Assembly (NCBI RefSeq): GCF_023276435.1 | Contig: NZ_JALLPO010000049.1 | Location: 1 to 64,000 of the forward strand | DNA from: Sphaerisporangium perillae | Lineage (GTDB): Bacteria > Actinomycetota > Actinomycetes > Streptosporangiales > Streptosporangiaceae | Length of the DNA: 64,000 bases | Direction of reading: 5' to 3' | Shown here: in pieces, positions 1-64,000 of the stretch | Position numbering within the stretch: the first letter of the stretch is position 1 | Layout of the letters: every line of letters begins with the position of its first letter | Translations under genes and position numbers: made by a program | Notes under the pieces: model-generated | The model's input: the letters and a program-made list of their open reading frames with translations, nothing else | Told to the model about the DNA's origin: nothing | Databases searched by the model: none

Positions 1-147
1 GGGGTGCGGACCGGTGATGGGTTGTACCGGTTCATCCTGGGTCAGAACGACACGCTGGTGGTCGGGCACCACATCTTCGCCGACAAGGCCGACCCCAAGG
101 CGCTGGAGCAGGCGTGGCAGGACTGGCTGGCCAAGCTCTTCGCCTGA
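1..147 (+). CDS. C-terminal 48 codons of an unrecognised protein (partial)
   Basis: The first reading frame is open from the left edge and ends at a TGA at 145-147. Codon use is GC-rich at third positions, as expected for a real gene here. The visible tail contains the segment DTLVVGHHIFADKAD followed by an amphipathic, Trp-containing helix ending WLAKLFA. There is not enough to name a family; the upstream part lies outside the window. Confidence 0.6.
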   Translation, partial: GVRTGDGLYRFILGQNDTLVVGHHIFADKADPKALEQAWQDWLAKLFA

Positions 148-229
148 AGACCATCCCGCGTGACGTGAACACGATCAGCACAAGCCGACCCCCAGATCAA
201 CGAGAGAAGCGCCGGTACCGAAGGTCACC

Positions 230-760
230 ATGGGCATGGACGAGAACAGGAACCACAGACACGTCGACGAGGGCCGGCGCGCCGACATCGACTCCCAGGC
301 GGCCGAGCCGCGCGGCCGCCTGGGCCGGCACCCCGATACCCCCGAAAACGGCACCTCAGCGAACGATGCTGCAGCGAACGGCACCTCAGGGAACGACACC
401 CCCGCGGCCGGCACCGTCCAGCAGGGCGCCGACAACGCCGGCGACCCCGAAGAAGGCGCCACGACCCACCCCGATGCCAAGCCGGACGCCGGAGACGACC
501 GTGATGGCGAACAGGGTGCCGGCAAGGAGGACGCCGGAGACGACTGTGACAGCGAACACGCTGCCGGAAACGACCAGGCCGGCAAGGAGGACGCCATAGA
601 AGCCATAGAAGCCACAGAAGCCGGCGAAAAGAACGGGCTGGCCGCTCCGTCCTCCGGGGACGATCCGAACGACGACGCGCAACCGGACAAGGGTGACGAC
701 GGCGAAGGTCCCCCCGATTCCGGTAAATCATTCCTCCTGGGCCTCGCCTGGTGGCCCTAA
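230..760 (+). CDS. Acidic low-complexity hypothetical protein
   Basis: A 176-residue protein that is almost entirely hydrophilic. It is rich in Asp, Glu, Gly, Ala, Asn and Pro, with loose internal repeats such as NGTSGND, GKEDAGDD and IEAIEATEAGE, and ends in a hydrophobic tail FLLGLAWWP. No folded domain, signal peptide or membrane helix is visible. The plus frame is preferred over the antisense frame because its third positions are GC-rich and its composition resembles disordered acidic proteins. No strong ribosome site precedes the ATG. Function unknown. It could also be a fortuitous frame in the repeat-rich region. Confidence 0.4.
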   Translation: MGMDENRNHRHVDEGRRADIDSQAAEPRGRLGRHPDTPENGTSANDAAANGTSGNDTPAAGTVQQGADNAGDPEEGATTHPDAKPDAGDDRDGEQGAGKEDAGDDCDSEHAAGNDQAGKEDAIEAIEATEAGEKNGLAAPSSGDDPNDDAQPDKGDDGEGPPDSGKSFLLGLAWWP

Positions 761-817
761 ACCACCGACCAGTCTCACCCCGGCTGCCCATCCAACTCCT
801 ACGCGGTGAGGATGACC

Positions 818-1429
818 ATGTTTCCACGCGACGACCACAGCGCTCACCCCGATGACCACAGCACCCCGGCAGGCGAGCACGACGTTCCACGCCACAACAA
901 CGACGCACCCCAAGATGCCGACGCCCTCCCTCGAGACCAGTCCCTCACCCCCCAAGCAGACGCTCCCAACCGCGAACAGGAGGATGTCCTGGGCCGGTGG
1001 GATGGTCGGCTCTCCCCAGGGAAGCCGGATGCCACTCTTGAGGCAGACGCTCTCAAGCCTGAGAAGGGGGATGTCCTGGGCCGATGGGATGGCCGGCCCG
1101 AGCCTGACAAGGAAGAGGATCTCCTCGGCCGGTGGGCTGGTGCGGAATCTCTGAGGGAGGAGGGTCTCTTTCCTGGGGGAGATGCTCGCGGGGCTGAGGA
1201 GGAGGATCTCCTCGCTCAATGGGATGCGCACGTCTCCCTGTGGGAGGAAGAGATCGCTCAGTCGGCGGGCCATGTCCCTTCCCAACGCGGGCAGGTGTCT
1301 CAGCCGAGGAGTGCGTGCCTACGGGAGATGGCCTGCGCCGGATGTCCCGGTGCCGCCTCCGTCGCCGGCGGTCAGCTTTCCTCCCCGCAGCCGACCTGCT
1401 GGTGCTCCCGGCGCCGATACGGCGATTAG
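818..1429 (+). CDS. Repeat protein with LGRWDGR motifs, hypothetical
   Basis: The ATG at 818 follows GGTGAGG with a 6-base spacer; a GTG at 806 is the longer alternative. The N-terminal part is His/Asp/Pro-rich. Then four copies of an acidic block occur, reading DVLGRWDGR, DVLGRWDGR, DLLGRWAG and DLLAQWDAH. The first two lie in DNA repeats of about 87 bp whose flanks (ADAPNREQ / ADALKPEK) are also related. The last ~55 residues are unlike the rest, Cys/Arg-rich, and look like read-through into non-coding DNA next to the 38-bp array, so the 3' end may be decayed. No family recognised. Confidence 0.35.
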   Translation: MFPRDDHSAHPDDHSTPAGEHDVPRHNNDAPQDADALPRDQSLTPQADAPNREQEDVLGRWDGRLSPGKPDATLEADALKPEKGDVLGRWDGRPEPDKEEDLLGRWAGAESLREEGLFPGGDARGAEEEDLLAQWDAHVSLWEEEIAQSAGHVPSQRGQVSQPRSACLREMACAGCPGAASVAGGQLSSPQPTCWCSRRRYGD

Positions 1430-1450
1430 GGGTACGGCGAAGCCGGCGCC

Positions 1451-1627
1451 GCCGTGCGGCGGGAAGGCCGGTGAGTCTCCGGTCCTCCGCCGTGCGGCGG
1501 GAAGGCCGGTGAGTCTCCGGTCCTCCGCCGTGCGGCGGGAAGGCCGGTGAGTCTCCGGTCCTCCGCCGTGCGGCGGGAAGGCCGGTGAGTCTCCGGTCCT
1601 CCGCCGTGCGGCGGGAAGGCCGGTGAG
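1451..1627 (+). repeat. 38-bp tandem repeat array, 4 full copies plus 25 bp
   Basis: Units start at 1451, 1489, 1527 and 1565 and are identical. A fifth copy starting at 1603 stops after 25 bases. Each unit carries the inverted repeat CCGCC-GTGC-GGCGG and a second GC-rich half GGCCGGTGAGTCTCCGG, so every unit can form a hairpin. There are no spacers between copies, so it is not a CRISPR array. It is a minisatellite, or tandemly amplified REP-like element, lying in non-coding DNA. Confidence 0.9.
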
Positions 1628-1941
1628 AGCCCCCCGGTCCTTGGCCTAGGCTCACGTTTCCATTGCCGAGGGACCTCTGAACTGCCAGTCCGAGCATCAT
1701 CGCGTGGCGGCCTCCCGGAAACGGGTCGGCCGGTGTCGTGGGCTCGTGGTTGGTGTGTGCCCCGGCGAGCTGGTGCCTGCCGCAGGTGCGGTCGGTGGGT
1801 ACCGGCTCGTCGGCCTTTCCTCGGTGCTGCTGAGGGATGCCGGCCGGGGGCTCGCCGTATGGTGGCGCCGGTTTCACCGTATCCCCGGCTCGCCGTATCG
1901 GCGCCGTGGAGCGGAGCCGTGATGGGCCGGGGAGAGGTGCC

Positions 1942-2002
1942 GGTTCCATCGGGCTGGGCCGGTTGCCGCGGGGGGAGGTGTGGGTTCCATCGGGCTGGGC
2001 CG
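1942..2002 (+). repeat. 20-bp direct repeat pair at the edge of the SDR relic
   Basis: The 20-base word beginning GGTTCCATCGGG and ending TGGGCCG occurs at 1942-1961 and 1983-2002. The second copy stops where similarity to the SDR protein family begins, so it may mark a deletion or recombination joint that removed the front of that gene. Confidence 0.7.
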
Positions 2003-2298
2003 CGGCGCGCCTGTTCCGGCTGGCTTTGGAAGCAGCGCCGGCGGGCGCACGACTGCACGGGGTCGGCGATGAGGGGGTGGCACTCCGTGACATCGCCGGC
2101 GTCATCGGTCGCCACCTGAACCTGCCGGTCGTCAGCATCTCCCGCGAAGAGGCCGACGCCCACTTCGGCTGGTTCGCCGCCATCGCGTCGCTCGACATCC
2201 CGGCGTCGAGCACCTTGACCCAGAAGCAGCTGGGTTGGCATCCCGTGCACCCCGCGCTCATCTCGGACCTCGCAGAAGGTCATTACTTCAACGACTAG
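1999..2298 (+). pseudogene. 5'-truncated NAD-dependent epimerase/SDR oxidoreductase relic
   Basis: About 98 codons match the C-terminal part of extended SDR (NAD(P)-dependent epimerase-like) oxidoreductases. Recognisable stretches are ARLFRLALE, GVALRDIAGVIGRHLNL, SSTLTQKQLGWHPVHP and the final LAEGHYF. The family is usually about 290 residues and begins with a Rossmann GxxGxxG motif. Here the nucleotide-binding two thirds are absent and upstream DNA is short-repeat sequence. The stop codon is a normal TAG. I infer a gene remnant without enzymatic function. Confidence 0.75.
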
Positions 2299-2364
2299 AG
2301 ACGAGTAAGTCCTGAAGTGCCTCGATGGTCGCCGGGTATGGCGAAGGGTGTCGGTGATCCGTTT

Positions 2365-2478
2365 GTGACGACAGACCTCAGCACCCTCCTTACCGCCCTG
2401 TAGGTGACGATCGGTGACCGGCTGAGGAGACCGCGCAAGGTGGGGCGTCCGCCGAAGCCATCCGACGCAGAGCAGGAG
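2365..2478 (+). pseudogene. N-terminal relic of an IS982-type transposase
   Basis: Reading from GTG at 2365 gives TTDLSTLLTAL, then an in-frame TAG at 2401 where the family normally has a Tyr codon, then VTIGDRLRRPRKVGRPPKPS. This resembles the start of actinobacterial IS982-family (DDE) transposases, which open with TTDL..LLTALYVKIDD and then a GRPPxLSDAE motif. Similarity ends near 2478, and the catalytic domain and terminal repeats are missing. It is a dead fragment, recognised by memory of the family. Confidence 0.65.
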
Positions 2479-2831
2479 GCTGGGCTGGTCGGTGGGAGGG
2501 GTGGGTGGGCGGTGGGTGATTGGGGCTCGGGTGGGGCTCGGGGGAGTCTTTGGTCACAGGGTTTGAGGGGGCCCTTGGTTAATCGAGGACTATTTCGGGG
2601 TGTTATCGGCTTGGCCTGAAATGGTATGTCGGAGGGCCCGATCTGGGGCGGTAAACGGTGTCGTTGATCGGATGTGGGCAGATCATTATTTGTCGAAGTC
2701 CTTGAATGCGCTGGTAATCCTGCATGAGAAGCGTACCGATAACGACTGAATAGTGGCCCCGAATAGCTTCGCTATTACGACGGCGGGACGGCAGGACGCG
2801 AGCCACCGCCACAGACGAGGGGTCAGCTGAA
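2479..2831. other. Gene-free stretch with a small hairpin
   Basis: No supported gene. The first half is G-rich with short GGTGGG runs; the second half is lower in GC. A perfect 6-3-6 hairpin AATAGC-TTC-GCTATT lies at 2762-2776, about 55 bases before the small ORF at 2832, and could be a regulatory or terminator-like element. No convincing promoter hexamers were seen. Confidence 0.5.
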
Positions 2832-2945
2832 ATGAGCGATCACGTCAAGGCCATCGCCGTACCGACCACCGTAGATTTCCCCTTCGATGCCACGGTGAGC
2901 GTGAGTCTGACCCCGGCCAAGAACGGCAACACACCCTGGGGGTGA
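2832..2945 (+). CDS. Small peptide of 37 residues, possible secreted or precursor peptide
   Basis: An ATG at 2832 is preceded by GAGGGG with about 9 bases spacing and opens a 37-codon frame ending in TGA. The peptide starts MSDHVKAIAVPTTVDFPFDA and ends NGNTPWG. It contains an FPFD motif followed by a beta-like, Ser/Thr-rich stretch without Cys. The size, good ribosome site and leader/core-like division resemble precursor peptides of modified natural products (FxLD-type leaders came to mind), but no maturation enzyme is adjacent. The function is a guess; a chance ORF is possible. Confidence 0.35.
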   Translation: MSDHVKAIAVPTTVDFPFDATVSVSLTPAKNGNTPWG

Positions 2946-3010
2946 TCACCCCGGGAAGAGTCGCGAACCTCATTGCGGCCGGAGCCGTCGGCTCCGGCCG
3001 CATCGTTGTT

Positions 3011-3074
3011 TCCGCAGGACATCCCGGGCTTCCGCAGGACATGCCGGGTCCGGTTTCACAGGACATGCCGAATC
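3011..3074 (+). repeat. Three degenerate 20-bp direct repeats in non-coding DNA
   Basis: The word TCCGCAGGACATGCCGGG recurs with one or a few changes at about 3011, 3031 and 3054. The surrounding interval 2946-3601 has no open frame with convincing codon bias or recognisable protein, and I see nothing else in it. Confidence 0.6.
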
Positions 3075-3601
3075 CGGGTGCGGCTCGAAGGGAACGGTGG
3101 GAAGCGGAGTCCCAGGTGGTGCCGGTGATGGCGGAGGTGCGGCAGGCCGGGGCGCCGTCCAATTGATCGTGACGGTGCGTGGCCGAGATGATGGTGCCGG
3201 ACCCTTTTCTCGCGAGGTTCCGTGTGACGGGAAAAACAGTCTGGTCCAACATTCTTTCCGGCTCTCTGTCAATGCTGCGTATTGTTCTCCGCAGAAGGAT
3301 CTGCGGCATTTACGGCCCCGCGAACCGGGCGGCCTGACAGCGGTAGGTTCATGCCGTTGCCCCTTCCGGCCGGCCCGGTCTGCGCGGGTGTCCGTTCATG
3401 CCCACCAGGCACAGCCGGCGCACTACAGGCCATCGGCCCGCCGCGCCGGCACGGTACCCGGCGAGGACACCTACTGCCCTTTCACGACTACGCGAATCAC
3501 CGCCGCCACGACATAGCAAGCTGGAAGCACACAAGCTGGAAACAGGCATGTCGGAACAGGCATGTCGGAAGAGTCGAGTTCGGAGAGCACCCGGGTTGGA
3601 A

Positions 3602-3623
3602 CGGACGGCCGCCAAGCCGTCCG
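3602..3623. terminator. Hairpin downstream of the moaD-like gene (minus-strand transcript)
   Basis: CGGACGGC at 3602-3609 pairs perfectly with GCCGTCCG at 3616-3623 around a 6-base loop. It lies about 100 bases beyond the stop codon of the minus-strand MoaD-like gene, so it may end that transcript. No U-run is present, as is common in high-GC actinomycetes. Confidence 0.4.
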
Positions 3624-3628
3624 TTCCG

Positions 3629-3725
3629 TGGTGCCCGGGCGTGTTGAGATGGGCGCCGGGGTGTGGTGAGGCGGGCGCCGGGGTGTGGTGAGGCGGGTGC
3701 CCGGGTGTGGTGAGGTGGGTGCCGG
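3629..3725 (+). repeat. 22-bp imperfect tandem repeat, about 4.4 copies
   Basis: Units run from about 3629, 3651, 3673 and 3695, with a partial copy ending at 3725. The consensus is GGGCGCCGGGGTGTGGTGAGGC. The copies at 3651 and 3673 are identical; the others carry a few changes. The array ends at the stop codon of the MoaD-like gene and is otherwise non-coding. Confidence 0.8.
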
Positions 3726-4004
3726 TCAGCCGCCTGCGACGCTGGGGAGGAGGTGGAGTTCGGCGTCGCCCGGAACGGGGGCGTCGGACCCGCCGATGGA
3801 CCGGCAGTCGACCCCGTCGATGTAGACGTTCATGTAACGCCTGAGGGCGCCGCGCTCGTCACGCACCCGCCGTTCGAGCCGTGGCCATTGCCGGCCGAGC
3901 TCGTCGAGCACGATGCCGAGCGTGCCCGAGGCGTCGACGCTGAGCGATTTGACGCCGCCCACCTCGCCGCGCAGCGTGGAGGGGACGAGGACGGTCACCG
4001 CCAC
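3726..4004 (-). CDS. MoaD/ThiS-family ubiquitin-like protein
   Basis: A 92-residue beta-grasp protein ending in the family's C-terminal Gly-Gly (PSVAGG), the tail that is adenylated and thiocarboxylated in MoaD and ThiS sulfur carriers. It starts MAVTVLVPSTLR; the GTG at 4004 is chosen because GGAGGTG lies just upstream, at the end of the preceding gene. It follows the Asp-box protein by 4 bases and is probably co-transcribed with it. A molybdopterin oxidoreductase gene lies 2 kb upstream on the same strand, so a role in molybdopterin sulfur transfer is possible. A dedicated sulfur carrier for another pathway is equally possible. The MoaD-like fold assignment is firm; the pathway is inferred. 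Confidence 0.8.
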   Translation of the reverse strand: MAVTVLVPSTLRGEVGGVKSLSVDASGTLGIVLDELGRQWPRLERRVRDERGALRRYMNVYIDGVDCRSIGGSDAPVPGDAELHLLPSVAGG

Positions 4005-4008
4005 GGCG

Positions 4009-5094
4009 TCACACCTCCGCCGCGCGGACGCAGAGCACGTCGGGAAGGTGGGTGGCCACCTGCGACCAGGAGTCTCCCTCGTCGCGGCTGGCGTAGACCT
4101 CCCCGGAGCGGGTGCCGAAGTAGACGCCGGCCGGGTCGGCGTCGTCGGCGCACATGGCGTCGCGCAGCACGGCGGGGTAGAACGGCTCGGCCGGCAGGCC
4201 GTCGGACAGGGCCTCCCAGCTCTTGCCGGCGTCCTGCGAGCGGTAGACACGGCAGCGCGCGTCGGGTGGGAACCGCATCGCGTCGGCGGCGAGCGGGAAG
4301 TTGTAGACGACGTCGGGGCGTCGCGGGTGGGCGACGATGGTGAACCCGAAGTCGCTCGGCAACCCTTCGGCGATCGACTCCCAGCGGACCCCGCCGTCGT
4401 CGGAGCGGTAGACGCCGTGGTGGTTCTGCGCGTACAGCCGGTCGGGGTCGCCGGCGTCCCGGCTGACCTTGTGCACGCACTGCCCGAACTCGGGGAAGCG
4501 GTCAGGCATGAACGTGGCCTGGATGCCGGAGTTGCCGGGCTTCCAGGAGGCGCCGCCGTCGGCGCTGTGGTAGACGCCTCCGGTGGACATGGCCACCACC
4601 AGCGAGGACGGGTCGTCGGGGTGGGGGAGGATCGTGTGGATCGCCTGCCCGCCGAAGCCTGCCGCCCACTGCGGGCGGTGGGGGTGGTCCCACAGGGAAC
4701 GCACCAGCTCGAAGGTGACGCCGCCGTCGTCGGAGACGAACAGGGCCGAGGGCTGCGTGCCCGCGTAGACACGGTCGGGGTTTCCGGCCGGGTCGGTCGC
4801 CAGTTGCCAGACCCGCTCCAGCGCGGTGCCGGTGTCCTGCGGGAAGGCGACCGGCGGGTGGTCGGGCTCCTGCCAGGTGGCGCCGAGGTCGTCGCTGTAG
4901 GCCACGCTCGGCCCGAAGTGGGAGCTCGTCACCCCGGCGAGCAGGCGTGGCACCGCGCGCCGCTTGTCGATGCACACCCCGTAGACGCCTGTCATCGGGA
5001 AATGGGGACCGCTGACGTCCCACGACTTACGGTCGTCGTCGCTGCGGGCCAGGAACAGCCCCTTCGCGGTTCCGAGGGCCAGGAGGACGGTCAT
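4009..5094 (-). CDS. Asp-box (BNR) beta-propeller protein
   Basis: A 361-residue cytoplasmic protein (no signal peptide) with six Asp-box motifs of the form S-x-D-x-G-x-x-W/F: YSDDLGATW, VSDDGGVTF, HSADGGASW, RSDDGGVRW, RSQDAGKSW and ASRDEGDSW. These are spread along its length, as in sialidase/sortilin-type propellers. The ATG at 5094 follows GAAAGGA with good spacing. Family members are often labelled exo-sialidase or WD40/YVTN-like, but sialidase catalytic residues cannot be confirmed here. The close pairing with a MoaD-like gene (4-base gap) suggests a shared, undetermined task. It has internal repeats at protein level only. Confidence 0.8.
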   Translation of the reverse strand: MTVLLALGTAKGLFLARSDDDRKSWDVSGPHFPMTGVYGVCIDKRRAVPRLLAGVTSSHFGPSVAYSDDLGATWQEPDHPPVAFPQDTGTALERVWQLATDPAGNPDRVYAGTQPSALFVSDDGGVTFELVRSLWDHPHRPQWAAGFGGQAIHTILPHPDDPSSLVVAMSTGGVYHSADGGASWKPGNSGIQATFMPDRFPEFGQCVHKVSRDAGDPDRLYAQNHHGVYRSDDGGVRWESIAEGLPSDFGFTIVAHPRRPDVVYNFPLAADAMRFPPDARCRVYRSQDAGKSWEALSDGLPAEPFYPAVLRDAMCADDADPAGVYFGTRSGEVYASRDEGDSWSQVATHLPDVLCVRAAEV

Positions 5095-5203
5095 CGCGGT
5101 CCTTTCAATGCGGTGGCATGGTGACTGTCGGTCAGTATCCACCCGCACAACCTCTTCGGGAAGGGTTGGCACCAACTTTTTTAGAACAGGTGTTTGGCTC
5201 CGG

Positions 5204-5512
5204 CTACGGGCGGCCTTCCTCATGGCGCAGCGAGATGCGCAGGCTGACGGTGCCGCGCAGGTCGAGCCAGGCGGCGTCGGGGCCGCGGACCAGGCGCATC
5301 ACCACTTCCTCGCACCCCGGGCAGCGGGCCACGTAGCCCGGCTCGGGCCCGTAGACCCGAAGGGAGGCGATGGGGCCGGTGAGCCCGCAGCTCGCGCACC
5401 GGCCGCCCGCCGCGGTCACGTCGACCGCGAAGATCTCGCTGAGCGGGCCGGCCAGGGCGTTGCCGTCCTGGTAGTCCTGGTCCTGATAGGTGTCTTCTCG
5501 TGGTGATGTCAT
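5204..5512 (-). CDS. DUF6510-type zinc-ribbon protein
   Basis: A 102-residue protein with an acidic N-terminus and two CxxC pairs, CASC and CPGC, which would make a four-cysteine zinc ribbon. A C-terminal beta-rich part follows (WLDLRGTVSLRISL). Proteins of this kind sit next to ferredoxin-reductase/sulfite-oxidase-like gene pairs in actinomycetes. It starts immediately after the stop codon of the FAD reductase (1-base gap) and is therefore the last gene of this minus-strand operon. Function unknown; a structural or electron-transfer accessory role is a guess. Confidence 0.75.
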   Translation of the reverse strand: MTSPREDTYQDQDYQDGNALAGPLSEIFAVDVTAAGGRCASCGLTGPIASLRVYGPEPGYVARCPGCEEVVMRLVRGPDAAWLDLRGTVSLRISLRHEEGRP

Positions 5513-5513
5513 G

Positions 5514-6254
5514 TCAGCCTCCGGTGGGGCCGAAGCGTTCGGTCCTGATGCGGCGTGCGTCGTGGCCGAGGGCGAGCAGGATGTCGGCGGCGGCCTCGAC
5601 GAAGCCCGTGGGTCCGCAGACGTAGCAGTCGGGGGCGAGGTCTGGAGACCAGCCGTGGGTGTCGAGGTCGGCCACGGTGAGCCGGCCCGGCGGGCGGGGC
5701 CAGCCGTCGGGGACGGCCCGGGTGTAGAGATGGGTGACGTCCAGGCCGGCGTCGCCGGCGGCGAGGTGGCGCAGCTCGTCGGTGTAAAGACCGGCGCCGG
5801 GTTCGCGTACCGAGTAGACCAGGCGGAACGGCGTGCGGCTTCCCGCCTGCTCACGGGCGCGGATCATGGCCATCAGCGGCACGATGCCCGAACCGCCGGC
5901 CACCAGCAGCACGGGTGCGGTGGCGGTGGGCCGCCACACGAACCAGCCGCCGACCGGCCCGCGGATCTCCACCTCGTCACCGATCTCGAGCACCTCGGCG
6001 AGGTACGGCGAGACCTCGCCGTCGGCGACGTTCTGGACGGTCAGCTCGAGGAGGTCGCCGTCCGCCGCGGAGGCCACCGAGTAGCTGCGCTGGGTGCTGT
6101 AGCCGTCCTCGGCGGTCAGCCGCACGTCCACGTGCTGGCCGGGAAGGTGACCCGGCCAGCCGGGGACGCGGAACACCAGCGTGCGGGCGGAGCCGGTCTC
6201 GTCACGGGCCTTCACCAGCCGCGCGACCCGCCAGACCGGAGTGCGGGCGTTCAA
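5514..6254 (-). CDS. Ferredoxin-NADP reductase-like FAD/NAD-binding protein
   Basis: A 246-residue flavoprotein reductase. The FAD-binding barrel carries RSYSVAS (the RxYS motif that contacts FAD). The NAD domain has GGSGIVPLMAM (pyrophosphate-binding loop) and CGPTGFVEAA (the CGP motif near the C-terminus). It lacks a 2Fe-2S domain. The start is most likely TTG at 6254, overlapping the TGA of the upstream molybdenum enzyme by 3 bases; no other in-frame start is near. Translational coupling with the sulfite-oxidase-like gene suggests it supplies or accepts electrons for that enzyme. Confidence 0.85.
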   Translation of the reverse strand: MNARTPVWRVARLVKARDETGSARTLVFRVPGWPGHLPGQHVDVRLTAEDGYSTQRSYSVASAADGDLLELTVQNVADGEVSPYLAEVLEIGDEVEIRGPVGGWFVWRPTATAPVLLVAGGSGIVPLMAMIRAREQAGSRTPFRLVYSVREPGAGLYTDELRHLAAGDAGLDVTHLYTRAVPDGWPRPPGRLTVADLDTHGWSPDLAPDCYVCGPTGFVEAAADILLALGHDARRIRTERFGPTGG

Positions 6255-6850
6255 TCGCCCTGGTAGCGCTGCTCGCGCCACGGGTCGCCGTAGTTGTGGT
6301 AGCCCGCCGTCTCCCAGAAGCCCGGCCAGTCTTCGTTGAGCAGCCGGATGCCGCGCACCCACTTGGCCGATTTCCAGAGGTAAAGGTGCGGCACGAGCAG
6401 CCGCGCGGGGCCGCCGTGCGCGGGGGCGAGCTCCTCCCCGTCGTATCGGTAGGCGATCCACGCCTTCCCGTCCAGCAGGTCCTCGAGCGGCAGGTTGGTG
6501 GTGTAGCCGCCGTAGGAGTAGGCCAGCGCGTACTCGGCGGCGGTCTCGACGTCCTCCATCAGGACGTCGAGCGAGACGCCTCGCCAGGTGGTGCCGAACT
6601 TGGACCACTTGGTGACGCAGTGCAGGTCGACGGTCGGCGTCTCGCTCGGCAGGGCGAGCAGCTCCTGCCAGGACCAGCGGTGGGTCTGCCCCGCCTCGGT
6701 GTCGATGGTGAACTCCCACCGGTCCAGCGGGACGCGCGGGGTGGGGCCGGCGGACAACACCGGGAAGTCGTGTGTGAGGTACTGGCCGGGCGGGAGCTGG
6801 ACGCCCTCGTCCCTCGGCCGGCCTCGGAAACCACGCGAGATGATGCCCAT
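6251..6850 (-). CDS. Sulfite oxidase-like molybdopterin oxidoreductase
   Basis: A 199-residue protein of the oxidoreductase molybdopterin-binding family. The Mo-coordinating Cys lies in DLHCVTKWSKFGTTW. Family motifs YSYGGYTTNLPLEDL, HGGPARLLVPHLYLWKS and KWVRGIRLL follow. There is no Tat signal, so it is cytoplasmic, unlike MsrP/YedY. The ATG at 6850 follows AAAGGGACCG. It is first in the operon with the ferredoxin-reductase-like and zinc-ribbon genes. The substrate is unknown; sulfite or S-oxide chemistry is inferred only from the family. Confidence 0.88.
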   Translation of the reverse strand: MGIISRGFRGRPRDEGVQLPPGQYLTHDFPVLSAGPTPRVPLDRWEFTIDTEAGQTHRWSWQELLALPSETPTVDLHCVTKWSKFGTTWRGVSLDVLMEDVETAAEYALAYSYGGYTTNLPLEDLLDGKAWIAYRYDGEELAPAHGGPARLLVPHLYLWKSAKWVRGIRLLNEDWPGFWETAGYHNYGDPWREQRYQGD

Positions 6851-7274
6851 CGGTCCCTTTCTCTCCCACCGCCGACGGCTGTTCCGATGATCTTCCCAGA
6901 GGAAGACGGCCTGCCTGGTTACCTGCGGACTGAACCTACGTGAACCAGGTCACACAGGCCCACAATAGCGAGCCCTGTCGGAAGCGAAACGTGGCATCCC
7001 TCCACCCCATACGTGGCATCCCTCCACGCGGGGCGCGCCTGCTTCGTGTCCGAGGCCGGCCGGGTCCGCTGGACGTGCCCTTCGTCCGGGCGGTCATGAA
7101 AGTCTCATCGGCTTCCGCTTGATCGGGCCGTGCGGCCTCGCCTACGCATTCGAGCTGTTGACCGCCTGTATCGAGCTGGCTAGCATCCGGGTAATTTACG
7201 CTGCCACCGAAACTTTCGTAACTCAATAGAAAATTTCAGCCCCGTGCCCTTCCGTTCCCCAGGGAGATCGCAGA
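6851..7274. other. Divergent intergenic region with a 17-bp direct repeat
   Basis: No gene is supported between the divergent molybdoenzyme operon and the GH115 gene. A perfect 17-base repeat ACGTGGCATCCCTCCAC occurs at 6989-7005 and 7011-7027 (22-bp period, two helical turns), a spacing typical of tandem regulator sites. The lower-GC part near 7180-7230 is a likely promoter zone for the plus-strand gene. Confidence 0.5.
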
Positions 7275-10200
7275 ATGAGAAGGTACGTCGCCGCGTCGCC
7301 GGCACCTCCCCATCCGCGCAGGCGAGCACCGCGGAGGCCGCTTCGGGTGCTGCTCTCGCTGGCGGTCGTCGCCGCCGCGGCCGCGGTGACCTCGCCCGCC
7401 CCTGCGACGGCCGTCACCACCCACCACGAGCCCGCCGACTCCGGCGCCTACATCGCCACCACCGGCGGATCAGGCCGCTTCCCCCTTGTGTCGGCCGGGA
7501 AGGCCGCGCCGCTCGTCGTCAGCGCCGCCGACCACGCGGGGGTCATCCGCGTGGTCGGCGACCTGCGGGCCGACCTCGAGCGGGTCACCGGCGTCAAGCC
7601 CGCCGTCTCCCTCGACCGCGTCCCGCAGGGCGACGTGGTGCTCGTCGGCACCATCGGCAAGAGCCCGATCATCGACGACCTCGTCAAGCGCGGAAAGCTC
7701 GACGTGACCGGGATCGCGGGCAAGTGGGAGACCTCCCTGGAGCAGGTCGTCGCGAACCCGCTCCCGGGCGTGCGCCGCGCGTTCGTCATCGCCGGCAGCG
7801 ACCAGCGCGGAACCATCTACGGCGCCTACGACGTCTCCAAGCAGATCGGCGTGTCCCCCTGGTACTGGTGGGACGACGTTCCTCCCCGCCACCGCGACGC
7901 GCTGTACGTGCTGCCCGGCCGGCACACCCAGGGCACGCCGAAGGTGAAGTACCGCGGCTTCTTCATCAACGACGAGAACCCCGCCCTCGGCACCTGGGCG
8001 CCCCGCTACTTCGGCCCCGGCCTCGCCGAGGGCTACCCGGGCGGCTTCAACAAGAAGTTCTTCGCCAAGGTCTTCGAGGTCATGCTCCGGCTGAAGGCCA
8101 ACTACCTGTGGCCGGCGGTCTGGGGCCGGGCGTTCGCCGAGGACGACCCCGAGAACCACAAGACGGCCACCGAGTACGGCGTCGTCATGGGCACCTCGCA
8201 CGAGGCGCCCATGATGCGCGGCATCGAGGAGTGGAACAGGCACGCCGTGGCCGCGCAGCGCGACAGCGCCGGCAACATCGTCACGCCGGGCCATGACCCG
8301 TACGGCGGCACCGGCGAATGGAGCTTCCGCCGCAACGGCGAGGCCATCAAGAAGTACTGGGCCGACGGCGTCCGCCGGATGAAGGAGCAGGACTTCGAGG
8401 GCGTCGTGACCCTGGGCATGCGCGGCAACGGCGACGTCGGCCTGCCCGACGGCGACGGCATCGAACTGATGGAGAGCATCCTCGCCGCCCAGCGGGAGAT
8501 CCTGGCCAAGGAGAGCGGCGAGCCCCTGGAGTCGATCCCGCAGGTGCAGACGCTCTACAAGGAGGTCCAGCGTTACTGGGACAAGGGCCTGCGCCCGCCG
8601 GACGACGTGACCGTCGTCTTCTGCGACGACAACTGGGGCAACATGCGCAAGCTGCCCGACCAGGCGCTGCCCAAGCGCAGCGGCGGCTACGGCATGTACT
8701 ACCACTTCGACTACGTCGGCGGCGGCCGCAACTACAAGTGGGCCGACACCGTCAACCTGGCCAACACCTGGGAGCAACTGCACCTCACCTACGACTACGG
8801 CGTGGACCGGCTCTGGGTGGTCAACGTGGGCGACATGAAGAACGAGGAGGAGCCGCTGCAGTTCTTCCTCGACTACGCCTGGGACCCCGGCCGCCGGCCG
8901 CTGGACCGGCTCGACGAGTGGGAGAAGCAGTACGCGGCGCAGAACTTCGGGCCCGAGCAGGCCTCGGCGATCGCCGACGTGCTCAGCGCCTACGGCCACC
9001 TGCAGTCGCGCCGCAAGCCGGAACTGCTGAACCGCCGGATCAGCCTCGACCCGGCCAAGGACCCCGCCACCGACTCCTCGGCCGTCGTCTACGACGACAA
9101 GGGCACCCCGTTCAGCCTGACCGCCTACCAGGAGATGGACCGGGTCACCGACGAGTGGCAGAGCCTGGCGGCCAAGGCCGAGAAGATCCGCGAGGCGCTG
9201 CCGTCCGGGTACGACGACGCCTACTACCAGCTGGTCTACTACCAGGTGAAGGCGACGGCGAACCTGTACGCGCTGCGCAGGGCGCAGTTCACCGACATCC
9301 TGTACGCCAAGCAGGGACGCGCCGCCACCAACGATCTGGCCGACCTGGCGCAGGCCCGGTTCGACGAGGACCAGGCGATGTCGGCGTACTACAACAAGAC
9401 CCTGGCAGCCGGGAAGTGGGACGGCTTCCAGTCGCAGCCGAAGATCGGCTACGGGGACGTGGAGCGGTACGGCCCGAACGCCCCCTGGCAGCAGCCCGAG
9501 AAGGACAACGTCGCCCTGCCGGACGCCTTCTACCCCCACCTGCAGCGCATCGAGGTCCCCGTCGCGGCGGAACTCGGCGTCGCGATCGACGGCTCCGACG
9601 AGTGGTGGCCGGCGGAGACGTCCCCGGCGGTGCTGCCGGCCTTCAGCCCGTACCAGTCCCAGCCGCAGCAGTACATCGAGGTGTTCAACCGCGGCACGAC
9701 CGCGTTCGACTACACCCTCAAGCCGTCCGTGCCCTGGGTGAGCGTCACGCCGAAGGCCGGACGCGTCGGCGAGCAGGTGCGCGCCACCGTGCGCGTCGAC
9801 TGGTCGCGCGCCCCGAAGGGCAGGACGGAGGTGCCCATCACCGTCACCGGAGCCGGCGCGAGCGTGGTGGTCAAGGCCGTCGTGGACAACCCCGTCACGC
9901 CGCCCTCGCAGGTCAAGGGATTCGTGGAGGCCGGCGGGCACGTCGCGGCCGAGGCGGCCCACCCGACCAGGACGGTCGGCGGCTCCGGCGTCACCTGGAC
10001 GCGCATTCCGGGCATCGGCAAGACTGGTGACGGCATGACGCCCAGCCCGGTCACGGCGGCGAGCCGGACGCCGGGCGGCGACGGCCCGCGCCTTGAGTAC
10101 ACGATGACGCTGTTCACCACCGGGCCGGTCAAGGTGTCGGCGGTCCTGTCGCCGAGGAACAACGTCCTGCCCGGCGACGGGCTGAAGTACGCCGTGTCGT

Positions 10201-10463
10201 TCGACGACCAGGCGCCGCAGACGGTGAACGTCACGGCCGTCACCGGAGCCAACGACACCACGATGAACCGCCAATGGGAGCGCAACACCTCCGACAACGT
10301 CAACGTGACCACCACCACGCACACGATCAGCACGCCGGGCGTCCACGTCCTGAAGTTCTGGATGGTCGACCCGACGGTGGTGGTGCAGCGGCTGGTGGTG
10401 GACACCGGCGGCGTCCTGCCGAGCTACCTCGGCCCACCGGAGAGCAGGCGGGCCGGGCGCTAG
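7275..10463 (+). CDS. Secreted GH115 alpha-glucuronidase
   Basis: A 1062-residue glycoside hydrolase family 115 protein, predicted to remove (4-O-methyl)glucuronic acid from xylan. A long Arg-rich N-terminus and hydrophobic core (about residues 24-47, ending ATA) form a signal peptide. The GH115 core shows GSDQRGTIYGAYD, KYRGFFINDENP, LKANYLWPAVWG, GTSHEAPM, CDDNWGNMR and WVVNVGDMKNEEEPLQF. The last ~230 residues form the beta-rich C-terminal domain of the family. The ATG follows AGGGAG. It is monocistronic with a strong hairpin after the stop. Length is normal for the family. The exact substrate is inferred from the family only. Confidence 0.93.
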   Translation: MRRYVAASPAPPHPRRRAPRRPLRVLLSLAVVAAAAAVTSPAPATAVTTHHEPADSGAYIATTGGSGRFPLVSAGKAAPLVVSAADHAGVIRVVGDLRADLERVTGVKPAVSLDRVPQGDVVLVGTIGKSPIIDDLVKRGKLDVTGIAGKWETSLEQVVANPLPGVRRAFVIAGSDQRGTIYGAYDVSKQIGVSPWYWWDDVPPRHRDALYVLPGRHTQGTPKVKYRGFFINDENPALGTWAPRYFGPGLAEGYPGGFNKKFFAKVFEVMLRLKANYLWPAVWGRAFAEDDPENHKTATEYGVVMGTSHEAPMMRGIEEWNRHAVAAQRDSAGNIVTPGHDPYGGTGEWSFRRNGEAIKKYWADGVRRMKEQDFEGVVTLGMRGNGDVGLPDGDGIELMESILAAQREILAKESGEPLESIPQVQTLYKEVQRYWDKGLRPPDDVTVVFCDDNWGNMRKLPDQALPKRSGGYGMYYHFDYVGGGRNYKWADTVNLANTWEQLHLTYDYGVDRLWVVNVGDMKNEEEPLQFFLDYAWDPGRRPLDRLDEWEKQYAAQNFGPEQASAIADVLSAYGHLQSRRKPELLNRRISLDPAKDPATDSSAVVYDDKGTPFSLTAYQEMDRVTDEWQSLAAKAEKIREALPSGYDDAYYQLVYYQVKATANLYALRRAQFTDILYAKQGRAATNDLADLAQARFDEDQAMSAYYNKTLAAGKWDGFQSQPKIGYGDVERYGPNAPWQQPEKDNVALPDAFYPHLQRIEVPVAAELGVAIDGSDEWWPAETSPAVLPAFSPYQSQPQQYIEVFNRGTTAFDYTLKPSVPWVSVTPKAGRVGEQVRATVRVDWSRAPKGRTEVPITVTGAGASVVVKAVVDNPVTPPSQVKGFVEAGGHVAAEAAHPTRTVGGSGVTWTRIPGIGKTGDGMTPSPVTAASRTPGGDGPRLEYTMTLFTTGPVKVSAVLSPRNNVLPGDGLKYAVSFDDQAPQTVNVTAVTGANDTTMNRQWERNTSDNVNVTTTTHTISTPGVHVLKFWMVDPTVVVQRLVVDTGGVLPSYLGPPESRRAGR

Positions 10464-10476
10464 CCCGGGTGGCACA

Positions 10477-10510
10477 GGCGCCCCGCGACCTCGTCCGGTC
10501 GCGGGGCGCC
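10477..10510. terminator. Strong bidirectional hairpin after the GH115 gene
   Basis: GGCGCCCCGCGAC at 10477-10489 pairs perfectly over 13 bp with GTCGCGGGGCGCC at 10498-10510 around an 8-base loop. It begins 14 bases after the GH115 stop codon and lies between convergent genes, so it may serve both strands. The rest of 10511-10686 holds nothing recognisable. Confidence 0.8.
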
Positions 10511-10686
10511 CGCACGCCGTCCCGGCCGTCAGGGGCCCGCCCGGGCGCCGCCTCCCAGGACCGACCGGCGGAGCAGGACAAAGACGGAGACCGCCGGAGG
10601 TCACCGGGTTGATGGAGACGGGATCAGCGGCTTGAGGCGGTGGCGGTCACCGCGTTGACGGCGGTCACCGGGTCACGGTCGGCGGG

Positions 10687-11868
10687 TCAAGGGCGGCGGA
10701 GCGTCAGCCGGGCGACCCGGCCCTGCTCTCCGGCGGCCCAGCAGGCGAGGTCCGGGGTACAGGCCACGGTGTCGAACGAGCCGCCGTCGAAGGCCTGCCA
10801 CCGCTCCCCGCCGGAGAACGTCACGTCGCTGCCGGTGGGACCGACCGCGATGGCCGCCGAGGCCAGGTACGGCAGCCAGGTGACGCCCGACCGGTAGGCC
10901 TGCGGCGGCGTGGCGGCCTTGGCCCACGTCGCGCCGCCGTCCAGGGTCACTGCGGCGGCGTCGGGCGAGGGACGATCCGGCTGGAAGTCGCCGCCCACGG
11001 CGATCCCGTGCCGGGGGTCGCGGAACGCGAGCGCGAAGACGCCCCGAGCCGAATCCGCGGCGGGCAGGGGAGTGTCGGCGACCGTCCAGGTGAGACCGCG
11101 GTCCCGGGAGTGGAACACGCGTGAGCGCTCGCCCCCTCCGCTCGCCAGCCACACGTCACGCCCTCCCGCGGTGACCAGGCACTGGCCGCTCGCCGCGAAG
11201 CCTGCCTCGCCGGGCAGCGCGTCCGGCATGCCCGTGGAGGGCAGGACCCGCCAGCTGCGGCCGCCGTCGTCGGTGGACAGGATGCGGAACTTCCCGTCGA
11301 CGGGGTCGCTCATCGCCAGCCCGTGCTTGCGGTCGAAGAAGGCCATGCAGTCGTAGAAGGCCTTGGGGTCGGCGTTGCGGAAGGTCTCCGCCCAGGTGCG
11401 CCCGCCGTCCTCGGTCCGGTAGACGCGGGAGGCGTCGCCCTCGCCGATCGACAGTGCGAGGGCGGTGCGGGCGTCGAAGGCCTCGATGTCGCGGAACTGC
11501 AGATCGGCGGTGCCCGGCGGGGGGACGGCGTTCCAGCTCTGCCCGCCGTCGTCGGTACGGAGCACGGTGCCGAGGCTGCCGGACGCCCAGGCGACGCGGC
11601 GACTCACCGGGGACAGCCCGCGAAGGCGCGCGGTGACGCCGGTCGGCTTGAGCTCCCAGGCGAGGGCCGGCACCGGAACCGTCGTACCAGCCGATCCCGC
11701 GGCGGCCGCGGCGGGCACGGTCGGCGCCGATCCGGCAGGCAGGGGCCGCGCCGCATCGGCGGGCGTCTCCTGGGCCGGGTCGGCGGGCGCCGCCTGCGCG
11801 GACGCGGGAGTCGCGATGACGAGCGCGGTCACGGCCGAGATCATCCCGAGCGCGGATCGAAGCATCAT
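10687..11868 (-). CDS. Secreted Asp-box (YCF48/BNR-like) beta-propeller protein
   Basis: About 393 residues. An N-terminal signal peptide (hydrophobic GMISAVTALVIATPASAQA) is followed by an Ala/Pro-rich linker to about residue 65. A propeller follows with Asp boxes RTDDGGQSW, RTEDGGRTW, STDDGGRSW, HSRDRGLTW and TLDGGATW. Homologues are variously called oxidoreductase, glycosyl hydrolase or photosystem-assembly-like, and none of these is established. The ATG at 11868 is chosen; a TTG three codons upstream is also possible and neither has a clear ribosome site. It converges with the GH115 gene. It acts outside the cell; ligand unknown. Confidence 0.8.
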   Translation of the reverse strand: MMLRSALGMISAVTALVIATPASAQAAPADPAQETPADAARPLPAGSAPTVPAAAAAGSAGTTVPVPALAWELKPTGVTARLRGLSPVSRRVAWASGSLGTVLRTDDGGQSWNAVPPPGTADLQFRDIEAFDARTALALSIGEGDASRVYRTEDGGRTWAETFRNADPKAFYDCMAFFDRKHGLAMSDPVDGKFRILSTDDGGRSWRVLPSTGMPDALPGEAGFAASGQCLVTAGGRDVWLASGGGERSRVFHSRDRGLTWTVADTPLPAADSARGVFALAFRDPRHGIAVGGDFQPDRPSPDAAAVTLDGGATWAKAATPPQAYRSGVTWLPYLASAAIAVGPTGSDVTFSGGERWQAFDGGSFDTVACTPDLACWAAGEQGRVARLTLRRP

Positions 11869-12179
11869 GTCCGGCAAGTTAGCCCAAAACGATCTATTTC
11901 GTCCACGACCCCGCTACCGGCACGGGGATCCGGGCGCCGGCGTGCCGTCGGCGGCTCGTCCGAACCCGCGTGCCGTCGGCCCTATCGACGTCGCGTGGCG
12001 TGGCCGGCTTGCTGACACCGAACCGAGGCTTTGGGGTATCTGGGGTGACCGCCCAGATTCCCTTCATCTAGCGTGGTTTCCAGGTAAGACGTCGTCTCGA
12101 CATCTTCCCGGGAACCGATACGGCGCTCCGTCAGCCCGAGCAGCACGCCGGGCGTAACCCTTCGACACGGAGTGATCTC
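11869..12179. other. Divergent promoter region between two secreted-protein genes
   Basis: About 310 bases without a gene. An AT-richer patch near 11880-11900 would serve the minus-strand propeller gene. A second patch near 12000-12090 would serve the polyserine gene. No operator-like palindrome was recognised. Confidence 0.4.
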
Positions 12180-12647
12180 ATGCTCAAGCACGCTCTGGCC
12201 GCCGGCGCGGTAGTGGCCTCCAGCCTCATCGGCCCGGCCGCGATGCCGGCCCAGCCCGCGAGCGCAAGCGCCGCCATGACACAGCAGGTGGCCGCCACGC
12301 CGGGCCTGTCGGTCATCGTGACCGACGACTGCTATTACCGGCCATGCCGCCATGGCAAGCATAAGAAACGGGACTCCAGTTCCAGCAGCTCCAGTAGCTC
12401 GAGCTCCAGCAGTTCCAGCGGTGGCGGCGGCGGTTCGAGCGGGTCCAGCAGCGGATCCAGCAGCGGTTCGAGCAGTGGCTCGGGCGACGGCTGGGACGAC
12501 GGCTGGGGCGGCGGGTCCAGCTCCAGCAGCTCCAGCAGTTCGAGTTCCAGCAGTTCCAGCGGTGGCCGTGGCGGCGGTGGCAGCGGTGGCTCGAGCAGTT
12601 CCAGCAGCAGCTCGAGCAGCAGCAGCTCCAGCAGCAGCGGCGATTAG
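12180..12647 (+). CDS. Secreted polyserine/glycine-rich protein
   Basis: A 155-residue protein with a clear signal peptide (cleavage near residue 31, after QPASASA). A short globular-looking segment carries two Cys (DDCYYRPCRHG), then a Lys/Arg patch (HGKHKKRD). The remainder is three tracts of about 15 consecutive Ser separated by Gly-rich spacers and a DGWDDGWGGG block. The Ser codons are mixed (AGC, TCC, AGT, TCG), so the tracts are not a simple DNA microsatellite. CGGAGTG precedes the ATG. No family recognised. It could be a cell-wall or surface spacer or linker-like protein; function unknown. Confidence 0.75.
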   Translation: MLKHALAAGAVVASSLIGPAAMPAQPASASAAMTQQVAATPGLSVIVTDDCYYRPCRHGKHKKRDSSSSSSSSSSSSSSSGGGGGSSGSSSGSSSGSSSGSGDGWDDGWGGGSSSSSSSSSSSSSSSGGRGGGGSGGSSSSSSSSSSSSSSSSGD

Positions 12648-12927
12648 GCGCGCAACCTCCGCCGGTCGCCCGCCGTACACCGGCGCCGGCATCGCCGCAC
12701 CACTCCTCGCCGCCACGGCGCCCGCGGGTCCCCCGGCCGTCACATCGAACGGCCGGGTGGGGCCGTCGCGGTGAGGTTCGCACGGGCCGACGGGCGTGGC
12801 GGACCGAGTGTCGCACTAGGGGCAGGGACGGAAGGTGAGCAGGACGTAACGTTCGGGTACATTGACCGGGCGGTCAATCAAGACGATCGTCGGGGTCCAC
12901 GACACCTTTCTCACGATGGAGGCATGG

Positions 12928-13275
12928 ATGGACCTCACGAAATCGTGGGCGGACGTCGTCGCGTTCCTCGCGGGCGCGGCCGCGGTCCTCGCACCGTTCT
13001 TCTGGGCGAGCGCCGCCTCGGACGCCACCCAGCCACTGCTCCTGCTCGGCGCCCTGCTGCTGGTGTCCGCCCTCTGGTCGCTGCTCGGGGCCGGCGGCGC
13101 CAGTTCCTGGGTCACCGCGGCGTTCGGCGCCCTGCTGGTCGTGTCACCCTGGGCCTTCGGCTTCGACGGTTCGGCCGCCGCGGCCTGGACGGCATGGATC
13201 GCCGGTGCCGTGACGGTTATCGTCGGGCTGTGGACGGCGACCCAGACGCGCAGCCGCGTTCTCACGAACGCGTGA
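12928..13275 (+). CDS. SPW-repeat integral membrane protein
   Basis: A 115-residue protein with four predicted membrane helices and the motif SPWAFGF that names the SPW repeat family. The paired W-A-D-V start and the second-half TAAFGALLVVSPW are typical. The ATG at 12928 follows GGAGG with a 5-base spacer; upstream in-frame ATGs lack such a site. Its TGA overlaps the GTG of the TetR gene (GTGA), so the two are translationally coupled. The role is unknown; the regulator may control this membrane protein. Confidence 0.85.
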   Translation: MDLTKSWADVVAFLAGAAAVLAPFFWASAASDATQPLLLLGALLLVSALWSLLGAGGASSWVTAAFGALLVVSPWAFGFDGSAAAAWTAWIAGAVTVIVGLWTATQTRSRVLTNA

Positions 13276-13877
13276 TCAAGCCCTCCGTGTGGTCCCGGAC
13301 CGCCCGCCGGCGCTCCGGGACCGCCGGGGGCGAGCCGGACGCGCGCACGCGCATCTTGGACGCGGCCGAGGAACTGTTCGCCGGCGCCGGCTACGACGCG
13401 ACCGCCACAGCGGAGATCGCCAAGCAGGCCGACGTGCCGAAAGGGCTGGTCTTCCACTACTTCCCGCGCAAGATCGACGTGCTGATAACGCTGGTCGACG
13501 AGCGCACCGGCATCGAGGAGCTGGGCGACCGGGCGGTCGAGGCCGTCCCCGGCGACCCGGCCGGCACGCTCGCCGGGCTGGCGCGCCGGGTCCCGCTGCA
13601 CGCGTCCCCGGCGATGCGGCGCATCCTGTTCCGCGAGGCCGACACGCACGGCTCGGTGCGCGACCGGCTCCGCCACCTGAACGCCGAGATCATCCGCCGT
13701 GCCAGCTTCGCCCTGGAGCTGACCCTGCCCGGCAGCCGCGGCGACGCCGCGCGCCTGGAGGCGGCCGCGGCCATGTTCGCCGCCGTGCTCCTCTACCAGG
13801 AGAACCTCTGCCTGCTGACCGGCCACCACATCGATCCCGACACGGTGGCCGACCTCATCGTCAGATCCCTCGCCTGA
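13272..13877 (+). CDS. TetR-family transcriptional regulator
   Basis: A 201-residue repressor-type protein. The N-terminal helix-turn-helix runs over about residues 22-66: TRILDAAEELFAGAGYDATA, then KQADVPKGLVFHYFPRKIDV, matching the TetR signature closely. The C-terminal ligand domain is all-helical and unassigned. The GTG start at 13272 overlaps the SPW gene stop. Autoregulation of the two-gene unit is likely by family precedent, but no palindrome was identified. Confidence 0.9.
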   Translation: MIKPSVWSRTARRRSGTAGGEPDARTRILDAAEELFAGAGYDATATAEIAKQADVPKGLVFHYFPRKIDVLITLVDERTGIEELGDRAVEAVPGDPAGTLAGLARRVPLHASPAMRRILFREADTHGSVRDRLRHLNAEIIRRASFALELTLPGSRGDAARLEAAAAMFAAVLLYQENLCLLTGHHIDPDTVADLIVRSLA

Positions 13878-13914
13878 CGGCCGACTCATCGTGAGGTGCC
13901 TTGCCTGAGGGCCG

Positions 13915-14277
13915 TCATCGTCGCTCGTGGCCCTCGGCGAACGGCGGCTGGAAGCCGGCCGCCTGGAACTGCCCGGTCGCCTGGTCGTAGACGTCGGCGC
14001 CCACTTCGAAGTCCCAGCCGATGATGCCCCGGTTGAACCAGTGCTCGTCGGCGCTGTTCCCGGCGGCCGAGTACAGCACGTCAGGGACCGGCCGGTGCGG
14101 CCGGGCCAGATCGCCGTGCCGCGCCAGGCCTGCACCCAGGACAGGATGTGGGCGGAGGCGTCCCAGAAGTAGTTCTCCGTGCCGAAGTCCACCCGGGGGA
14201 GCAGTTCGCGGCCGGCGGCCTTGTACGCGCCGGGAGGCCACATGAAGTAGCCGCCGTAGGAGTGGGTGTTCAGCCCG
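13915..14277 (-). pseudogene. Doubly truncated, frameshifted M14 zinc carboxypeptidase relic
   Basis: On the minus strand, one frame reads LNTHSYGGYFMWPPGAYK, AGRELLPRVDFGTENYFWDA and AWRGTAIWPGRTG. Near 14090 the match jumps to another frame that reads PVPDVLYSAAGNSADEHWFN, GIIGWDFEVGADVYD and GFQPPFAEGHE. Together they match the C-terminal half of secreted M14 (carboxypeptidase T-like) zinc peptidases. The zinc-binding front, the signal peptide and the normal C-terminus are gone, and a one-base indel splits what remains. The 5' edge runs directly into the end of the MarR gene. It is a dead remnant. Confidence 0.8.
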
Positions 14278-14746
14278 CAGGCGAGGGGGACGCGGCCGGA
14301 AGGCGGTGCAGCGCCTCGACCAAGGGGGCGAGCTCGGGGATGGCCTCCGCCTCCGCCAGGGCCCTGACCAGGACCGCGTCGTGGGCCGGGCGGGCCCTGC
14401 TCAGCAGATCCCACCCCTCGGCGGTGAGCTCGGTGTAGATGCCCCGCCGGTCGTCCTGGCACAGGATGCGCGTCAGCAGCCCGCGATCTTGCAACCGGTT
14501 GACCAGCCGCGTGGTCGCGCTGCTGGACAGGGCCGCGGCGCGGGCGAGCTGCTGCATGCGCATGTGCCAGCCGTCCTGCCTCGACAGGGCGTCCAGCACG
14601 GTGTACTCGACGACGGACAGGTCGTGGCCGGACTGCAGCTCGCGTTCGAGGGCGGTCTCGATGAGGCCGTGCAGCGCCGCGAGGGTTCGCCAGCCCTGCG
14701 CGCGGACCTCCACCGCGTCGTCGCCGATTCCCATGACCGCTCCCAT
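14270..14746 (-). CDS. MarR-family transcriptional regulator
   Basis: A 158-residue winged-helix protein. The recognition region reads QQLARAAALSSSATTRLVNRL, followed by the wing QDDRRGIYTELTAEG (the D-x-R-G-x motif of MarR proteins). The ATG at 14746 follows GGAGGG with a 5-base spacer; an ATG four codons further in is an alternative. Its last codons (PSPAG) overlap the carboxypeptidase relic, so the natural C-terminus may have been replaced during rearrangement. It is divergent from the jet operon and could act on the shared intergenic region. Confidence 0.88.
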   Translation of the reverse strand: MGAVMGIGDDAVEVRAQGWRTLAALHGLIETALERELQSGHDLSVVEYTVLDALSRQDGWHMRMQQLARAAALSSSATTRLVNRLQDRGLLTRILCQDDRRGIYTELTAEGWDLLSRARPAHDAVLVRALAEAEAIPELAPLVEALHRLPAASPSPAG

Positions 14747-15115
14747 CGAGGCCCTCCGCGTGGGACGGCCGCTGATTCGCCCAAGGCAGCTTACCAGGCA
14801 CAGAGCAAATAGGTGCGTGTGCAAATATCTTGTCTCCCGTGCCACCGGGACGGCACGCACGGCCGCCGCCGTCCCGCCGGGCGTCGCCGCGCATGCCCGT
14901 CACGCGGAGGCGGATCTTCGTGTATCCATGTGTGTGATCGATCCTGTGTTCGCACGCAAGGCTCACGGAAGGCGTACGGAAGGCGCACGGACGGTCGCCA
15001 CCCATGTGGTGGGTTTGCCGGGGGAGAGGACGGGCCGCTTCCTCCGCGATGGGCGCTGATCGCCGCTGGAAGGCCGTTCCCGCGAACGGCCTCCCGCCGG
15101 CCGGGGGAGTGGGGA
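14747..15115. promoter_or_regulatory. Divergent MarR/jet intergenic region with direct repeats
   Basis: This 370-base region holds no gene. GCAAATA occurs at 14805-14811 and 14821-14827 (16-bp period; TATTTGC on the other strand), close to the MarR start, and could be its operator. Near 14960-14995 a short CACGGAAGGCG / TACGGAAGGCG / CACGGACGG repetition occurs. GCCGTTCCCGCGAACGGC near 15073 is an inverted repeat in the jetA leader. All functional readings are inference. Confidence 0.35.
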
Positions 15116-16663
15116 ATGAAGGACAGAGCCGTCACGGGCGGGTCGCGCGCGTTCGAGCTGGACGCGCTCGCGGTGAGCGACCGGTTCCGGTTGTTCAACT
15201 TCACCCGGCGCGACGACCACCTGGTGTACCTGTGGGTGCTGCGCGCGATGGACCGCCTCCGGGCCGTCCACCAGCTCCAGGCCCACCCCGACGACGTCGC
15301 CCGCGTGCTCGCCGAGTTGGGCCGGGCCTACGGCGACGCCCCTTCGGCCGACGACAACCTCCGCGCGCGGCTGGACGCCCTCGCCGACGACGGGGTCGTC
15401 CACCGCCTCGAGGACGCCTCCCGGGCCGGCAGCCTCGTCAGATACCGCAACCGCCAGTCGGTGTACCAGTTCAGCGAGCTGGGCTACCAGGCGTTCGCGG
15501 CCGTCGAGGAGGTCCTGGCCGCGCGGCCCGAGGACGCCAACCTCTCGCGGCTGGTGTTCTCCGACATCCTCGAAGACCTCAAGGCGCTGGCCGAGGCCAA
15601 CCGCTCGGGCCACGGCGAGCAGGTCTGGCGCAGGCTGTCGCGCCTGGACGCGGTCATGGAGGACATGGCCCGCCGCTCCGCGCGCTTCCACCTCACCCTC
15701 GGCGAGATCACCAGGTCCACCGACGCTTCGCCCGAGACGTTCCTGCGCTACAAGAACACCCTGCTCACGCACATGACCGACTTCATGGCCGAGCTCGACC
15801 GCTACCTGCCCCGGCTCGACAAGGCCGTCCGCGACGTCGAACGGACCGGCGTCGCCACGATGCTGGGCCGGGCCGCCGCGGCCGACGAGCGGCCGTTCAT
15901 GGACCACGGGGAGCGGCTCTCCGACTGGCGCCGCCGCTGGATGGTGCTGCGCGCCTGGTTCGCCGCCGACGGCGGCGAGTCCTCGCGGGCGGCCGAGCTG
16001 CGCGCCGCGACCAGGACCGGCGTGTCCGGCGTCATCGCGCTGCTCCGGCAGATCGCCGAGGCGCAGCGCGGCGGGGTCAACCGGTCGACCCAGCTCCGGC
16101 ACCTGGCCGAGTGGGTGTTCAACGCGCCCGACGAGGGCGCCGCGCACGCCCTGATGACCGCCGCGTTCAACGCGCGCACCGCACGCCATCTGGGCGGCGC
16201 GCACGACGACGCCGAGGACATCTCGGTCCGCTCCACCTGGTGGGACGCGCCCGGCGTGGAGATCTCCGTGCCGCTGTTCCGCCGGGGCAAGGCCCCGGCG
16301 CCGGGTGTCCCGCAGCCCGTCCGGGGACGGGCCGGCATCCGCGGTGAGCTGCGACGCCGCCAGGCGTCCCACCGCGCCGCCGAGCGGGAGGCCGCCGGCG
16401 GCCTGGTGGAGGCCGGGGTCCACGGGCGCGTCCTGGACGAGGCCGAGACCAAGGTGGTCCTGCGGCTGCTGACCCGGGCGCTGGAGGCCCGCACGGTCGT
16501 CGCCGGCCGGCTGCGCGCCGCGTCCGGAGGGAACGAGGTGATGACGGTCCGCCTGGTCCCGGCGCCGGAGGGCAGCGCGGTCCGCACGGTCCACGGCGTC
16601 CTGCACCTGCCCGGCCTGCGGCTGGACCTCGTCCCCGCCACCCACGCCAAGGGGACGCCGTGA
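15116..16663 (+). CDS. jetA: Wadjet type III JetA (DUF2397, TIGR02677)
   Basis: A 515-residue protein of the TIGR02677/DUF2397 family, the kleisin-like component of type III Wadjet systems. These are SMC-related complexes that recognise circular plasmid DNA by loop extrusion. Characteristic early segments are SDRFRLFNFTRRDDHLVYLW and RYRNRQSVYQFSELGYQAF; a long helical centre and a short C-terminal DUF part follow (VLRLLTRALEART). The ATG at 15116 follows GGGGGAGTGGGG. Its TGA overlaps the jetB ATG (TGATG). First gene of a three-gene operon; length is normal. Confidence 0.9.
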   Translation: MKDRAVTGGSRAFELDALAVSDRFRLFNFTRRDDHLVYLWVLRAMDRLRAVHQLQAHPDDVARVLAELGRAYGDAPSADDNLRARLDALADDGVVHRLEDASRAGSLVRYRNRQSVYQFSELGYQAFAAVEEVLAARPEDANLSRLVFSDILEDLKALAEANRSGHGEQVWRRLSRLDAVMEDMARRSARFHLTLGEITRSTDASPETFLRYKNTLLTHMTDFMAELDRYLPRLDKAVRDVERTGVATMLGRAAAADERPFMDHGERLSDWRRRWMVLRAWFAADGGESSRAAELRAATRTGVSGVIALLRQIAEAQRGGVNRSTQLRHLAEWVFNAPDEGAAHALMTAAFNARTARHLGGAHDDAEDISVRSTWWDAPGVEISVPLFRRGKAPAPGVPQPVRGRAGIRGELRRRQASHRAAEREAAGGLVEAGVHGRVLDEAETKVVLRLLTRALEARTVVAGRLRAASGGNEVMTVRLVPAPEGSAVRTVHGVLHLPGLRLDLVPATHAKGTP

Positions 16664-18060
16664 TGAGCGCGCGCGGCGTCGCGGCGGGCGTCCTGCCGAG
16701 CGACCTCGGCTCCTACCAGCAGGCCGTGCGGCTGGCCCTGACCAGCGACCTGATCACCGCGACACGCCCGCGGCCGGGCGCGCTCGACCACGTGCTGCAC
16801 TGGGCCGACCAGCTCACCCGCGACCTGCGCGAGCTGTTCGGCTACACGGTGATCGCGACCACCCGGCAGGTCCGGGTGGTGCGCCGCCTGGACGCGCTGG
16901 ACGACACCCAGCGGCACCTGTTCGCGAAGAAGGGCAAGCCGTTCGACCGCCGCCGCCTGGCCTACCTGTGCCTGGTGCTGGCGCTGTTCCAGCGCTCGCG
17001 GGTGGAGATCAGCCTCGCCGACCTGGTACGGGCCTTCGCCCCCGCCGCGAACGCGATCGAGGGGCTCGGGTTCGACCCGACCATCGGCGCGCACAAGGCC
17101 GCGGTCGTCGACTGCCTCGACTGGCTGGTCGAGCGGGGCGCGCTGCGGCTCTCGGACGGGTCGCTGGACTCCTGGGCGCACGACACCGAGCGGGGTGACG
17201 CCCTGTTCGACATCGACCACGACATCTGCGCGATCCTGTTCAAGCCCGCGCGCCCGGTGCAGCACCTCACGAGCGCGGCGGGCCTGCTGGAGGGCTCGGG
17301 CGGGGCCGGGCGGGCGCGTCCCGACGAGGCGGCCCGCCGCGCCCGGCGCCTGCTGGTGGAGTATCCGGTCGTCTACCTGGACCAGGTGGAGCCCGAGGTC
17401 GCCGAGGCCCTCCGCCACCCCGGCCTCGCCGACGGGCTGGCACGGCTCACCGGGCTGGCCGTGGAGCGCCGCGCGGAGGGTCTCATGCTGGCCGACCCCG
17501 GCGGGCGCTTCACCGACAAGCCGTTCCCCGGCCGGGGCGGAGCGGTCAACCGGGCGGCGGGCCTCCTCCTCGCCAAGATGGCCGACCTGCTGGAGGATCC
17601 AGGGGAGCGGCGGGCGCTGAGGTTCGTCGAGCCGCCCGCCGGCGCCGACGACCAGCGTGACCTGCTGGCGCGCGTCGATTCGGCGCTGCCGCACGCCGGG
17701 GTCGTCCACGAGCTGGCCTGGGCGCCGCCGCCCGCCCCTGACCCCGGCGCGGGCGGCGCGCCGCCGGCCGAGGTCGCGCTGGTGGAGCGGGCCAGGCTGT
17801 CGGCCATGGTCGCCGAGCTGTACGAGGAGCTGGGCGCGGCCTCCTTCTCCGCCGCGTGGCAGCACGACCAGGAGGGCCTGCTCGAGGCCGCGGTGACGCT
17901 CCTGGCCGAGCTGCGCCTGGTGCGGCGGCATCCCGGCGGGGTGCTGCTGCTCCCGGCGTTCGCCCGCTACCGCAACATCACCCTTGCGCTGCCCGCTAGC
18001 GGCAACGAGCAGGACGCCCTGCCGTTCCCGACGTCTCTCCCGGAGGACTCCGCTTCATGA
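16663..18060 (+). CDS. jetB: Wadjet type III JetB (DUF2398, TIGR02678)
   Basis: A 465-residue protein of the TIGR02678/DUF2398 family, the KITE-like winged-helix partner of the JetA kleisin and JetC SMC. Visible family features are HWADQLTRDLRELFGYTV near the N-terminus, FDRRRLAYLCLVLALFQRS, a middle LLVEYPVVYLDQVEPEV, and a C-terminal winged-helix-like LLAELRLVRRHPGG followed by AFARYRN. The start overlaps jetA (TGATG) and the end overlaps jetC (ATGA), so all three are co-translated. No catalytic motif is expected. Confidence 0.9.
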   Translation: MSARGVAAGVLPSDLGSYQQAVRLALTSDLITATRPRPGALDHVLHWADQLTRDLRELFGYTVIATTRQVRVVRRLDALDDTQRHLFAKKGKPFDRRRLAYLCLVLALFQRSRVEISLADLVRAFAPAANAIEGLGFDPTIGAHKAAVVDCLDWLVERGALRLSDGSLDSWAHDTERGDALFDIDHDICAILFKPARPVQHLTSAAGLLEGSGGAGRARPDEAARRARRLLVEYPVVYLDQVEPEVAEALRHPGLADGLARLTGLAVERRAEGLMLADPGGRFTDKPFPGRGGAVNRAAGLLLAKMADLLEDPGERRALRFVEPPAGADDQRDLLARVDSALPHAGVVHELAWAPPPAPDPGAGGAPPAEVALVERARLSAMVAELYEELGAASFSAAWQHDQEGLLEAAVTLLAELRLVRRHPGGVLLLPAFARYRNITLALPASGNEQDALPFPTSLPEDSAS

Positions 18061-21000
18061 CCCCCGTTCGCGGCCGCTTCAAGCCGTCCCGCGCAGGTGT
18101 GATCAACATCTGGGACTACATCGACGAGGAGTTCGTCTTCGCCGACGGCCGGCTGGTGCTGCGCGGGCACAACGGCTCGGGGAAGACCAAGGCCCTTGAG
18201 GTGCTGTTCCCGTTCGTCCTCGACGGGGTGAGCGACGCGCGGCGCCTGGACCCTTTCAGCGGCGAGAACCGCACGATGAAGTCCAACCTCCTCTACCGGG
18301 GCCAGGAGGCCGAGTACGGCTACGTGTGGATGGAGTTCACCCACGAGGACCCCGAAGAGCGGGACGCCGCCTCCTCTGACGGCGACGGCGACGGTGGCCC
18401 CGGCCCAGGCCCAGGCGCCGGGCCGGGCGGGGAGGAGGCCGTGACGCTGATCATCGGCCTGCGGGCCCACCGGCACCGCGACGGGGTCACGCCGTCGTTC
18501 TTCGTGACCGGCAGGCGCGTCGGCGTGGACTTCGGCCTGCTCTCCGCCGACTCCCGGCCGCTCACCGAGAAGCAGCTCAAGGCCGCCCTGGAGCCCGGGG
18601 CCCGCTACAGGACCGCCACCGACTACCGCGCCGCCGTGGACGCCCGCCTGTTCGGGCTCGGCAAGGAGCGGTACGCGCAGCTCCTGGACCTGCTGCTGGC
18701 GCTGCGCCGGCCGCTGCTCGCCAAGGACCTCGACCCGGTGAAGGTGTCGGAGACCCTCAGCGCGGGGCTCAGCCCCGTCGACCAGGTCCTCGTCGAGCAG
18801 GCCGCGCGGGACTTCGAGAACCTCGCCGCCGTCCAGAGGCTCTTCGACGACCTCACCCTGGCCGACGGGGCGGTCAAGGAGTTCCTGGTCCACTACACCG
18901 CCTACCTCCGCACCCACGTCCGCCACCGGCTCGACCGCGTCGGGGAGCGGCTGGAGGGCACGGCCGGCGGCGCCGCGCGCATCGCGCAGGCCGCGTCCGA
19001 GCTGCGCCGCGCCGGCACGGCCCGCGCCGAGGCCATGGCCGGGCGGGAGGCCGCGGAGGCCGAGCTGGCCAGGTACGACGCCAGGCTCGCCGCGCTGAAG
19101 CAGCACGAGGCCTACCAGGCAAGGGGAGAGCTGGACGGGCTTCGCCGCCGGATCGCCGACGAGGGCGCGGCCATCGGCAAGGAGCGGCGGCGCCTGGGGC
19201 AGGCGCGCGAGCACGTCGCCAAACTCGGCGCCGAGGCGGCCAAGGTCGCCGCGCGGCTCGGCGACGCGCGTGCCAAGGCCGACCGGCACCTCAACGAGCT
19301 GGTCGAGGCCGCCGGGAGGGCCGGCATCGCGGGAGGCGGCGAGATCGCCGAGGCCGCGCCCGAGGAGGGCCTGGCCCTGGCCAGGGCGCGCGCCGCCGCG
19401 AGGCGCGGCGACGTCGAGACCGTACGCGGGCACCTGGCCGCGCTGGAGGCCGCCGAAGCCGGGCGGAAGGGCGCGGAGAGGTCGGCCGAGGAGGTCGACC
19501 AGGCGGTCTCCGACGGGCAGGAGCGGCTGTCGGCCGCGCAGGAGGGGGTCGACCAGGCCCGCCGGACGGCGCGCGCCGCCCTGGCCCGCTGGGCGGAGCG
19601 ATGGGTCACCGCCCCCGATCCGGCCATGGCGACCGCCGCCGATCCGGTCGTGGCGACCGCCGCCGATCCGGTCGTGGCGACCGCCGCCGATCCGGCCGTG
19701 GCGACCGCCGCCGACCTCGCGGCGCTGGAGGAGACCCTCGACGCGATCGGTGAGCCGGGCGCGCGGCGGCTGCCGGAGGTCTTCGGCGAGCTGGCGGAGG
19801 AGCGCCGCGGCCAGATGATCGAGGCCAGGGCCCGCGCGGGCGCCGAACAGGCGCGGGTCACGGCGCTCGTGCGCGATCTGCGCGCCGAGCGCGAGGCGGT
19901 GGCCGCCGAGCGCGACGACGCCCCGCCCGGCGACGACCTGCGCACCGCCGACCGTGAGGGGCGGCCGGGCGCGCCGCTGTGGCGGCTGGTCCGCTTCGCC
20001 GGCGCGGTCGGCGACGGCGATGCCGCGGGCATCGAGGGCGCCCTGTACGGGGCGGGGCTGCTGACCGCCTGGGTCCATCCCGATCCCGAGCTGACCCTGG
20101 CGGAGCTGGCGGCCGGGCAGGCCGACGGGTACCTGGTCGCCCTGCCCGAGGATCGGCGGCCGGCGGGGCGGACCCTCGCCGACGTCCTGGTAGCCGAGGA
20201 GCAGGACATGGTCCCCGCCGGGGTCGTGGCAGCCGTCCTGCGCTCGATCGCCGTCGACGACGATCTCGCGCGGTCCTTCCCCGCCACCCCCGCGGTCAGC
20301 GCGCGGGCCACGTTCGGCTTCGGCCCCCATCTCGGCGGCCGGCCCAAGGCGGCGGCGGAGTACATCGGGGCGACCAACCGGGCCGCCCGCCGTCTGGCCC
20401 GCCTCGCCGAGTACGACCGGCTCATCGCGGCGCACCAGGCGACCCTGGAAGGCCTGGCCGAGGAGTCCGAACGCCTCGGCGGGCTCGCGGCCGACTTCGG
20501 CCGCGCCAGGAAGGAGCTCCCCGAGACCGGGCCGATCCTCACGGCGGCGCGCGGCGTCGCCGACCGGGCCACCCGGCTGGCGGTGGCGCGGGGACGGCTG
20601 GCGGAGGCCGCCAAGGAGCTCGACGGCGCGGTCGCGGAGGTCGGCGCGGCGGGCCGCAGGCTGCGTCAGGCCGCCGCCGAGCTGTCGATGCCCCGCGACC
20701 CCCGCGAGGTGGACGCCGTCGCCCAGGCGCTGGACGATCTCACCCGCGAGGCCGAGGGGTTGCGCGCCGAACGCGAGAAGGCCGCCACGGCCGAGGGGGA
20801 CCTCGCCGAGCGCGAGGAGACCATCGAGCGGCTCGGCCGGGAGCACGCCGAGGCGGCCGCCGCGCTCGGCGACCGCGAGGGGGCGCACGCCGTGCTGGTC
20901 GAGCGGCTGGAGACGCTGGAACGCACCTTCGACGCCGACCTGACGGAGGTGCTCAGGCAGATCGGCGAGACCGAGGGCCTGATCGCCGCGGCCCGCGCGA

Positions 21001-22472
21001 CCAGGGGCGAGCACGACCGGGCCGCGGCGGCCGAGCGGGAGGCCGAGGTGCTCGCCGGGGCCGAGCTCGAGCACGGCCGCGAGTCCCTCGCGGCCGCCTT
21101 CGCGGCGCTCGCCGGGGAGGTCGCCGAGTTCGTCCCCTACACCCAGGCCGATCTGCGCCCGCTGGCCGGTGTCACCGATCCCCGGCCCTGGCCGCTGGAG
21201 AACCACCCCCAGGTCCCGGAGCAGGCGGCCAAGGGCGTCGCCGACCTGATGCTCGCCGACCCGCCGCCCGACCCGCTGGAGGCGGTGCGGGCGACCCTGC
21301 CCTCCGACGCGCTTGTGCTGATCGACGCCTACGACGCGGCGACGCGGGGAGGTCGGGCCGTGACGAGCGCGGCGCTGAAGAGCAGCTTGGACCGCGTCTC
21401 CAACGCGCTGCGCGACTTCCAGGCGGCGCTGGAGGGGTGCCAGGAGGACTACCGGCTCGACTGGGAGCCCGGCGCGGTGCTGGCCGTCCACGTCATCGAC
21501 GCCGACGGCCGGATGCCGGTGTCGGCGTTCGCCCGCGCCGTCGCCGAACGCGCCGGGGAGCAGGGCGTCCTGCTGGAGGACCGCGAGCGCACGGTCCTTG
21601 AGGACGAGCTGCTCACGAGCCTCGCCCAGCAGATCCACTCGCGGGTGGTCGCCGCCAAGGACCTGGTGCGCGGCATGAACGCCGACACCCGTTCCAAGCC
21701 CATGTCCTCGGGGACCACGATCGGCATCCGGTGGGTGCAGTCGGACAAGATCGACGACCGGCGGCGCGCCGTGGCGGCGCTGCTGGTGCGCGACGCCGCG
21801 GGCGCCGGCCACCAGGGGCTCTCGGCGCTGCGCGGGCACCTCAGGCAGATGATCAGGGACTACCGGGGCCGCAACTCCCGCGCCACCTACAAGGAGGCGC
21901 TCGCCGCCGTCCTGGACTACCGCTCGTGGTACACCTTCGAGCTGCTGATGGCCCGGCGCGGCGAGCCCGAGGTCCGGCTGACCCGGGCCAGGCACTCACA
22001 GATGTCGGGCGGGGAGAAGTCCGCCTCGATCCACCTGCCGCTGTTCGCGGCGGCCAACGCGCTGTACTCCTCGGGCCGGGCGTCGTGCCCCCGGGTGATC
22101 GCGCTGGACGAGGCGTTCGCCGGCATCGACGACAACTACAAGCCCGAGCTGCTCGGGCTGACGGTGCGGTTCGACCTCGACCTGTTCATGACCGGCCACG
22201 ACCTGTGGTGCACCTATCCGACGGTCCCCATGATCGCCCATTACGATCTGCTGCACGACAGCGAGCTGCGGACGGTGTCGACCATCCTCGCGCTCTGGGA
22301 CGGGGCCCAGGTCTTCGACGCGGACGCCGGGTACGCCGGCAACGACGAGCTGGTCAAGGAGCTGCTCGGCTTCACCCCGCGCCGTCACGTTCCCCCCGGC
22401 TCCCCGCAGGCCACCCTCTACGACGGTGAGGACGACGAGGAGGACTCCAGTGACCCGGACGCAACGGCCTGA
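18057..22472 (+). CDS. jetC: Wadjet type III JetC SMC-like ATPase (TIGR02680)
   Basis: A 1471-residue SMC/SbcC-like ATPase. Walker A near residue 42 is GHNGSGKTKALEVLFPF. A D-loop/Walker B near the end is PRVIALDEAFAGIDD, preceded by the ABC signature QMSGGEKSASIHL. Between them are long Ala/Glu/Arg coiled-coil arms with a mid-protein hinge-like globular part (about residues 640-770). The ATG overlaps the jetB stop. It powers DNA loop extrusion in Wadjet complexes. One arm contains a four-copy DPVVATAA-type repeat encoded by exact 24-bp units. The expected next gene, jetD (DUF2399 Toprim nuclease), is absent. Confidence 0.92.
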   Translation: MTPVRGRFKPSRAGVINIWDYIDEEFVFADGRLVLRGHNGSGKTKALEVLFPFVLDGVSDARRLDPFSGENRTMKSNLLYRGQEAEYGYVWMEFTHEDPEERDAASSDGDGDGGPGPGPGAGPGGEEAVTLIIGLRAHRHRDGVTPSFFVTGRRVGVDFGLLSADSRPLTEKQLKAALEPGARYRTATDYRAAVDARLFGLGKERYAQLLDLLLALRRPLLAKDLDPVKVSETLSAGLSPVDQVLVEQAARDFENLAAVQRLFDDLTLADGAVKEFLVHYTAYLRTHVRHRLDRVGERLEGTAGGAARIAQAASELRRAGTARAEAMAGREAAEAELARYDARLAALKQHEAYQARGELDGLRRRIADEGAAIGKERRRLGQAREHVAKLGAEAAKVAARLGDARAKADRHLNELVEAAGRAGIAGGGEIAEAAPEEGLALARARAAARRGDVETVRGHLAALEAAEAGRKGAERSAEEVDQAVSDGQERLSAAQEGVDQARRTARAALARWAERWVTAPDPAMATAADPVVATAADPVVATAADPAVATAADLAALEETLDAIGEPGARRLPEVFGELAEERRGQMIEARARAGAEQARVTALVRDLRAEREAVAAERDDAPPGDDLRTADREGRPGAPLWRLVRFAGAVGDGDAAGIEGALYGAGLLTAWVHPDPELTLAELAAGQADGYLVALPEDRRPAGRTLADVLVAEEQDMVPAGVVAAVLRSIAVDDDLARSFPATPAVSARATFGFGPHLGGRPKAAAEYIGATNRAARRLARLAEYDRLIAAHQATLEGLAEESERLGGLAADFGRARKELPETGPILTAARGVADRATRLAVARGRLAEAAKELDGAVAEVGAAGRRLRQAAAELSMPRDPREVDAVAQALDDLTREAEGLRAEREKAATAEGDLAEREETIERLGREHAEAAAALGDREGAHAVLVERLETLERTFDADLTEVLRQIGETEGLIAAARATRGEHDRAAAAEREAEVLAGAELEHGRESLAAAFAALAGEVAEFVPYTQADLRPLAGVTDPRPWPLENHPQVPEQAAKGVADLMLADPPPDPLEAVRATLPSDALVLIDAYDAATRGGRAVTSAALKSSLDRVSNALRDFQAALEGCQEDYRLDWEPGAVLAVHVIDADGRMPVSAFARAVAERAGEQGVLLEDRERTVLEDELLTSLAQQIHSRVVAAKDLVRGMNADTRSKPMSSGTTIGIRWVQSDKIDDRRRAVAALLVRDAAGAGHQGLSALRGHLRQMIRDYRGRNSRATYKEALAAVLDYRSWYTFELLMARRGEPEVRLTRARHSQMSGGEKSASIHLPLFAAANALYSSGRASCPRVIALDEAFAGIDDNYKPELLGLTVRFDLDLFMTGHDLWCTYPTVPMIAHYDLLHDSELRTVSTILALWDGAQVFDADAGYAGNDELVKELLGFTPRRHVPPGSPQATLYDGEDDEEDSSDPDATA
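19617..19712 (+). repeat. 24-bp in-frame tandem repeat inside jetC
   Basis: Four units start at 19617, 19641, 19665 and 19689 with consensus GATCCGGTCGTGGCGACCGC plus CGCC. Units 2 and 3 are identical; the outer two differ by one or two bases. The unit is 8 codons, so the reading frame is kept and each copy adds DP(V/A)(V/M)ATAA. It sits in a coiled-coil arm and interrupts the heptads with Pro. Confidence 0.9.
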
Positions 22473-22542
22473 CCTGCGGGTCCTCTCCGCCCCGTCTCCG
22501 TGGGGCTGGACCGGAACCGCCAAAACGGACACCTTAAAGTAA
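22450..22542 (+). other. Orphan GTG-start ORF at the position expected for jetD
   Basis: A GTG at 22450 lies inside the end of jetC and opens a 30-codon frame (VTRTQRPDLRVLSAPSPWGW, then TGTAKTDTLK) closed by TAA at 22540. Overlapping starts of this kind are how the preceding jet genes are coupled, so this could be the stub of a deleted jetD. The 30 residues do not resemble DUF2399 proteins, and the sequence after 22530 drops in GC, suggesting a breakpoint. It is probably not a functional gene. Confidence 0.3.
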
Positions 22543-22630
22543 TTCCACAAAGACGTGTCAACCCCATCAGAACGGGCACGCGACTCCTCGGCAGAGACCG
22601 CATCAGGCCACTCACTCTCATGGGATCGCT

Positions 22631-22912
22631 ATGGTCATCCAGGACACCGTCATACCGGCCGTTTCGTGGCTACGTCGTGCCGCCTGCCGCGGTGAGGACC
22701 CCGAGTTGTTCTTCCCGATCTCGGCGAAGGGCCCCGGCCACGCCCAGCACGAGCGGGCCAAGGCCGTCTGCCGTCGATGCCCCGTGCAGAACCCGTGCCT
22801 TGAGTACGCGCTGAGGACCGGCCAGGAGCACGGCATCTGGGGAGGCACCGACCCCGACGAGCGCAGGGTGAGCGCCGCGAGGGGGCAGGACCGGCACGTG
22901 CGCATCGGATAG
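22631..22912 (+). CDS. WhiB-family Fe-S transcriptional regulator
   Basis: A 93-residue Wbl protein. The four cluster ligands are in AACRGEDPELFF and AVCRRCPVQNPCLEYAL (C...CxxCxxxxxC), and the beta-turn GIWGGTDPDERR is followed by a basic C-terminus, as in the WhiB1/WblE type. It binds a 4Fe-4S cluster and typically acts with the main sigma factor; oxygen or nitric oxide sensing is known in the family. The ATG at 22631 has only a weak GGGAT ribosome site. It is monocistronic, between the jet operon and the convergent ngc locus. Which Wbl class it belongs to is uncertain. Confidence 0.9.
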   Translation: MVIQDTVIPAVSWLRRAACRGEDPELFFPISAKGPGHAQHERAKAVCRRCPVQNPCLEYALRTGQEHGIWGGTDPDERRVSAARGQDRHVRIG

Positions 22913-22949
22913 CGGCCGGCTCTCGGGTGTGCCGTGGCGCGGGGAGAGG

Positions 22950-23870
22950 TCACTTCAGCGCGCCCGCGGTGAGGCCCGCCTGGATCTGGCGCTGGAAGAT
23001 CGTGTACACGACCAGCATGGGGAGGATGGCCATGCTGAGCGCGGCGAACAGGGCCGACCAGTCGGCGTCGTAGCCGGCCGCGGTGGAGATGTCCGCGATG
23101 CCCTGGGTCAGCACCCACTTGTCCTTGGCCTGCCCGCTGAGCAGGACCAGCGGGATCTGGTACTGGTTCCACTGGCCGAGCACGTTGAAGATCGTGATGC
23201 TCACGATGCCCGGCCGCGCCATGGGAAGCATGATCTGGAAGAACACCCTGCTGTGCGAGGCGCCGTCCACGAACGCCGCCTCGGCGACGGCCTGGGGCAG
23301 CGTGCGGAAGAACGCCGACAGGAAGAAGACCGTGAACGGCAGCGAGTAGGCGATGTACACCAGCACCAGCCCGCCACGGGAGTCCAGGCCGATGAACTGG
23401 CCGATCAGCGGGACGCTCCCCATGTTCTGCACCACGAAGAACAGCGGGGTCAGCGCCAGATAGACGGGGAAGGCCAGCCCCGAGACGAACAGCAGGTAGA
23501 TCGCCCGGTTGCCGCGGAACTGATAACGCGCGAGCACGTAGGCCGCCATGGAGCCGAACAGCATCGTGCCGAACGTGCCGAACGCCACGACGACGACGCT
23601 GTTCAGCATGTACTGGCCGATGTGGGCGTGGTCCCAGGCGCGGGCCCAGTTGTCCCAGCGCAGCGACGCGGGCAGCGACCAGGCGCTGCCGAAGATCTCG
23701 TCCTCGCTCTTGACCGAGGCCAGGAACGTCCACAGGATCGGCACCGCCACGAGCACGGTCCACACGACCAGCGCCAGGTGGGACAGCCCCGACAGCGGGC
23801 CGAGCCGGGCCCTGCGCCGCTCGCGCGCCGCGCTGCGGCTGAGCCGTACCTTTCCTGCCTGCGAAACCAT
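22950..23870 (-). CDS. ngcG: CUT1 sugar ABC permease, NgcG-like
   Basis: A 306-residue MalG-type inner-membrane permease with six predicted helices and the EAA loop AEAAFVDGASHSRVFFQIML, the contact for the ATPase. It starts MVSQAGKVRLS, 13 bases after the preceding permease. It is last in the minus-strand order regulator-SIS protein-NgcE-NgcF-NgcG. The specificity (GlcNAc/chitobiose) is inferred from the NgcE-like binding protein, not from this permease. No ATPase gene is nearby; actinomycetes use the shared ATPase MsiK for such systems. Confidence 0.8.
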   Translation of the reverse strand: MVSQAGKVRLSRSAARERRRARLGPLSGLSHLALVVWTVLVAVPILWTFLASVKSEDEIFGSAWSLPASLRWDNWARAWDHAHIGQYMLNSVVVVAFGTFGTMLFGSMAAYVLARYQFRGNRAIYLLFVSGLAFPVYLALTPLFFVVQNMGSVPLIGQFIGLDSRGGLVLVYIAYSLPFTVFFLSAFFRTLPQAVAEAAFVDGASHSRVFFQIMLPMARPGIVSITIFNVLGQWNQYQIPLVLLSGQAKDKWVLTQGIADISTAAGYDADWSALFAALSMAILPMLVVYTIFQRQIQAGLTAGALK

Positions 23871-23883
23871 CGCCGGGCCCTTT

Positions 23884-24801
23884 CTAGAACTCGATGCGGT
23901 CGCGCCGCGACAGGCGCATGGCCAGTACCGCGAAGGCGACCGTGAAGAAGAACAGCACCACGCCCAGGGCGCTCGCGTAGCCGAACCTGAAGTACTGGAA
24001 GGCGTTGCGGTAGATCTCGGCGGCCATCACGGTCGTGGAGTGGTCGGGCCCGCCGTGCTCGGCGGTCATGACCCACACGATGGCGAAGACGTCCAGCGCG
24101 GCGATGCCGAGGTAGATCAGCCCGACCTGCACCGTGTCCCACAGCAGCGGCAGCGTGACCTGGAAGAAGAGCTGGACCCGCCCGGCGCCGTCGATCCGCG
24201 CGGCCTCGAACATCTCGCGCGGGATGGAGGCCATGCCCGCGGAGAACAGCACCACGTAGAACCCGACGGCCTGCCAGACCAGGACGCCCAGGATCGACCA
24301 GAACGCGACGTCGGGGTTGGACAGGAAGCCGACCGGCTCCAGCCCGAGCGCCATCAGCGGCGCGTTCAGCATGCCGCTCTTGTCGGGCCGGAACACCTGC
24401 TGGAACAGCACGGCGACGATCGCGACCGCGAGCACCTGGGGGAAGAAGAACACCACCCGGTAGAACCTGGCCCCCCAGATGCCCGACACGCCGCCGGACT
24501 CGCCGGCCACGTTGAGCAGGAAGGCGAAGAACAGGGCGATGGCGATCGTCAGCAGCGGCAGCAGGACCAGCAGCAGGGCGTTGTGGCCGACCGCCGTCCA
24601 GAAGACGCCGTCGCCGAGGAGCCGCTGGAAGTTCTCCAGCCCGACGAACTGCGGCGTGGCGCTCACGCCCCGCCAGTTGGTCATCGCGATGTAGAAGGCC
24701 TGCGCGTACGGCGAGATCACGTAGATCAGGTAGAGCAGCACCGGTACCGCCAGGAAGCCGGCGATGAACCGTGCCCTGGTGTAGTCGGTCCTGTGCGTCA
24801 T
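23884..24801 (-). CDS. ngcF: CUT1 sugar ABC permease, NgcF-like
   Basis: A MalF-type permease of about 305 residues with six membrane helices and the EAA loop MFEAARIDGAGRVQLFFQVT. I chose ATG at 24801 (MTHRTDYTRARFIAGF) because it gives the usual short cytoplasmic N-terminus. ATGs at 24849 and 24888 would add 16 or 29 residues, and none has a strong ribosome site. It lies 157 bases after ngcE and 13 before ngcG, in one transcription unit. It forms the membrane channel with NgcG. Confidence 0.8.
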   Translation of the reverse strand: MTHRTDYTRARFIAGFLAVPVLLYLIYVISPYAQAFYIAMTNWRGVSATPQFVGLENFQRLLGDGVFWTAVGHNALLLVLLPLLTIAIALFFAFLLNVAGESGGVSGIWGARFYRVVFFFPQVLAVAIVAVLFQQVFRPDKSGMLNAPLMALGLEPVGFLSNPDVAFWSILGVLVWQAVGFYVVLFSAGMASIPREMFEAARIDGAGRVQLFFQVTLPLLWDTVQVGLIYLGIAALDVFAIVWVMTAEHGGPDHSTTVMAAEIYRNAFQYFRFGYASALGVVLFFFTVAFAVLAMRLSRRDRIEF

Positions 24802-24958
24802 GGCGAACCGTCCGAGCGCTGCCCGGAAGCCGAGCGGGACATAGGACATCTGCTTTCTGTCGGTGACGGCGCGGGCACGGATGGCCATGCTCGCGCGTGG
24901 CGGTTCCCTGCCGCCCGGGAGAGGCCGCCGGTCGCGGCCCTCCCGGGCGGGCCCCCGA

Positions 24959-26383
24959 TCAGCGGGTGAACTTCTTCACGGAGGAGTCGTTCTTGATCTC
25001 GTCGGCCTTCTTCTGGCACCGGTCGGCCCACTCCGCGACCTTCAGGCGGCCCGACATGAGCTGGCCGGTGGCGGCGGCCACCTCGTCGTGCAGCGGCTGG
25101 TACCACTGCCGGAACCGGAAGTAGGTGGTGTTGGTCCCGGCGTTCTGCAGGGCCGTCGACGCGGAGGCCAGGCCCGAGGAGAGCGTGCGGCCCTCCGCGG
25201 CGCCCTTGACCACGGTGAGCGTGCTGAGCAGCTCGCTGAACTTGCCCGCGCCCTCCTTGGACAGCATGGCGCGCATGTACTCCATGCCGGCGCGCGGGTT
25301 GGCCGACTTGGCGGCGACGAAGTACTCCTCGCCCGGCCGGGAGTGCACGGTGCCGTACGGCAGGGCGTCCGCGTCGGTGAAGGAGGGCAGCGGGAACATC
25401 GAGTAGCCGAAGTCGGACGGAGTCGAGTCCTTCTGCTCGTTCTCCAGCCACGACCCGCAGGGCAGCATGGCGACCTTGTACTTGTTGTGCGCCGTCTGGG
25501 TCTGGATGTGGTCCAGTCCCTCGGTGCCCTGGAGCAGGTACTTGGCGCCGAGGTCGGCGAACGCGCCGGCGGCCTTCGCGATCGGCTCGGCCTTCCACGC
25601 TCCGTCCGCCAGGTTGTCGATGTTCTTCAGGACATCGACGCCCCCGATCTTGGCGGCGAGGGTGAGGATCGTCTCGTAGATGTAGAACGGGTGCTTGCCG
25701 GCGTAGGTGAACGGGGCGCACTTGCCGGACTTCTTGATCGTCTCGCACAGCGCGGTGAACTCGTCCCAGGTCTTCGGCACCTGCCAGCCGTTGTCGTCGA
25801 AGAGCTTCTTGGAGTACCAGATGCCCCAGACCGTGTTGGCGTACTCGAGCACGCAGTACTTGCCGTCGAGGGTGCCGAGCTCGATGGCCGCGGGCAGGAT
25901 GGTGTCCCGCACCTTCACGTTCGGGTCGTCCCAGCTCGGGGCGTCGAGCAGCTCGGTGAGGTCCTGCAGCTGGCCGTCCTGGGCGAGGGCGCCGAAGTCC
26001 ATCGAGTTGTCGCCGGAGTTGTTGATGAACTCCGGCGGGTTCCCGCCGGCGAACCGCGGCTGCAGCGTCTTGGCGATCTCCTTGGTGGCCGTGTGCTTGA
26101 TCTGCACCTTGGCGTGCTTGGTGTTGAACAGCGGCTCGTGGATGTTCTTGGCGTAGGCGTCGCCGTACCCGCCGTCGAAGATCACCACCTCGAACGGCTT
26201 GTCCTCGGCGATGCCGAGGGGGTTGGCCGCGCTCTTGGCCCCGGTGGCCTGGGTCGCCGGGGTGGATCCACCACCGCCCGCCGGGGTCGCGCACGCCGAC
26301 AGCGTGCCCGCCGCCGGGAGCAGCAGGCCCGCGAGAGCCGCGCTTCGCAGCAGTTCACGCCGGGAAAAAGAGTTATCCGCCAT
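24959..26383 (-). CDS. ngcE: Tat-exported sugar-binding lipoprotein, NgcE-like
   Basis: A 474-residue solute-binding protein. The N-terminus has a twin-arginine motif (SFSRRELLR) followed by a hydrophobic segment and a lipobox TLSAC, so it is a Tat-routed lipoprotein. Mature-domain features such as FEVVIFDGGYGDAYA and EYANTVWGIWYSKKLFDDNG match the N-acetylglucosamine/chitobiose-binding NgcE group of actinomycetes. AGGAGG lies 4 bases before the ATG. The SIS-domain and RpiR genes upstream fit amino-sugar use. The ligand assignment is from family resemblance only. Confidence 0.75.
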   Translation of the reverse strand: MADNSFSRRELLRSAALAGLLLPAAGTLSACATPAGGGGSTPATQATGAKSAANPLGIAEDKPFEVVIFDGGYGDAYAKNIHEPLFNTKHAKVQIKHTATKEIAKTLQPRFAGGNPPEFINNSGDNSMDFGALAQDGQLQDLTELLDAPSWDDPNVKVRDTILPAAIELGTLDGKYCVLEYANTVWGIWYSKKLFDDNGWQVPKTWDEFTALCETIKKSGKCAPFTYAGKHPFYIYETILTLAAKIGGVDVLKNIDNLADGAWKAEPIAKAAGAFADLGAKYLLQGTEGLDHIQTQTAHNKYKVAMLPCGSWLENEQKDSTPSDFGYSMFPLPSFTDADALPYGTVHSRPGEEYFVAAKSANPRAGMEYMRAMLSKEGAGKFSELLSTLTVVKGAAEGRTLSSGLASASTALQNAGTNTTYFRFRQWYQPLHDEVAAATGQLMSGRLKVAEWADRCQKKADEIKNDSSVKKFTR

Positions 26384-26524
26384 CAGTCCTCCTGGGGGGC
26401 TGGAGCTCCGCCACGCCGCGGCCCTCGGGGGAGGGCCTGTACGGGCGGGGCGGTTCTCGGGTAGAACCTGGTTGGTCTTCGTTCGGATTCGAAGGTCACC
26501 TGCGGCCGTGCGGCCCGGACGTGG

Positions 26525-27277
26525 TCATCCGCCGCGGCGGATGCGCCCGGCGTAGCGGCTTTCCAGTGCCCTGTTGTGCTCGTCACCGCCGACGACGTTG
26601 GCCGACCGGTAGATCGGCGGCACCTCGCCGGCCTCCAGCAGTTCCCTGACCACCTCGGCGACGACCATCTGCGCGAGCAGGGCCGAGGTGATCGTCGACA
26701 CCGCGCCGAACGTCCCGCCCTCCGGGAGCGGGATGACCGCGTCGCCGTACGGGGCGCCGTTGTCCAGCACCACGTCGGCGAGGTCGAGGAGCTTGAGTCC
26801 GGAGGGGTGGCGGGACTTCATCTCGTTGCTGTGCCGCACCGACGTCAGCGCGACCAGCCCGTGGCCGCGTTCCTTGACGATCGAGGCCAGCTCCACCACC
26901 GAGCCGTTCACCCCCGAACTGGAGATCATGACGAAGGCGTCCTGGGGCCGGATCGGCGCCAGGTCGTAGATGCGGCGGGCGATCGAGGGGTCGCGCTCCA
27001 GCTCGGCGGAGCGCAGCACGCTCGGCGGCTCCCCGCCGTACAGCACCAGATCGCGCAGGGCCAGCCGGTTGGTGGGCACGAGCCCGCCGGCGCGGCCGGC
27101 GATCTCCATCGCGATCGCCTCGGAGTGCCCGGAGCCGAACGCCTGGATCACCCCGTCGCCGCGCAGGGACGCGCCCAGCAGGGCCGCGGCGTCGCGCACC
27201 GCCCGCTCCTGGCTCGTGGCGACCTCGTGCACCAGCCTCTCGACCTTCTGGACGTAGGCGGCGGCACTGATGTCCAA
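26525..27277 (-). CDS. SIS-domain phosphosugar protein (UPF0309-like)
   Basis: A 250-residue protein with a sugar isomerase (SIS) fold: AFGSGHSEAIAMEIAGRAGG carries the phosphate/sugar loop, and FVMISSSGVNGSVVELA the second Ser-rich loop. It resembles the UPF0309 group, one Streptomyces member of which has, as I recall, been reported to act on GlcNAc-6-phosphate. TTG at 27277 is the most likely start, 9 bases after AAAGGAG, which lies inside the end of the regulator gene (5-base gap). It probably processes the phosphosugar brought in by the adjacent Ngc-type transporter; the reaction is inferred. Confidence 0.75.
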   Translation of the reverse strand: MDISAAAYVQKVERLVHEVATSQERAVRDAAALLGASLRGDGVIQAFGSGHSEAIAMEIAGRAGGLVPTNRLALRDLVLYGGEPPSVLRSAELERDPSIARRIYDLAPIRPQDAFVMISSSGVNGSVVELASIVKERGHGLVALTSVRHSNEMKSRHPSGLKLLDLADVVLDNGAPYGDAVIPLPEGGTFGAVSTITSALLAQMVVAEVVRELLEAGEVPPIYRSANVVGGDEHNRALESRYAGRIRRGG

Positions 27278-27282
27278 TCGTC

Positions 27283-28152
27283 TCAGCTCCTTTCGACGCG
27301 GTGGCCTTCGACGGCCCTGATCGTCAGCTCGAACGCGTGGTTGGCGCGCTCGAAGGTGCGCTGGGCGACCGCGACGTAGACCACGTCGAGGACGAGCAGC
27401 TGCGAGTGGACGGCGGCCAGGCCGCCGGGTCGGAAGGTGGTCGCCCTGCTGGCGGTGGTCAGCACGAGGTCGGCCGCCTCGGCGAGCGGCGAGCGGGCGA
27501 AGGAGGTCACGGCCACGGTGGTCGCGCCGTGCGCCCCGGCCTCGGCGAGTGACTCGAGGACCTCGCGGGTGCGCCCTCGGTGGGAGATGCCGATGGCGAC
27601 GTCGCCCGGGGTGAGCAGCGCGGCGTCGGCGAGCGCGTCGTGCGGGTCGGTGAAGCTCCAGCACGGCACCCGGATGCGGCGCAGCCGCCCTTCGAGCATG
27701 CTGGCGACGGCGCCGCTGGCCGACACGCCGAACAGCAGCACCCGGCTCGCACCGAGGACGGCGTCGGCGACCTTGCCGACCACGCCGAGGTCGAGCTGGG
27801 CGGCGGTCTCCTGGATGAGGCGGGTGTCGCTGGCGGCCATGACCTCGACCACGGAGTCCAGCGGGTCGGTGGGGCCGATCTCGCGGCCGACGCCCGCTCC
27901 CCAGTGGGCCTGGGCGGCCCGGCCGGTCTCGGTGGCGATGGCGACCCGCAGCTCGGCGTACCCGGCGAAGCCGAAGAACCTGCAGAACCTGGTGACGGTG
28001 GCGGGGGAGCTGCCGCTGCGCTGGGCGAGCGCGGTGATCGTGGACCGTGCGGCCACCGCCGGATCCGCCATGATCGCCTCGCCGACGCGCCGCAGGGCCT
28101 CGGGCAGACCGGGCAGTTCGGTCTGGATCCGGCCCAGCGCGCCTCCGGCCAC
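27283..28152 (-). CDS. MurR/RpiR-family sugar-phosphate regulator
   Basis: About 289 residues. An N-terminal HTH_6 domain contains ITALAQRSGSSPATVTRFCR and FFGFAGYAELR; a C-terminal SIS domain (VLLFGVSASGAVASMLEGRL, ISHRGRTREVLE) senses phosphosugars. GTG at 28152 follows AAGGA by 6 bases; a GTG at 28167 is the longer alternative. It is first in the minus-strand ngc operon and very likely represses or activates it in response to an amino-sugar phosphate. The AT-rich segment 28168-28200 (ATGAAAATAATTG) upstream is the probable promoter/operator. Confidence 0.88.
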   Translation of the reverse strand: MAGGALGRIQTELPGLPEALRRVGEAIMADPAVAARSTITALAQRSGSSPATVTRFCRFFGFAGYAELRVAIATETGRAAQAHWGAGVGREIGPTDPLDSVVEVMAASDTRLIQETAAQLDLGVVGKVADAVLGASRVLLFGVSASGAVASMLEGRLRRIRVPCWSFTDPHDALADAALLTPGDVAIGISHRGRTREVLESLAEAGAHGATTVAVTSFARSPLAEAADLVLTTASRATTFRPGGLAAVHSQLLVLDVVYVAVAQRTFERANHAFELTIRAVEGHRVERS

Positions 28153-28363
28153 AATCATTCCTTTCACGAACGGACGATTGGATGAAAATAATTGCCCACG
28201 ACGGTCCGCTTAGCAATCACGGCCGCGTCACATTTCGGCCCGCCGCTTCCAACGGGCGGGTGGCGCCCGCGCGGCCGTCACGGAGGCCGATCCGGTATTG
28301 AGCACGGGCGCGCTTTGCGCGACGGTGAGGTGACGCGACGGACCCAGGTGCGGGGAGGACGTC

Positions 28364-28897
28364 ATGAGTGATCAGTCGGCGGTCGGCGGCTACGGCCTGG
28401 TCGCCGCCCGGCGCCGGTTGGACCGCGGCGCACTGTCGGAGCCGGGGCCGGGCCGGATCATGGTGAGGGTGGCCGCCGACACCGGCCGGGCGCTCGCGAG
28501 GCAGGCGCTGTGGGAGCCGGCGAGAGTGTGGCTGCTCGCGGCCGCGGAGGCCGGTGATCGTGGCGCGAGGCTCGAGCTCGGCTGCCTGCTGGTCGACATA
28601 GGCGAGCTGGAGGAGAGCGAGTCGTGGTTACGGCACGGAGCCGAGGAGGGCCATCCCGCGTCCATGTTCCACCTCGGCCGGCTGCTGCTCTTCCTCGAGC
28701 GCGCCCGCATCGCATTCAGGGGAGCCGCCGGCGCCCGTACCGCCTTCATGACGGTACGGCGGGCGGTGGTCAGGCGAGGCGCCTTCGCTGGGCGGCGTCG
28801 GCGTCCAGGATGGTGTCGAGCAGGCGCGGGAAGAGGGCGTCGAGGTCGTCGCGGCGGAGCTTGTTCATTTTGGCCGTGCCCCGGTAGATCTGGCTGA
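28364..28897 (+). CDS. Sel1/TPR-like repeat protein, 3' end doubtful
   Basis: The first ~110 residues are convincing: GGGAGG before the ATG, good codon bias, and Sel1-type helical repeats (AAEAGDRGARLELGCLLVDI, WLRHGAEEGHPASMFHLGRL). After about 28700 the frame becomes Arg-rich, loses family character and overlaps the convergent ArsR gene by 128 bases. I infer that the original 3' end was lost and replaced by antisense of the regulator gene. Function unknown. Confidence 0.5.
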   Translation: MSDQSAVGGYGLVAARRRLDRGALSEPGPGRIMVRVAADTGRALARQALWEPARVWLLAAAEAGDRGARLELGCLLVDIGELEESESWLRHGAEEGHPASMFHLGRLLLFLERARIAFRGAAGARTAFMTVRRAVVRRGAFAGRRRRPGWCRAGAGRGRRGRRGGACSFWPCPGRSG

Positions 28898-29117
28898 TCA
28901 CCCCGGCCTCACGCAGCACGCGGAAGTGGTGGGTGGTCGTCGACTTGCTGACCGCGAGCTCGATGGCCGAGCAGGGGGCCTCGTCGTGGTCGTCGAGCAC
29001 GGACAGATAGCGCACCACCCGCAGTCGCATCGGGTCGGAGAGCGCGTGCAGCACCGCTTCGAGCCGGATCTCCTCGCGCTGAGGATGCTCCAGGGGCCTG
29101 GCGGATGTGGACGTCAC
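28770..29117 (-). CDS. ArsR-family winged-helix regulator
   Basis: A 115-residue DNA-binding protein. The ArsR helix-turn-helix is LEAVLHALSDPMRLRVVRYL plus SKSTTTHHFRVLREAGVI, followed by a wing ending KMNKLRRDDL. One Cys (APCSAIEL) precedes the recognition helix. GTG at 29117 follows GGGAGGG by 7-8 bases. It is divergent from the Old Yellow Enzyme gene, and the 130-bp spacer holds nested palindromes, so it probably represses both genes. Confidence 0.9.
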   Translation of the reverse strand: MTSTSARPLEHPQREEIRLEAVLHALSDPMRLRVVRYLSVLDDHDEAPCSAIELAVSKSTTTHHFRVLREAGVISQIYRGTAKMNKLRRDDLDALFPRLLDTILDADAAQRRRLA

Positions 29118-29145
29118 GGTGTTCCCTCCCGGCGGATCTTCTCCA

Positions 29146-29201
29146 TTGTACGAAGACCTTCGTAGTTTGACATCCACCGTAGTACGGTGGGTATCGTACA
29201 A
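29146..29201. promoter_or_regulatory. Nested palindromes in the arsR/OYE divergent promoter
   Basis: Three symmetrical elements lie in 56 bases. TACGAAG-AC-CTTCGTA occupies 29149-29164. CCACCGTA-G-TACGGTGG occupies 29174-29190. TTGTACGA at 29146-29153 is repeated inverted as TCGTACAA at 29194-29201. The whole set is centred between the divergent genes and is the best operator candidate in the window, most simply for the ArsR protein. Confidence 0.75.
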
Positions 29202-29247
29202 GGCGTCCGCCCGGGCGCGGGCCCCCACCACACGAAGGAGCCAAGTC

Positions 29248-30345
29248 GTGAGCACGTTGTTCGAGCCCCTGACGCTACGGGGACTGACCATCCCGAACCG
29301 GGTCTGGATGGCCCCGATGTGCCAGTACAGCGCCGCTTGCGAGGGGCCCGGCCAGGGCGTTCCCACCGACTGGCACCTCGCCCACCAGGCCGCGCGCGCC
29401 GTCGGCGGGGCCGGCCTGATCCTGACCGAGGCGACCGCGGTGACGCCGGAGGGCCGCATCAGCCCCGCCGACCTCGGGCTCTGGAACGACCGCCAGGAGC
29501 AGGCGTTCACCCGCATCACCGCCCTCCTGCGCGAGCACGGCACCGTGCCGGGCATCCAGCTCGCCCACGCCGGCCGCAAGGCGTCCACCGACAGGCCCTG
29601 GCGCGGCGGCCGCCCCCTCGGTCCCGGCGACGGGGGCTGGCGGCCGGTCGCGCCGAGCCCGATCCCCTTCGCCGAGCACCACCCCACGCCCGCCGAGCTG
29701 AGCATCGAGGGGATCCAGGAGATCGTGACGAGCTTCGCCGCGGCGGCGCGGCGGGCGCTGGCCGCCGGGTTCGAAGTGGTGGAGGTGCACGGCGCGCACG
29801 GTTACCTGATCAACGAGTTCCTCTCGCCGCACAGCAACCACCGCACCGACGCCTACGGCGGCAGCCACGAAAACCGCGTCCGCTTCGCCCTGGAGGTCGT
29901 GGACGCCGTGCGCGCGGTGTGGCCCGAGCACCTGCCGGTCCTGTTCCGCGTCTCCGCGACCGACTGGCTCGACGAGAACCCCGAGGACGGCCGCGAGGGC
30001 TGGACGGCCGACGACACCGTGCGCTTCGCCAAGGAGCTCCACGCCCACGGCGTCGACCTGCTGGACACCTCGACCGGCGGCAACGCCTCCGGCGCGCGCA
30101 TCCCCGTCGGCCCGGGGTACCAGGTGCCGTTCGCCGCGCGGGTGAAGGCCGAGACCGACCTGCCCGTGGGCGCCGTCGGCCTGATCACCGAGCCCGGGCA
30201 GGCGGAGGAGATCGTGGCGTCGGGGCAGGCCGACGCCGTGCTGCTCGGCCGCGAGCTCCTGCGCGACCCGTATTGGCCGAACCGCGCCGCCCGCGAGCTC
30301 GGCGCCGAGCCCCGCTGGCCCGACCAGTACCATCGCGCCGTCTGA
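29248..30345 (+). CDS. Old Yellow Enzyme, YqjM-type NADH:flavin ene-reductase
   Basis: A 365-residue FMN-dependent TIM-barrel enzyme that reduces activated C=C bonds with NAD(P)H. YqjM-type features are MAPMCQYSA near residue 25 (the redox-active Cys of this subgroup), HAGRKAS, the FMN/substrate motif EVHGAHGYLINEFLSPHSN followed by R-T-D-A-Y-G-G-S, and GLITEP...LLGRELLRDPYW near the end. GTG at 29248 follows GAAGGAG. It is divergent from the ArsR regulator, and a perfect hairpin follows the stop. A role against electrophilic quinones or enones is inferred from the family. Confidence 0.92.
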   Translation: MSTLFEPLTLRGLTIPNRVWMAPMCQYSAACEGPGQGVPTDWHLAHQAARAVGGAGLILTEATAVTPEGRISPADLGLWNDRQEQAFTRITALLREHGTVPGIQLAHAGRKASTDRPWRGGRPLGPGDGGWRPVAPSPIPFAEHHPTPAELSIEGIQEIVTSFAAAARRALAAGFEVVEVHGAHGYLINEFLSPHSNHRTDAYGGSHENRVRFALEVVDAVRAVWPEHLPVLFRVSATDWLDENPEDGREGWTADDTVRFAKELHAHGVDLLDTSTGGNASGARIPVGPGYQVPFAARVKAETDLPVGAVGLITEPGQAEEIVASGQADAVLLGRELLRDPYWPNRAARELGAEPRWPDQYHRAV

Positions 30346-30347
30346 CA

Positions 30348-30370
30348 GGACGGCCGGGCGGCGGCCGTCC
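30348..30370. terminator. Terminator hairpin of the OYE gene
   Basis: GGACGGCCG at 30348-30356 pairs perfectly with CGGCCGTCC at 30362-30370 around a 5-base loop, starting 3 bases after the stop codon. Confidence 0.75.
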
Positions 30371-30488
30371 GCACGGCCCGGCCGAGGAACGCACACGGCC
30401 CTCCTCGAATCGATGCGAGGATCGACCATACGGGGTGGGACCGGGGAAGACCAGACCCCGAGGTCATGACATCGATCGGCTGGAGATC

Positions 30489-31004
30489 ATGAGCGAGGAA
30501 GAGATCAGACGCGTCCTCGGGCTGCTCTATCAGGACGACACCCTGCGCGTGCTGTCCGCCCTGGTCCTGAACGGCGACGCGAAGGGCAGCGGCCTCGAGC
30601 CCGACGCCGTGCGCAGAGCGCTGGACCGGCTCGAACGCGGCGGCCTGGTCGCCCGGGCCGAGGACGGCTGGCGGGTGCGCAGGGAGCGGTTCCGCGAGCT
30701 GCTGCACGCCACCGCCAGGCCCGCCGCCGCACCGGTCTCCGCCGAGGAGAAGGTGGTGGGGAACTTCCTGGTCGAGGGACGGCTGCGGGCGATCCCGTCA
30801 CGGCGCGAGAAGCGGCTCGCCGTGCTGAACTACATCGCCCGGACGTTCGAGCCCGGCGTCCGCTACCCGGAGAAGGACGTCGACGTGATCCTGCGCGCCT
30901 TCCACGACGACTACCCCGCCCTGCGGCGCTATCTGATCGACGAGGGCCTGCTCAGCAGGGAGAACAACATCTACTGGCGCAGCGGCGGCTCCGTCGACAT
31001 CTGA
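30489..31004 (+). CDS. DUF2087 helix-turn-helix protein
   Basis: A 171-residue protein. The N-terminal half looks like a winged helix (LLYQDDTLRVLSALVLNGDA, RALDRLERGGLVAR). The C-terminal DUF2087 part is RLRAIPSRREKRLAVLNYIA, then FEPGVRYPEKDVDVILRAFH and DYPALRRYLIDEGLLSRENN. Proteins of this design are presumed transcriptional regulators; no ligand is known. The ATG at 30489 has a close GGAG. It converges with and overlaps the NCS1 permease gene by 34 bases. Confidence 0.85.
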   Translation: MSEEEIRRVLGLLYQDDTLRVLSALVLNGDAKGSGLEPDAVRRALDRLERGGLVARAEDGWRVRRERFRELLHATARPAAAPVSAEEKVVGNFLVEGRLRAIPSRREKRLAVLNYIARTFEPGVRYPEKDVDVILRAFHDDYPALRRYLIDEGLLSRENNIYWRSGGSVDI

Positions 31005-32491
31005 TCGGGCGAGGGCAGGCTCTCCTGGGCGCGGACCCGGGACCCGCGGGCCGGCCAGGTGACCGCGAAGCCGAGGAAGAGCGCCACCAGCACGCCCAGG
31101 TTGGCGTAGGCCCAGGAGCCGGACGTGCCGCCGAGCCCGAGCGGGCCGAGCAGGTAGCCCTGCCAGCCGAGCCAGCTCGCGGAGGTGTTGGTCACCAGAC
31201 CCCATCCGATGGCCGTGCTGACGACGATCACCGTGACGGGCAGCCACGGGACGTCCCCGTAGCGGCCCGAAGGGCGGTACAGGTCGGTCTCGTCGTAGTC
31301 GCGGCGGCGCAGCGCCACGTCGGCCAGCATGACGCCGCACCACGCCGCGATCGGGACGCCGAGCGTGGTCAGGAAGCCGATGAACTGGCCGAGGAACGTG
31401 CCGCCGAAGAAGACGATGTACACCGTCCCGGCCACCATGAGCACCCCGTCGAACAGTGCGGCGACATAGCGAGGGGCCCGGAGGCCGGTGGCCAGCAGGG
31501 CCAGGCCGGAGGAGTAGATGTCGAGCACCGCGCCGCCGACCAGGCCGAGGACGGCCACGGCGGCGAAGGGGATGAGGAACCAGGTGGGCAGCACGGTCGT
31601 CAGCGCCCCGATCGGGTCGGCGGCGATCGCCTCGTTGAGGCCCTTGGAGGACCCGGCCAGCAGCAGGCCGAACACCAGCAGCACCACCGGCGCCAGCGAC
31701 GCCCCGAAGGTCGTCCAGCCGACCACGCCCGCGCCGGACGACCGGCGGGGCAGGTAGCGGGAGTAGTCGGCCGCCGCGTTCACCCATCCAAGGCCGAACC
31801 CGGTCATCATGAAGACCAGCGCGCCGATGAACTCCTGCGCCGACCCGGCCGGGATCGCGGCGACCGCGTCCCAGTGGATGTGCCCGACGATCAGGAAGAT
31901 GTACACCACCGTCAGCACGCCCGTTACCACGGTGATGACCGTCTGCATGCGCATGATCAGGTCGAACCCCATGACGCCGCCGGCGATGATCAGCAGCGTC
32001 ACGACGATCAGCGCGGCGACCTTGGTGGGGGTGCCGCCTCCCCAGCCGAGCCGGTCGAACACGGTCGCGGTGGCGAGGGTCGCGAGCGCGGTGAGCACCG
32101 TCTCCCAGCCGACCGTCAGCACCCACGAGATCGCCGACGGCAGGCGGTTGCCCCGCACGCCGAACGCCGCCCGGCTCAGCACCATCGTCGGCGCCGACCC
32201 GCGCTTGCCCGCCAGGGCCACGAAGCCGCACAGCAGGAAGGAGAACAGGATCCCGATCAGGCCGGCCGAGAGCGCCTGCCCGAAGGAGATGCCGAAGCCG
32301 AGGGCGAAGGAGCCGTAGCTCAGCCCGAGGATCGAGACGTTGGCCCCGAACCACGGCCAGAACAGCTGCCGCGGCCGTCCCTTGCGCTCGGCGTCCCCGA
32401 TCACGTCGAGCCCGTGCACCTCGACCTTGAGCCGCCGGTCACTCCCGCCCCCGGACGGCGCGTCGGCCTGCCCGCCCTGTACATCGGCCAT
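30971..32491 (-). CDS. NCS1-family nucleobase/allantoin-type permease
   Basis: A 506-residue membrane protein with about 12 helices. N-terminal WPWFGANVSILGLSYGSFAL and SRAAFGVRGNRLPS, and later GWVNAAADYSRYLPRRSS, are typical of the purine-cytosine permease (CodB-like) branch of NCS1. The start at 32491 (MADVQGGQ) is favoured over the ATG 20 codons upstream because of the downstream homology. A nucleobase or related heterocycle is the likely cargo, cotransported with a cation; the actual substrate cannot be read from sequence. No catabolic gene is adjacent. Confidence 0.87.
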   Translation of the reverse strand: MADVQGGQADAPSGGGSDRRLKVEVHGLDVIGDAERKGRPRQLFWPWFGANVSILGLSYGSFALGFGISFGQALSAGLIGILFSFLLCGFVALAGKRGSAPTMVLSRAAFGVRGNRLPSAISWVLTVGWETVLTALATLATATVFDRLGWGGGTPTKVAALIVVTLLIIAGGVMGFDLIMRMQTVITVVTGVLTVVYIFLIVGHIHWDAVAAIPAGSAQEFIGALVFMMTGFGLGWVNAAADYSRYLPRRSSGAGVVGWTTFGASLAPVVLLVFGLLLAGSSKGLNEAIAADPIGALTTVLPTWFLIPFAAVAVLGLVGGAVLDIYSSGLALLATGLRAPRYVAALFDGVLMVAGTVYIVFFGGTFLGQFIGFLTTLGVPIAAWCGVMLADVALRRRDYDETDLYRPSGRYGDVPWLPVTVIVVSTAIGWGLVTNTSASWLGWQGYLLGPLGLGGTSGSWAYANLGVLVALFLGFAVTWPARGSRVRAQESLPSPDQMSTEPPLRQ

Positions 32492-32629
32492 GGAACCCAC
32501 CCGTCTCGATTTGTCCGGGGGAATGTACGGTCCGTCCTCGCGCAGCGTCAAGACCGGCGCAGCCCAGGTCGGCCTCGCCAGGGTGTCCCTGCCCGCGCCA
32601 CCCCCCCGCCCGCCGGCGGAGGCGGGTGT

Positions 32630-33940
32630 TCAGTCGCCTGGGCCGTGGGGGTGTTCCGGGGTGGTGCAGGCGAGCGGCACCGACGAGCCGCGCACAAGGT
32701 CGAGCTGTACGGTCTGCCGGGGCAGGAGGGCGTCCAGGAGCCAGTTGCCCGCGATACGGGCGCGGCCGCCGTGGACGGCCAGCAGGTGGTAGCCGCGTGT
32801 CACCGCCTTGGCGGCCACGCCGGACAGCGGGACGCCGAGCGGGTTGGCGGCGGCCTTCGCCCCTCCCAGGTCCACCAGGAACCCCAGGTCGCTGTGCCGG
32901 TACGGGCGGCGCTCGCGCCGGCCGTACGTGGCGGCGATGTTGTCGGCCGCCTGCTTGCCCTGGCGGGTGGCGTGCTGCGCGGTCATGGCGGTGTACTCGC
33001 CGGGGCGGGTGAGGTCGGGCACCGCCGCCCCGTCGCCGCAGGCGAAGATCTCCGGATGGCCGGGCACGGTCAGGTACTCGTCGACGATCAGCCTGCCCTT
33101 CTCGGTCGGCAGGCCGAGCGACTCGATCAGCGGGTCGGGGCGGACGCCGACGCACCAGACCAGCGAGCGGGTGGGCACGAACTCCCCGTCGGACAGTTTG
33201 ACCCCCTCGGAAGTGGCCTCGGCGACGGTCGTCCTGGTGCGGATCTCGACCCCTCGGCCGGCGAGGGTGCGGTGCGCGGTGCGCGACAGCCGCTCGTCCA
33301 GCTCGGGCAGGATGCGCGGCGCCTGGTCGACCAGCAGCCAGCGGGCGGGCTGGTCGCGCAGGCCTGGACGGCGCCGCTTGGCGTCCAGGGTGAGGAGCTG
33401 GCCCTGCGCCGCCACTTCGGTGCCGGTGTAGCCGGCGCCGACCACGACGAACGTGCAGCGCGCCTCCCGCTCCTTGGCGTCGTCGGTGGCGTCGGCGAGC
33501 TCGATCTGGCGGATCAGGTGGTCGCGCAGGTACAGCGCCTCGGCGATGCTGCGGAAGCCGTGGGCGTGCTCGGCGACCCCGGGGATGGGCAGCAGCTTGT
33601 TGACGCTGCCGACCGCGATGAGCAGCCGGTCGTAGCCGAGGTCACGGCGCCCGCCCTCGGCGTCGGTGCACTCGACCCGGCGCGCTTCGAGGTCCACCCG
33701 GTCGACGGCGGCCAGCAGGTGGCGGACGCCGGGGCAGTTGCCGGCCAGCGGTATGGCGACCTTGCGGGGGTCCAGGATCCCCGCCGCCACCTCCGGAAGC
33801 AGAGGCAGGTACAGGAAGTAGTCGGTCGGGTTGATCAAAACGATCTCGATCGCGCCTTTGGCGAGGCGGGAGAGGCGCCGCGCCGCGGTGAATCCCGCGA
33901 AGCCCGCACCGGCGATGACGACACGCTGGCGATCGGCCAT
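32630..33940 (-). CDS. Type II NADH dehydrogenase-like FAD oxidoreductase
   Basis: A 436-residue two-dinucleotide-domain flavoprotein. The N-terminal FAD motif is VVIAGAGFAGFTAARRLS, a second GxGxxG for NAD(P)H is FVVVGAGYTGTEVAA, and the FAD-closing motif is EIFACGDGAAV. The C-terminal region (YHLLAVHGGRARIAGNWLLD) is amphipathic, as expected for monotopic membrane attachment. AAAGGA lies before the ATG at 33940. It probably passes electrons from NAD(P)H to quinone without proton pumping. It is monocistronic. Confidence 0.88.
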   Translation of the reverse strand: MADRQRVVIAGAGFAGFTAARRLSRLAKGAIEIVLINPTDYFLYLPLLPEVAAGILDPRKVAIPLAGNCPGVRHLLAAVDRVDLEARRVECTDAEGGRRDLGYDRLLIAVGSVNKLLPIPGVAEHAHGFRSIAEALYLRDHLIRQIELADATDDAKEREARCTFVVVGAGYTGTEVAAQGQLLTLDAKRRRPGLRDQPARWLLVDQAPRILPELDERLSRTAHRTLAGRGVEIRTRTTVAEATSEGVKLSDGEFVPTRSLVWCVGVRPDPLIESLGLPTEKGRLIVDEYLTVPGHPEIFACGDGAAVPDLTRPGEYTAMTAQHATRQGKQAADNIAATYGRRERRPYRHSDLGFLVDLGGAKAAANPLGVPLSGVAAKAVTRGYHLLAVHGGRARIAGNWLLDALLPRQTVQLDLVRGSSVPLACTTPEHPHGPGD

Positions 33941-34509
33941 GGACGGTTTCCTTTCAACTCTGCATGGGGTGTTGAAGGCGGAAATGCCCAGGCTTGCCGC
34001 GTACCCGCCCTCGCAGCCCGAAACCCCTTCCAGCCCTCGAACGGCGAAGCGCCCCAGCGCGGGGTCGTCCGGGGCGATCGGCACCGCGGGGTCGCCGGCG
34101 TCCTCGTGGCCCAGCAGGGCGGCGAACGGCTCCCAGTCCTCCTGCGCCTCCTCCTCCCCGTACACGACCAGGGTCCGCAGGTGGGCGGAGGACTTGGCGG
34201 CGTCCCGGGCCACGGGAAGCAGCGCCGAACAGACGAAACTTCTGGACAGCGTAGTGTCGCTCGCCACCCGTGTGGATGCGCCGGGGCGGGGCCGGTACCC
34301 GGGCCGGTGCCGCCGCACCTGCCGGCCGGCGCATCCCTGAACCACCGGGGCCCGCTGAACAGGTCATATCCGAGGATGGGCCCGGCCGCCATTTACCCAC
34401 TACTTCGCTGGGTTACCATGACCTCGGACTCGGAGTGCTCGAGAACGTCAGGGGTTTCGGTCAGGCGCATTCCATGTGCCGTGTGGCAGCGCCAGGGAGC
34501 GGCGAGAAC
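33941..34509. other. Gene-free region with coding-like minus-strand stretch
   Basis: The minus-strand frame of the NDH-2 gene stays open upstream to about 34345. Between roughly 34060 and 34220 it has GC-rich third positions and a protein-like composition (HLRTLVVYGEEEAQEDWEPF, AALLGHEDAGDP). I do not recognise it. It may be a relic of another gene, since the NDH-2 ribosome site and family start are clearly at 33940. The plus-strand promoter for the following ABC operon should lie at 34390-34500; no clear hexamers were seen. Confidence 0.35.
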
Positions 34510-35814
34510 ATGATGATCAGCAGAAAGGCCGCCGCGGGCGCCATCGCCTTCGGCCTCGTCCTGACCACCGCCGCGTGCGGCGGCTCGAACGGGACGGGCG
34601 GCCGCGGCGGCGGGGGCGGTTCCGGCGCCTCGGGCGGCACGTTCACCTACTGGACGAGCGGCTGGCAGCCCGAGCAGATCGCCGAGATCGACGCGGCGTT
34701 CGACAAGGCCCACCCCGGGATGCACGCCAAGGGCGAGTACATCGCGAGCTCCGACCAGTACCTCCCCAAGGTCATCTCGGCGCTGAAGAACGGCACCCAG
34801 CCCACGGTGCTCCTCACGCAGAACCCCTCCGACCTGCCGGTCATCGCCCAAAGCGGCAAGCTCGTCCCGCTGGACGGCAAGCTCGCCGCCGAGACCGACG
34901 CCCTCTACCCGGGCATCAAGGAGTCCCTGTTCTACAAGGGGCACCAGCTCGGCATCGCGCTGGCCGGCGTGGGCGACATCGTGCTCTTCTACAACAAGAA
35001 GGCCTTCGCCGGCGCCGGGATCAAGAACCCGCCCGAGACGTGGGACGAGCTGGCCGCCGACGCCAAGAAGCTGTCGGACCCGGTCAAGAACAAGTACGGC
35101 TTCTACGTGCCGCTCGGTGAGGCGGAGTGGATCTCCTTCGCCTGGGCGCCGATGCTGCATGCCGAAGGAGGGTCGTTCCTCAACGCCGACGGCACGGCCA
35201 CCGCCTTCAACAGCCCCGCCGGGGTCAAGGCGCTCACCAGATGGGTCGACCTGATCAAGAGCGGGTCCGCGCCGAGCACCAGCTACGCCCAGGCCGGCAG
35301 CTTCGACGGGGCGCCCGCGTTCGCCAGCGGCACGGTCGCCATGATCGTGAACGGCCAATGGGCGGTGCCGACGTTCGAGAAGGCGGGCGTCGACTTCGGC
35401 GTCGCCCCGATGCCCAAGGGCGCGGCGGGCACCTCGACCAGCCTGGGCATCGGCGTGGCGGCGCTGCTGAAGACCGACGCCGCCGCCGAGAAGGCCGGCC
35501 TTGAGTTCCTGAAGTTCCTGACCACCCCCGAGCGGGGCGCCTACCTGGCGGTCAAGAGCGGTGGCCTGCCGTCGGACCCGGCGCAGCTCCAGCAGCCGGC
35601 GCTGAAGGACCACATCGCCGGCGATCCCACCTACGCGGTGTTCGCCGAGGCGGAGAAGACCGGCAAGGTCCGCCCGATCACCCCCGCCTACAACGCCATC
35701 TCCCAGAGCCTCTGGACCGAGATCAACGCGGCGCTGAAGGGACGCAAGACGCCGGCCGAGGCGCTCGCCAAGGCGGCGAGCGACGGGGACGCGGCGCTGA
35801 AGAAACTCGGCTGA
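34510..35814 (+). CDS. CUT1 sugar-binding lipoprotein (second ABC system)
   Basis: A 434-residue extracellular solute-binding protein (family 1). The signal peptide ends in lipobox LTTAAC, followed by a Gly-rich tether. The mature part shows FTYWTSGWQPEQIAEIDAAF, LGIALAGVGDIVLFYNKKAF and WDELAADAKKL, typical of maltose/multiple-sugar binding proteins. ATG at 34510 follows GGGAGCGG; another ATG follows at once. It is first gene of an operon with two permeases (TGATG overlap with the next). Sugar specificity unknown. Confidence 0.88.
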   Translation: MMISRKAAAGAIAFGLVLTTAACGGSNGTGGRGGGGGSGASGGTFTYWTSGWQPEQIAEIDAAFDKAHPGMHAKGEYIASSDQYLPKVISALKNGTQPTVLLTQNPSDLPVIAQSGKLVPLDGKLAAETDALYPGIKESLFYKGHQLGIALAGVGDIVLFYNKKAFAGAGIKNPPETWDELAADAKKLSDPVKNKYGFYVPLGEAEWISFAWAPMLHAEGGSFLNADGTATAFNSPAGVKALTRWVDLIKSGSAPSTSYAQAGSFDGAPAFASGTVAMIVNGQWAVPTFEKAGVDFGVAPMPKGAAGTSTSLGIGVAALLKTDAAAEKAGLEFLKFLTTPERGAYLAVKSGGLPSDPAQLQQPALKDHIAGDPTYAVFAEAEKTGKVRPITPAYNAISQSLWTEINAALKGRKTPAEALAKAASDGDAALKKLG

Positions 35815-36767
35815 TGCGCCTCCGGCACCCGATGGAACGCGGCGTCGCGGAACTCGTGCTCGCGGGAGCCCCCGCCCGGGGACCGCGGCCGGCGCGGCGG
35901 CCGTACCGCACCTGGGCGCTCGCCTACGCCTTCGTGGCCCCCACCGTCGTGCTCACGGTGCTGTTCTCGCTCGTGCCGCTCGCGATGCTCCTCTGGCGCA
36001 GCCTGTACAGCGGCGGGGTGTTCGACCTCGCGCCGGAGTTCGTGGGCCTGGACAACTACGCGCGGATGCTCGCCGAGGGAGGCGGCCACGCGCTCGGCGT
36101 CACCGGGGTCTACACCGCCGGGTTCATCGTGCTGACCATGGGCGCGGGGCTGGTGCTCGCGCTGCTGCTGAACTCCGGGGCGCCCGGCGTGGCCCGGCTG
36201 CGGGCGCCGTTCGTCATCCCCCTGGTCGTGCCCGTCGTCGCCACCGCGCTGATCTGGGCGAACATGTTCGCGCCCCAGTTCGGGCTGGTCAACCGGCTGC
36301 TCAGCGCCGTCCACCTGCCGCAGGCCGACTTCCTGTCCTCGCCGGGCCTCGCGCTGGTCGCGGTGCTGACGTTCGGCGCCTGGCAGTTCTTCGGGCAGAA
36401 CGTCGTCCTGTACGTGGCGGCCCTGAAGTCGGTGCCGCGCGACGTGCTGGACGCGGCCAGCGTGGACGGCGCCGGAGCCTGGCGCAGGTTCGCGCACGTC
36501 CAGTGGCCCATGATGCGCCGGCACACCCTGCTGATCTGGGTGGTCACCACGCTGACCGGCCTGCAGACGTTCACCCAGATCTACGTGCTGACCCAGGGCG
36601 GCCCGGACGGGGCCACGCAGACCGCCCTCTACTACGTGTACAACGAGGGGTTCGTCCAGTTCGACACCGGCCGCGCCAACGCCATGGGGGTCGCGCTGTT
36701 CCTGCTCTCCCTGCTCATCACCGTCACGCAGATCTGGCTCCTCGGGCGGGTGGACCGTGCGCGCTAG
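35814..36767 (+). CDS. CUT1 sugar ABC permease, MalF-type
   Basis: A 317-residue permease with six membrane helices. It starts at the ATG overlapping the binding-protein stop (TGATG), after an Arg/Pro-rich cytoplasmic leader. The EAA loop is present in variant form (VLDAASVDGAGAWRRFAHVQ, with D-A-A instead of E-A-A). It is followed by the second permease, whose GTG start lies 10 bases inside this gene. It forms the channel with the downstream permease; the ATPase is encoded elsewhere. Confidence 0.88.
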   Translation: MRLRHPMERGVAELVLAGAPARGPRPARRPYRTWALAYAFVAPTVVLTVLFSLVPLAMLLWRSLYSGGVFDLAPEFVGLDNYARMLAEGGGHALGVTGVYTAGFIVLTMGAGLVLALLLNSGAPGVARLRAPFVIPLVVPVVATALIWANMFAPQFGLVNRLLSAVHLPQADFLSSPGLALVAVLTFGAWQFFGQNVVLYVAALKSVPRDVLDAASVDGAGAWRRFAHVQWPMMRRHTLLIWVVTTLTGLQTFTQIYVLTQGGPDGATQTALYYVYNEGFVQFDTGRANAMGVALFLLSLLITVTQIWLLGRVDRAR

Positions 36768-37581
36768 CCTGATCGCCCGCCGCTCGGTGGTCTACCTGCT
36801 GCTCGGCCTGGCCGTCCTCATCGTGGCGTTCCCGCTGGTCTGGATGGCGGTGAGCGCGCTGAAGACCGATGCCGAGATCATCAACCCGGCGGCGCCGCTG
36901 TGGCCGCGGGATCCCCAGTGGTCCAACATCGGCCGGGCCCTCGCGCAGGCCCCGTTCGGCCGGTGGTTCCTCAACACCGCGATCTTCGGCGTGGCGGCCA
37001 CCGCCGGGCAACTCGCCAGCGGGCTGCTCGCCGGCTACGCCTTCGCCCTGCTCGACTTCCCGGCCAAGCGGTTGCTGTTCATGGTGGCGCTGAGCGGGCT
37101 GATGGTGCCGTTCAGCGCGATCATCGTCCCCATGTCGCAGCTCCTCGGCGACCTCGGCTGGCTGAACACCTACCAGGGCCTGATCGTGCCGAACATCGCC
37201 TCGGCGCTGGGCGCCTTCCTGTTCCGGCAGTTCTTCCTCGGCACGCCGCGCGAGCTGGGGGAGGCGGCCCGCATCGACGGGGCCTCGGAGCTGCGGGTGT
37301 TCTTCGAGGTGTACGCCCCGCTCGCCCGGCCGGTCGTCGCCGCGCTCGCCATCATCCTGTTCCTGCAGAACTGGAACAACTTCCTGTTCCCGCTGATCGT
37401 GGTGAACACCACCGAGATGGCCGTCCTGTCGCAAGGGCTCTCGGTGTTCCAGAGCCAGTTCACCACCCAGTACAACCTGATCATGGCGGCGTCGCTCATC
37501 ACGATCGTCCCGGTGCTGCTGGTCGCCGTCGCGGCCCAGCGCCACATCATCGAGGGCATCACTCTCGGCGCCCTCGACTGA
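36757..37581 (+). CDS. CUT1 sugar ABC permease, MalG-type
   Basis: A 274-residue permease with six predicted helices and EAA loop LGEAARIDGASELRVFFEVY. GTG at 36757 overlaps the upstream permease gene. The C-terminus AQRHIIEGITLGALD is the family norm (R-x-I-x-x-G-x-x-x-G-A-x-K/D). Last gene of the operon; it converges with the SDR gene after 31 bases, where a GC-rich inverted repeat (GCCGCCGGCGGC) may stop both transcripts. Confidence 0.88.
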   Translation: MRASLIARRSVVYLLLGLAVLIVAFPLVWMAVSALKTDAEIINPAAPLWPRDPQWSNIGRALAQAPFGRWFLNTAIFGVAATAGQLASGLLAGYAFALLDFPAKRLLFMVALSGLMVPFSAIIVPMSQLLGDLGWLNTYQGLIVPNIASALGAFLFRQFFLGTPRELGEAARIDGASELRVFFEVYAPLARPVVAALAIILFLQNWNNFLFPLIVVNTTEMAVLSQGLSVFQSQFTTQYNLIMAASLITIVPVLLVAVAAQRHIIEGITLGALD

Positions 37582-37612
37582 CGGCGCCCGGCCGCCGGCG
37601 GCGTCCGGCCGG

Positions 37613-38470
37613 TCAGGCTGTGGCCAGGATGGCCGCCACCGCGTCGCGCAGGGGAGTGGTGGGGCGGCCGATGAGCCTGCTCAGATCGCCCGGGGTGTCG
37701 GCCAGCTCGCCGTCGGCGATGGCGACGTCGAAGCCGGCGTACGCGGCGGCGGTCGGCTCGGGCAGTCCCGCGCCGACCAGGACCCGCGTGTACTCCTCGA
37801 CCGGGAGGTCCTGGTAGGCGACCGGCCTGCCCGATACGGCGGAGACCTCCGCGGCGAGCTCCGGCATGCTCCAGGCGGTGTCGCCGGTCAGCTCGTAGAT
37901 CGTGTTCTCGTGGCCTTGCGCGGTCAGCACGGCCGCCGCGGCGCCCGCGTAGTCGCCGCGCGTGGCGCTCGCGACGCGGCCGTCCCGGGCGCTGCCGGCG
38001 ATCGTGCCGCTCGCCGCGCCCTGCGTGACGGCCGCGACGTAGTTCTCGGTGTACCACCCGTTGCGCAGGAACGTGAAGGGCAGGCCGGAGGCACGGATGT
38101 GCTCCTCGGTGCCCTTGTGCTCCGCCGCGAGCTCGAGTTTCGAGGTGTCGGCGTGCAGGATGCTGGTGTACGCGATCCGCGCCACCCCTGCCGCGACGGC
38201 GGCGTCCACGACGGCCTTGTGCTGCGGCAGGCGGGATCCCACGACGTTGCCGGAGATCAGCAGGACCACGTCACCCGCCGCGAACCCAGCCTTCAGCGTC
38301 TCGGGCCTGTCGTAGTCCGCCTCGCGGATCTCCACCCCGCGCGCGGCGAGGTCGGCGGCCTTCGCCGGGCTCCGTACGGCCGCCGCGATCTGGCCTGCGG
38401 GCACGCTCTCCAGCAGGGCTTCCACGACAAGGCGTCCGAGCTGCCCGGTCGCACCGGTGACGACGATCAT
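37613..38470 (-). CDS. NmrA-like SDR, QorB-type quinone oxidoreductase
   Basis: A 285-residue atypical SDR. The Rossmann motif is VVTGATGQLGRLVVEALL at the N-terminus. NmrA/QorB-like features are IAYTSILHADTSKLELAAEH and FTFLRNGWYTENY. ATG at 38470 sits 6 bases after GAGGA; a GTG two codons upstream is an alternative. It is divergent from an HxlR regulator with a single N-terminal Cys, the arrangement of qorB/qorR redox pairs. Likely NADPH-dependent quinone or electrophile reduction; inferred from family and context. Confidence 0.85.
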   Translation of the reverse strand: MIVVTGATGQLGRLVVEALLESVPAGQIAAAVRSPAKAADLAARGVEIREADYDRPETLKAGFAAGDVVLLISGNVVGSRLPQHKAVVDAAVAAGVARIAYTSILHADTSKLELAAEHKGTEEHIRASGLPFTFLRNGWYTENYVAAVTQGAASGTIAGSARDGRVASATRGDYAGAAAAVLTAQGHENTIYELTGDTAWSMPELAAEVSAVSGRPVAYQDLPVEEYTRVLVGAGLPEPTAAAYAGFDVAIADGELADTPGDLSRLIGRPTTPLRDAVAAILATA

Positions 38471-38518
38471 CTTCACTCCTCTGGTCGGTGGTTCACCGTC
38501 AAGGTAGTACTAACTTCT

Positions 38519-38552
38519 AGAAAGTGCAATCTCGCAGAAAGTACAATCCCGC
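38519..38552. promoter_or_regulatory. Tandem 17-bp repeat operator candidate for the HxlR protein
   Basis: AGAAAGTGCAATCTCGC at 38519-38535 is followed directly by AGAAAGTACAATCCCGC at 38536-38552 (15 of 17 identical). A near-palindrome AACTTCTAGAAAGT lies at its left edge and GTAGTACT just before. It occupies the middle of the 110-bp divergent spacer between qorB-like and hxlR genes. Confidence 0.65.
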
Positions 38553-38581
38553 ATGCAGCGGCGACAGCGTAAGCTTGGGGC

Positions 38582-38986
38582 ATGGAAGATCAGGCCGTGA
38601 TCCCACGCGACGAGCACGCGCGGATCATCTTCGACGTCTTCGCACGTGGATGCCCCTCGCGGGAAACGCTGGAGCACATCACCGGCCGCTGGGGCGTCCT
38701 TGCCCTGGTCGCGCTCAGCGAGGGCGCCTACCGCTTCAACGCGCTGCGCCGCCGGGTCGAGGGCGTGAGCGAGAAGATGCTCGCGCAGACCCTCCAGGCC
38801 CTGGAGCATGACGGCCTGGTCCACCGCGAGGCCCAGCACACCATCCCGCCCAAGGTCGAATACAGCCTCACCCCGCTCGGCCAGGAGGCGGCACGCCGCC
38901 TCCTCGACCTGATCGAATGGCTCGAAGGCCGGATGCCCCAGGTCATCGAGGCCCGCGACCGGCACGACAAGATCAAGAACGGCTGA
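38582..38986 (+). CDS. HxlR-family regulator with one N-terminal cysteine (QorR/HypR-like)
   Basis: A 134-residue winged-helix dimer protein. The single Cys is residue 24 in ARGCPSRETLEHITGRWG, the same neighbourhood as the redox-sensing Cys of HypR and QorR. The HTH core reads FNALRRRVEGVSEKMLAQTL and the wing KVEYSLTPLG. It is divergent from the QorB-like reductase, which it probably controls through thiol oxidation or alkylation. The direct repeats between the genes are its likely target. The redox role is inference from position of the Cys and gene order. Confidence 0.88.
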   Translation: MEDQAVIPRDEHARIIFDVFARGCPSRETLEHITGRWGVLALVALSEGAYRFNALRRRVEGVSEKMLAQTLQALEHDGLVHREAQHTIPPKVEYSLTPLGQEAARRLLDLIEWLEGRMPQVIEARDRHDKIKNG

Positions 38987-39074
38987 GCGCGCGCCGTCCT
39001 CGGCCCTGCGATGGCGTGTATGGCGGTGCGGCGACGCCACCGGGCAATAGATCCCGCCGGAGAAAGAAGTCCGT

Positions 39075-40712
39075 ATGCGACTGGATGTGCTGTTCGTCAA
39101 CGGCCGGTTCGCCACCCTGGACCCGGACAGGCCCGCGGCCGGGCGGCTCGGCGTGTTCGCCGGGCGGGTCGCCGGCCTCGACGAGGAACTGGACGGCCTC
39201 ACCGCCGAGGCCGTGATCGACCTCGGCGGGGCGAGCGTGGTACCGGGGTTCAACGACGCCCACCACCACCTCAGCATGCGCGGCCAGCGGCTGATAGAGC
39301 TGGACCTGCGAGAGGCCCGGGTCGCCACCCTAGGGGAGCTGTACGCGAAGGTCGCCGAGCGTGCCGCGGCCCTCCCTCCGGACGCCTGGATCACGGGAGG
39401 CGGCTACGACCAGAACAAGCTCGGCGGGCGCCACCCGACGCGCGAGGCGCTGGACAGGGCGGCGGGCGGCAGGCCGGTCTGGCTCCAGCACACCTCCTGC
39501 CACATGGGCGTGGCCAACACCGCGGCCCTGGCCCGCATGGGCTTCGCCCACGTGGAGGACGTTCCGGCCGAGATCCCCGGCGGCACCATCGGGCGCGACG
39601 CCGCCGGGCTGCCCGACGGGCTGCTCACCGAGCAGGCACAAGGGCTCGCCCTCCGCGTGCTGCGCCCGGTCGCCGTCGAGGACTTCATCGACGGCATCGC
39701 ACTGGCGAGCCGGGCCGCGGCGTCGGAAGGGCTGACCAGCTTCACCGAGCCCGGCGTCGGCCAGGGCCTGGCGGGCAACGGCGCATGGGACGTCGCCGCC
39801 TTCCAGGAGGCGGTACGGCGGGGCGCGCTGCTCCAGCGGGCCACCGTGATGCCGGGCTCGCCCAACCTCCACTACGTGGACGACGGCTGGTTCGGGCTCG
39901 ACCTCGGCGTCGGCACCGGCCTCGGGGACGACCGGCTGCGGATCGGACCGGTCAAGTTGTTCTCGGACGGCTCGCTCATCGGCCGTACGGCCGCGATGTG
40001 CTGCGACTACGAGGGCGAGCCGGGCAACCACGGGCTGCTGCAAGAGGACGAGGAGACGCTGCACGGCTTCATCGTGCGGGCCCACGCCGCAGGATGGCAG
40101 ATCGCCACCCACGCCATCGGCGACCACGCCATCGACGTGGTGCTGGACGCCTACGAGGACGCCCAGGCCCGCATCCCCCGGGCAGACCCCCGCCATCGCG
40201 TAGAACACTGCGCGGTCACCAGTGACGCCCAGGTGGCGAAGGTCGCCCGGCTCGGCGTGATCCCGGTGCCCCAGGGCCGGTTCATCTCCGAACTCGGCGA
40301 CGGCTTGCTCGCGGCCCTCGGTCCCGAACGCTCTCTCGGGTGCTACCGGCAGCGGTCGTTCCTCGCGGCCGGCATCGTGCTCCCCGGCAGCTCCGACTGC
40401 CCGGTGGTCGAAGGGGCGCCACTGCTCGGCATCCACGACCTGGTCAACCGGCGCACGGCGAGCGGCGCGCTCTTCAACCCGGCCGAGGCGCTCACCGCCG
40501 AACAGGCGCTCCGCGCGTACACCGTCGGTTCGGCGTACGCGGTCAAGGAGGAGCGGTACAAGGGCACCCTGTCCCGCGGCATGCTCGCCGACTTCGTGGT
40601 CCTCACCGACGACCTGCTCACCGTCGCCCCCGAACGCATCCGGGACATCGGCGTCCTCGCCACGGCCGTCGGCGGCACCTTCATCCACGATTCGGCGGGC
40701 TTCGGGAGATGA
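39075..40712 (+). CDS. YtcJ-like metal-dependent amidohydrolase
   Basis: A 545-residue amidohydrolase-family protein. The N-terminal metal motif is PGFNDAHHHLS (HxH type). The barrel contains HTSCHMGVANTAAL, the lysine-bearing strand RIGPVKLFSDGSLIGRTAAM, and later metal ligands in IATHAIGDHAID and RVEHCAV. The terminal metal Asp is probably in LPGSSDCPV, and the composite beta-sandwich is closed by GMLADFVVL. GGAGAAAGAAG precedes the ATG. Related enzymes hydrolyse N-acyl or formamide groups; the substrate here is unknown. A small DUF1801 gene follows after 40 bases. Confidence 0.88.
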   Translation: MRLDVLFVNGRFATLDPDRPAAGRLGVFAGRVAGLDEELDGLTAEAVIDLGGASVVPGFNDAHHHLSMRGQRLIELDLREARVATLGELYAKVAERAAALPPDAWITGGGYDQNKLGGRHPTREALDRAAGGRPVWLQHTSCHMGVANTAALARMGFAHVEDVPAEIPGGTIGRDAAGLPDGLLTEQAQGLALRVLRPVAVEDFIDGIALASRAAASEGLTSFTEPGVGQGLAGNGAWDVAAFQEAVRRGALLQRATVMPGSPNLHYVDDGWFGLDLGVGTGLGDDRLRIGPVKLFSDGSLIGRTAAMCCDYEGEPGNHGLLQEDEETLHGFIVRAHAAGWQIATHAIGDHAIDVVLDAYEDAQARIPRADPRHRVEHCAVTSDAQVAKVARLGVIPVPQGRFISELGDGLLAALGPERSLGCYRQRSFLAAGIVLPGSSDCPVVEGAPLLGIHDLVNRRTASGALFNPAEALTAEQALRAYTVGSAYAVKEERYKGTLSRGMLADFVVLTDDLLTVAPERIRDIGVLATAVGGTFIHDSAGFGR

Positions 40713-40752
40713 GAAGCTTGTCCGGTACCGGGGGAGGATCGCGAGGCGGGCC

Positions 40753-41142
40753 ATGCCGGATGCCGAGCTGGACGCACTTCTGACGGCATTCGAGCCTGAA
40801 GGGCGAGAGGTCGCCCGCCGTGCCTGCGAGCTGGTGCTGAGCGTGCTCCCCGGCGCCGTGCGGACGGTCGGCGGCGGGGACGTGGGGTACGGGGGGCCCG
40901 GGTACGAGGGCGGCTACAAGGGCCTCCTCTTCGTGGTGACCCCGCTACGGTCGGCCGTCAGGCTGGGAATCGCCGGCGGCGCCTCCCTGGCCGACCCGGA
41001 TGGACTGATGCGCGGCACCGGCAAGGTCCACCGCCACATACGGCTGGAGTCCCGAGAGGACGTCGCACGCCCCGAACTCAGGACAATCCTCGAATCAGCG
41101 GCCGAGCGCGGGGCGACACCTCCCGTCAAGCCGTGTCCCTGA
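40753..41142 (+). CDS. DUF1801 (YdhG-like) small protein
   Basis: A 129-residue protein of the DUF1801 type: LLTAFEPEGREVARRACELV, then GYKGLLFVVTPLRSAVRLGI and the C-terminal KVHRHIRLESREDVARPELR. Such proteins have a YdhG-like alpha/beta fold and no established activity. Start at ATG 40753, with only a weak ribosome site; probably in the same transcript as the amidohydrolase. Confidence 0.75.
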   Translation: MPDAELDALLTAFEPEGREVARRACELVLSVLPGAVRTVGGGDVGYGGPGYEGGYKGLLFVVTPLRSAVRLGIAGGASLADPDGLMRGTGKVHRHIRLESREDVARPELRTILESAAERGATPPVKPCP

Positions 41143-41143
41143 A

Positions 41144-41428
41144 ATGGCGCCTTCGGCGCTGTCTTCTCAAGGCGGCCCTCGCCGAGCCTGCGACGCACCG
41201 TTGCGCAGGCGACAGTCCGGTCAGGGATGGGTCAAGCCCTACCGAGTACGGGGCGGCAAGATCAGCTTCCTCCTCTGCGAGGAATGCGACGCCACCTGGA
41301 CGCCTGAACAGCAACCCGAGCGCGGCACCTTTCGCGATCTCAGCAACCGACTGAACGAAGCCTTCGGGACCACCGGTCAGAACATCAATTGGTGGGCGCG
41401 AATAGAAGAACCGCCAGAGCAAACCTGA
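41144..41428 (+). CDS. Small hypothetical protein with a CxxC half-ribbon
   Basis: A 94-residue frame whose second half is protein-like: WVKPYRVRGGKISFLLCEEC, then DATWTPEQQPERGTFRDLSN and a Trp-rich end (INWWARIEEP). Proteins of this type usually carry two Cys pairs forming a zinc ribbon. Here only CEEC is intact; the region where the first pair should lie (RACDAPLRRRQSGQG) has one Cys, which suggests a damaged or frameshifted N-terminus. The true start is uncertain. Unrecognised function. Confidence 0.5.
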   Translation: MAPSALSSQGGPRRACDAPLRRRQSGQGWVKPYRVRGGKISFLLCEECDATWTPEQQPERGTFRDLSNRLNEAFGTTGQNINWWARIEEPPEQT

Positions 41429-41587
41429 TCCAGGGCGCGCCTCTCCTCTCCCTGCGGACGAGCAACACCCTAGCGAGAATGCGGTCAGCTCTGTCCCCTG
41501 CCTCTCCATGCATACCCCGGCGACTTCCGTTCCACGGACCCGGGTGAATTCCAATCCTCCTATTCCAAAAATACGCGGAGAAGAACG

Positions 41588-41614
41588 TTCGGCCTGCTGA
41601 ACCGGCAGGCCGAA
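41588..41614. terminator. 10-bp stem hairpin
   Basis: TTCGGCCTGC at 41588-41597 pairs with GCAGGCCGAA at 41605-41614 around a 7-base loop. It lies 160 bases after the small zinc-ribbon-like gene and may terminate read-through towards the MFS gene. Confidence 0.6.
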
Positions 41615-41648
41615 AGGACCGCCCGCACGGGGTGGCCGTCTGGGTACT

Positions 41649-41691
41649 CGGCCGCTCCCGGCGGCCCCAGGACGGGCCCCGGGAGCGGCCG
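41649..41691. terminator. 13-bp stem hairpin
   Basis: CGGCCGCTCCCGG at 41649-41661 pairs perfectly with CCGGGAGCGGCCG at 41679-41691 around a 17-base loop. With the hairpin at 41588 it makes a double stem-loop in the 600-base gene-free region 41429-42027. Terminator or leader structure. Confidence 0.6.
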
Positions 41692-41817
41692 CACCGGCGC
41701 TGGCGCCCACCCCCTTCCTACTTCCGGTGCAGCGCACGGGGCGGGACAGGGTGCGGAGCAGAGGCAGAATACGGGGTGGGGCACGGAATTCACGCGAAGT
41801 CAAACAACAGGATCAGA

Positions 41818-41924
41818 AATTGACAGAGCGCTTGGCGGCATGCCCACGGGAGCGCACTAAACCGCCGGCCCGCTCACATCTTCAAGAATTGACAGAACAC
41901 TTGGCGGCATGCCCTCGGGGGCGC
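41818..41924 (+). repeat. 38-bp direct repeat pair upstream of the MFS gene
   Basis: The 38-base segments starting AATTGACAGA and running through CTTGGCGGCATGCCC occur at 41818-41855 and 41887-41924 (34 of 38 identical, 69-bp spacing). A third AATTGACA at 41958, 71 bp further, is the -35 box of the likely MFS promoter. They could be operator modules, or traces of a tandemly repeated peptide (LTERLAACPR / LTEHLAACPR in one frame). Confidence 0.8.
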
Positions 41925-41959
41925 CGGAAAATCGCCGACCGTTACCGGCCGCCCGGGAA

Positions 41960-41988
41960 TTGACACACGCCCGATGGTTGCCTACGGT
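41960..41988 (+). promoter_or_regulatory. Promoter candidate for the MFS transporter
   Basis: TTGACA at 41960-41965, a 17-base spacer and TACGGT at 41983-41988 make a good housekeeping-type promoter, about 40 bases before the ATG at 42028. Confidence 0.6.
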
Positions 41989-42027
41989 CCGCTCGTCAGC
42001 TTTTCCAGACCGCATCCGAAGGTATTC

Positions 42028-43659
42028 ATGACTACATCCACGTTGCCGAAGTCCAGGCAGCAGTTGATTCTTGCCGTTCTCATGGTGTGTTCACTGCTGA
42101 TCTGGCTGGACAACACCGTCCTGAGTACCACCCTGGAGACCCTCGCGGACCCGGTCCGTGGGCTGAACGCCAGCCCGGCCGAGCTGCAGTGGGCCACCGG
42201 CTCGTACACGCTGGCCTTCGCCACCTTGATGTTCACCGCGGGTGCGCTGGGCGACCGCTTCGGCCACCGGGCCGTGCTCGCGACGGGCCTGGTGGTCTTC
42301 GCCGCGTCCTCGGTGTGGGCAGCGTACGCGGGGGACGCGGGGCAGCTCATCGCCGCGCGGGCGGCGATGGGCGTCGGCAGCGCGCTGATCATGCCGGCCA
42401 ACCTGGCCATCCTCATATGGACGTTCACCGGCCCGGCGCGGTCGACCGCGATCGCCATCTCCTCGACCTCCGCCGGTGTCGGCATGGCCGTGGGCCCGGT
42501 GCTCGCCGGTGTGCTGCTCGACCACTTCTGGTGGGGCTCGGTCTTCCTGGTCAACGTCCCGGTCGTGGTCCTCGCGCTGATCGGCATCGCCCTGCTGGTC
42601 CCGAACTTCCGCAGCCCCGTCGTGCGACCGCTGGACCCGGCCGGGATGCTGCTGTCCATCACCGGCCTCGCGGCGCTCGCCTACGGACTGATCCGCGCGG
42701 GTCAGGCGGCGGCCTGGGGCCGTACGGACGTCTGGGCGCCGATCGTCGTCGGACTGATCCTGCTGACCGTGTTCGTCCGCGTCGAACTGCGCAGCAAGAT
42801 GCCGAGCTTTGATCCCCGGCTGCTCGCCCAGCGCGCGTTCGGCGGCGGCAACGCGGCGCTCGGCCTGCTCCTGTTCGCCATATCCGCAGTCACCTTCTAC
42901 AACGCGTTCTACCTGCAGGGCGCGCGCGGCTACTCGCCGATCGAGGCGGGCCTGGCCAGCCTCCCGACCGCGCTCGGCGCGATCTTCGGCGCGCCCGTCG
43001 GCGCCCGCCTGGTGCACCGCTGGTCGCTGCGGCTCGTCGCCGTGCCGGCGCTGATCGTCGCGGCGCTGACCATGGGCGCGTACGGGCTCTTCGGACTGGG
43101 CACGCCCCTCGCCTGGATCGAGGTCGTGCTGCTGGTCCAGGGCCTGTCCATCGGCATGGTGCTCGGCCCGGTGACCGCGGCGCTGATCAGCACGCTGCCG
43201 CTGGAGCGGGCCGGTGCCGGGTCGGCCGTCACCAACACCGTGCGCCAGACCGGCAGTGTGATCGGTATCGCCGTCGGCGGCACGATCATGTCGATCGTGT
43301 ACCGACGCGCGATCCAGCCGTCGCTGGACGGTGTCCCCGGACCGGTACGGGAGCAGGCGCGGGTCTCCGCCGAACAGGCGCGGCACGTCGCCACCACGTC
43401 CCACCTGCCCGCGCTCGGGCACGCCGCCGACGACGCGTTCGTCCACGCCATGCATGTCGGCGCGGTCTGGATCATGTTCATCGCGCTCTTCGGCGCGGCC
43501 GTGCTGCTGCTCGCCCTGCGCGCGATCCGCAAGCCCGCGGCTGCCGGGGGCGAGCCGGAGCCCGCGCGGGACGGCAGCCCGACCGCGGACGAGACGGCCC
43601 CCCGGGCTGGGGCCGAGGACCTGACCGCCCGCGAAGGCGACGACGTGGGCACCCGCTGA
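42028..43659 (+). CDS. DHA2-type MFS multidrug exporter (14 TMS)
   Basis: A 543-residue proton-driven drug exporter. It has about 14 hydrophobic helices. The motif A region is GALGDRFGHRAVLATGL, motif D1 is WLDNTVLSTTLETLA in helix 1, and motif C (antiporter) is STSAGVGMAVGPVLAGVLLD in helix 5. The C-terminus is a charged cytoplasmic tail. ATG at 42028 follows GAAGGT. The SNF2 gene starts 4 bases after its stop, so they are probably co-transcribed, an unusual partner for an exporter. Cargo unknown. Confidence 0.88.
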   Translation: MTTSTLPKSRQQLILAVLMVCSLLIWLDNTVLSTTLETLADPVRGLNASPAELQWATGSYTLAFATLMFTAGALGDRFGHRAVLATGLVVFAASSVWAAYAGDAGQLIAARAAMGVGSALIMPANLAILIWTFTGPARSTAIAISSTSAGVGMAVGPVLAGVLLDHFWWGSVFLVNVPVVVLALIGIALLVPNFRSPVVRPLDPAGMLLSITGLAALAYGLIRAGQAAAWGRTDVWAPIVVGLILLTVFVRVELRSKMPSFDPRLLAQRAFGGGNAALGLLLFAISAVTFYNAFYLQGARGYSPIEAGLASLPTALGAIFGAPVGARLVHRWSLRLVAVPALIVAALTMGAYGLFGLGTPLAWIEVVLLVQGLSIGMVLGPVTAALISTLPLERAGAGSAVTNTVRQTGSVIGIAVGGTIMSIVYRRAIQPSLDGVPGPVREQARVSAEQARHVATTSHLPALGHAADDAFVHAMHVGAVWIMFIALFGAAVLLLALRAIRKPAAAGGEPEPARDGSPTADETAPRAGAEDLTAREGDDVGTR

Positions 43660-43663
43660 CGCC

Positions 43664-45485
43664 ATGGGAACCAGGCAGAAACTCCCCGAGGCGCGGTCGG
43701 ACAGTCAGGCCACGTACCTGCCCGACCGGCACATGTTCGCCCTGTGGACCTGGGCCGACGGCGCCGTGGGGCCGGCCCCGCCGGTCGGTGACGTCCAGAC
43801 CGTCCCCCTGGTCGTCCCGACGCCGGACCTCGGCAGGCTCAAGGTGTCCGACGTCGACTGCGTGCTGATCGAGCCGGACCGGCTCGTGGCCGTGCCCCTC
43901 GACTCGCCCGGCCGGTCGGTGGACGTCTGGCGGTCGTGGATCGCGGGCGGCGAGTCGGCTCTGCCTATCGCCGCGCACGCGGTCCCCGACGCCACAGGTG
44001 TCGCCGTCACGACGCCGGAGCACGCGAGCGGCGTCTTCCGCCGCACCACCGCGGTGGGGGCCGAGATGCGCACGGCGCTCAACGCCAAGCTGCGCCCGTA
44101 TCAGGTACGCGGGGTGAGCTGGCTGCGCGAGACCATCGAGACGCACAGCGGCGCGGTGCTGGCCGACGAGATGGGACTCGGCAAGACGCTGCAGACCATC
44201 GGCTGTGTCGCCGGACGGGCCGAAAAGGGGCCGCAACTGGTGCTCTGTCCCACGTCGTTGGTGGGGAACTGGGCACACGAGATCGCGCGGTTCGCACCTG
44301 ACCTGCGGGCCACGATCTGGCGCGGCGGGCCGCTGCCCGCGGTGGACAGCGGCACGGTGGCGCTCACCGGCTACCCCACGCTGCGCACGCACAGCCCGGC
44401 CCTGGCGGGGATCCAGTGGAGCACCGCGGTCTTCGACGAGGCGCAGGTCCTGAAGAACCCCCGTACGCAGGTGTCGAAGGCCGCGCGCACCATCGCGGCC
44501 GACGCGCGGATCGCCCTGACCGGGACGCCCGTCGAGAATCACCTCGACGAGCTGTGGGCCCTGCTCAATCTGGTCGCACCGCACCTGTTCGGGAACCGGG
44601 CGCAGTTCCGCCATCGTTTCGTGCGGCCGATCGCGGACGGCTCCCCGGCCGCTTCCGCCCGGCTCCCCGGCCGCTTCCGCCCGGCTGCGCGGGGCCATCG
44701 AGCCGGTCGTGCTGATGCGGAAGAAGTCCCAAGTCGCGGGGTCGCTCCCGCCGAAGATCCACGCCGATCTCATCTGCGACCTCACCGAGGAGCAGGAGAG
44801 GCTGTACGACCGGCTGCTGGAGCAGGTCATCGACGACGGCTTCGGCAGTGGCGCCCAACGGCAGACCAAGGTGCTCGCGGTCCTGACCTCGCTCAAGCAG
44901 GTCTGCAACCATCCGGGCCTGATCACGGACGACCTCGGTGAGCTGTCGGGCAGGTCGGGAAAGCTCGACCTGTGCACCGATATCGTAGCCAACAACCTGG
45001 AGCACGACTCTCCGACCCTCGTCTTCACCCAGTACCGGCAGACCGGTGAGCTGCTGGTCCGGCACTTCGCCGAACAGTTCGGGGTGAGTACGCCTTTCTT
45101 CCACGGCGGCCTGAACCAGGAGCAACGGGCCGACATCGTCCGCCGGTTCCAGTCCGACGACGGTCCGAAGGTGCTCGTCCTCAGCCTGAAGGCCGGGGGC
45201 ACCGGGCTCACGCTCACGCGCGCCGCCGATGTCATCCACTTCGACCGATGGTGGAACCCGGCCGTGGAGGCCCAGGCATCCGACCGGGTCCACCGGATCG
45301 GTCAGACCCGCACGGTCACCGTCACCACCCTGACCACCGGGACCACCGTCGAGGAGCACATCGCGGCCATGCACAACCGCAAGTCCGCGCTGTCGGACAC
45401 CGCCGACATTTCCAGCGTCGCCGAGCTGACCCGCCTGGACGACGACCCTCTCATCGAGATCCTGCGCCGGAAGCGAGTCAACTGA
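43664..45485 (+). pseudogene. SNF2-family helicase, frameshifted by a 22-bp duplication
   Basis: The N-terminal part in one frame has a linker region and the first helicase lobe: LRPYQVRGVSWLRE, Walker A DEMGLGKTLQT at about residue 168, DEAQ box VFDEAQVLKN and ALTGTPVENHLDELW. At 44641-44684 an exact 22-bp tandem duplication shifts the frame. Removing one copy restores a continuous product of about 600 residues running SPAASARLRGAIEPVVLMRK into the second lobe: KQVCNHPG, LVFTQYRQ, LKAGGTGLTLTRA, RWWNPAVEAQASDRVHRIGQ. As sequenced, the first frame ends at 44941; the second lobe could be translated alone only from an internal ATG at 44709. DNA translocase, now probably inactive. Confidence 0.88.
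44641..44684 (+). repeat. Exact 22-bp tandem duplication in the SNF2 gene
   Basis: CTCCCCGGCCGCTTCCGCCC followed by GG occurs at 44641-44662 and again, identically, at 44663-44684. Since 22 is not a multiple of 3, the second copy causes a +1 shift. Identity of the copies indicates a recent event, possibly reversible by slippage or recombination. Confidence 0.95.
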
Positions 45486-45487
45486 CC

Positions 45488-46048
45488 ATGGCCGACCACG
45501 ACTACGGTTACACGAAGTGGGGCAAGGACTGGGTCCGGTTCGCCGAGTTGTTGCGCCAGACCCGTCCCGATCCCCAGCTGCCGAGCGCGCGGCGCATGGC
45601 ACGCGACGGGAAGGTGCAGATCACGTTCGACGGCCGGACCGTGCGCGCCGTCGTGCACCGAGGTCGCGGCACCTCGGTGGTCACGATCGAGGTCGCGCCG
45701 ATGTCCGCGGGGGCGACGGCCGAGATCTCCCGTCAGCTGAGCGGCATCCAGCCCCTGCTCACCGACGATTTGTACCGCGCGATCGCTGACGCGGGCCATC
45801 CGCCCGCGCCGGTCCTCGACAGCGTCGACTGCTCCTGCCCGGCCGCCACCCCGCGGTGCGTCCATGAGCTGGCCGTCTACTACGACATGGCGCGGCGCAT
45901 CGACGACGATCCCCGCATCGCTCTCGACGTGCAGGACTTCTTCCTCGCTTCGGCGGGCGGCGGCCAAGCGCCCGCCGAAGCGACGGCGCAGCGCTGGATC
46001 GCACTCAACTCCCTTGATCCGGTCGTCTACTTCACGGTGGCCGAGTGA
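45488..46048 (+). CDS. SWIM zinc-finger protein, partner of the SNF2 helicase
   Basis: A 186-residue protein that starts MADHDYGYTKWGKDWVRFAE, 2 bases after the SNF2 stop. The SWIM motif CxCx(n)CxH is CSCPAATPRCVHELAVYY near residue 115-135. SWIM domains bind DNA or protein and are commonly encoded beside, or fused to, SNF2 helicases in actinomycetes. It is intact although its partner is frameshifted. A strong hairpin follows. Possible role in DNA repair or nucleoprotein remodelling; inferred. Confidence 0.85.
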   Translation: MADHDYGYTKWGKDWVRFAELLRQTRPDPQLPSARRMARDGKVQITFDGRTVRAVVHRGRGTSVVTIEVAPMSAGATAEISRQLSGIQPLLTDDLYRAIADAGHPPAPVLDSVDCSCPAATPRCVHELAVYYDMARRIDDDPRIALDVQDFFLASAGGGQAPAEATAQRWIALNSLDPVVYFTVAE

Positions 46049-46068
46049 CCCGGCCGGCCTGAGAAGCG

Positions 46069-46095
46069 GTGCGTGCCCACCCGGAGGGCACGCAC
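46069..46095. terminator. Terminator hairpin after the SWIM gene
   Basis: GTGCGTGCCC at 46069-46078 pairs perfectly with GGGCACGCAC at 46086-46095 around a 7-base loop, 21 bases after the stop codon. Confidence 0.75.
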
Positions 46096-46544
46096 CCTCA
46101 CCACCCGCTGAGCCCGCGGATGCCCCCGCATCCTCCGGCCGTGACGGCCCCGCTCGCCCGCTCCGCCCGCGCCGTGGCGTCGATCGGAAGTCCTTCGAGA
46201 AAGGGACATGATCTCGCCGTAGACCGGCATGTTGCAGGTGGCAGAAATGGTCTCCATGTACACGTGACCTGAGCTGGCCGTGTGTCAACGGGGAAGGAAG
46301 CGTGTCATGCCCGCACCGCATCCGATCGAGTTCCGGCAGCGTGCCGCGACCCCGGGACCCGCACCCCCAAAGCCCAACCGCCCAGCTCAAAAGGTCCCCG
46401 AGAACGAGCTACACCCTTCTGGGATAACCACTACGGCGCGCGTACGTATTCGATCGTCGCAGGCGTACCCGGTCCGCCAGGGGACGCCGCCCACTCAGGT
46501 CCCAGGGACCCCTGGGGGGAGCTTGGTGCAGCGATTGCGCACTG
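46096..46544. other. Gene-free stretch
   Basis: Between the SWIM gene terminator and the kinase relic I see no frame with gene-like codon use or a recognisable product. Third-position composition is irregular and short runs of several frames alternate, consistent with decayed DNA. The interval 46722-46990 downstream of the relic is likewise without a supported gene. Confidence 0.5.
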
Positions 46545-46721
46545 CGCGAACTCGTGGACACGGCCGTGTCGATCGGTTCCGGCATCGGCGGAAAGTCGGC
46601 ATTGCTGGAGGTCGCCGGAACCTCGGTCTTCGTCAAGCGGGTGCCCCTCACCGATCCGGAGAGGCAGCCGGAGAACGCCCATTCCACGGCGAACTTATTC
46701 GCGCTGCCGGCCTTCCGCTGA
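46545..46721 (+). pseudogene. Relic of a protein-kinase-like gene
   Basis: One frame reads RELVDTAVSIGSGIGGKSAL, LEVAGTSVFVKRVPLTDPER, QPENAHSTANLFALPAF and then stops. This resembles the N-lobe (Gly-rich loop GSGIGG and the VFVKR lysine strand) of a group of actinobacterial serine/threonine kinase-like proteins that continue for 200 or more residues. The rest of the kinase is missing and no start codon or ribosome site is evident. Assignment from memory of the family; a fragment in any case. Confidence 0.55.
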
Positions 46722-46990
46722 AGGAGATTCGCCAGGTCGGCGGGACATACAGCTCGTCCACCGGCTGACCCCGGCGATCCCCGAGTCGGCCGCCGAAGCG
46801 TACCGATCCGTGGGCCTTACCCCGGCCTCCCCTTTCCGCTCAGAGTGGTGCTCGCACATCCGGCGCCGCGACGGCGGGAAGCGGTACGGCGATGTCGGCG
46901 CAACGAACCTGAACAAGCCCGGCGGCTGGGACGCATGCGGTGAGCTGGACGAGGACATGCCCGCGCTCTTCCGGACCGGGCGGCGCATGC

Positions 46991-48268
46991 TCAGTTCAAG
47001 TGGTGTGTCAGAGCATCGACGGCCTCGCGGGCGCTGGCCGTGTCCATGGAGGCGAGCGCGTTGCGGACCTCGACCATGCGATTGCGCACTCTGCCGGATG
47101 CGACCTCCTGGAGGTGGCCGAGTCCGGCCACGGCCGTGGCGGCGCCTTCGTCGACCTCGCCCGCAAGGACCAGGCTGTGCGCGAGAAGGACCTGTCTGGC
47201 CGCGTAGTTGCGACCGTAAGAGGCACCGGTGTGGGTCAAAGACGACCGGAAGTAGGGGACGGCCGCTCTGTGCCGACCAGCCTCGCTGTAGAGCATTCCC
47301 TGGGCCTGCTCAAGCTCGCCGTGATCGTGGAACGTCGCCCATGCGGGAGTGGGGCGGCCTCGTTCAGGGCGCTCCAGCAGGCGCATCGCCCGAGCGTGTT
47401 CGCCCCGCGCTGTGGAATGGTCGCCCAGAAGGGACAGCGCACGTGCCTCCCGGCTGGCGATGATGGAAAGCAGAACAGGCGATCCGATGGCCTCGGCGTG
47501 CTGCCGCGCCGCGCCGAGCAGGTCACGGGCGTGCCGTGGGCGGTTCTCGTAATTGGCCTGCAATCCCAGCATCGCCAGCGCCTGTGATTTCAACTCGCCA
47601 TCGTCCAGTGTGGTGCCGATGGTGAGCGCTTCTCCCCAGTAGTGCCGGGCTCTCTCCTGATCGCAGGCGTCGAAGTGAAGGTACGCGCAACCGTTCGCGG
47701 TCTGCCCGGCCAGGAGACGGAGCCGGCGTCCGATCGAGTCGGGATAACGGCTGGTCTCGATGATCCGGCGGATGCGGTTGAGATGCCGGACGGCGAGCGG
47801 ACGCACATCGCTGCCGCCGTGCGCGTCACCCAATGCCTGAAGGGAACGCAGCCCTGCGCGCAACTCCTGGAGGTGGGGTATGCCGACGGTCTGCGGGGGC
47901 GTGAGGGAGCCGAGGGCCGCGCCGGCGGCTGCTCCTACAGTGGTTGTCACGAATGCTCGCCGGTTCACATCCGTTTCTTCTGTCATGTCGGCTATTAGAA
48001 ACGTACATGGGCTTATTTCGCCGTACGCGGCGGATGGGAAACCCAATTCAATCGGATTGATGCCGAACATGGCGTGCAGGACGCGCCATGCCCGGGGGCG
48101 TGGGCGGGGAGGGTCGGGGAGGCACCAGCGGCGGAACTGGCGGGCGGTCAGAGTGACCGGCTCGCCGAGCATGTGCGCCGCCTGCGCGAACACGGTGAGA
48201 AACACCGAGGGCCGTTCCCAGCCACGCTCGACGCATGCCCGCTCGAACTCCGTCCACTGCCGGACCAC
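46991..48268 (-). CDS. Large cytoplasmic regulator with helical-repeat C-terminus
   Basis: A 425-residue protein. GTG at 48268 lies 5 bases after GGAGG. The N-terminal part (RPSVFLTVFAQAAHMLGEPV, LTARQFRRWCLPDPP, AWRVLHAMFGINPIELGF) resembles the putative DNA-binding start of a Streptomyces-type family of XRE-like/TPR regulators. A Tat-like RRAFVTTTVGAAAGAALGSL follows internally, but is typical of this family rather than a secretion signal. The rest is TPR-like helical pairs (ALSLLGDHSTARGEHARAMR, QAQGMLYSEAGRHRAAVPYF). Divergent from a HATPase gene. Likely developmental or signalling regulator; target unknown. Confidence 0.75.
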   Translation of the reverse strand: MVRQWTEFERACVERGWERPSVFLTVFAQAAHMLGEPVTLTARQFRRWCLPDPPRPRPRAWRVLHAMFGINPIELGFPSAAYGEISPCTFLIADMTEETDVNRRAFVTTTVGAAAGAALGSLTPPQTVGIPHLQELRAGLRSLQALGDAHGGSDVRPLAVRHLNRIRRIIETSRYPDSIGRRLRLLAGQTANGCAYLHFDACDQERARHYWGEALTIGTTLDDGELKSQALAMLGLQANYENRPRHARDLLGAARQHAEAIGSPVLLSIIASREARALSLLGDHSTARGEHARAMRLLERPERGRPTPAWATFHDHGELEQAQGMLYSEAGRHRAAVPYFRSSLTHTGASYGRNYAARQVLLAHSLVLAGEVDEGAATAVAGLGHLQEVASGRVRNRMVEVRNALASMDTASAREAVDALTHHLN

Positions 48269-48440
48269 GGTCACCTCCGGTACACCGACCTTCGACCGAG
48301 AGTAGTCGGCGACCGGAAAAACGGAAGTCCGTTCCCTGGGGAATGTCAGGCCGAATGTCCCGGTGCGCACGCGCCCGGAACGACCGCCGAACGGTTCTCT
48401 TGTGGCGACAGGATTCCCCCACAGAAGGACGCCCGGCCGA

Positions 48441-48920
48441 ATGAGAATCTATTCTTATGACGGACGCCAGGAAAGCGGCGTTTTTCCAGGTACAGAGAGC
48501 TCCGTCGGCGAGGCCCGGCGGTGGTTGCGAAAGGTCCTCGACGCCCATCCCCGCCGCGACGATGCCACCTTGCTGCTCTCCGAGGTCTTCACCAACGCGG
48601 TGACCCACGCGGGCTCGTCCGAGGTCCGCGTCGTCGTCCTCGTGGAATGGGACGGAACCGTTCAGGTCAAGGTCGCCGATCAGGGGGCGGCGACGGTGCC
48701 GTGCGTCTGCGCGTGCCGGAGGCACGATGACGACCTGGCCGAGTGCGGGCGCGGGATCCATCTGGTCCGAAGCCTGTCTCGGCGCTGGGGCTTCCTCAAG
48801 GACGCCGGCGGCCGCGTGGTCTGGTTCACCCTCGATCCCCGCGAAGCCATGCAAGGCCGCGAGCCGGCCGGCTCCTCCATCAGGCGGCGCCGCGCCTACC
48901 AGGAGGAACAGGACGGGTGA
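48441..48920 (+). CDS. HATPase_c_2 anti-sigma/serine-kinase-like ATP-binding protein
   Basis: A 159-residue GHKL-fold protein of the RsbW/SpoIIAB-like class. The N box is ATLLLSEVFTNAVTHAGSSE, the G1 box KVADQGAATVP, and the G2/lid ECGRGIHLVRSLSRRWG. There is no histidine-kinase dimerisation domain. The start at 48441 has GAAGGA about 12 bases upstream. Such proteins bind sigma factors or phosphorylate anti-anti-sigma factors. Here the neighbour is a divergent TPR-type regulator, a pairing frequent in streptomycete-like genomes. Confidence 0.88.
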   Translation: MRIYSYDGRQESGVFPGTESSVGEARRWLRKVLDAHPRRDDATLLLSEVFTNAVTHAGSSEVRVVVLVEWDGTVQVKVADQGAATVPCVCACRRHDDDLAECGRGIHLVRSLSRRWGFLKDAGGRVVWFTLDPREAMQGREPAGSSIRRRRAYQEEQDG

Positions 48921-49013
48921 GTCCCGGCGTCCGGTGCCTCCCTGTGGAGCCGGCCGGGTCGGCCAGGTCGGCTGTGGAGGTGTCGTACTGTCCAATGGCT
49001 TCCTGGCTGATGC

Positions 49014-49080
49014 CATTATGGCGCACCTGTGGTGCCACGAGGGGTTGAAATGGCGCCACATATGCGCCATGGTGGTGCCA
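49014..49080 (+). promoter_or_regulatory. Operator cluster and -10 box upstream of the RHH gene
   Basis: CATTAT at 49014-49019 is a -10 candidate. Downstream lie repeated words related to TGGCGCCA / TGGTGCCA. The clearest is the 7-7-7 inverted repeat ATGGCGC-CACATAT-GCGCCAT at 49050-49070, flanked by TATGGCGCACC (49018 onward), GTGGTGCCAC (about 49030) and GTGGTGCCATGG (about 49072). Several half-sites so close to the start of a ribbon-helix-helix gene suggest cooperative autorepression. Confidence 0.65.
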
Positions 49081-49607
49081 TGGACCTCACGCCGTACGTC
49101 GAGAACCTCCGGCACGAGCTCGCGGTCGCCGCAGGCGCGGGCGGAGACGAAGCCCGGGCCCTGGCCGAGCGGCTCACCGCACCCCTGGAGTCGGCCGCCC
49201 GGCTCACGCTGCTGAACGCGCTGTCCGCCGCCATGAGCGAGGTCACCAGCCAGCTGGCACCGGGCTCGGTGGACGTGCGGTTGCGCGGGCTCGATCCCGA
49301 GTTCGTGGTGACACCATCGCCGGCCCAGGAGTCGTACGGGGAGGACGAGCGGCAGCCGAGCGGGGCACGGGCGGCCGTGCCGCCCGTCCCGTCCGACGGC
49401 GACGAGGGCGGTACGGCCCGCATCAACTTCCGCCTTCCCGCTCACCTCAAGACCCGGGTCGAGGACGTCGCGGGAGAAGAGGGCCTCTCGGTCAATGCCT
49501 GGCTGGTACGGGCCGTCGCCCTCGCCCTGGAACCCGGCGAGCAGGGCCGCGCGCCCGGTCACCGGCGCCACCACGGCCAGCAGGGCTACACGGGCTGGGT
49601 CCGCTAG
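49080..49607 (+). CDS. HicB-like ribbon-helix-helix regulator
   Basis: A 175-residue protein if started at MDLTPYVENL (49080), as I expect for the family. An ATG at 49050 with GAGGGG before it would add 10 residues and place the palindrome inside the gene. The N-terminal ~70 residues are a helical domain (RLTAPLESAARLTLLNALSA), then an acidic linker. The C-terminal RHH motif is ARINFRLPAHLKTRVEDVAG followed by LSVNAWLVRAVALAL, as in HicB/Arc-type proteins. No HicA toxin gene follows. It heads a cassette with DUF4097 and DrrAB-like genes and presumably regulates it. Confidence 0.82.
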   Translation: MDLTPYVENLRHELAVAAGAGGDEARALAERLTAPLESAARLTLLNALSAAMSEVTSQLAPGSVDVRLRGLDPEFVVTPSPAQESYGEDERQPSGARAAVPPVPSDGDEGGTARINFRLPAHLKTRVEDVAGEEGLSVNAWLVRAVALALEPGEQGRAPGHRRHHGQQGYTGWVR

Positions 49608-49689
49608 CTCGAACCGGCCTACGGCACCACTTTCCTCCACCCGCTCCACCAGCGGGAACGCACACCACAGCCATGAGGACGGCGCAGCC

Positions 49690-50526
49690 ATGCCTAGTTT
49701 CGACACGCCCGAACCGATCTCCGTCACCCTCGAATTCGACATCGGATCCGCCCGGATCACCGCGAGCCGGCGCACGGACACGGTCGTCGAGGTGCTGCCG
49801 GCCGACGGCGCCCTTGATGCCGACGTGCGCGCCGCGCAGCAGACCCGAGTCACGTACTCAGGTGGCAAGCTGCTGGTCAAGGGCCCCAAGAATCGCTCCC
49901 TGTTCGGCAGGAGCGGGTCGCTCGACGTGAGCATCGAGCTGCCCGCCGGCTCGGACGTCCAGGGCAACGCGCCTCTGGCGGACTTCATCTGTGAAGGACC
50001 CCTCGGTGAGTGCAGGCTCACGACCTCCGTCGGCGACATCCAGGTCGACGAAGCGCGAACCGTGCGTCTGAAGTCCGGCCACGGCGACATCCGCCTGGAC
50101 CGCGTGGCGGGGGACGCCGAGATCACCGCGGCGGGCCGGGTCGACGTCGGCACGATCGCGGGCGCGGCGACGGTCAAGAACCTCAACGGCGAGACCACGA
50201 TCGGCGAGGTCACCGGCGACCTGCGCGCCAACGCCTCCAACGGCCGGATCTCCGTCGGCGTCGCGCACGCCGGAGTCGAGGCCAAGTCGGCCAACGGCGG
50301 CATCCGGATCGGCGAGGTGGCGCGCGGCCAGGTCGTGCTCCAGACCGCCACCGGTGATCTGGAGGTCGGCATTCGTGAGTCCACCGCCGCCTGGCTCGAC
50401 GTGAACACCCGCCTCGGCAGCGTGCGCAACTCCCTCGGCTCGGCCGAGGGCCCTGAAGCCTCCGACGAGACCGTCGAGGTGCGCGCCCGCACCGGGCTCG
50501 GCGACATCGTCATCCGCCGCTCCTGA
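49690..50526 (+). CDS. DUF4097 beta-helix protein
   Basis: A 278-residue protein made of short repeating beta-strands with periodic Gly/Asp/Asn (TTSVGDIQVDEA, KSGHGDIRLDRVAGDAEI, NLNGETTIGEVTGDLRANAS, KSANGGIRIGEVA). It is the right-handed-helix pattern of the DUF4097/DUF4098 adhesin-like family. No signal peptide or anchor is present, so this member appears cytoplasmic. ATG 49690 follows GAGGACGG. It lies between the RHH regulator and the ABC exporter, suggesting an accessory or sensory role in that cassette; unproven. Confidence 0.85.
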   Translation: MPSFDTPEPISVTLEFDIGSARITASRRTDTVVEVLPADGALDADVRAAQQTRVTYSGGKLLVKGPKNRSLFGRSGSLDVSIELPAGSDVQGNAPLADFICEGPLGECRLTTSVGDIQVDEARTVRLKSGHGDIRLDRVAGDAEITAAGRVDVGTIAGAATVKNLNGETTIGEVTGDLRANASNGRISVGVAHAGVEAKSANGGIRIGEVARGQVVLQTATGDLEVGIRESTAAWLDVNTRLGSVRNSLGSAEGPEASDETVEVRARTGLGDIVIRRS

Positions 50527-50557
50527 ACACCCCCCACTCAGAGGAGACAAGACCGCA

Positions 50558-51544
50558 ATGACCGCTTCCTCCGCGACCGCCCTCTCGCCGGCGATCACAG
50601 CCGCCGGGTTGCGCAAGTCCTACGGCGACAAGGTCGTGCTCGACGGCATCGACCTGAGCATCCCCGAAGGCACGGTCTTCGCGCTGCTCGGGCCGAACGG
50701 CGCCGGCAAGACCACCACCGTGCAGATCCTGTCCACGCTCATCCCCGCGAACGCCGGCGAGGCGCACGTCGCGGGCCACCATGTGACCCGCGACGCCGAC
50801 GCCGTACGCGCCGCCATCGGCGTCACCGGCCAGTTCTCGGCGGTGGACAACCTGCTCACCGCCCAGGAGAACCTGATCCTCATGGCGGACCTCCACCATC
50901 TGGACCGCCGCGAAGGCCGGCGGCGCGCCGCCGAGCTGCTGCGCCGCTTCGACCTGACCGAGGTGGCCGCGAAGTCCGCCGCGACCTTCTCGGGCGGTAT
51001 GCGGCGCAAGCTCGACCTGGCGATGACCCTGGTCGGCGATCCGCGCGTCATCTTCCTCGACGAGCCGACCACCGGACTGGACCCGCGCAGCCGCCGCATC
51101 ATGTGGGACATCATCCGCGGCCTGGTCGCCGACGGCGTCACGATCTTCCTGACGACGCAGTACCTGGAGGAGGCCGACCAGCTCGCCGACCGCATCGCCG
51201 TCCTGGACCACGGGAAACTGGTCGCCGAAGGCACCGCGGAAGAGCTGAAGCGTCGCATCCCCGGTGGCCACATCCGCCTCCAGTTCGCCGACCTGAACGG
51301 GCTCGAATCGGCGGCCGCCCTCTTCGGGTCCGTCACGCGCGACACCGAAGCGCTCACCTTGCACATCCCGGGCGACGGCGGCATCCCCGCCCTGCGAGCC
51401 GTCCTCGACGTCCTGGACGACGCGTCGGTCGAGGCCGAGTCGCTCACGGTGCACATCCCCGATCTCGACGACGTCTTCCTCACCCTCACCGGTCACCCCC
51501 GGTCCGGCGACCAGGCCGGCCTGCAGAAGGAGAACGCCCGATGA
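50558..51544 (+). CDS. DrrA-like ABC exporter ATPase
   Basis: A 328-residue ATPase of the daunorubicin-resistance (DrrA) subfamily. Walker A is GPNGAGKTTTVQILSTL, the signature ATFSGGMRRKLDLAMTL, and Walker B VIFLDEPTTGLDPRSRR. The DrrA-type C-terminal extension follows (LEEADQLADRIAVLDHGKLV and beyond). GAGGAG precedes the ATG. It overlaps the permease start (ATGA). It energises export of a hydrophobic compound; substrate unknown. Confidence 0.92.
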   Translation: MTASSATALSPAITAAGLRKSYGDKVVLDGIDLSIPEGTVFALLGPNGAGKTTTVQILSTLIPANAGEAHVAGHHVTRDADAVRAAIGVTGQFSAVDNLLTAQENLILMADLHHLDRREGRRRAAELLRRFDLTEVAAKSAATFSGGMRRKLDLAMTLVGDPRVIFLDEPTTGLDPRSRRIMWDIIRGLVADGVTIFLTTQYLEEADQLADRIAVLDHGKLVAEGTAEELKRRIPGGHIRLQFADLNGLESAAALFGSVTRDTEALTLHIPGDGGIPALRAVLDVLDDASVEAESLTVHIPDLDDVFLTLTGHPRSGDQAGLQKENAR

Positions 51545-52332
51545 CCACCCTGTCCTACGCCGTCAGCGACTCGGCGACGATGCTGCGGCGCAACCTGAAG
51601 CACGCGCTGCGCTACCCCTCCATGACGGTCTCGGTCGTCGCGGTGCCCGTCTTGATTCTTCTCCTCTTCAATTACGTCTTCGGCGGCGCCCTCGGTGCCG
51701 GCATCGGCGGCATGTCCACCGGCGGCACCCGGTACATCGACTACATCGCCCCCGGCGTCATCCTGATGGCCGCGACCTCCGGAGCCCTGGCCACCGCGGT
51801 CGGCGTCTGCGTCGACAAGACCGAGGGCATCGTCAACCGGTTCCGCACGATGGGGATCTCCCGCGGGTCGTTCCTGACCGGGCATGTCGTCGGCGGCGTC
51901 ATCCAGACGATGATCAGCGTCGCGCTGGTCATCGGCATCGCGCTGCTCATGGGCTTCCGGCCCAGCGCCACGCCCATCGAGTGGCTCGCGGCCACCGGCA
52001 TCCTCGCCCTGCTCGCCCTGGCGCTCACCTGGCTGTCGGCCGCGCTCGGCCTGGTCGCCAAGACCCCCGAGACCGCCAGCAACACGCCCATGCCGCTGCA
52101 GTTCCTCCCCTTCCTCGGCAGCGCCATCGTCCCGCCGGAGTCCATGCCCACCGGGCTGCGCTGGTTCGCCGAGTACCAGCCCTTCACCCCGATCATCGAG
52201 ACGCTGCGCGGCCTGCTGATGGGCACTCCGATCGGCAACAGTGCCATCGCCGCCCTTGCCTGGTGCCTCGGCCTCAGCCTGGCCGGCTACCTGTGGGCCC
52301 GCACGGCCTTCAACCGCGGCGCCAAGGTGTAG
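51541..52332 (+). CDS. DrrB-like ABC-2 permease
   Basis: A 263-residue ABC-2 type membrane protein with six helices: RYPSMTVSVVAVPVLILLLF near the start, the conserved YIDYIAPGVILMAATSG, and LGLVAKTPETASN plus FLPFLGSAIVPPESMP in the second half. It pairs with the upstream ATPase (4-base overlap). Last gene of the RHH-DUF4097-DrrA-DrrB unit, followed by a perfect 12-bp stem hairpin. Confidence 0.9.
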   Translation: MTTLSYAVSDSATMLRRNLKHALRYPSMTVSVVAVPVLILLLFNYVFGGALGAGIGGMSTGGTRYIDYIAPGVILMAATSGALATAVGVCVDKTEGIVNRFRTMGISRGSFLTGHVVGGVIQTMISVALVIGIALLMGFRPSATPIEWLAATGILALLALALTWLSAALGLVAKTPETASNTPMPLQFLPFLGSAIVPPESMPTGLRWFAEYQPFTPIIETLRGLLMGTPIGNSAIAALAWCLGLSLAGYLWARTAFNRGAKV

Positions 52333-52369
52333 ACCGCACGGCCGCACGACCCGGCCGAGCCAATCGTCG

Positions 52370-52396
52370 CTCGCCGTGCCCGGGGGGCACGGCGAG
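52370..52396. terminator. 12-bp stem bidirectional terminator
   Basis: CTCGCCGTGCCC at 52370-52381 pairs perfectly with GGGCACGGCGAG at 52385-52396 around a 3-base loop. It lies between the end of the DrrB-like gene and the end of the convergent lipoprotein gene. Confidence 0.85.
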
Positions 52397-52471
52397 TACC
52401 GGCTTTCCGGCGGCTGTCGCGCGGGGCGTGGTGTGTTCGAGGGACCGGTAACCCGCCGCCATGGCGGTCCT

Positions 52472-53119
52472 TCAGCGCCCTGTCTCGCGGAAGGTGGCGA
52501 CGATGGCGCGCAGTCGCCGGCTGTTGGCCTGGACGCGCGAGGCCGTCGTCGTCACCACGATGTTGTGATAGTGGGCGGCGCCGTCGATCGAGGTGAGCAC
52601 CCATCCCACGCGCCCTCCCTCGACGTCGCCCTGCATGTCGTACTGGAGCCCGGGCATGCCGCCGATCGTCACGCGGCGCGGCTTGGACTTGCGTACCCTG
52701 CGGGCCTCACCGGCGATCGCCTCCACCCAGTCCTCGGCGTATTCACCTATGTCCTCGGTGAACTGACGCTTGTCCTCGCTCATCACGATCACGTACTCGG
52801 CGTACCGATCGGTGCCGACCTCGACCACGGCGCTGTCGCTGAGCTCCATACGCGACCATGTCACGGGTATCGCCATCCGGCTGTGCCGGTCCGTGGCCGT
52901 GACGACCTTCATGCCCGGCGGCACGGGCACCCGGGTCGGCCTGACCGAGGGTCGAGGGGATGGGCTCACGCTCGGCTTCGGCGTGCTCGGCCGCGAGGCC
53001 GGCGCGGACGAGGCGGCGGCGGCCCCCGGGGGATCCGCCGTCTCGGTGGGAGCGCCGCAGGCAGTGAGCAGCGCGGCGCAGAGCACGGCCCCCACTCGGC
53101 GTGAGTTAGGAATAGTCAT
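52472..53119 (-). CDS. Lipoprotein with a Pro/Ser-rich tether
   Basis: A 215-residue exported protein. The signal peptide ends in lipobox LLTAC; residues about 25-70 are a Ser/Pro/Ala-rich linker (SVSPSPRPSVRPTRVPV). The C-terminal ~140 residues are an alpha/beta domain (MAIPVTWSRMEL, VEVGTDRYAEYVIVMSEDKR, GLQYDMQGDVEG) similar in style to LpqN/DUF-type surface lipoproteins. ATG at 53119 overlaps the upstream lipoprotein gene by 14 bases with GGAGGA before it, so they are coupled. Function unknown. Confidence 0.8.
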   Translation of the reverse strand: MTIPNSRRVGAVLCAALLTACGAPTETADPPGAAAASSAPASRPSTPKPSVSPSPRPSVRPTRVPVPPGMKVVTATDRHSRMAIPVTWSRMELSDSAVVEVGTDRYAEYVIVMSEDKRQFTEDIGEYAEDWVEAIAGEARRVRKSKPRRVTIGGMPGLQYDMQGDVEGGRVGWVLTSIDGAAHYHNIVVTTTASRVQANSRRLRAIVATFRETGR

Positions 53120-53675
53120 TCTCGTCGTATTCCTCCAGCTGGAGCAGGCGGCGGATCTTGGCCGCCGCTTTCGCTCCGTCATGCCGCGAGGCCTTGAGCA
53201 CCTCTTGGATCAGCGCGGCCGGCGTCCGCGCCCGCGCGGCCCGGAGCCAGTACGGCTGCGCCTTGAGCGATTCGGCGCCCAGCTCCTTGATCGGCGCGCG
53301 CACGGCCGCGGGCCAGGCGGTGTTCTGGAGGTGGCGGATCTGCGCCCTGTTCGCGGCGGCGACCTTCGCCGCCGATGACCGCAGCGAGGCCACGGGCAGG
53401 CCGCCGTTGATCGCCTTCTCCAGCCGTTCGAGCCCGACGTCGTAGGGCTTGACGATGGCGAGGTAGCGAAGGGCCGCCTGCTTCCGGGTGAGCGGTGCCG
53501 GACTCGGGGTGGGTGGTGCCGGACTCGTGGTCACCGTCTTGGCCGGAGTCGCCACCGCCGAAGCCCGGTCGGCCGCCGTGGCGGTGACGGGCCCGCTCGA
53601 GCATCCGGCGACCGTGATGCCGGCGGCGACGAGGGCCGGGAAAAGGGTGCGCACAAATCCGGCATTCAGCCGCAC
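53106..53675 (-). CDS. Small lipoprotein, helical
   Basis: A 189-residue exported protein. The signal peptide ends in lipobox ITVAGC, followed by a Thr/Pro/Ala linker to about residue 60. An Ala-rich helical domain follows (KQAALRYLAIVKPYDVGLER, AAKVAAANRAQIRHLQNTAW). The start is GTG at 53675; the ribosome site is weak. First of two coupled lipoprotein genes. No family recognised beyond general similarity to actinobacterial surface lipoproteins. Confidence 0.78.
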   Translation of the reverse strand: MRLNAGFVRTLFPALVAAGITVAGCSSGPVTATAADRASAVATPAKTVTTSPAPPTPSPAPLTRKQAALRYLAIVKPYDVGLERLEKAINGGLPVASLRSSAAKVAAANRAQIRHLQNTAWPAAVRAPIKELGAESLKAQPYWLRAARARTPAALIQEVLKASRHDGAKAAAKIRRLLQLEEYDENDYS

Positions 53676-53980
53676 GATGACGCCATCGTCAACCTCACGC
53701 TCAGTGTCCGGCCGCCGACGTCACCCGGCGAGTTTCCAGGTCGCCGGGAACTGGCGCAAGTCTGACACCGCAGGCCACAAGCGCTGAAGCGTGACCGGAA
53801 TGAGATCAACTCATGGGCCGGATCGGGGTGACGGTGCCGACTCTCCATTCCAGCGGGTCGCCTGTCATGTCGGCCAATGCGCGTCGGTCGAACACCCCAC
53901 GACCCGGTGCCCGCGCTGTGTCCCCCGCAAGTTCCACAGCGTGGTCTGCCCCGGACGCGACCCTGCCGGCAGCAGCCCGA
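53676..53980. other. Gene-free stretch between lipoprotein and PfkB genes
   Basis: About 300 bases on which no frame is convincing. A minus-strand piece (DPLEWRVGTVTPIRPMS) looks protein-like, but it is too short to assign and has no start. The promoter of the lipoprotein pair should lie at its left side. Confidence 0.4.
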
Positions 53981-54913
53981 TCATGTCCTTCTCGTGCCGC
54001 GCTGTTGTCGTCGCATCCAGGAGCGAGTGCCGAAGGAGCGGCAGGACGCCGAGGCGACCGGGATGGCGAAGTCGAGGGCGGCGGCGAAGGTGTCGCCGGT
54101 GAGCCGGCCGGCGGGGGACACCGCGGCGGGGCCGCCGGCCAGGAGGCGGGAGAGGGCGAAGGTCAACGCCCCGTGCAGGACGTCCCCGGCCCCGAGGGTG
54201 TCCACGACGTCGACGGCGGGAACGGGCCGGAACCGTGCCTCGCCGGGGCCCTGCCACATCACAGGCGCGTCGCCACGGCTCACGGCGGCCCACGGCACGC
54301 CTGCCGCGCGCAGGTGGGCGAGGGTGTCCTCCGGTGTCCGCGTGCCCGGCGGGTGGAAGTCGGCCGAGGTGACGGCGACGTCGACGTACGGCAGGAGTTC
54401 GGCCGTGCCGGGCTTCCAGCTGCCGCCGTCGAGGACGGTGAGGCGGCCCTGCTCGCGGGCGAGCCGCGCCGCCGCCAGGGCCAGGTCCGGGTGGTGGCCG
54501 TCCAGGTGGACGACCTGGTGCGCCGCCACCAGTTCGGCGAGATCGGGTGGTGGCCGCAGGCGGCGGCCGGCCGCGTTGACCGACACGACCGCCCGGTCGC
54601 CGCTGCCGCGCGTCACCATGATCGTCGACATGGTGGGAGGGTCTGCGGCCTCGGGCGTGAGGTCGACCAGCCGCACGCCGTACTCGGCCAGGTCGGCCCG
54701 GATGCCGGCCGCCAGCGGGTGGGCGCCCACCGCGCTGAGCAGCGTCGCGCTGCCGCCCAGGAACGAGAACGCGACGGCGGCGTTGGTCGCCGGCCCGCCC
54801 GCCGCGACCGACTGCCGGAGCGCCGTGACCTTCTCGTTCGCCGACGGCATCCGCTCCACCGACTGGACCAGATCGAGCGTGCACAACCCGGCGAACAAGG
54901 CGCGAGGTGTCAT
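53981..54913 (-). CDS. PfkB-family carbohydrate kinase
   Basis: A 310-residue ribokinase-like kinase. The N-terminal signature GGPATNAAVAFSFLGG lies at residues 39-54; the C-terminal catalytic signature DTLGAGDVLHGALTFALS, with the anion-hole GAGD and catalytic Asp, is near residue 245. GGAGGAGC immediately precedes the ATG at 54913. The last ~20 residues (RRQQRGTRRT) are basic and atypical. It phosphorylates a sugar or nucleoside. No transporter adjoins; the substrate is unassigned. Confidence 0.9.
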   Translation of the reverse strand: MTPRALFAGLCTLDLVQSVERMPSANEKVTALRQSVAAGGPATNAAVAFSFLGGSATLLSAVGAHPLAAGIRADLAEYGVRLVDLTPEAADPPTMSTIMVTRGSGDRAVVSVNAAGRRLRPPPDLAELVAAHQVVHLDGHHPDLALAAARLAREQGRLTVLDGGSWKPGTAELLPYVDVAVTSADFHPPGTRTPEDTLAHLRAAGVPWAAVSRGDAPVMWQGPGEARFRPVPAVDVVDTLGAGDVLHGALTFALSRLLAGGPAAVSPAGRLTGDTFAAALDFAIPVASASCRSFGTRSWMRRQQRGTRRT

Positions 54914-55240
54914 GCTCCTCCTCCGGCCGCTCGAACGTCCCGCGGATTCCTCGAAGCCTCCACATTAGGTCGGGACGGCCGGGGTGGGGACGGCGGCGAC
55001 CGCGACTGGCGGGGACCGCGGACCGGACCTCGTAGCAGGTCGCCGCCCCCCCTTCGCGGTCGCGAAAACGGCGAGACCGCGGCCGCCCCACCTGCGGTGC
55101 GCTCAGAGTGGTGAGGTGGGCGAGAACTGTCACGGTCAACTCTTTAGGGTGTAATTCAATGCCCATTGGATGATACTTTACGGCATAAGGAGTTGCCGCC
55201 GTCCGGTGGCCGGTTGTGTCGAGGCTGGAGATGATGTCGC
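54914..55240. other. Divergent intergenic region with low-GC patch
   Basis: Around 55130-55195 the GC content falls sharply. CAATG-CC-CATTG at 55157-55168 is a palindrome. TTCAAT with GATACT about 17 bases later could form the promoter of the hydrolase gene. Nothing else was seen. Confidence 0.45.
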
Positions 55241-56188
55241 GTGCTCGAGGCGAAACTGCACGATGGAACCATGATCGACGTGGAGGTGCACGGCCGCGGC
55301 CCTGCCGTGCTGCTGCCGGTGAATCCACGGCCGATCGAAGGACCGCAGGCCGACGAGATGCGGAAATGGGGCGCCGATCCGGCGCTGGGCCGTTCGCTCA
55401 TCGAGGGGCTCCGCGACGCGTTCCAGGTGGTGGCGTTCGACTACGAGGGCCATGTGCTGGCCGCGCCCAAGCCGGAGACGCTGACCCCGGCCAACGTGGC
55501 GGCCGACCTGCTCGCCGTGGCGGACGCCGCGGGAGCCGAGCGGTTCGCCTATTACGGATATTCCTGGCTCGCACTGAGCGGGCTCCAGTTGGCCGTCCGT
55601 ACCGACCGCCTGTCGGCCCTGGTCATGGGAGGGTTCCCGCCCCTGGGCGGGCCGTACGAGGAGATGCTGGCGGTGACCACCGCGACATACCAGATGTCGG
55701 TCCGGAACACCGCCGCCTCACCCGGGCCGGAGGAGGCCGGCCGGTCGGCGGGCGAGGCCGGCGAGGGCGGCCCGCCGACGAGCGCGACGGAGGGGGCCGA
55801 GTGGCCGGCGGGCGGGCCGGATGAGGGCCAGGAGCTCGACTGGTCGGCCGTGGAGGTGTCCATGACGGAGCCCCAGACCCGGCAGTTCGTCACGCTGTAC
55901 CAGGCGTTGCGGGAGTTCGACGACCGGGCGGCCCAGACGCGGGTCGGCTGTCCCCGCCTGTGCTTCGTCGGCTCGGCGGACGAGATCGCCTACGGCGAGC
56001 GGTGGGGCGGGGTCCACGTGAGCATGGCGGGCGCCGTCACCAGGCACCGGGAGGAGCTGGAGGCCCTCGGCTGGGACGTGCGCGTCCTTCCCGGGCTCGA
56101 CCACACCGGAGCCATGCAGGCCGCCCCCGTCCTGCCGGTCGTCCGCCCATGGCTGACCGCGAAGCTGGGCGCCCGCCCCTCGGCCTGA
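55241..56188 (+). CDS. Alpha/beta-hydrolase fold protein
   Basis: A 315-residue protein. The nucleophile elbow is YYGYSWLALSG (Ser in GYSWLA) and the catalytic His probably in LDHTGAM near the end; an Asp/Glu is likely in FVGSADEIAYG. The insertion at about residues 155-205 is a Gly/Glu/Pro-rich low-complexity loop (GRSAGEAGEGGPPTSATEGA) not normal for the fold. GTG at 55241 follows GGAGATGATGTC. Substrate unknown. It is followed by a lipoprotein gene after about 100 bases. Confidence 0.82.
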   Translation: MLEAKLHDGTMIDVEVHGRGPAVLLPVNPRPIEGPQADEMRKWGADPALGRSLIEGLRDAFQVVAFDYEGHVLAAPKPETLTPANVAADLLAVADAAGAERFAYYGYSWLALSGLQLAVRTDRLSALVMGGFPPLGGPYEEMLAVTTATYQMSVRNTAASPGPEEAGRSAGEAGEGGPPTSATEGAEWPAGGPDEGQELDWSAVEVSMTEPQTRQFVTLYQALREFDDRAAQTRVGCPRLCFVGSADEIAYGERWGGVHVSMAGAVTRHREELEALGWDVRVLPGLDHTGAMQAAPVLPVVRPWLTAKLGARPSA

Positions 56189-56285
56189 CGCGGCCCCGGC
56201 CCGATGGTAAAGGTAGCGCCACCTGGAGCAACGGGTTTACCAAGGCGGAGTGGGGGAGCGCGTCCTGCGAGACAGTCGAGGCGTG

Positions 56286-56858
56286 ATGCGACGCGTCGGC
56301 CTGCTCGTCATTCCAGGGTTCGCGCTGCTCTCGGGCTGCGGCGCGGCGGTGACGCTCGGCCCGGCCCAGTTCGACACGCTCAGGTCCCAGGGGGTGTCGC
56401 CCGATCTGGTGTACGTGGTCGACCTGCCGGGATACGAGCTCGCCAAGGAGTCGGTGAGCGTCTACAACGACGAGGGCTTCCAGACCTACTACATCTCGGC
56501 CGAGGGGCGGCAGCTGTGGTTCGGCGTCGACCGGGGGGCGTTCAGCGATGCCCTGTGCCAGGTGAGACCCCTGCACGACGCCGAAGCGCTCGACGCTCCG
56601 GTCTCCTGCGAGCGTGACGACGTGGGGTGGTACCGCACCAGCGGCGAGCACCACGAGTACGTCGCCATGGAGGACGATCACGTCCTGCGGCTCGGCGGGC
56701 TGCGCGAGGACGTGGAGCGGGTCGCGTTGAAGGAGGCCATGGCCAGTGCCCGGCACGCCTTCCATGCCGGAACCCCGTCGGCGCCCGCGACTCCGGCTGA
56801 TCCGTCCTCCGCTCCCGCGCCGCGGACCGGTCTGCCGCCCCCGGGGGATGCACGCTGA
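56286..56858 (+). CDS. Hypothetical lipoprotein
   Basis: A 190-residue protein with a short signal peptide ending in lipobox FALLSGC. The mature domain has alternating beta strands (DLVYVVDLPGYELAKESVSV, FQTYYISAEGRQLWFGVDRG, two Cys that could pair) and a Pro/Ala-rich C-terminal tail. GAGGCG precedes ATG 56286; a GTG at 56250 would add 12 residues before the signal. No family recognised. It ends 22 bases before the alaX start. Confidence 0.72.
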   Translation: MRRVGLLVIPGFALLSGCGAAVTLGPAQFDTLRSQGVSPDLVYVVDLPGYELAKESVSVYNDEGFQTYYISAEGRQLWFGVDRGAFSDALCQVRPLHDAEALDAPVSCERDDVGWYRTSGEHHEYVAMEDDHVLRLGGLREDVERVALKEAMASARHAFHAGTPSAPATPADPSSAPAPRTGLPPPGDAR

Positions 56859-56861
56859 GGG

Positions 56862-56880
56862 CGTTCGTTATAGTGAACGT
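56862..56880 (+). promoter_or_regulatory. -10 box and inverted repeat giving a probable leaderless alaX transcript
   Basis: TATAGT at 56869-56874 is followed after 6 bases by the ATG at 56881, so transcription would begin at or next to the start codon. The box is enclosed by CGTTC (56862-56866) and GAACG (56875-56879), a 5-8-5 inverted repeat that could be an operator for the XRE regulator two genes on. No Shine-Dalgarno sequence is present. Confidence 0.55.
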
Positions 56881-57684
56881 ATGGTTCAGCTCATGCGATC
56901 ACAGGTCGTCGATCAGGTCGATGTCTACCTGGAGGACACCTACCTGACAGAGGTCGAGACGCAGATCCTCGCCACGGGACGTCGCGAGGACGCCACGGCG
57001 TGGGTCGCGGCCGGGCGCAATCCCTTCCACCCGCAGGGCGGTGGCCAGCCCGCCGACCGCGGCTGGATCGACGAGTGGGAGGTCGTGCCCGTCCGCGACC
57101 CCGCGACGGGCCTCGTGACGGTGACCGCCCGGCCCGGCACCGGGTCCACTCTCGCGGACCAGGACGGCCGGGCCGCTTCTGCCGGCCATGACGACGCGCC
57201 CGGCCTCGCGCGCCGGGACGGCCTCGCGGGTCTGGCGGAAGGGACGACGGTCCGGGCGCGCGTCGACGTCGAGGCGCGCCTGATCCATGCGGCCCTCCAT
57301 ACCGCCGGGCACCTCATCGAGGCGATCGGCCGCGGCCAGGGCTGGGCGCTGGCCGGCAACAACCACTTTCCCGGCCAGGCGCGCATCGAGTTCGTCGCAC
57401 CCGAGCCCGACCCGCGTCTCGATTCACCCGCAGGCCGCGAGGAGCTCGCCGGCGAGTTCGGCGCCGCCGTCGCCTCGGCGATCCTCGCCGGCCCCGCCGT
57501 GGGCGTGGACCACGACGCCGGCGGCCGCCGCATCGTGCGCCTCGGCGACCTGCACGCCGCGCCCTGCGGGGGGACCCACGTACGCACTCTGGGCGATCTC
57601 GCCGACGTGGTGATCTCCGGCATGAAGGTGAAGAAGGGCCGTGTCCGGGTGTCCTACAGCGCGGCCCACGGGCCCCGGCGGTGA
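56881..57684 (+). CDS. AlaX-type alanyl-tRNA editing protein
   Basis: A 267-residue stand-alone editing protein related to the AlaRS editing/C-Ala module. It has NPFHPQGGGQPADRGWI, the zinc motif AALHTAGHLIEAI (HxxxH) and the second zinc ligands PCGGTHVRTLGDL (CxxxH). It hydrolyses Ser- or Gly-mischarged tRNA(Ala). The start at 56881 fits a leaderless transcript. The TGA overlaps the GTG of the XRE gene, and LysE follows, forming a three-gene unit that links tRNA proofreading with amino-acid export. Confidence 0.9.
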   Translation: MVQLMRSQVVDQVDVYLEDTYLTEVETQILATGRREDATAWVAAGRNPFHPQGGGQPADRGWIDEWEVVPVRDPATGLVTVTARPGTGSTLADQDGRAASAGHDDAPGLARRDGLAGLAEGTTVRARVDVEARLIHAALHTAGHLIEAIGRGQGWALAGNNHFPGQARIEFVAPEPDPRLDSPAGREELAGEFGAAVASAILAGPAVGVDHDAGGRRIVRLGDLHAAPCGGTHVRTLGDLADVVISGMKVKKGRVRVSYSAAHGPRR

Positions 57685-58259
57685 GCGGTGAGTGGCGGGA
57701 AGGGCAGCCTGCCCGGAGCGGCACCGCCGTGGCGGTCGGCGCGCAGATCCGCCGGCGGCGCATGCAGCGCGGCATGTCCGCGGCCGAGCTGGCCCGCAGA
57801 GCCGGCCTGAGCAAGGCGACCCTGTCCGGGCTCGAGGCGGGCACCGGCAACCCCACGATCGACACGCTGGACGCGGTGGCCGTCGCCCTGCACATCCCGC
57901 TGACCGACCTGCTGGCGCGGGACACCGACTCCGGCCCGCTCCACATCCCGGCCACCGCCGCCAGGCGGGACGAGCCGACCCGGGAGCTGCTGCGGCGGGT
58001 CGGCAGCGGTCACAGCCTTGAGTTGTGGCGCCTCCGCATGCCGCCCCGCAGCCATTTCGACGGGGTGCCGCACGCGCCGGGAACCGTCGAGCACCTCCTC
58101 ATCGCCTCCGGCACGCTCACCGCCGGCCCGAGCGACGACCTTCGCGAGCTGCGCCCGGGCGACCTGCTCGCCTTCGCCGGTGACCGCCCGCACCTTTACC
58201 GCACCGGCGAGGAGGCCGCGGACATCACCGTCGTCATCGCCTCGCCGGTGGTCAGCTGA
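57681..58259 (+). CDS. XRE regulator with C-terminal cupin domain
   Basis: A 192-residue protein. The HTH_3 domain at about residues 20-75 reads IRRRRMQRGMSAAELARRAG, then LSKATLSGLEAGTGNPTIDT. The cupin domain follows (GTVEHLLIASGTLTAGP, LRPGDLLAFAGDRPHLYRTG) and probably binds a small ligand. GTG at 57681 overlaps the alaX stop (GTGA). It likely controls the operon in response to an amino acid; the ligand is inferred from neighbours. Confidence 0.9.
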   Translation: MSGEWREGQPARSGTAVAVGAQIRRRRMQRGMSAAELARRAGLSKATLSGLEAGTGNPTIDTLDAVAVALHIPLTDLLARDTDSGPLHIPATAARRDEPTRELLRRVGSGHSLELWRLRMPPRSHFDGVPHAPGTVEHLLIASGTLTAGPSDDLRELRPGDLLAFAGDRPHLYRTGEEAADITVVIASPVVS

Positions 58260-58284
58260 CCTCCACCCCGAAAGGCCGTCCACC

Positions 58285-58917
58285 ATGTCATGGCTCGCGC
58301 TGCTTCCCCTGCTCGGCATCTGGACCCTCGCCGTCATCAGCCCCGGGCCCGACTTCCTGATCACCCTGCGGTACTCGGCGGGCAGATCACGGGGCAGCGG
58401 CCTGCGCGTCGCCGCCGGCGTCGTCACCGGGATCGCCGTATGGGCGCTCGCCGCCCTCTTCGGGCTGACCGTCGTGATCGAGCGCTTCGAGTGGCTGTAC
58501 ACCATCACCCGCGCGGCGGGAGCGGTGTTCCTCATCGTGCTGGGCGTGGCCACCATACGCGCCGCCCGGCGCCCGGCCGCCGCGGAGGCCGGTGAGCAGG
58601 AGCCGCGCCTTACCGCCGACCATGCCGGCGGGATGCGCGAGTGGCGGGTCGGCCTGCTGACCAACCTCGCCAACCCCAAGGCCGTCGTCTTCTTCGGCGC
58701 GCTCTTCGCGAGCCTCCTGCCGCACGGCACCAGCGTCGCGGCCAAGGCGGCGACGCTGGTCACCATGCTCGCCATCGCCTTCGCGTGGTTCGCCGTCGTG
58801 GCGTTCCTCGCCGCCACCCCGGTGATCACCAAGGGCTACCGGAACGCCAGGAAGAGGCTGGACATCCTCACCGGCGGGCTGTTCATCGGCATGGGCGGCC
58901 TGCTCATCCCGAGGTGA
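58285..58917 (+). CDS. LysE-family amino acid exporter
   Basis: A 210-residue membrane protein with six helices. The LysE signature is AVISPGPDFLITLRYSAGRS near the N-terminus, followed by GLRVAAGVVTGIAVW and the mid-protein NLANPKAVVFFGALFASLLP. GAAAGG precedes the ATG. Third gene of the alaX operon; it could expel the amino acid that causes mischarging (for example serine, alanine analogues or a D-amino acid). Cargo not determinable. Confidence 0.9.
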   Translation: MSWLALLPLLGIWTLAVISPGPDFLITLRYSAGRSRGSGLRVAAGVVTGIAVWALAALFGLTVVIERFEWLYTITRAAGAVFLIVLGVATIRAARRPAAAEAGEQEPRLTADHAGGMREWRVGLLTNLANPKAVVFFGALFASLLPHGTSVAAKAATLVTMLAIAFAWFAVVAFLAATPVITKGYRNARKRLDILTGGLFIGMGGLLIPR

Positions 58918-58923
58918 CCCCCC

Positions 58924-58949
58924 ACCTCGCCGCGCCAAGAGGGCGAGGT
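58924..58949. terminator. Hairpin between the convergent lysE and alkB-like genes
   Basis: ACCTCGCC at 58924-58931 pairs with GGCGAGGT at 58942-58949 around a 10-base loop. It touches the alkB-like stop codon and follows the lysE stop, and may terminate both. Confidence 0.6.
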
Positions 58950-59581
58950 CAGCGGACGCCGCGCGGGCGGAACTGGATGCTGATGCGGGGGCCGACGGGC
59001 CGGCTGGTCTTGGGGATGGCGTGCTCCCAGGTGCGCTGGCAGCTCCCGCCCATCACGATGAGGTCGCCGTGGCCGAGGTCGTGGCGCAGGGTGGGCCCTC
59101 CGCCGCCGTGCGGGCGCAGCAGCAGGCTGCGCGGCGTGCCGACCGAGATGATCGCCACCATGGTGTCCTCGGTGCTCCCGCGGCCGATGCGGTCGCCGTG
59201 CCAGGCGACGCTGTCGCGGCCGTCGCGGTAGAAGCACAGCCCCGCCGTGCGGAACGGCTCGCCGAGCTCCTCGGCGTAGTGGGCGTTCAGCGCCTCTTTG
59301 GCCGCCGCCAGCATCGGGTCGGGCAGCGGCTCCTGCTCCTCGTAGAACTTCAGCAGCCGCGGGACGTCGACGACGCGGTCGTACATATGCCGCCGCTCGG
59401 CGTGCCAGGGCACGACCTCGGCCAGCCGCTCGAACAGCGCGTCGGCGCCGCGGATCCAGCCCGGGCGCACGTCGACCCAGGCGCCGTGGGCGAGCGGGAT
59501 GCGTTTCACCGTCGAGCCGAGCGGGCCGGGACCGGTCTCTTCGCACAAATCGAGCAGTGAACCTTGGAACGCGCCGTTCAT
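58949..59581 (-). CDS. AlkB-like 2-oxoglutarate/Fe(II) dioxygenase
   Basis: A 210-residue dioxygenase related to AlkB. Iron ligands are His and Asp in VAWHGDRIGRG and a His in CQRTWEHAIPK; the 2-oxoglutarate Arg is in RPVGPRISIQFRPRG (RxxxxxR pattern). The nucleotide-recognition lid (AGLCFYRDGRDS) precedes. Family members directly reverse alkyl damage in nucleic acids. The ATG at 59581 lies close to a divergent gene relic. It is probably monocistronic. Confidence 0.9.
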   Translation of the reverse strand: MNGAFQGSLLDLCEETGPGPLGSTVKRIPLAHGAWVDVRPGWIRGADALFERLAEVVPWHAERRHMYDRVVDVPRLLKFYEEQEPLPDPMLAAAKEALNAHYAEELGEPFRTAGLCFYRDGRDSVAWHGDRIGRGSTEDTMVAIISVGTPRSLLLRPHGGGGPTLRHDLGHGDLIVMGGSCQRTWEHAIPKTSRPVGPRISIQFRPRGVR

Positions 59582-59691
59582 GACCCGAGTCTATGACATG
59601 CTTTCAAACAGGTATTCGAAGCGAGATCATACGAGCGGGCCCGCGCTTCCACGGCGACGACGGACGCGGATGGGTCGGGGACAATCGCACC

Positions 59692-59850
59692 ATGCTCATG
59701 GGGGTGCTCGGGACCACGCGGGTGTGGCGGGACGACGGGAGCGAGGTGGCCGTCGGAGGGCCCGCGGCCCGCGCACTGCTCGCACTGCTGCTGGTCCGCT
59801 CCGGCGAGGCGGTGACGGCCGATCGCCTGGTCGACGACCTCTACGGCGCA
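59692..59850 (+). pseudogene. N-terminal relic of a BTAD/SARP-type regulator
   Basis: An ATG at 59692 opens MLMGVLGTTRVWRDDGSEVA, then GGPAARALLALLLVRSGEAV and TADRLVDDLYG. That is the winged-helix start of AfsR/SARP-type regulators (HTH with LLALLLLRPGEVV...LVDDLWG). Similarity stops near 59850 and the frame ends at 59916. The second half of the DNA-binding domain and the BTAD domain are missing. The intact homologue on the opposite strand at 61.3-64 kb shows what a complete gene would look like. Confidence 0.72.
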
Positions 59851-59916
59851 CGGGCCCGGCCGGGGCGGCGAAGTCGCGCAGCTGCGCTCCGGATCTGTCG
59901 CACACCTCTGCCATGA

Positions 59917-60111
59917 TCCCGCCACGACGTCGAGCGGCAGAAGAAGATCCTCGCCGAGGCGTTCGAGGGAGTGGGCTGGGAGACCCCGCGACTGCTCCGG
60001 GCCATGGACGACGCGCCCGACTTCTACTTCGACGCGATCGCCCAGGTGCACATGGACGGCTGGTCGCGAGGCAGGGCCGTCCTGCTCGGCGACGCGGCGT
60101 ACTGTCCCTCG
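59917..60111 (+). pseudogene. Internal relic of an FAD-dependent monooxygenase
   Basis: The frame reads VERQKKILAEAFEGVGWETP, RLLRAMDDAPDFYFDAIAQV, HMDGWSRGRAVLLGDAAYCP. It matches the region around the second FAD motif (GRVVLLGDAAH-type, binding the ribityl chain) of p-hydroxybenzoate-hydroxylase-like monooxygenases. The N-terminal GxGxxG part and the C-terminal 120 residues are absent. It joins the BTAD relic on the left and the end of the phosphopantetheinyl transferase gene on the right. Confidence 0.78.
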
Positions 60112-60159
60112 TGCCGTGGCCTACGGGCGCTGGACGCGCGGCGTGGTGCCGGCCGAGGT

Positions 60160-60876
60160 CTACGGGCGCCGGATGTGCGGTGCGGAGGGCCCCATCGTGC
60201 CGGGGCGTCCGGAGCGTCCCGGGGCGGGCACCACGACGGCGGTCAGGACCAGGCCGACGTCGACGATCCAGCGGCCGGTGAAGGCGGTGATCCGCAGGCC
60301 GCGCACGCGGGGCCCGCCGATGCGCAGCCACGCGGTGAACTCCCCGTTGGCCGGATCCACGTTGATCAGGATGTCCTGGAAGTCCAGCCACCGCCTGGTC
60401 ATCGGGAACCACGCCTTGTACACCGACTCCTTGGCGCTGAAGAGCATGCGATCCCAGTGCACGCGGTTGTGGCGGGCGGTGAGCTTGGCCAGGCTCTCGC
60501 GCTCCTCCGGCAGCGAGATGGCGTCCAGGACGCCGTTCACCAGCGGCTCGTTGGGCTCGGCGTCGATGCCGATGGAGCTCACCTTGGAGACGGCGGCGAC
60601 GACGGCTCCCCGGTAGCCCGCGCAGTGGGTGATGCTGCCGACGACGCCGGCGGGCCACTGCGGCTCCCCGCGCAGCCCGGGAAGCACCGGTCTCGGACGC
60701 ACGCCGAGTTTGCGCAGCGCGTCATGGGCGCACACGCGCGCCGTGCTGAACTCCTGGCGCCGCCTCTCGTCGGCGTCGGCGATGGCCTGCTCCTCCTCGG
60801 GGAAGAGCATCGGCTCGGGCGGGTCGGTCAGCAGGTCGGCGGCCGCGACGAAATCGGGCAGAATGGATTTGATCAT
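60160..60876 (-). CDS. Sfp/EntD-type 4'-phosphopantetheinyl transferase
   Basis: A 238-residue PPTase that transfers phosphopantetheine from CoA to carrier-protein serines of polyketide or nonribosomal peptide synthases. Motifs are VVGSITHCAGYRGAVVAA (P2 region), SSIGIDAEPNE (Mg-binding D-x-E) and DRMLFSAKESVYKAWFP (W/F-x-x-K-E-x-x-x-K). The ATG at 60876 follows GAGGGATC. The C-terminal ~20 residues (RSGRPGTMGPSAPHIRRP) are Arg/Pro-rich and may be altered by the adjoining relics. It is in tandem with the AfsR-like gene 430 bases upstream. Confidence 0.9.
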   Translation of the reverse strand: MIKSILPDFVAAADLLTDPPEPMLFPEEEQAIADADERRRQEFSTARVCAHDALRKLGVRPRPVLPGLRGEPQWPAGVVGSITHCAGYRGAVVAAVSKVSSIGIDAEPNEPLVNGVLDAISLPEERESLAKLTARHNRVHWDRMLFSAKESVYKAWFPMTRRWLDFQDILINVDPANGEFTAWLRIGGPRVRGLRITAFTGRWIVDVGLVLTAVVVPAPGRSGRPGTMGPSAPHIRRP

Positions 60877-61305
60877 GATCCCTCGCGGTCCGGGAGGGGC
60901 GGGCCGAGCAGGTGGCCGTGCCACGCGCGCCCGCCGGCCTGCGGCCGGGGAGGCGGGCTCCCGCCGCCCCGTTCTCGGGTGGAAACGGCGAAATGGGAAA
61001 CGCCGGCCCCCGGGGACCTTTCGTGCCTCACTCGCGTAGCGATCACGTTCCCAGCGTATCGAGGAGGCCGTTCTGCGAGGAAACCATGCGAATGTTTTCT
61101 CGGGACGGCTTCGCGCTCGCCTAGGGCAGGAGGACGGGGAGTAAGGGGTCACGCGGGAGAAGGCGGGGCGAAATCGCGAGAATAGCGTTTTGCGAGATGC
61201 GAGGCCGTGTATTCCGGTGTTCCATGCCCCATAAGACCCTGGAAAGGCGCGGGCGGCTGAATGCCGTGCCGGCCCCTGCTCGTGCCATTGCCGGGTTCAG
61301 GCGGG
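60877..61305. other. Gene-free region upstream of the PPTase gene
   Basis: About 430 bases without a supported gene. A GC hairpin CCGGCC-TGC-GGCCGG lies at 60934-60948. The lower-GC segment 61050-61220 may hold the PPTase promoter. No operator-like repeat was recognised. Confidence 0.45.
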
Positions 61306-64000
61306 TCAGCCTACCAGTTCTCCCGGTTCGCCCATGTGGCCTTGCGCGTCCTTCGCGGCCCGCATGGCCTGTGCCTCGTCCAGCATTGCGCGGGCGCGCG
61401 CCTCGTAGGTCGGCGTCCGGATCGACTGGAAGATCGCCAGCGCCTGCTCGCAATGGAGGACGGCTTGCTCGGCTTCCTCGCGGGCGACGGCCACCTCTCC
61501 GAGCCCGAGCAGCGAGCGCGCCTCGGCGAGCCGGTCGCCCGTCGCCCCGGCCAGCCGTACCGAGTCGCGCAGTGCCTGCTCGGCCAGGACGGTCTCGCCC
61601 TGCCGCAGCCGTGCGATGCCGAGCCCGTTGAGGATGTACGCCTCGCCGGCGGGGTCGCCGATGTCGCGCACCATGTCGAGCGCCGTCTGGAAGATCTCGG
61701 CGGCGAGGTCCGGTTCCCGCCATGCCAGGTAGGTGTCGCCCATCCGGTGGAGCACCTGCGCCTCCACCCGCCTGCTGCCGCCCTCGCGGCTGAGCGCCAG
61801 CGCCTCCGAGAGCAGGCTGCTCGCCCCCTCCGGGTCGCCGGTGTCGAGCCGCAGCTGTGCCAGGTTGTGCAGCACGTACGCCGAGGCCACCTGGTCGCCG
61901 CTCGCCGCGAACATCGCGAGCGCCCGCTCGTAGTGGGCGGCCGCCTCCTCGAACCGGCCGCTCATCCGCTCCAGGAAGGCGACGTGTCGCAGCACCAGGG
62001 CGGTGCCCTGCTCGTCCCCGACGTCGGCGAACAGGCCGATCGCCTCGTCGAGGTCCCGCCGGGCCTCGGGGAAGCGCTTCTCGGTGATGTGCAGGGAGCC
62101 CCGGGAGTACAGCATCGCCGCCTGGCCCCGGGCGTCGCCGGCCTGGCGGGTGGCGGCCAGGGCGATCTCATGGGTCTCCCGCCAGTCGTCGAGGTAGACC
62201 CGCGACTCGAACAGGGTGACCGCGCTGATCGCCAGGTCCCACGACAGGTCGGGGAAACCGGCCTGCGCCGCCTGGCGGATGCCGGACACCAGCAGCGGGC
62301 GCTCGCGCTCGTACCAGGTGAACGGCTCGGCCACCAGCTCGCCGGCCAGCTTGCCGGGAAGCGCCCACCGGGGCGCGCCGCTGTGGATCTGGACGTAGTC
62401 GCCGCCGTAGGCGCGGCGGTGCGCCGCCTCGGCCAGGAAGAGCAGCCCGCCGAGCACGCGTCCGAGCGCCGCCTTGCGCTCCGCGGGGGTCTCCTCGGCG
62501 GCCAGGCACTCGCGGGCGAACACGCGGATGAGGTCGTGGAAGCGGTACTGGCCGTGCACGCCGCACCCGCCCGCCGTCTCGATCAGCTGAGCGTCGGCCA
62601 GCTCGTCGAACAGGTCTTCGGCCTCGAAGAACGGCACGTCCAGCAGGGCGGCGCCGACCCAGACGGAGAACAGGCCGCTGTCGAGGATCGCGAGCCGCCG
62701 GAACAGCCGCCTGGCCTCCTCGCCGACGCTCTCGTAGGTCAGGGAGATGCTGGCCCTGATGCCCATGTCGCCGTGGTTGAGCTCGTCCAGCCGGCGTGTC
62801 TCGTCCTCCAGGCGGCTCACGAGCTGCTCGATGCGCCAGTGGGGCCGGGCGGCGAGCCGGGCTCCGGCGATGCGCAACGCGAGCGGCAGGTGGCCGCACA
62901 GCTCGGCCAGCGCCTTGGCCGACTCGATCTCCGACCGCACCCGCTCGGCGCCGGCGATGCGCTCCAGGAGCTCGATCGACTGGTCGGTGTCGAAGACGTC
63001 GATGTCGACCTGGATGGCGCCTGGCAGCCCGGCCAGCCGGCTGCGGCTCGTGATGATCACAGCGGACATGCGGGTGCCGGGCAGCAGCGGCTGGACCTGG
63101 CTCTCGCCGGCGGCGTCGTCCAGGACGACGAGCGTCCGCCGGTCGGCGAGCAGGGCGCGGTACATCTCCGCGCGCTCCTCCAGGCCCTCCGGCATGGCGT
63201 TCCCCGGCACGCCGAGGGCGCGCAGGAACCGTTCCAGCACGTGCATCGGGCTGACCTGCCGTGAGGCGCCGCCGTGCAGGTCGGCGAAGAGCCGGCCGTC
63301 GGGGAACCGCGCGGCCACCGTGTGGGCGGCGTGCACGGCGACCGTGGTCTTGCCGATGCCGCCCTTCCCGGCGACGATGACGATCGGCACGGCGAGCCGG
63401 GTGGGATCCTCGTCGGCGAGCGCCAGCTCCCGCTCAATGGCGTCGATCTGCTTCCTGCGACCGGTGAAGTCGGCGATCGCGCTGGGAAGCAGGAACGGCG
63501 CGGGAACCGTGGGGGCCGGGGGAGGCTCGGCGGGGATCCTGGTCGCCTTGCCCGGCGCGTCGAGGCTCTCGTCGGCGGTGAGGATGGCCTGCTCCAGGCG
63601 CTGGAGCTGCTCGTTGGGCTCGATGCCCAGCTCCTCGATCATCGTCTCCCTGGCGAGCCGGTACACCTGGAGCGCCTCGGGTCTGCGGCCCGAGCGGTAG
63701 AGGGCGAGCATGAGCTGGCCGCGCAGGCGCTCGCGGAGGGGATAGCGCTCGACGAGCCGGGTGAGCTCGCCGATGAGCTCCTGGTGGTGGCCGAGGTCGA
63801 GCTCCAGCTGGATGCAGTCCTCGTTCGTCGTCATCCGGTCTTCGGTCAGCCTGCCCGCCGCCGACTGCACCGGCCTGCTGTCGATGCCCTCCAGGGCCTC
63901 CTCGCCGTGCCAGAGCGCCAGGGCCTCGCGGTAGCTCTGCACGGCCTGGTCCAGGTGGCCCGCGTCCCGGGCGCGGCGCGCCTGGAGGGTCAGCGCCTCG
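61306..64000 (-). CDS. AfsR-type BTAD/NB-ARC/TPR transcriptional regulator (partial)
   Basis: The frame is open to the right edge, so the N-terminal DNA-binding domain lies outside; about 898 codons are visible. In order: the BTAD domain (QAVQSYREALALWHGEEALE, LRERLRGQLMLALYRSGRRP); an NB-ARC ATPase with Walker A VAGKGGIGKTTVAVHAAH, Walker B RTLVVLDDAAGE and GLPL-like HLPLALRIAGARL; then about ten TPR-like repeats to the C-terminus (ERALAMFAASGDQVASAYVL, LHRMGDTYLAWREPDLAAEI). STAND-class activator of secondary metabolism or development. With the PPTase it suggests a biosynthetic cluster just beyond the window. Confidence 0.92.
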   Translation of the reverse strand, partial: EALTLQARRARDAGHLDQAVQSYREALALWHGEEALEGIDSRPVQSAAGRLTEDRMTTNEDCIQLELDLGHHQELIGELTRLVERYPLRERLRGQLMLALYRSGRRPEALQVYRLARETMIEELGIEPNEQLQRLEQAILTADESLDAPGKATRIPAEPPPAPTVPAPFLLPSAIADFTGRRKQIDAIERELALADEDPTRLAVPIVIVAGKGGIGKTTVAVHAAHTVAARFPDGRLFADLHGGASRQVSPMHVLERFLRALGVPGNAMPEGLEERAEMYRALLADRRTLVVLDDAAGESQVQPLLPGTRMSAVIITSRSRLAGLPGAIQVDIDVFDTDQSIELLERIAGAERVRSEIESAKALAELCGHLPLALRIAGARLAARPHWRIEQLVSRLEDETRRLDELNHGDMGIRASISLTYESVGEEARRLFRRLAILDSGLFSVWVGAALLDVPFFEAEDLFDELADAQLIETAGGCGVHGQYRFHDLIRVFARECLAAEETPAERKAALGRVLGGLLFLAEAAHRRAYGGDYVQIHSGAPRWALPGKLAGELVAEPFTWYERERPLLVSGIRQAAQAGFPDLSWDLAISAVTLFESRVYLDDWRETHEIALAATRQAGDARGQAAMLYSRGSLHITEKRFPEARRDLDEAIGLFADVGDEQGTALVLRHVAFLERMSGRFEEAAAHYERALAMFAASGDQVASAYVLHNLAQLRLDTGDPEGASSLLSEALALSREGGSRRVEAQVLHRMGDTYLAWREPDLAAEIFQTALDMVRDIGDPAGEAYILNGLGIARLRQGETVLAEQALRDSVRLAGATGDRLAEARSLLGLGEVAVAREEAEQAVLHCEQALAIFQSIRTPTYEARARAMLDEAQAMRAAKDAQGHMGEPGELVG

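Follow-up and report, generated by a model that had tools for sequence, protein, structure and literature searches.

A type II Wadjet operon without its nuclease gene jetD in Sphaerisporangium perillae, and the recurrent absence of jetD from related loci

MksBEF of Pseudomonas aeruginosa, a MukBEF-like complex related to the type I Wadjet systems, comprises a Wadjet-like SMC, a kleisin and a KITE protein without the Toprim nuclease, MksG. According to a review, it probably originated when JetD was lost, and it acts on the chromosome (PMC10586767; also PMC7083940). The MksBEFG complex of Corynebacterium glutamicum, a type I Wadjet, is described as a four-gene plasmid control system whose nuclease is MksG (PMC10123090), with no role in chromosome folding (PMC7083940). 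The locus examined here bears on the question of how an SMC complex passes from immunity to work on the chromosome or the reverse. Like MksBEF it encodes an SMC protein, a kleisin and a KITE protein but no MksG/JetD; its proteins, however, are type II by profile. Like MksBEFG it belongs to an actinobacterium, but it has no nuclease and is not type I. With type II Wadjet itself (JetABCD; PADLOC JetA2/B2/C2/D2) it shares the families of JetA, JetB and JetC as well as the order of the genes and their coupling. It lacks JetD, however, and with it the cleaving step by which plasmid restriction is defined. In the literature searched, in the portions available, we saw no account of jetD being lost recurrently from type II Wadjet.

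The locus lies at 15116-22542 of the window, by which we mean the whole 64,000-nt stretch of Sphaerisporangium perillae DNA analysed (assembly GCF_023276435.1, contig NZ_JALLPO010000049.1, positions 1-64,000). Its features are:

15116-16663, plus strand: jetA (DUF2397, kleisin-like subunit), 515 aa; Pfam DUF2397 E 7.6e-128 (scanned as a longer, 616-aa frame); PADLOC JetA2 E 7.1e-161.
16660-18060, plus strand: jetB (DUF2398, KITE-like subunit), 466 aa, GTG start; Pfam DUF2398 E 9.3e-52; PADLOC JetB2 E 6e-160.
18057-22472, plus strand: jetC (TIGR02680, SMC-like ATPase), 1471 aa; Pfam SbcC_Walker_B E 4.7e-22; PADLOC JetC2 1199 bits over profile positions 9-1354 of 1361.
22450-22542 (stop ends at 22542), plus strand: 30-codon frame that opens with GTG inside the end of jetC; no remnant of jetD is recognisable in it.
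22473-22630, no strand: expected site of jetD, holding only spacer and the upstream region of whiB; a similar spacer is found in L006 and L008.
22631-22912, plus strand: whiB regulator gene, unrelated, marking the end of the locus; Pfam Whib E 1.2e-25.

The first-pass annotation had described jetA, jetB and jetC as intact and translationally coupled, and the coordinates, the family profile matches and a 4-base overlap at both the jetA/jetB and jetB/jetC junctions bear this out; the operon stops at jetC. The JetC ATPase motifs are intact (Walker A GHNGSGKT, signature MSGGE, Walker B VIALDEAF). Equally accurate were its 30-codon GTG frame and its drop in GC content ahead of an unrelated whiB, the GC fraction falling from 0.711 at 22300-22472 to 0.615 in the spacer at 22473-22620. 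The peptide encoded by 22450-22542 is no closer to JetD N-termini than are its own shuffles (p 0.78, 2000 shuffles), and the frame is thus not a visible remnant of jetD.

The type III label given earlier does not hold: the three proteins match best the PADLOC profiles JetA2, JetB2 and JetC2, making this a type II Wadjet by profile name, and every match listed for them at E up to 0.001 bears a type 2 or type 1 name, with no type 3 among them. When the window's JetABC proteins were scanned with NCBIfam, TIGR02677 and TIGR02680 exceeded their cut-offs, and TIGR02678 matched JetB (E 3.5e-29) below its curated one (102.1 vs 124.65 bits). The only solved chains matched by sequence were JetA and JetC of PDB 9qe0/9qe1.

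A search of the whole assembly (9.3 Mb in 120 contigs, 99.28% complete) found no DUF2399 gene on the window's contig, which upholds the initial claim that jetD is absent after jetC and across the window. A single DUF2399 gene is present in the assembly, on contig C26; it is complete, encodes a Toprim-like motif (DFDWTG) and closes a second jetABCD operon, whose jetA is frameshifted, possibly by sequencing error. That JetD might be encoded elsewhere, the second of two options raised at the outset, is therefore literally true, but of the fourth gene of a separate, diverged operon, whose JetABC proteins are 37-49% identical to those of the window.

Among 60 related loci jetD follows jetC in 26 (termed D+) and jetC is the last gene in 25 (D-less); 9 could not be judged, eight because they end too early (L015, L032, L042, L043, L050, L058, L062, L063) and L054 because its jetC is truncated. 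The window, these 25 loci and L074 make a set of 27 D-less loci, and in every one the sequence extends 1.8 kb or more beyond jetC. No DUF2399 was found in 16 of their 27 genomes: four in the genus (G002, G003, G005, G009), including those of the three closest D-less relatives (G003, G005 and G009, carrying L007, L008 and L006 respectively), and 12 of the 22 outside it. L008 is the locus of Sphaerisporangium melleum. Strong DUF2399 matches elsewhere were seen in ten, that of the window included, and G017 gave a weak one. The type I domain JetD_C (PF09983) appears in only two of the 16 DUF2399-negative genomes, weakly in G003 and also in G021. This distribution bears on the idea that cleavage is intact because the C26 JetD, which may be free since its jetA is frameshifted, serves the window's JetABC in trans. 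Although the gene is complete, and 9 of the 22 D-less genomes outside the genus likewise carry a strong DUF2399 elsewhere, in seven of those nine that jetD is accompanied by a jetA of its own, no more than about 8 kb away on one contig. Together with the 16 genomes without DUF2399, the low identity between the two JetABC sets and the doubt over the frameshift itself, this makes supply in trans improbable.

A non-homologous nuclease or effector might instead stand in for JetD. A methyltransferase-like frame (named by eye) occupies the place of jetD in L009, and in five Nocardiopsis-group loci (L017, L020, L029, L034, L035) more than 2.6 kb of other DNA precedes the point where homology to D+ loci resumes. 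In L022 and L026, on the other hand, homology to a D+ relative resumes no more than 110 bases past the jetC stop. When frames of at least 100 aa in the locus flanks were compared, only 3 of 339 neighbour clusters were both confined to D-less loci and spread over several groups, with two loci each and the displayed example on the upstream side; among these neighbours we saw no replacement nuclease shared by the D-less loci. Replacement is a very unlikely explanation, although an unlinked partner would escape such a comparison of flanks. It had been anticipated that the idea of a lost cleaving arm would suffer if many relatives ended with jetC and had a different nuclease: many do end with jetC, but no shared substitute was found nearby.

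The absence of jetD is scattered over the tree. A tree of 47 rows, comprising 26 of the 27 D-less rows (L060, on a long branch, was omitted) and 21 of 30 D+ rows (omitting L002, L038, L045, L047, L049, L051, L056, L061 and L081), requires at least 9 gains or losses of jetD (bootstrap range 8-10), at least 7 of them forced by well-supported branches; a wider quick tree (60 rows, without L074-L076) gives 10 changes. Such trees count changes and by themselves give no direction, and would equally accommodate an ancestral JetABC to which JetD was added repeatedly as a later option. Against repeated gain, JetD distances correlate with those of JetA, JetB and JetC (r 0.87, 0.89 and 0.93) and the JetD subclades correspond to those of JetABC; D+ is the state of the C26 outgroup and of the Streptomyces and Catenulispora-Actinospica clades judged; and jetD-like stubs persist directly after jetC in three D-less loci. 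We regard gain as highly improbable. Since JetD tracks JetABC and stubs remain in these three loci, the sequences are best fitted by changes that were mostly losses.

The stubs, which came from a search of 899 short frames, are those of L044 (E 1.7e-4), L024 (3.7e-3) and L031 (4.3e-3), the last two E-values being modest. None of 500 shuffles equalled L031 or L024, and none of 1000 equalled L044 when it was compared with JetD C-termini (best shuffle 67, vs 68 for L044); L025 (p 0.03) and L023 (p 0.136) were not counted. Elsewhere D+ and D-less loci have common flanks with jetD absent between them, as in L022 and L026 compared with L036. The deletion joint that the first-pass annotation proposed to seek in relatives is thus visible in other genera. 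It is absent from the window's own clade: the window, L006 and L008 have the whiB spacer directly after jetC, no deletion scar was found in that clade, and it has no same-site D+ relative, the D+ loci of the genus (L075, L076) sharing no downstream DNA and sitting elsewhere in the tree. Loss in this clade is accordingly indicated by the tree only.

JetABC is largely intact in the D-less loci. JetA was scored as intact in 26 of the 27, JetB in all 27 and JetC in 25, and the Walker A and ABC signature motifs are kept in 27 of 27 complete D-less loci. Median dN/dS values, compiled by hand from 14 D-less and 11 D+ pairs that are not independent, were 0.165 and 0.149 respectively for JetA, 0.204 and 0.180 for JetB, and 0.30 and 0.21 for JetC, which is somewhat less constrained in the D-less pairs. 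In the four-species D-less clade of the window, dN/dS is far below 1 in five of the six pairs computed, at dS of 0.35-0.60; about 10 stops would be expected in the window's jetC at 0.2 neutral changes per site. These data show that JetABC of the D-less relatives is under purifying selection. In some pairs, such as L009-L065 and L029-L034, the sequences may have begun to diverge before jetD was lost.

Could JetABC nevertheless be a relic that is turning into a pseudogene, the cost of a loose nuclease having made jetD the first gene to go? That one gene was lost again and again would agree with such a cost, the dN/dS of JetC is modestly higher in D-less pairs, and further erosion is seen in a Streptomyces locus without jetD (L054), with its truncated jetC, and in G001/L078, which keeps jetA and jetB without jetC. 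We nonetheless judge decay unlikely, given that the Walker A and signature motifs survive in every complete D-less locus and that dN/dS is far below 1, in the window's clade too, where neutral drift would have given jetC stops. Sites eroded specifically in the D-less proteins, as at a JetD docking site, gave no signal in a comparison of 16 D+ with 21 D-less rows: columns conserved in D+ and variable in D-less numbered 1, 5 and 14 (JetA, JetB and JetC), and the converse 13, 7 and 25, the thresholds differing slightly between the two directions. This outcome speaks neither for nor against a new role of the complex.

The apparent repeated loss of the cutter while the motor stays intact suggests that JetABC without JetD may do a useful job without cutting. 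The reading we favour, at somewhat better than even odds, is that the window carries a type II Wadjet operon from which jetD has gone, and whose JetABC would still be a working ATPase motor kept by selection for a non-cutting task, probably the folding or segregation of DNA. The kleisin JetA, the KITE protein JetB and a JetC dimer would assemble as the usual motor, which would load onto DNA and use ATP to extrude loops; it would not cut, since the JetD that completed extrusion of a small circle would trigger is missing; and the cell would keep the motor for extrusion or compaction only, as P. aeruginosa does MksBEF. Three parts of this account are drawn by inference: the predominance of losses among the changes, the assembly and extruding activity of the complex, and the nature of its task. 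Of the two options first offered, the "disarmed loop extruder" has thus fared better, being partly supported by the recurrence of D-less loci, the 16 genomes of 27 without a DUF2399 match and a JetABC that is intact and constrained.

It is quite possible, if short of probable, that the nuclease is an optional module in this type II lineage: the primary job of JetABC would then be a non-cutting one, perhaps holding or silencing small circles by complete extrusion, or chromosome folding, with jetD dropped independently many times and the motor under selection. If so, these loci would form a natural series of conversions of an SMC complex from defence to housekeeping, or from cutting to silencing. 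A step between immunity and chromosome work appears to recur here, sometimes at one and the same chromosomal site in close D+ and D-less species, and such neighbours make the question testable by comparison.

In a survey of the order, covering JetA and DUF2399 only, to the exclusion of jetB and jetC, and scoring at most 6 JetA and 14 DUF2399 candidates per genome, DUF2399 was not found in 40 of 162 genomes with a full-length JetA; a JetABC match is therefore not in itself evidence of plasmid restriction. By JetA score, a crude stand-in for lineage, such genomes made up 4 of 66 in the high band, 27 of 78 in the middle and 9 of 18 in the low. The DNA around whiB (22500-22925) was matched in all 11 genomes of the genus searched, that of the window included; in G003, 11.6 kb separates jetC from whiB, with predicted genes that we take, judging by eye from the starts of their translations, to resemble a nitrate reductase set.

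Families were assigned to the products of the window's jet genes with Pfam, NCBIfam and PADLOC; adjacent jet genes overlap by 4 bases at both the jetA/jetB and the jetB/jetC junctions:

15116-16663, + strand: jetA, DUF2397; best PADLOC profile JetA2
16660-18060, + strand: jetB, DUF2398; best PADLOC profile JetB2
18057-22472, + strand: jetC, TIGR02680 SMC-like family; best PADLOC profile JetC2
22631-22912: whiB, 3' of jetC

Since the best profiles are JetA2, JetB2 and JetC2, the locus is by profile Wadjet type II, not type III as the first-pass annotation had labelled it. JetA and JetC also match, by sequence, solved PDB chains of those names (9qe0/9qe1). The remainder of that description holds: jetA, jetB and jetC are present without jetD, the assembly's sole match to the DUF2399 nuclease family lying on another contig (C26), and jetC is followed, as claimed, by a 30-codon frame, a lower-GC spacer and whiB, beyond which are binding-protein-dependent transporter genes on the opposite strand. 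The stretch before whiB (14300-22540) carries jetABC here and different genes in other Sphaerisporangium species, and is thus a variable site in the genus. The best-supported reading is that the window's jetABC encodes a nuclease-free complex still under selection, within recurrent loss of jetD in a type II lineage.

The proposal that JetD is encoded elsewhere holds in the literal sense. The genome (9.3 Mb, 120 contigs, 99.28% complete) does have JetD, but this single DUF2399 gene is the last of a second operon of its own (L002), whose jetA, jetB and jetC are 37-49% identical to the window's. The C26 jetA (L002 2297-3861) breaks near L002 3345 and continues in a second frame, by a true frameshift or a sequencing error; the C26 JetD matched no solved PDB chain.

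Scanning genome contigs with the window JetA gave 60 loci: by JetD profile, 26 have jetD after jetC (D+), 25 end with jetC, each with at least 1.8 kb of sequence beyond, and 9 were left unjudged for jetD. The 25, the window and one further locus from genome G002 (L074) make up the 27 loci lacking jetD (D-less). Closest to the window are L006-L008, all Sphaerisporangium, with JetA 88-93% identical. No DUF2399 turned up in 16 of the 27 D-less genomes; ten have a strong match elsewhere and one (G017) a weak one. In seven of the nine outside-genus genomes with a strong match, the other jetD has a jetA of its own close by, at most about 8 kb away. A search for type I JetD_C, covering the genus genomes and the 12 outside-genus D-less genomes without DUF2399, found it in 2 of the 16 DUF2399-negative genomes, G003 (weakly) and G021. 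Across the order, DUF2397 occurs in 180 of 249 genomes, 162 of them at full-length JetA score (E at most 1e-100), and 40 of these 162 yielded no DUF2399: 4/66 in the high JetA score band, 27/78 in the middle band, which includes the window, and 9/18 in the low. Within Sphaerisporangium, 9 of 11 genomes have JetA and 4 of 11 DUF2399. One locus of this genus, L078 (G001:C9:110000-129999, reversed strand), is further reduced: jetA (6399-7886) and jetB (7924-9216) are followed by no jetC or jetD match. The record of L029 is labelled Glycomyces fuscus, and its jet locus nests among Nocardiopsis with flanks in common, a mislabel or a transfer.

Loss of jetD fits these loci better than gain. On a careful JetA+JetB tree with 47 rows, explaining where jetD is present takes 9 changes (bootstrap 8-10), at least 7 of them forced by well-supported branches; on a quick tree with 60 rows it takes 10. 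Over 378 pairs, JetD distances track the JetA, JetB and JetC distances (correlations 0.87, 0.89 and 0.93), and many JetD subclades mirror JetABC subclades, the deeper JetD branches being uncertain. Flanks are common to seven D-less Nocardiopsis-group loci and the D+ loci L030 and L036; upstream DNA of six other D-less loci matches L033 and L059, and downstream DNA of L009 matches five D+ Microbispora loci. Alignment 3' of jetC, suggested earlier as a way to the deletion joint, located joints in other genera but none in the window's clade. In L022 and L026 homology with L036 restarts 55 and 109 bases past the jetC stop, 37 bases beyond the jetD end; in L018, compared with L016, 28 bases past the jetC stop, about 370 bases beyond the L016 jetD; and in L009, past 0.87 kb of other DNA, at a point inside the final 32 bases of jetD. 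Among 899 short frames searched, jetD-like stubs were C-terminal in L044 (E 1.7e-4) and N-terminal in L024 (E 3.7e-3) and L031 (E 4.3e-3). The window's own four-species D-less clade has neither a jetD stub nor a D+ relative at the same site.

At the jetD position of other Microbispora, L009 carries a methyltransferase-like frame, identified by eye (17484-18353, ~0.87 kb). Three neighbour families occur in D-less loci only, each in a pair of loci from different groups (flanks of L026/L039, L023/L057 and L007/L040).

D-less loci keep JetA intact, as a single open frame spanning nearly the whole query, in 26/27 cases, JetB in 27/27 and JetC in 25/27; in L041 JetA and L017 JetC the match leaves the open frame, and L007 JetC is in two pieces of the same frame with an insertion. 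All 27 loci have the Walker A and ABC signature motifs. Median pairwise dN/dS (NG86; 14 D-less and 11 D+ pairs, non-independent) is, D-less against D+, 0.165/0.149 for JetA, 0.204/0.180 for JetB and 0.30/0.21 for JetC, one D+ JetC pair being based on 708 codons. Had the window jetC drifted neutrally by 0.2 changes per site, it would be expected to carry about 10 stops, counting substitutions only. Taken together, frames, ATPase motifs, dN/dS and stop expectation argue that JetABC is under constraint in the absence of JetD, perhaps slightly weaker in JetC; a column comparison of D+ and D-less proteins found no column class eroded in the latter.

Fifteen of the 22 outside-genus D-less genomes (G012, G014-G016, G019-G025, G027-G029, G031) have a further DUF2397-like gene, on a different contig or megabases away from the jet operon, matching only DUF2397 positions ~298-482 (E about 1e-16 to 1e-22); its product is a putative JetA-C-terminal-like protein. 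The JetD of L056 (7992-9152, Actinomadura rifamycini) has TQG at a site that is TEG or AEG in the other complete JetDs close to the window's kind, and whose glutamate we presume to be that of the Toprim domain; this JetD is possibly inactive as a nuclease.

Passages in PMC10586767 and PMC12647877, mostly on type I systems, describe JetABC sensing small circles through extrusion and JetD cutting them, and according to the latter the type II Wadjet of Neobacillus vireti likewise cleaves naked circular DNA. A motor without JetD would be predicted to extrude DNA with no cutting. According to the review PMC10586767, the MksBEF complex of Pseudomonas aeruginosa, which has no such nuclease, probably came about through JetD loss and acts on the chromosome. 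Corynebacterium glutamicum MksBEFG differs in having its nuclease, and is described in part of PMC7083940 as not folding the chromosome. As outlined in a section of PMC9252829, PADLOC needs all four genes for a Wadjet call and places MukFEB-like sets under 'other', so loci like the window's are probably missed by a strict Wadjet count.
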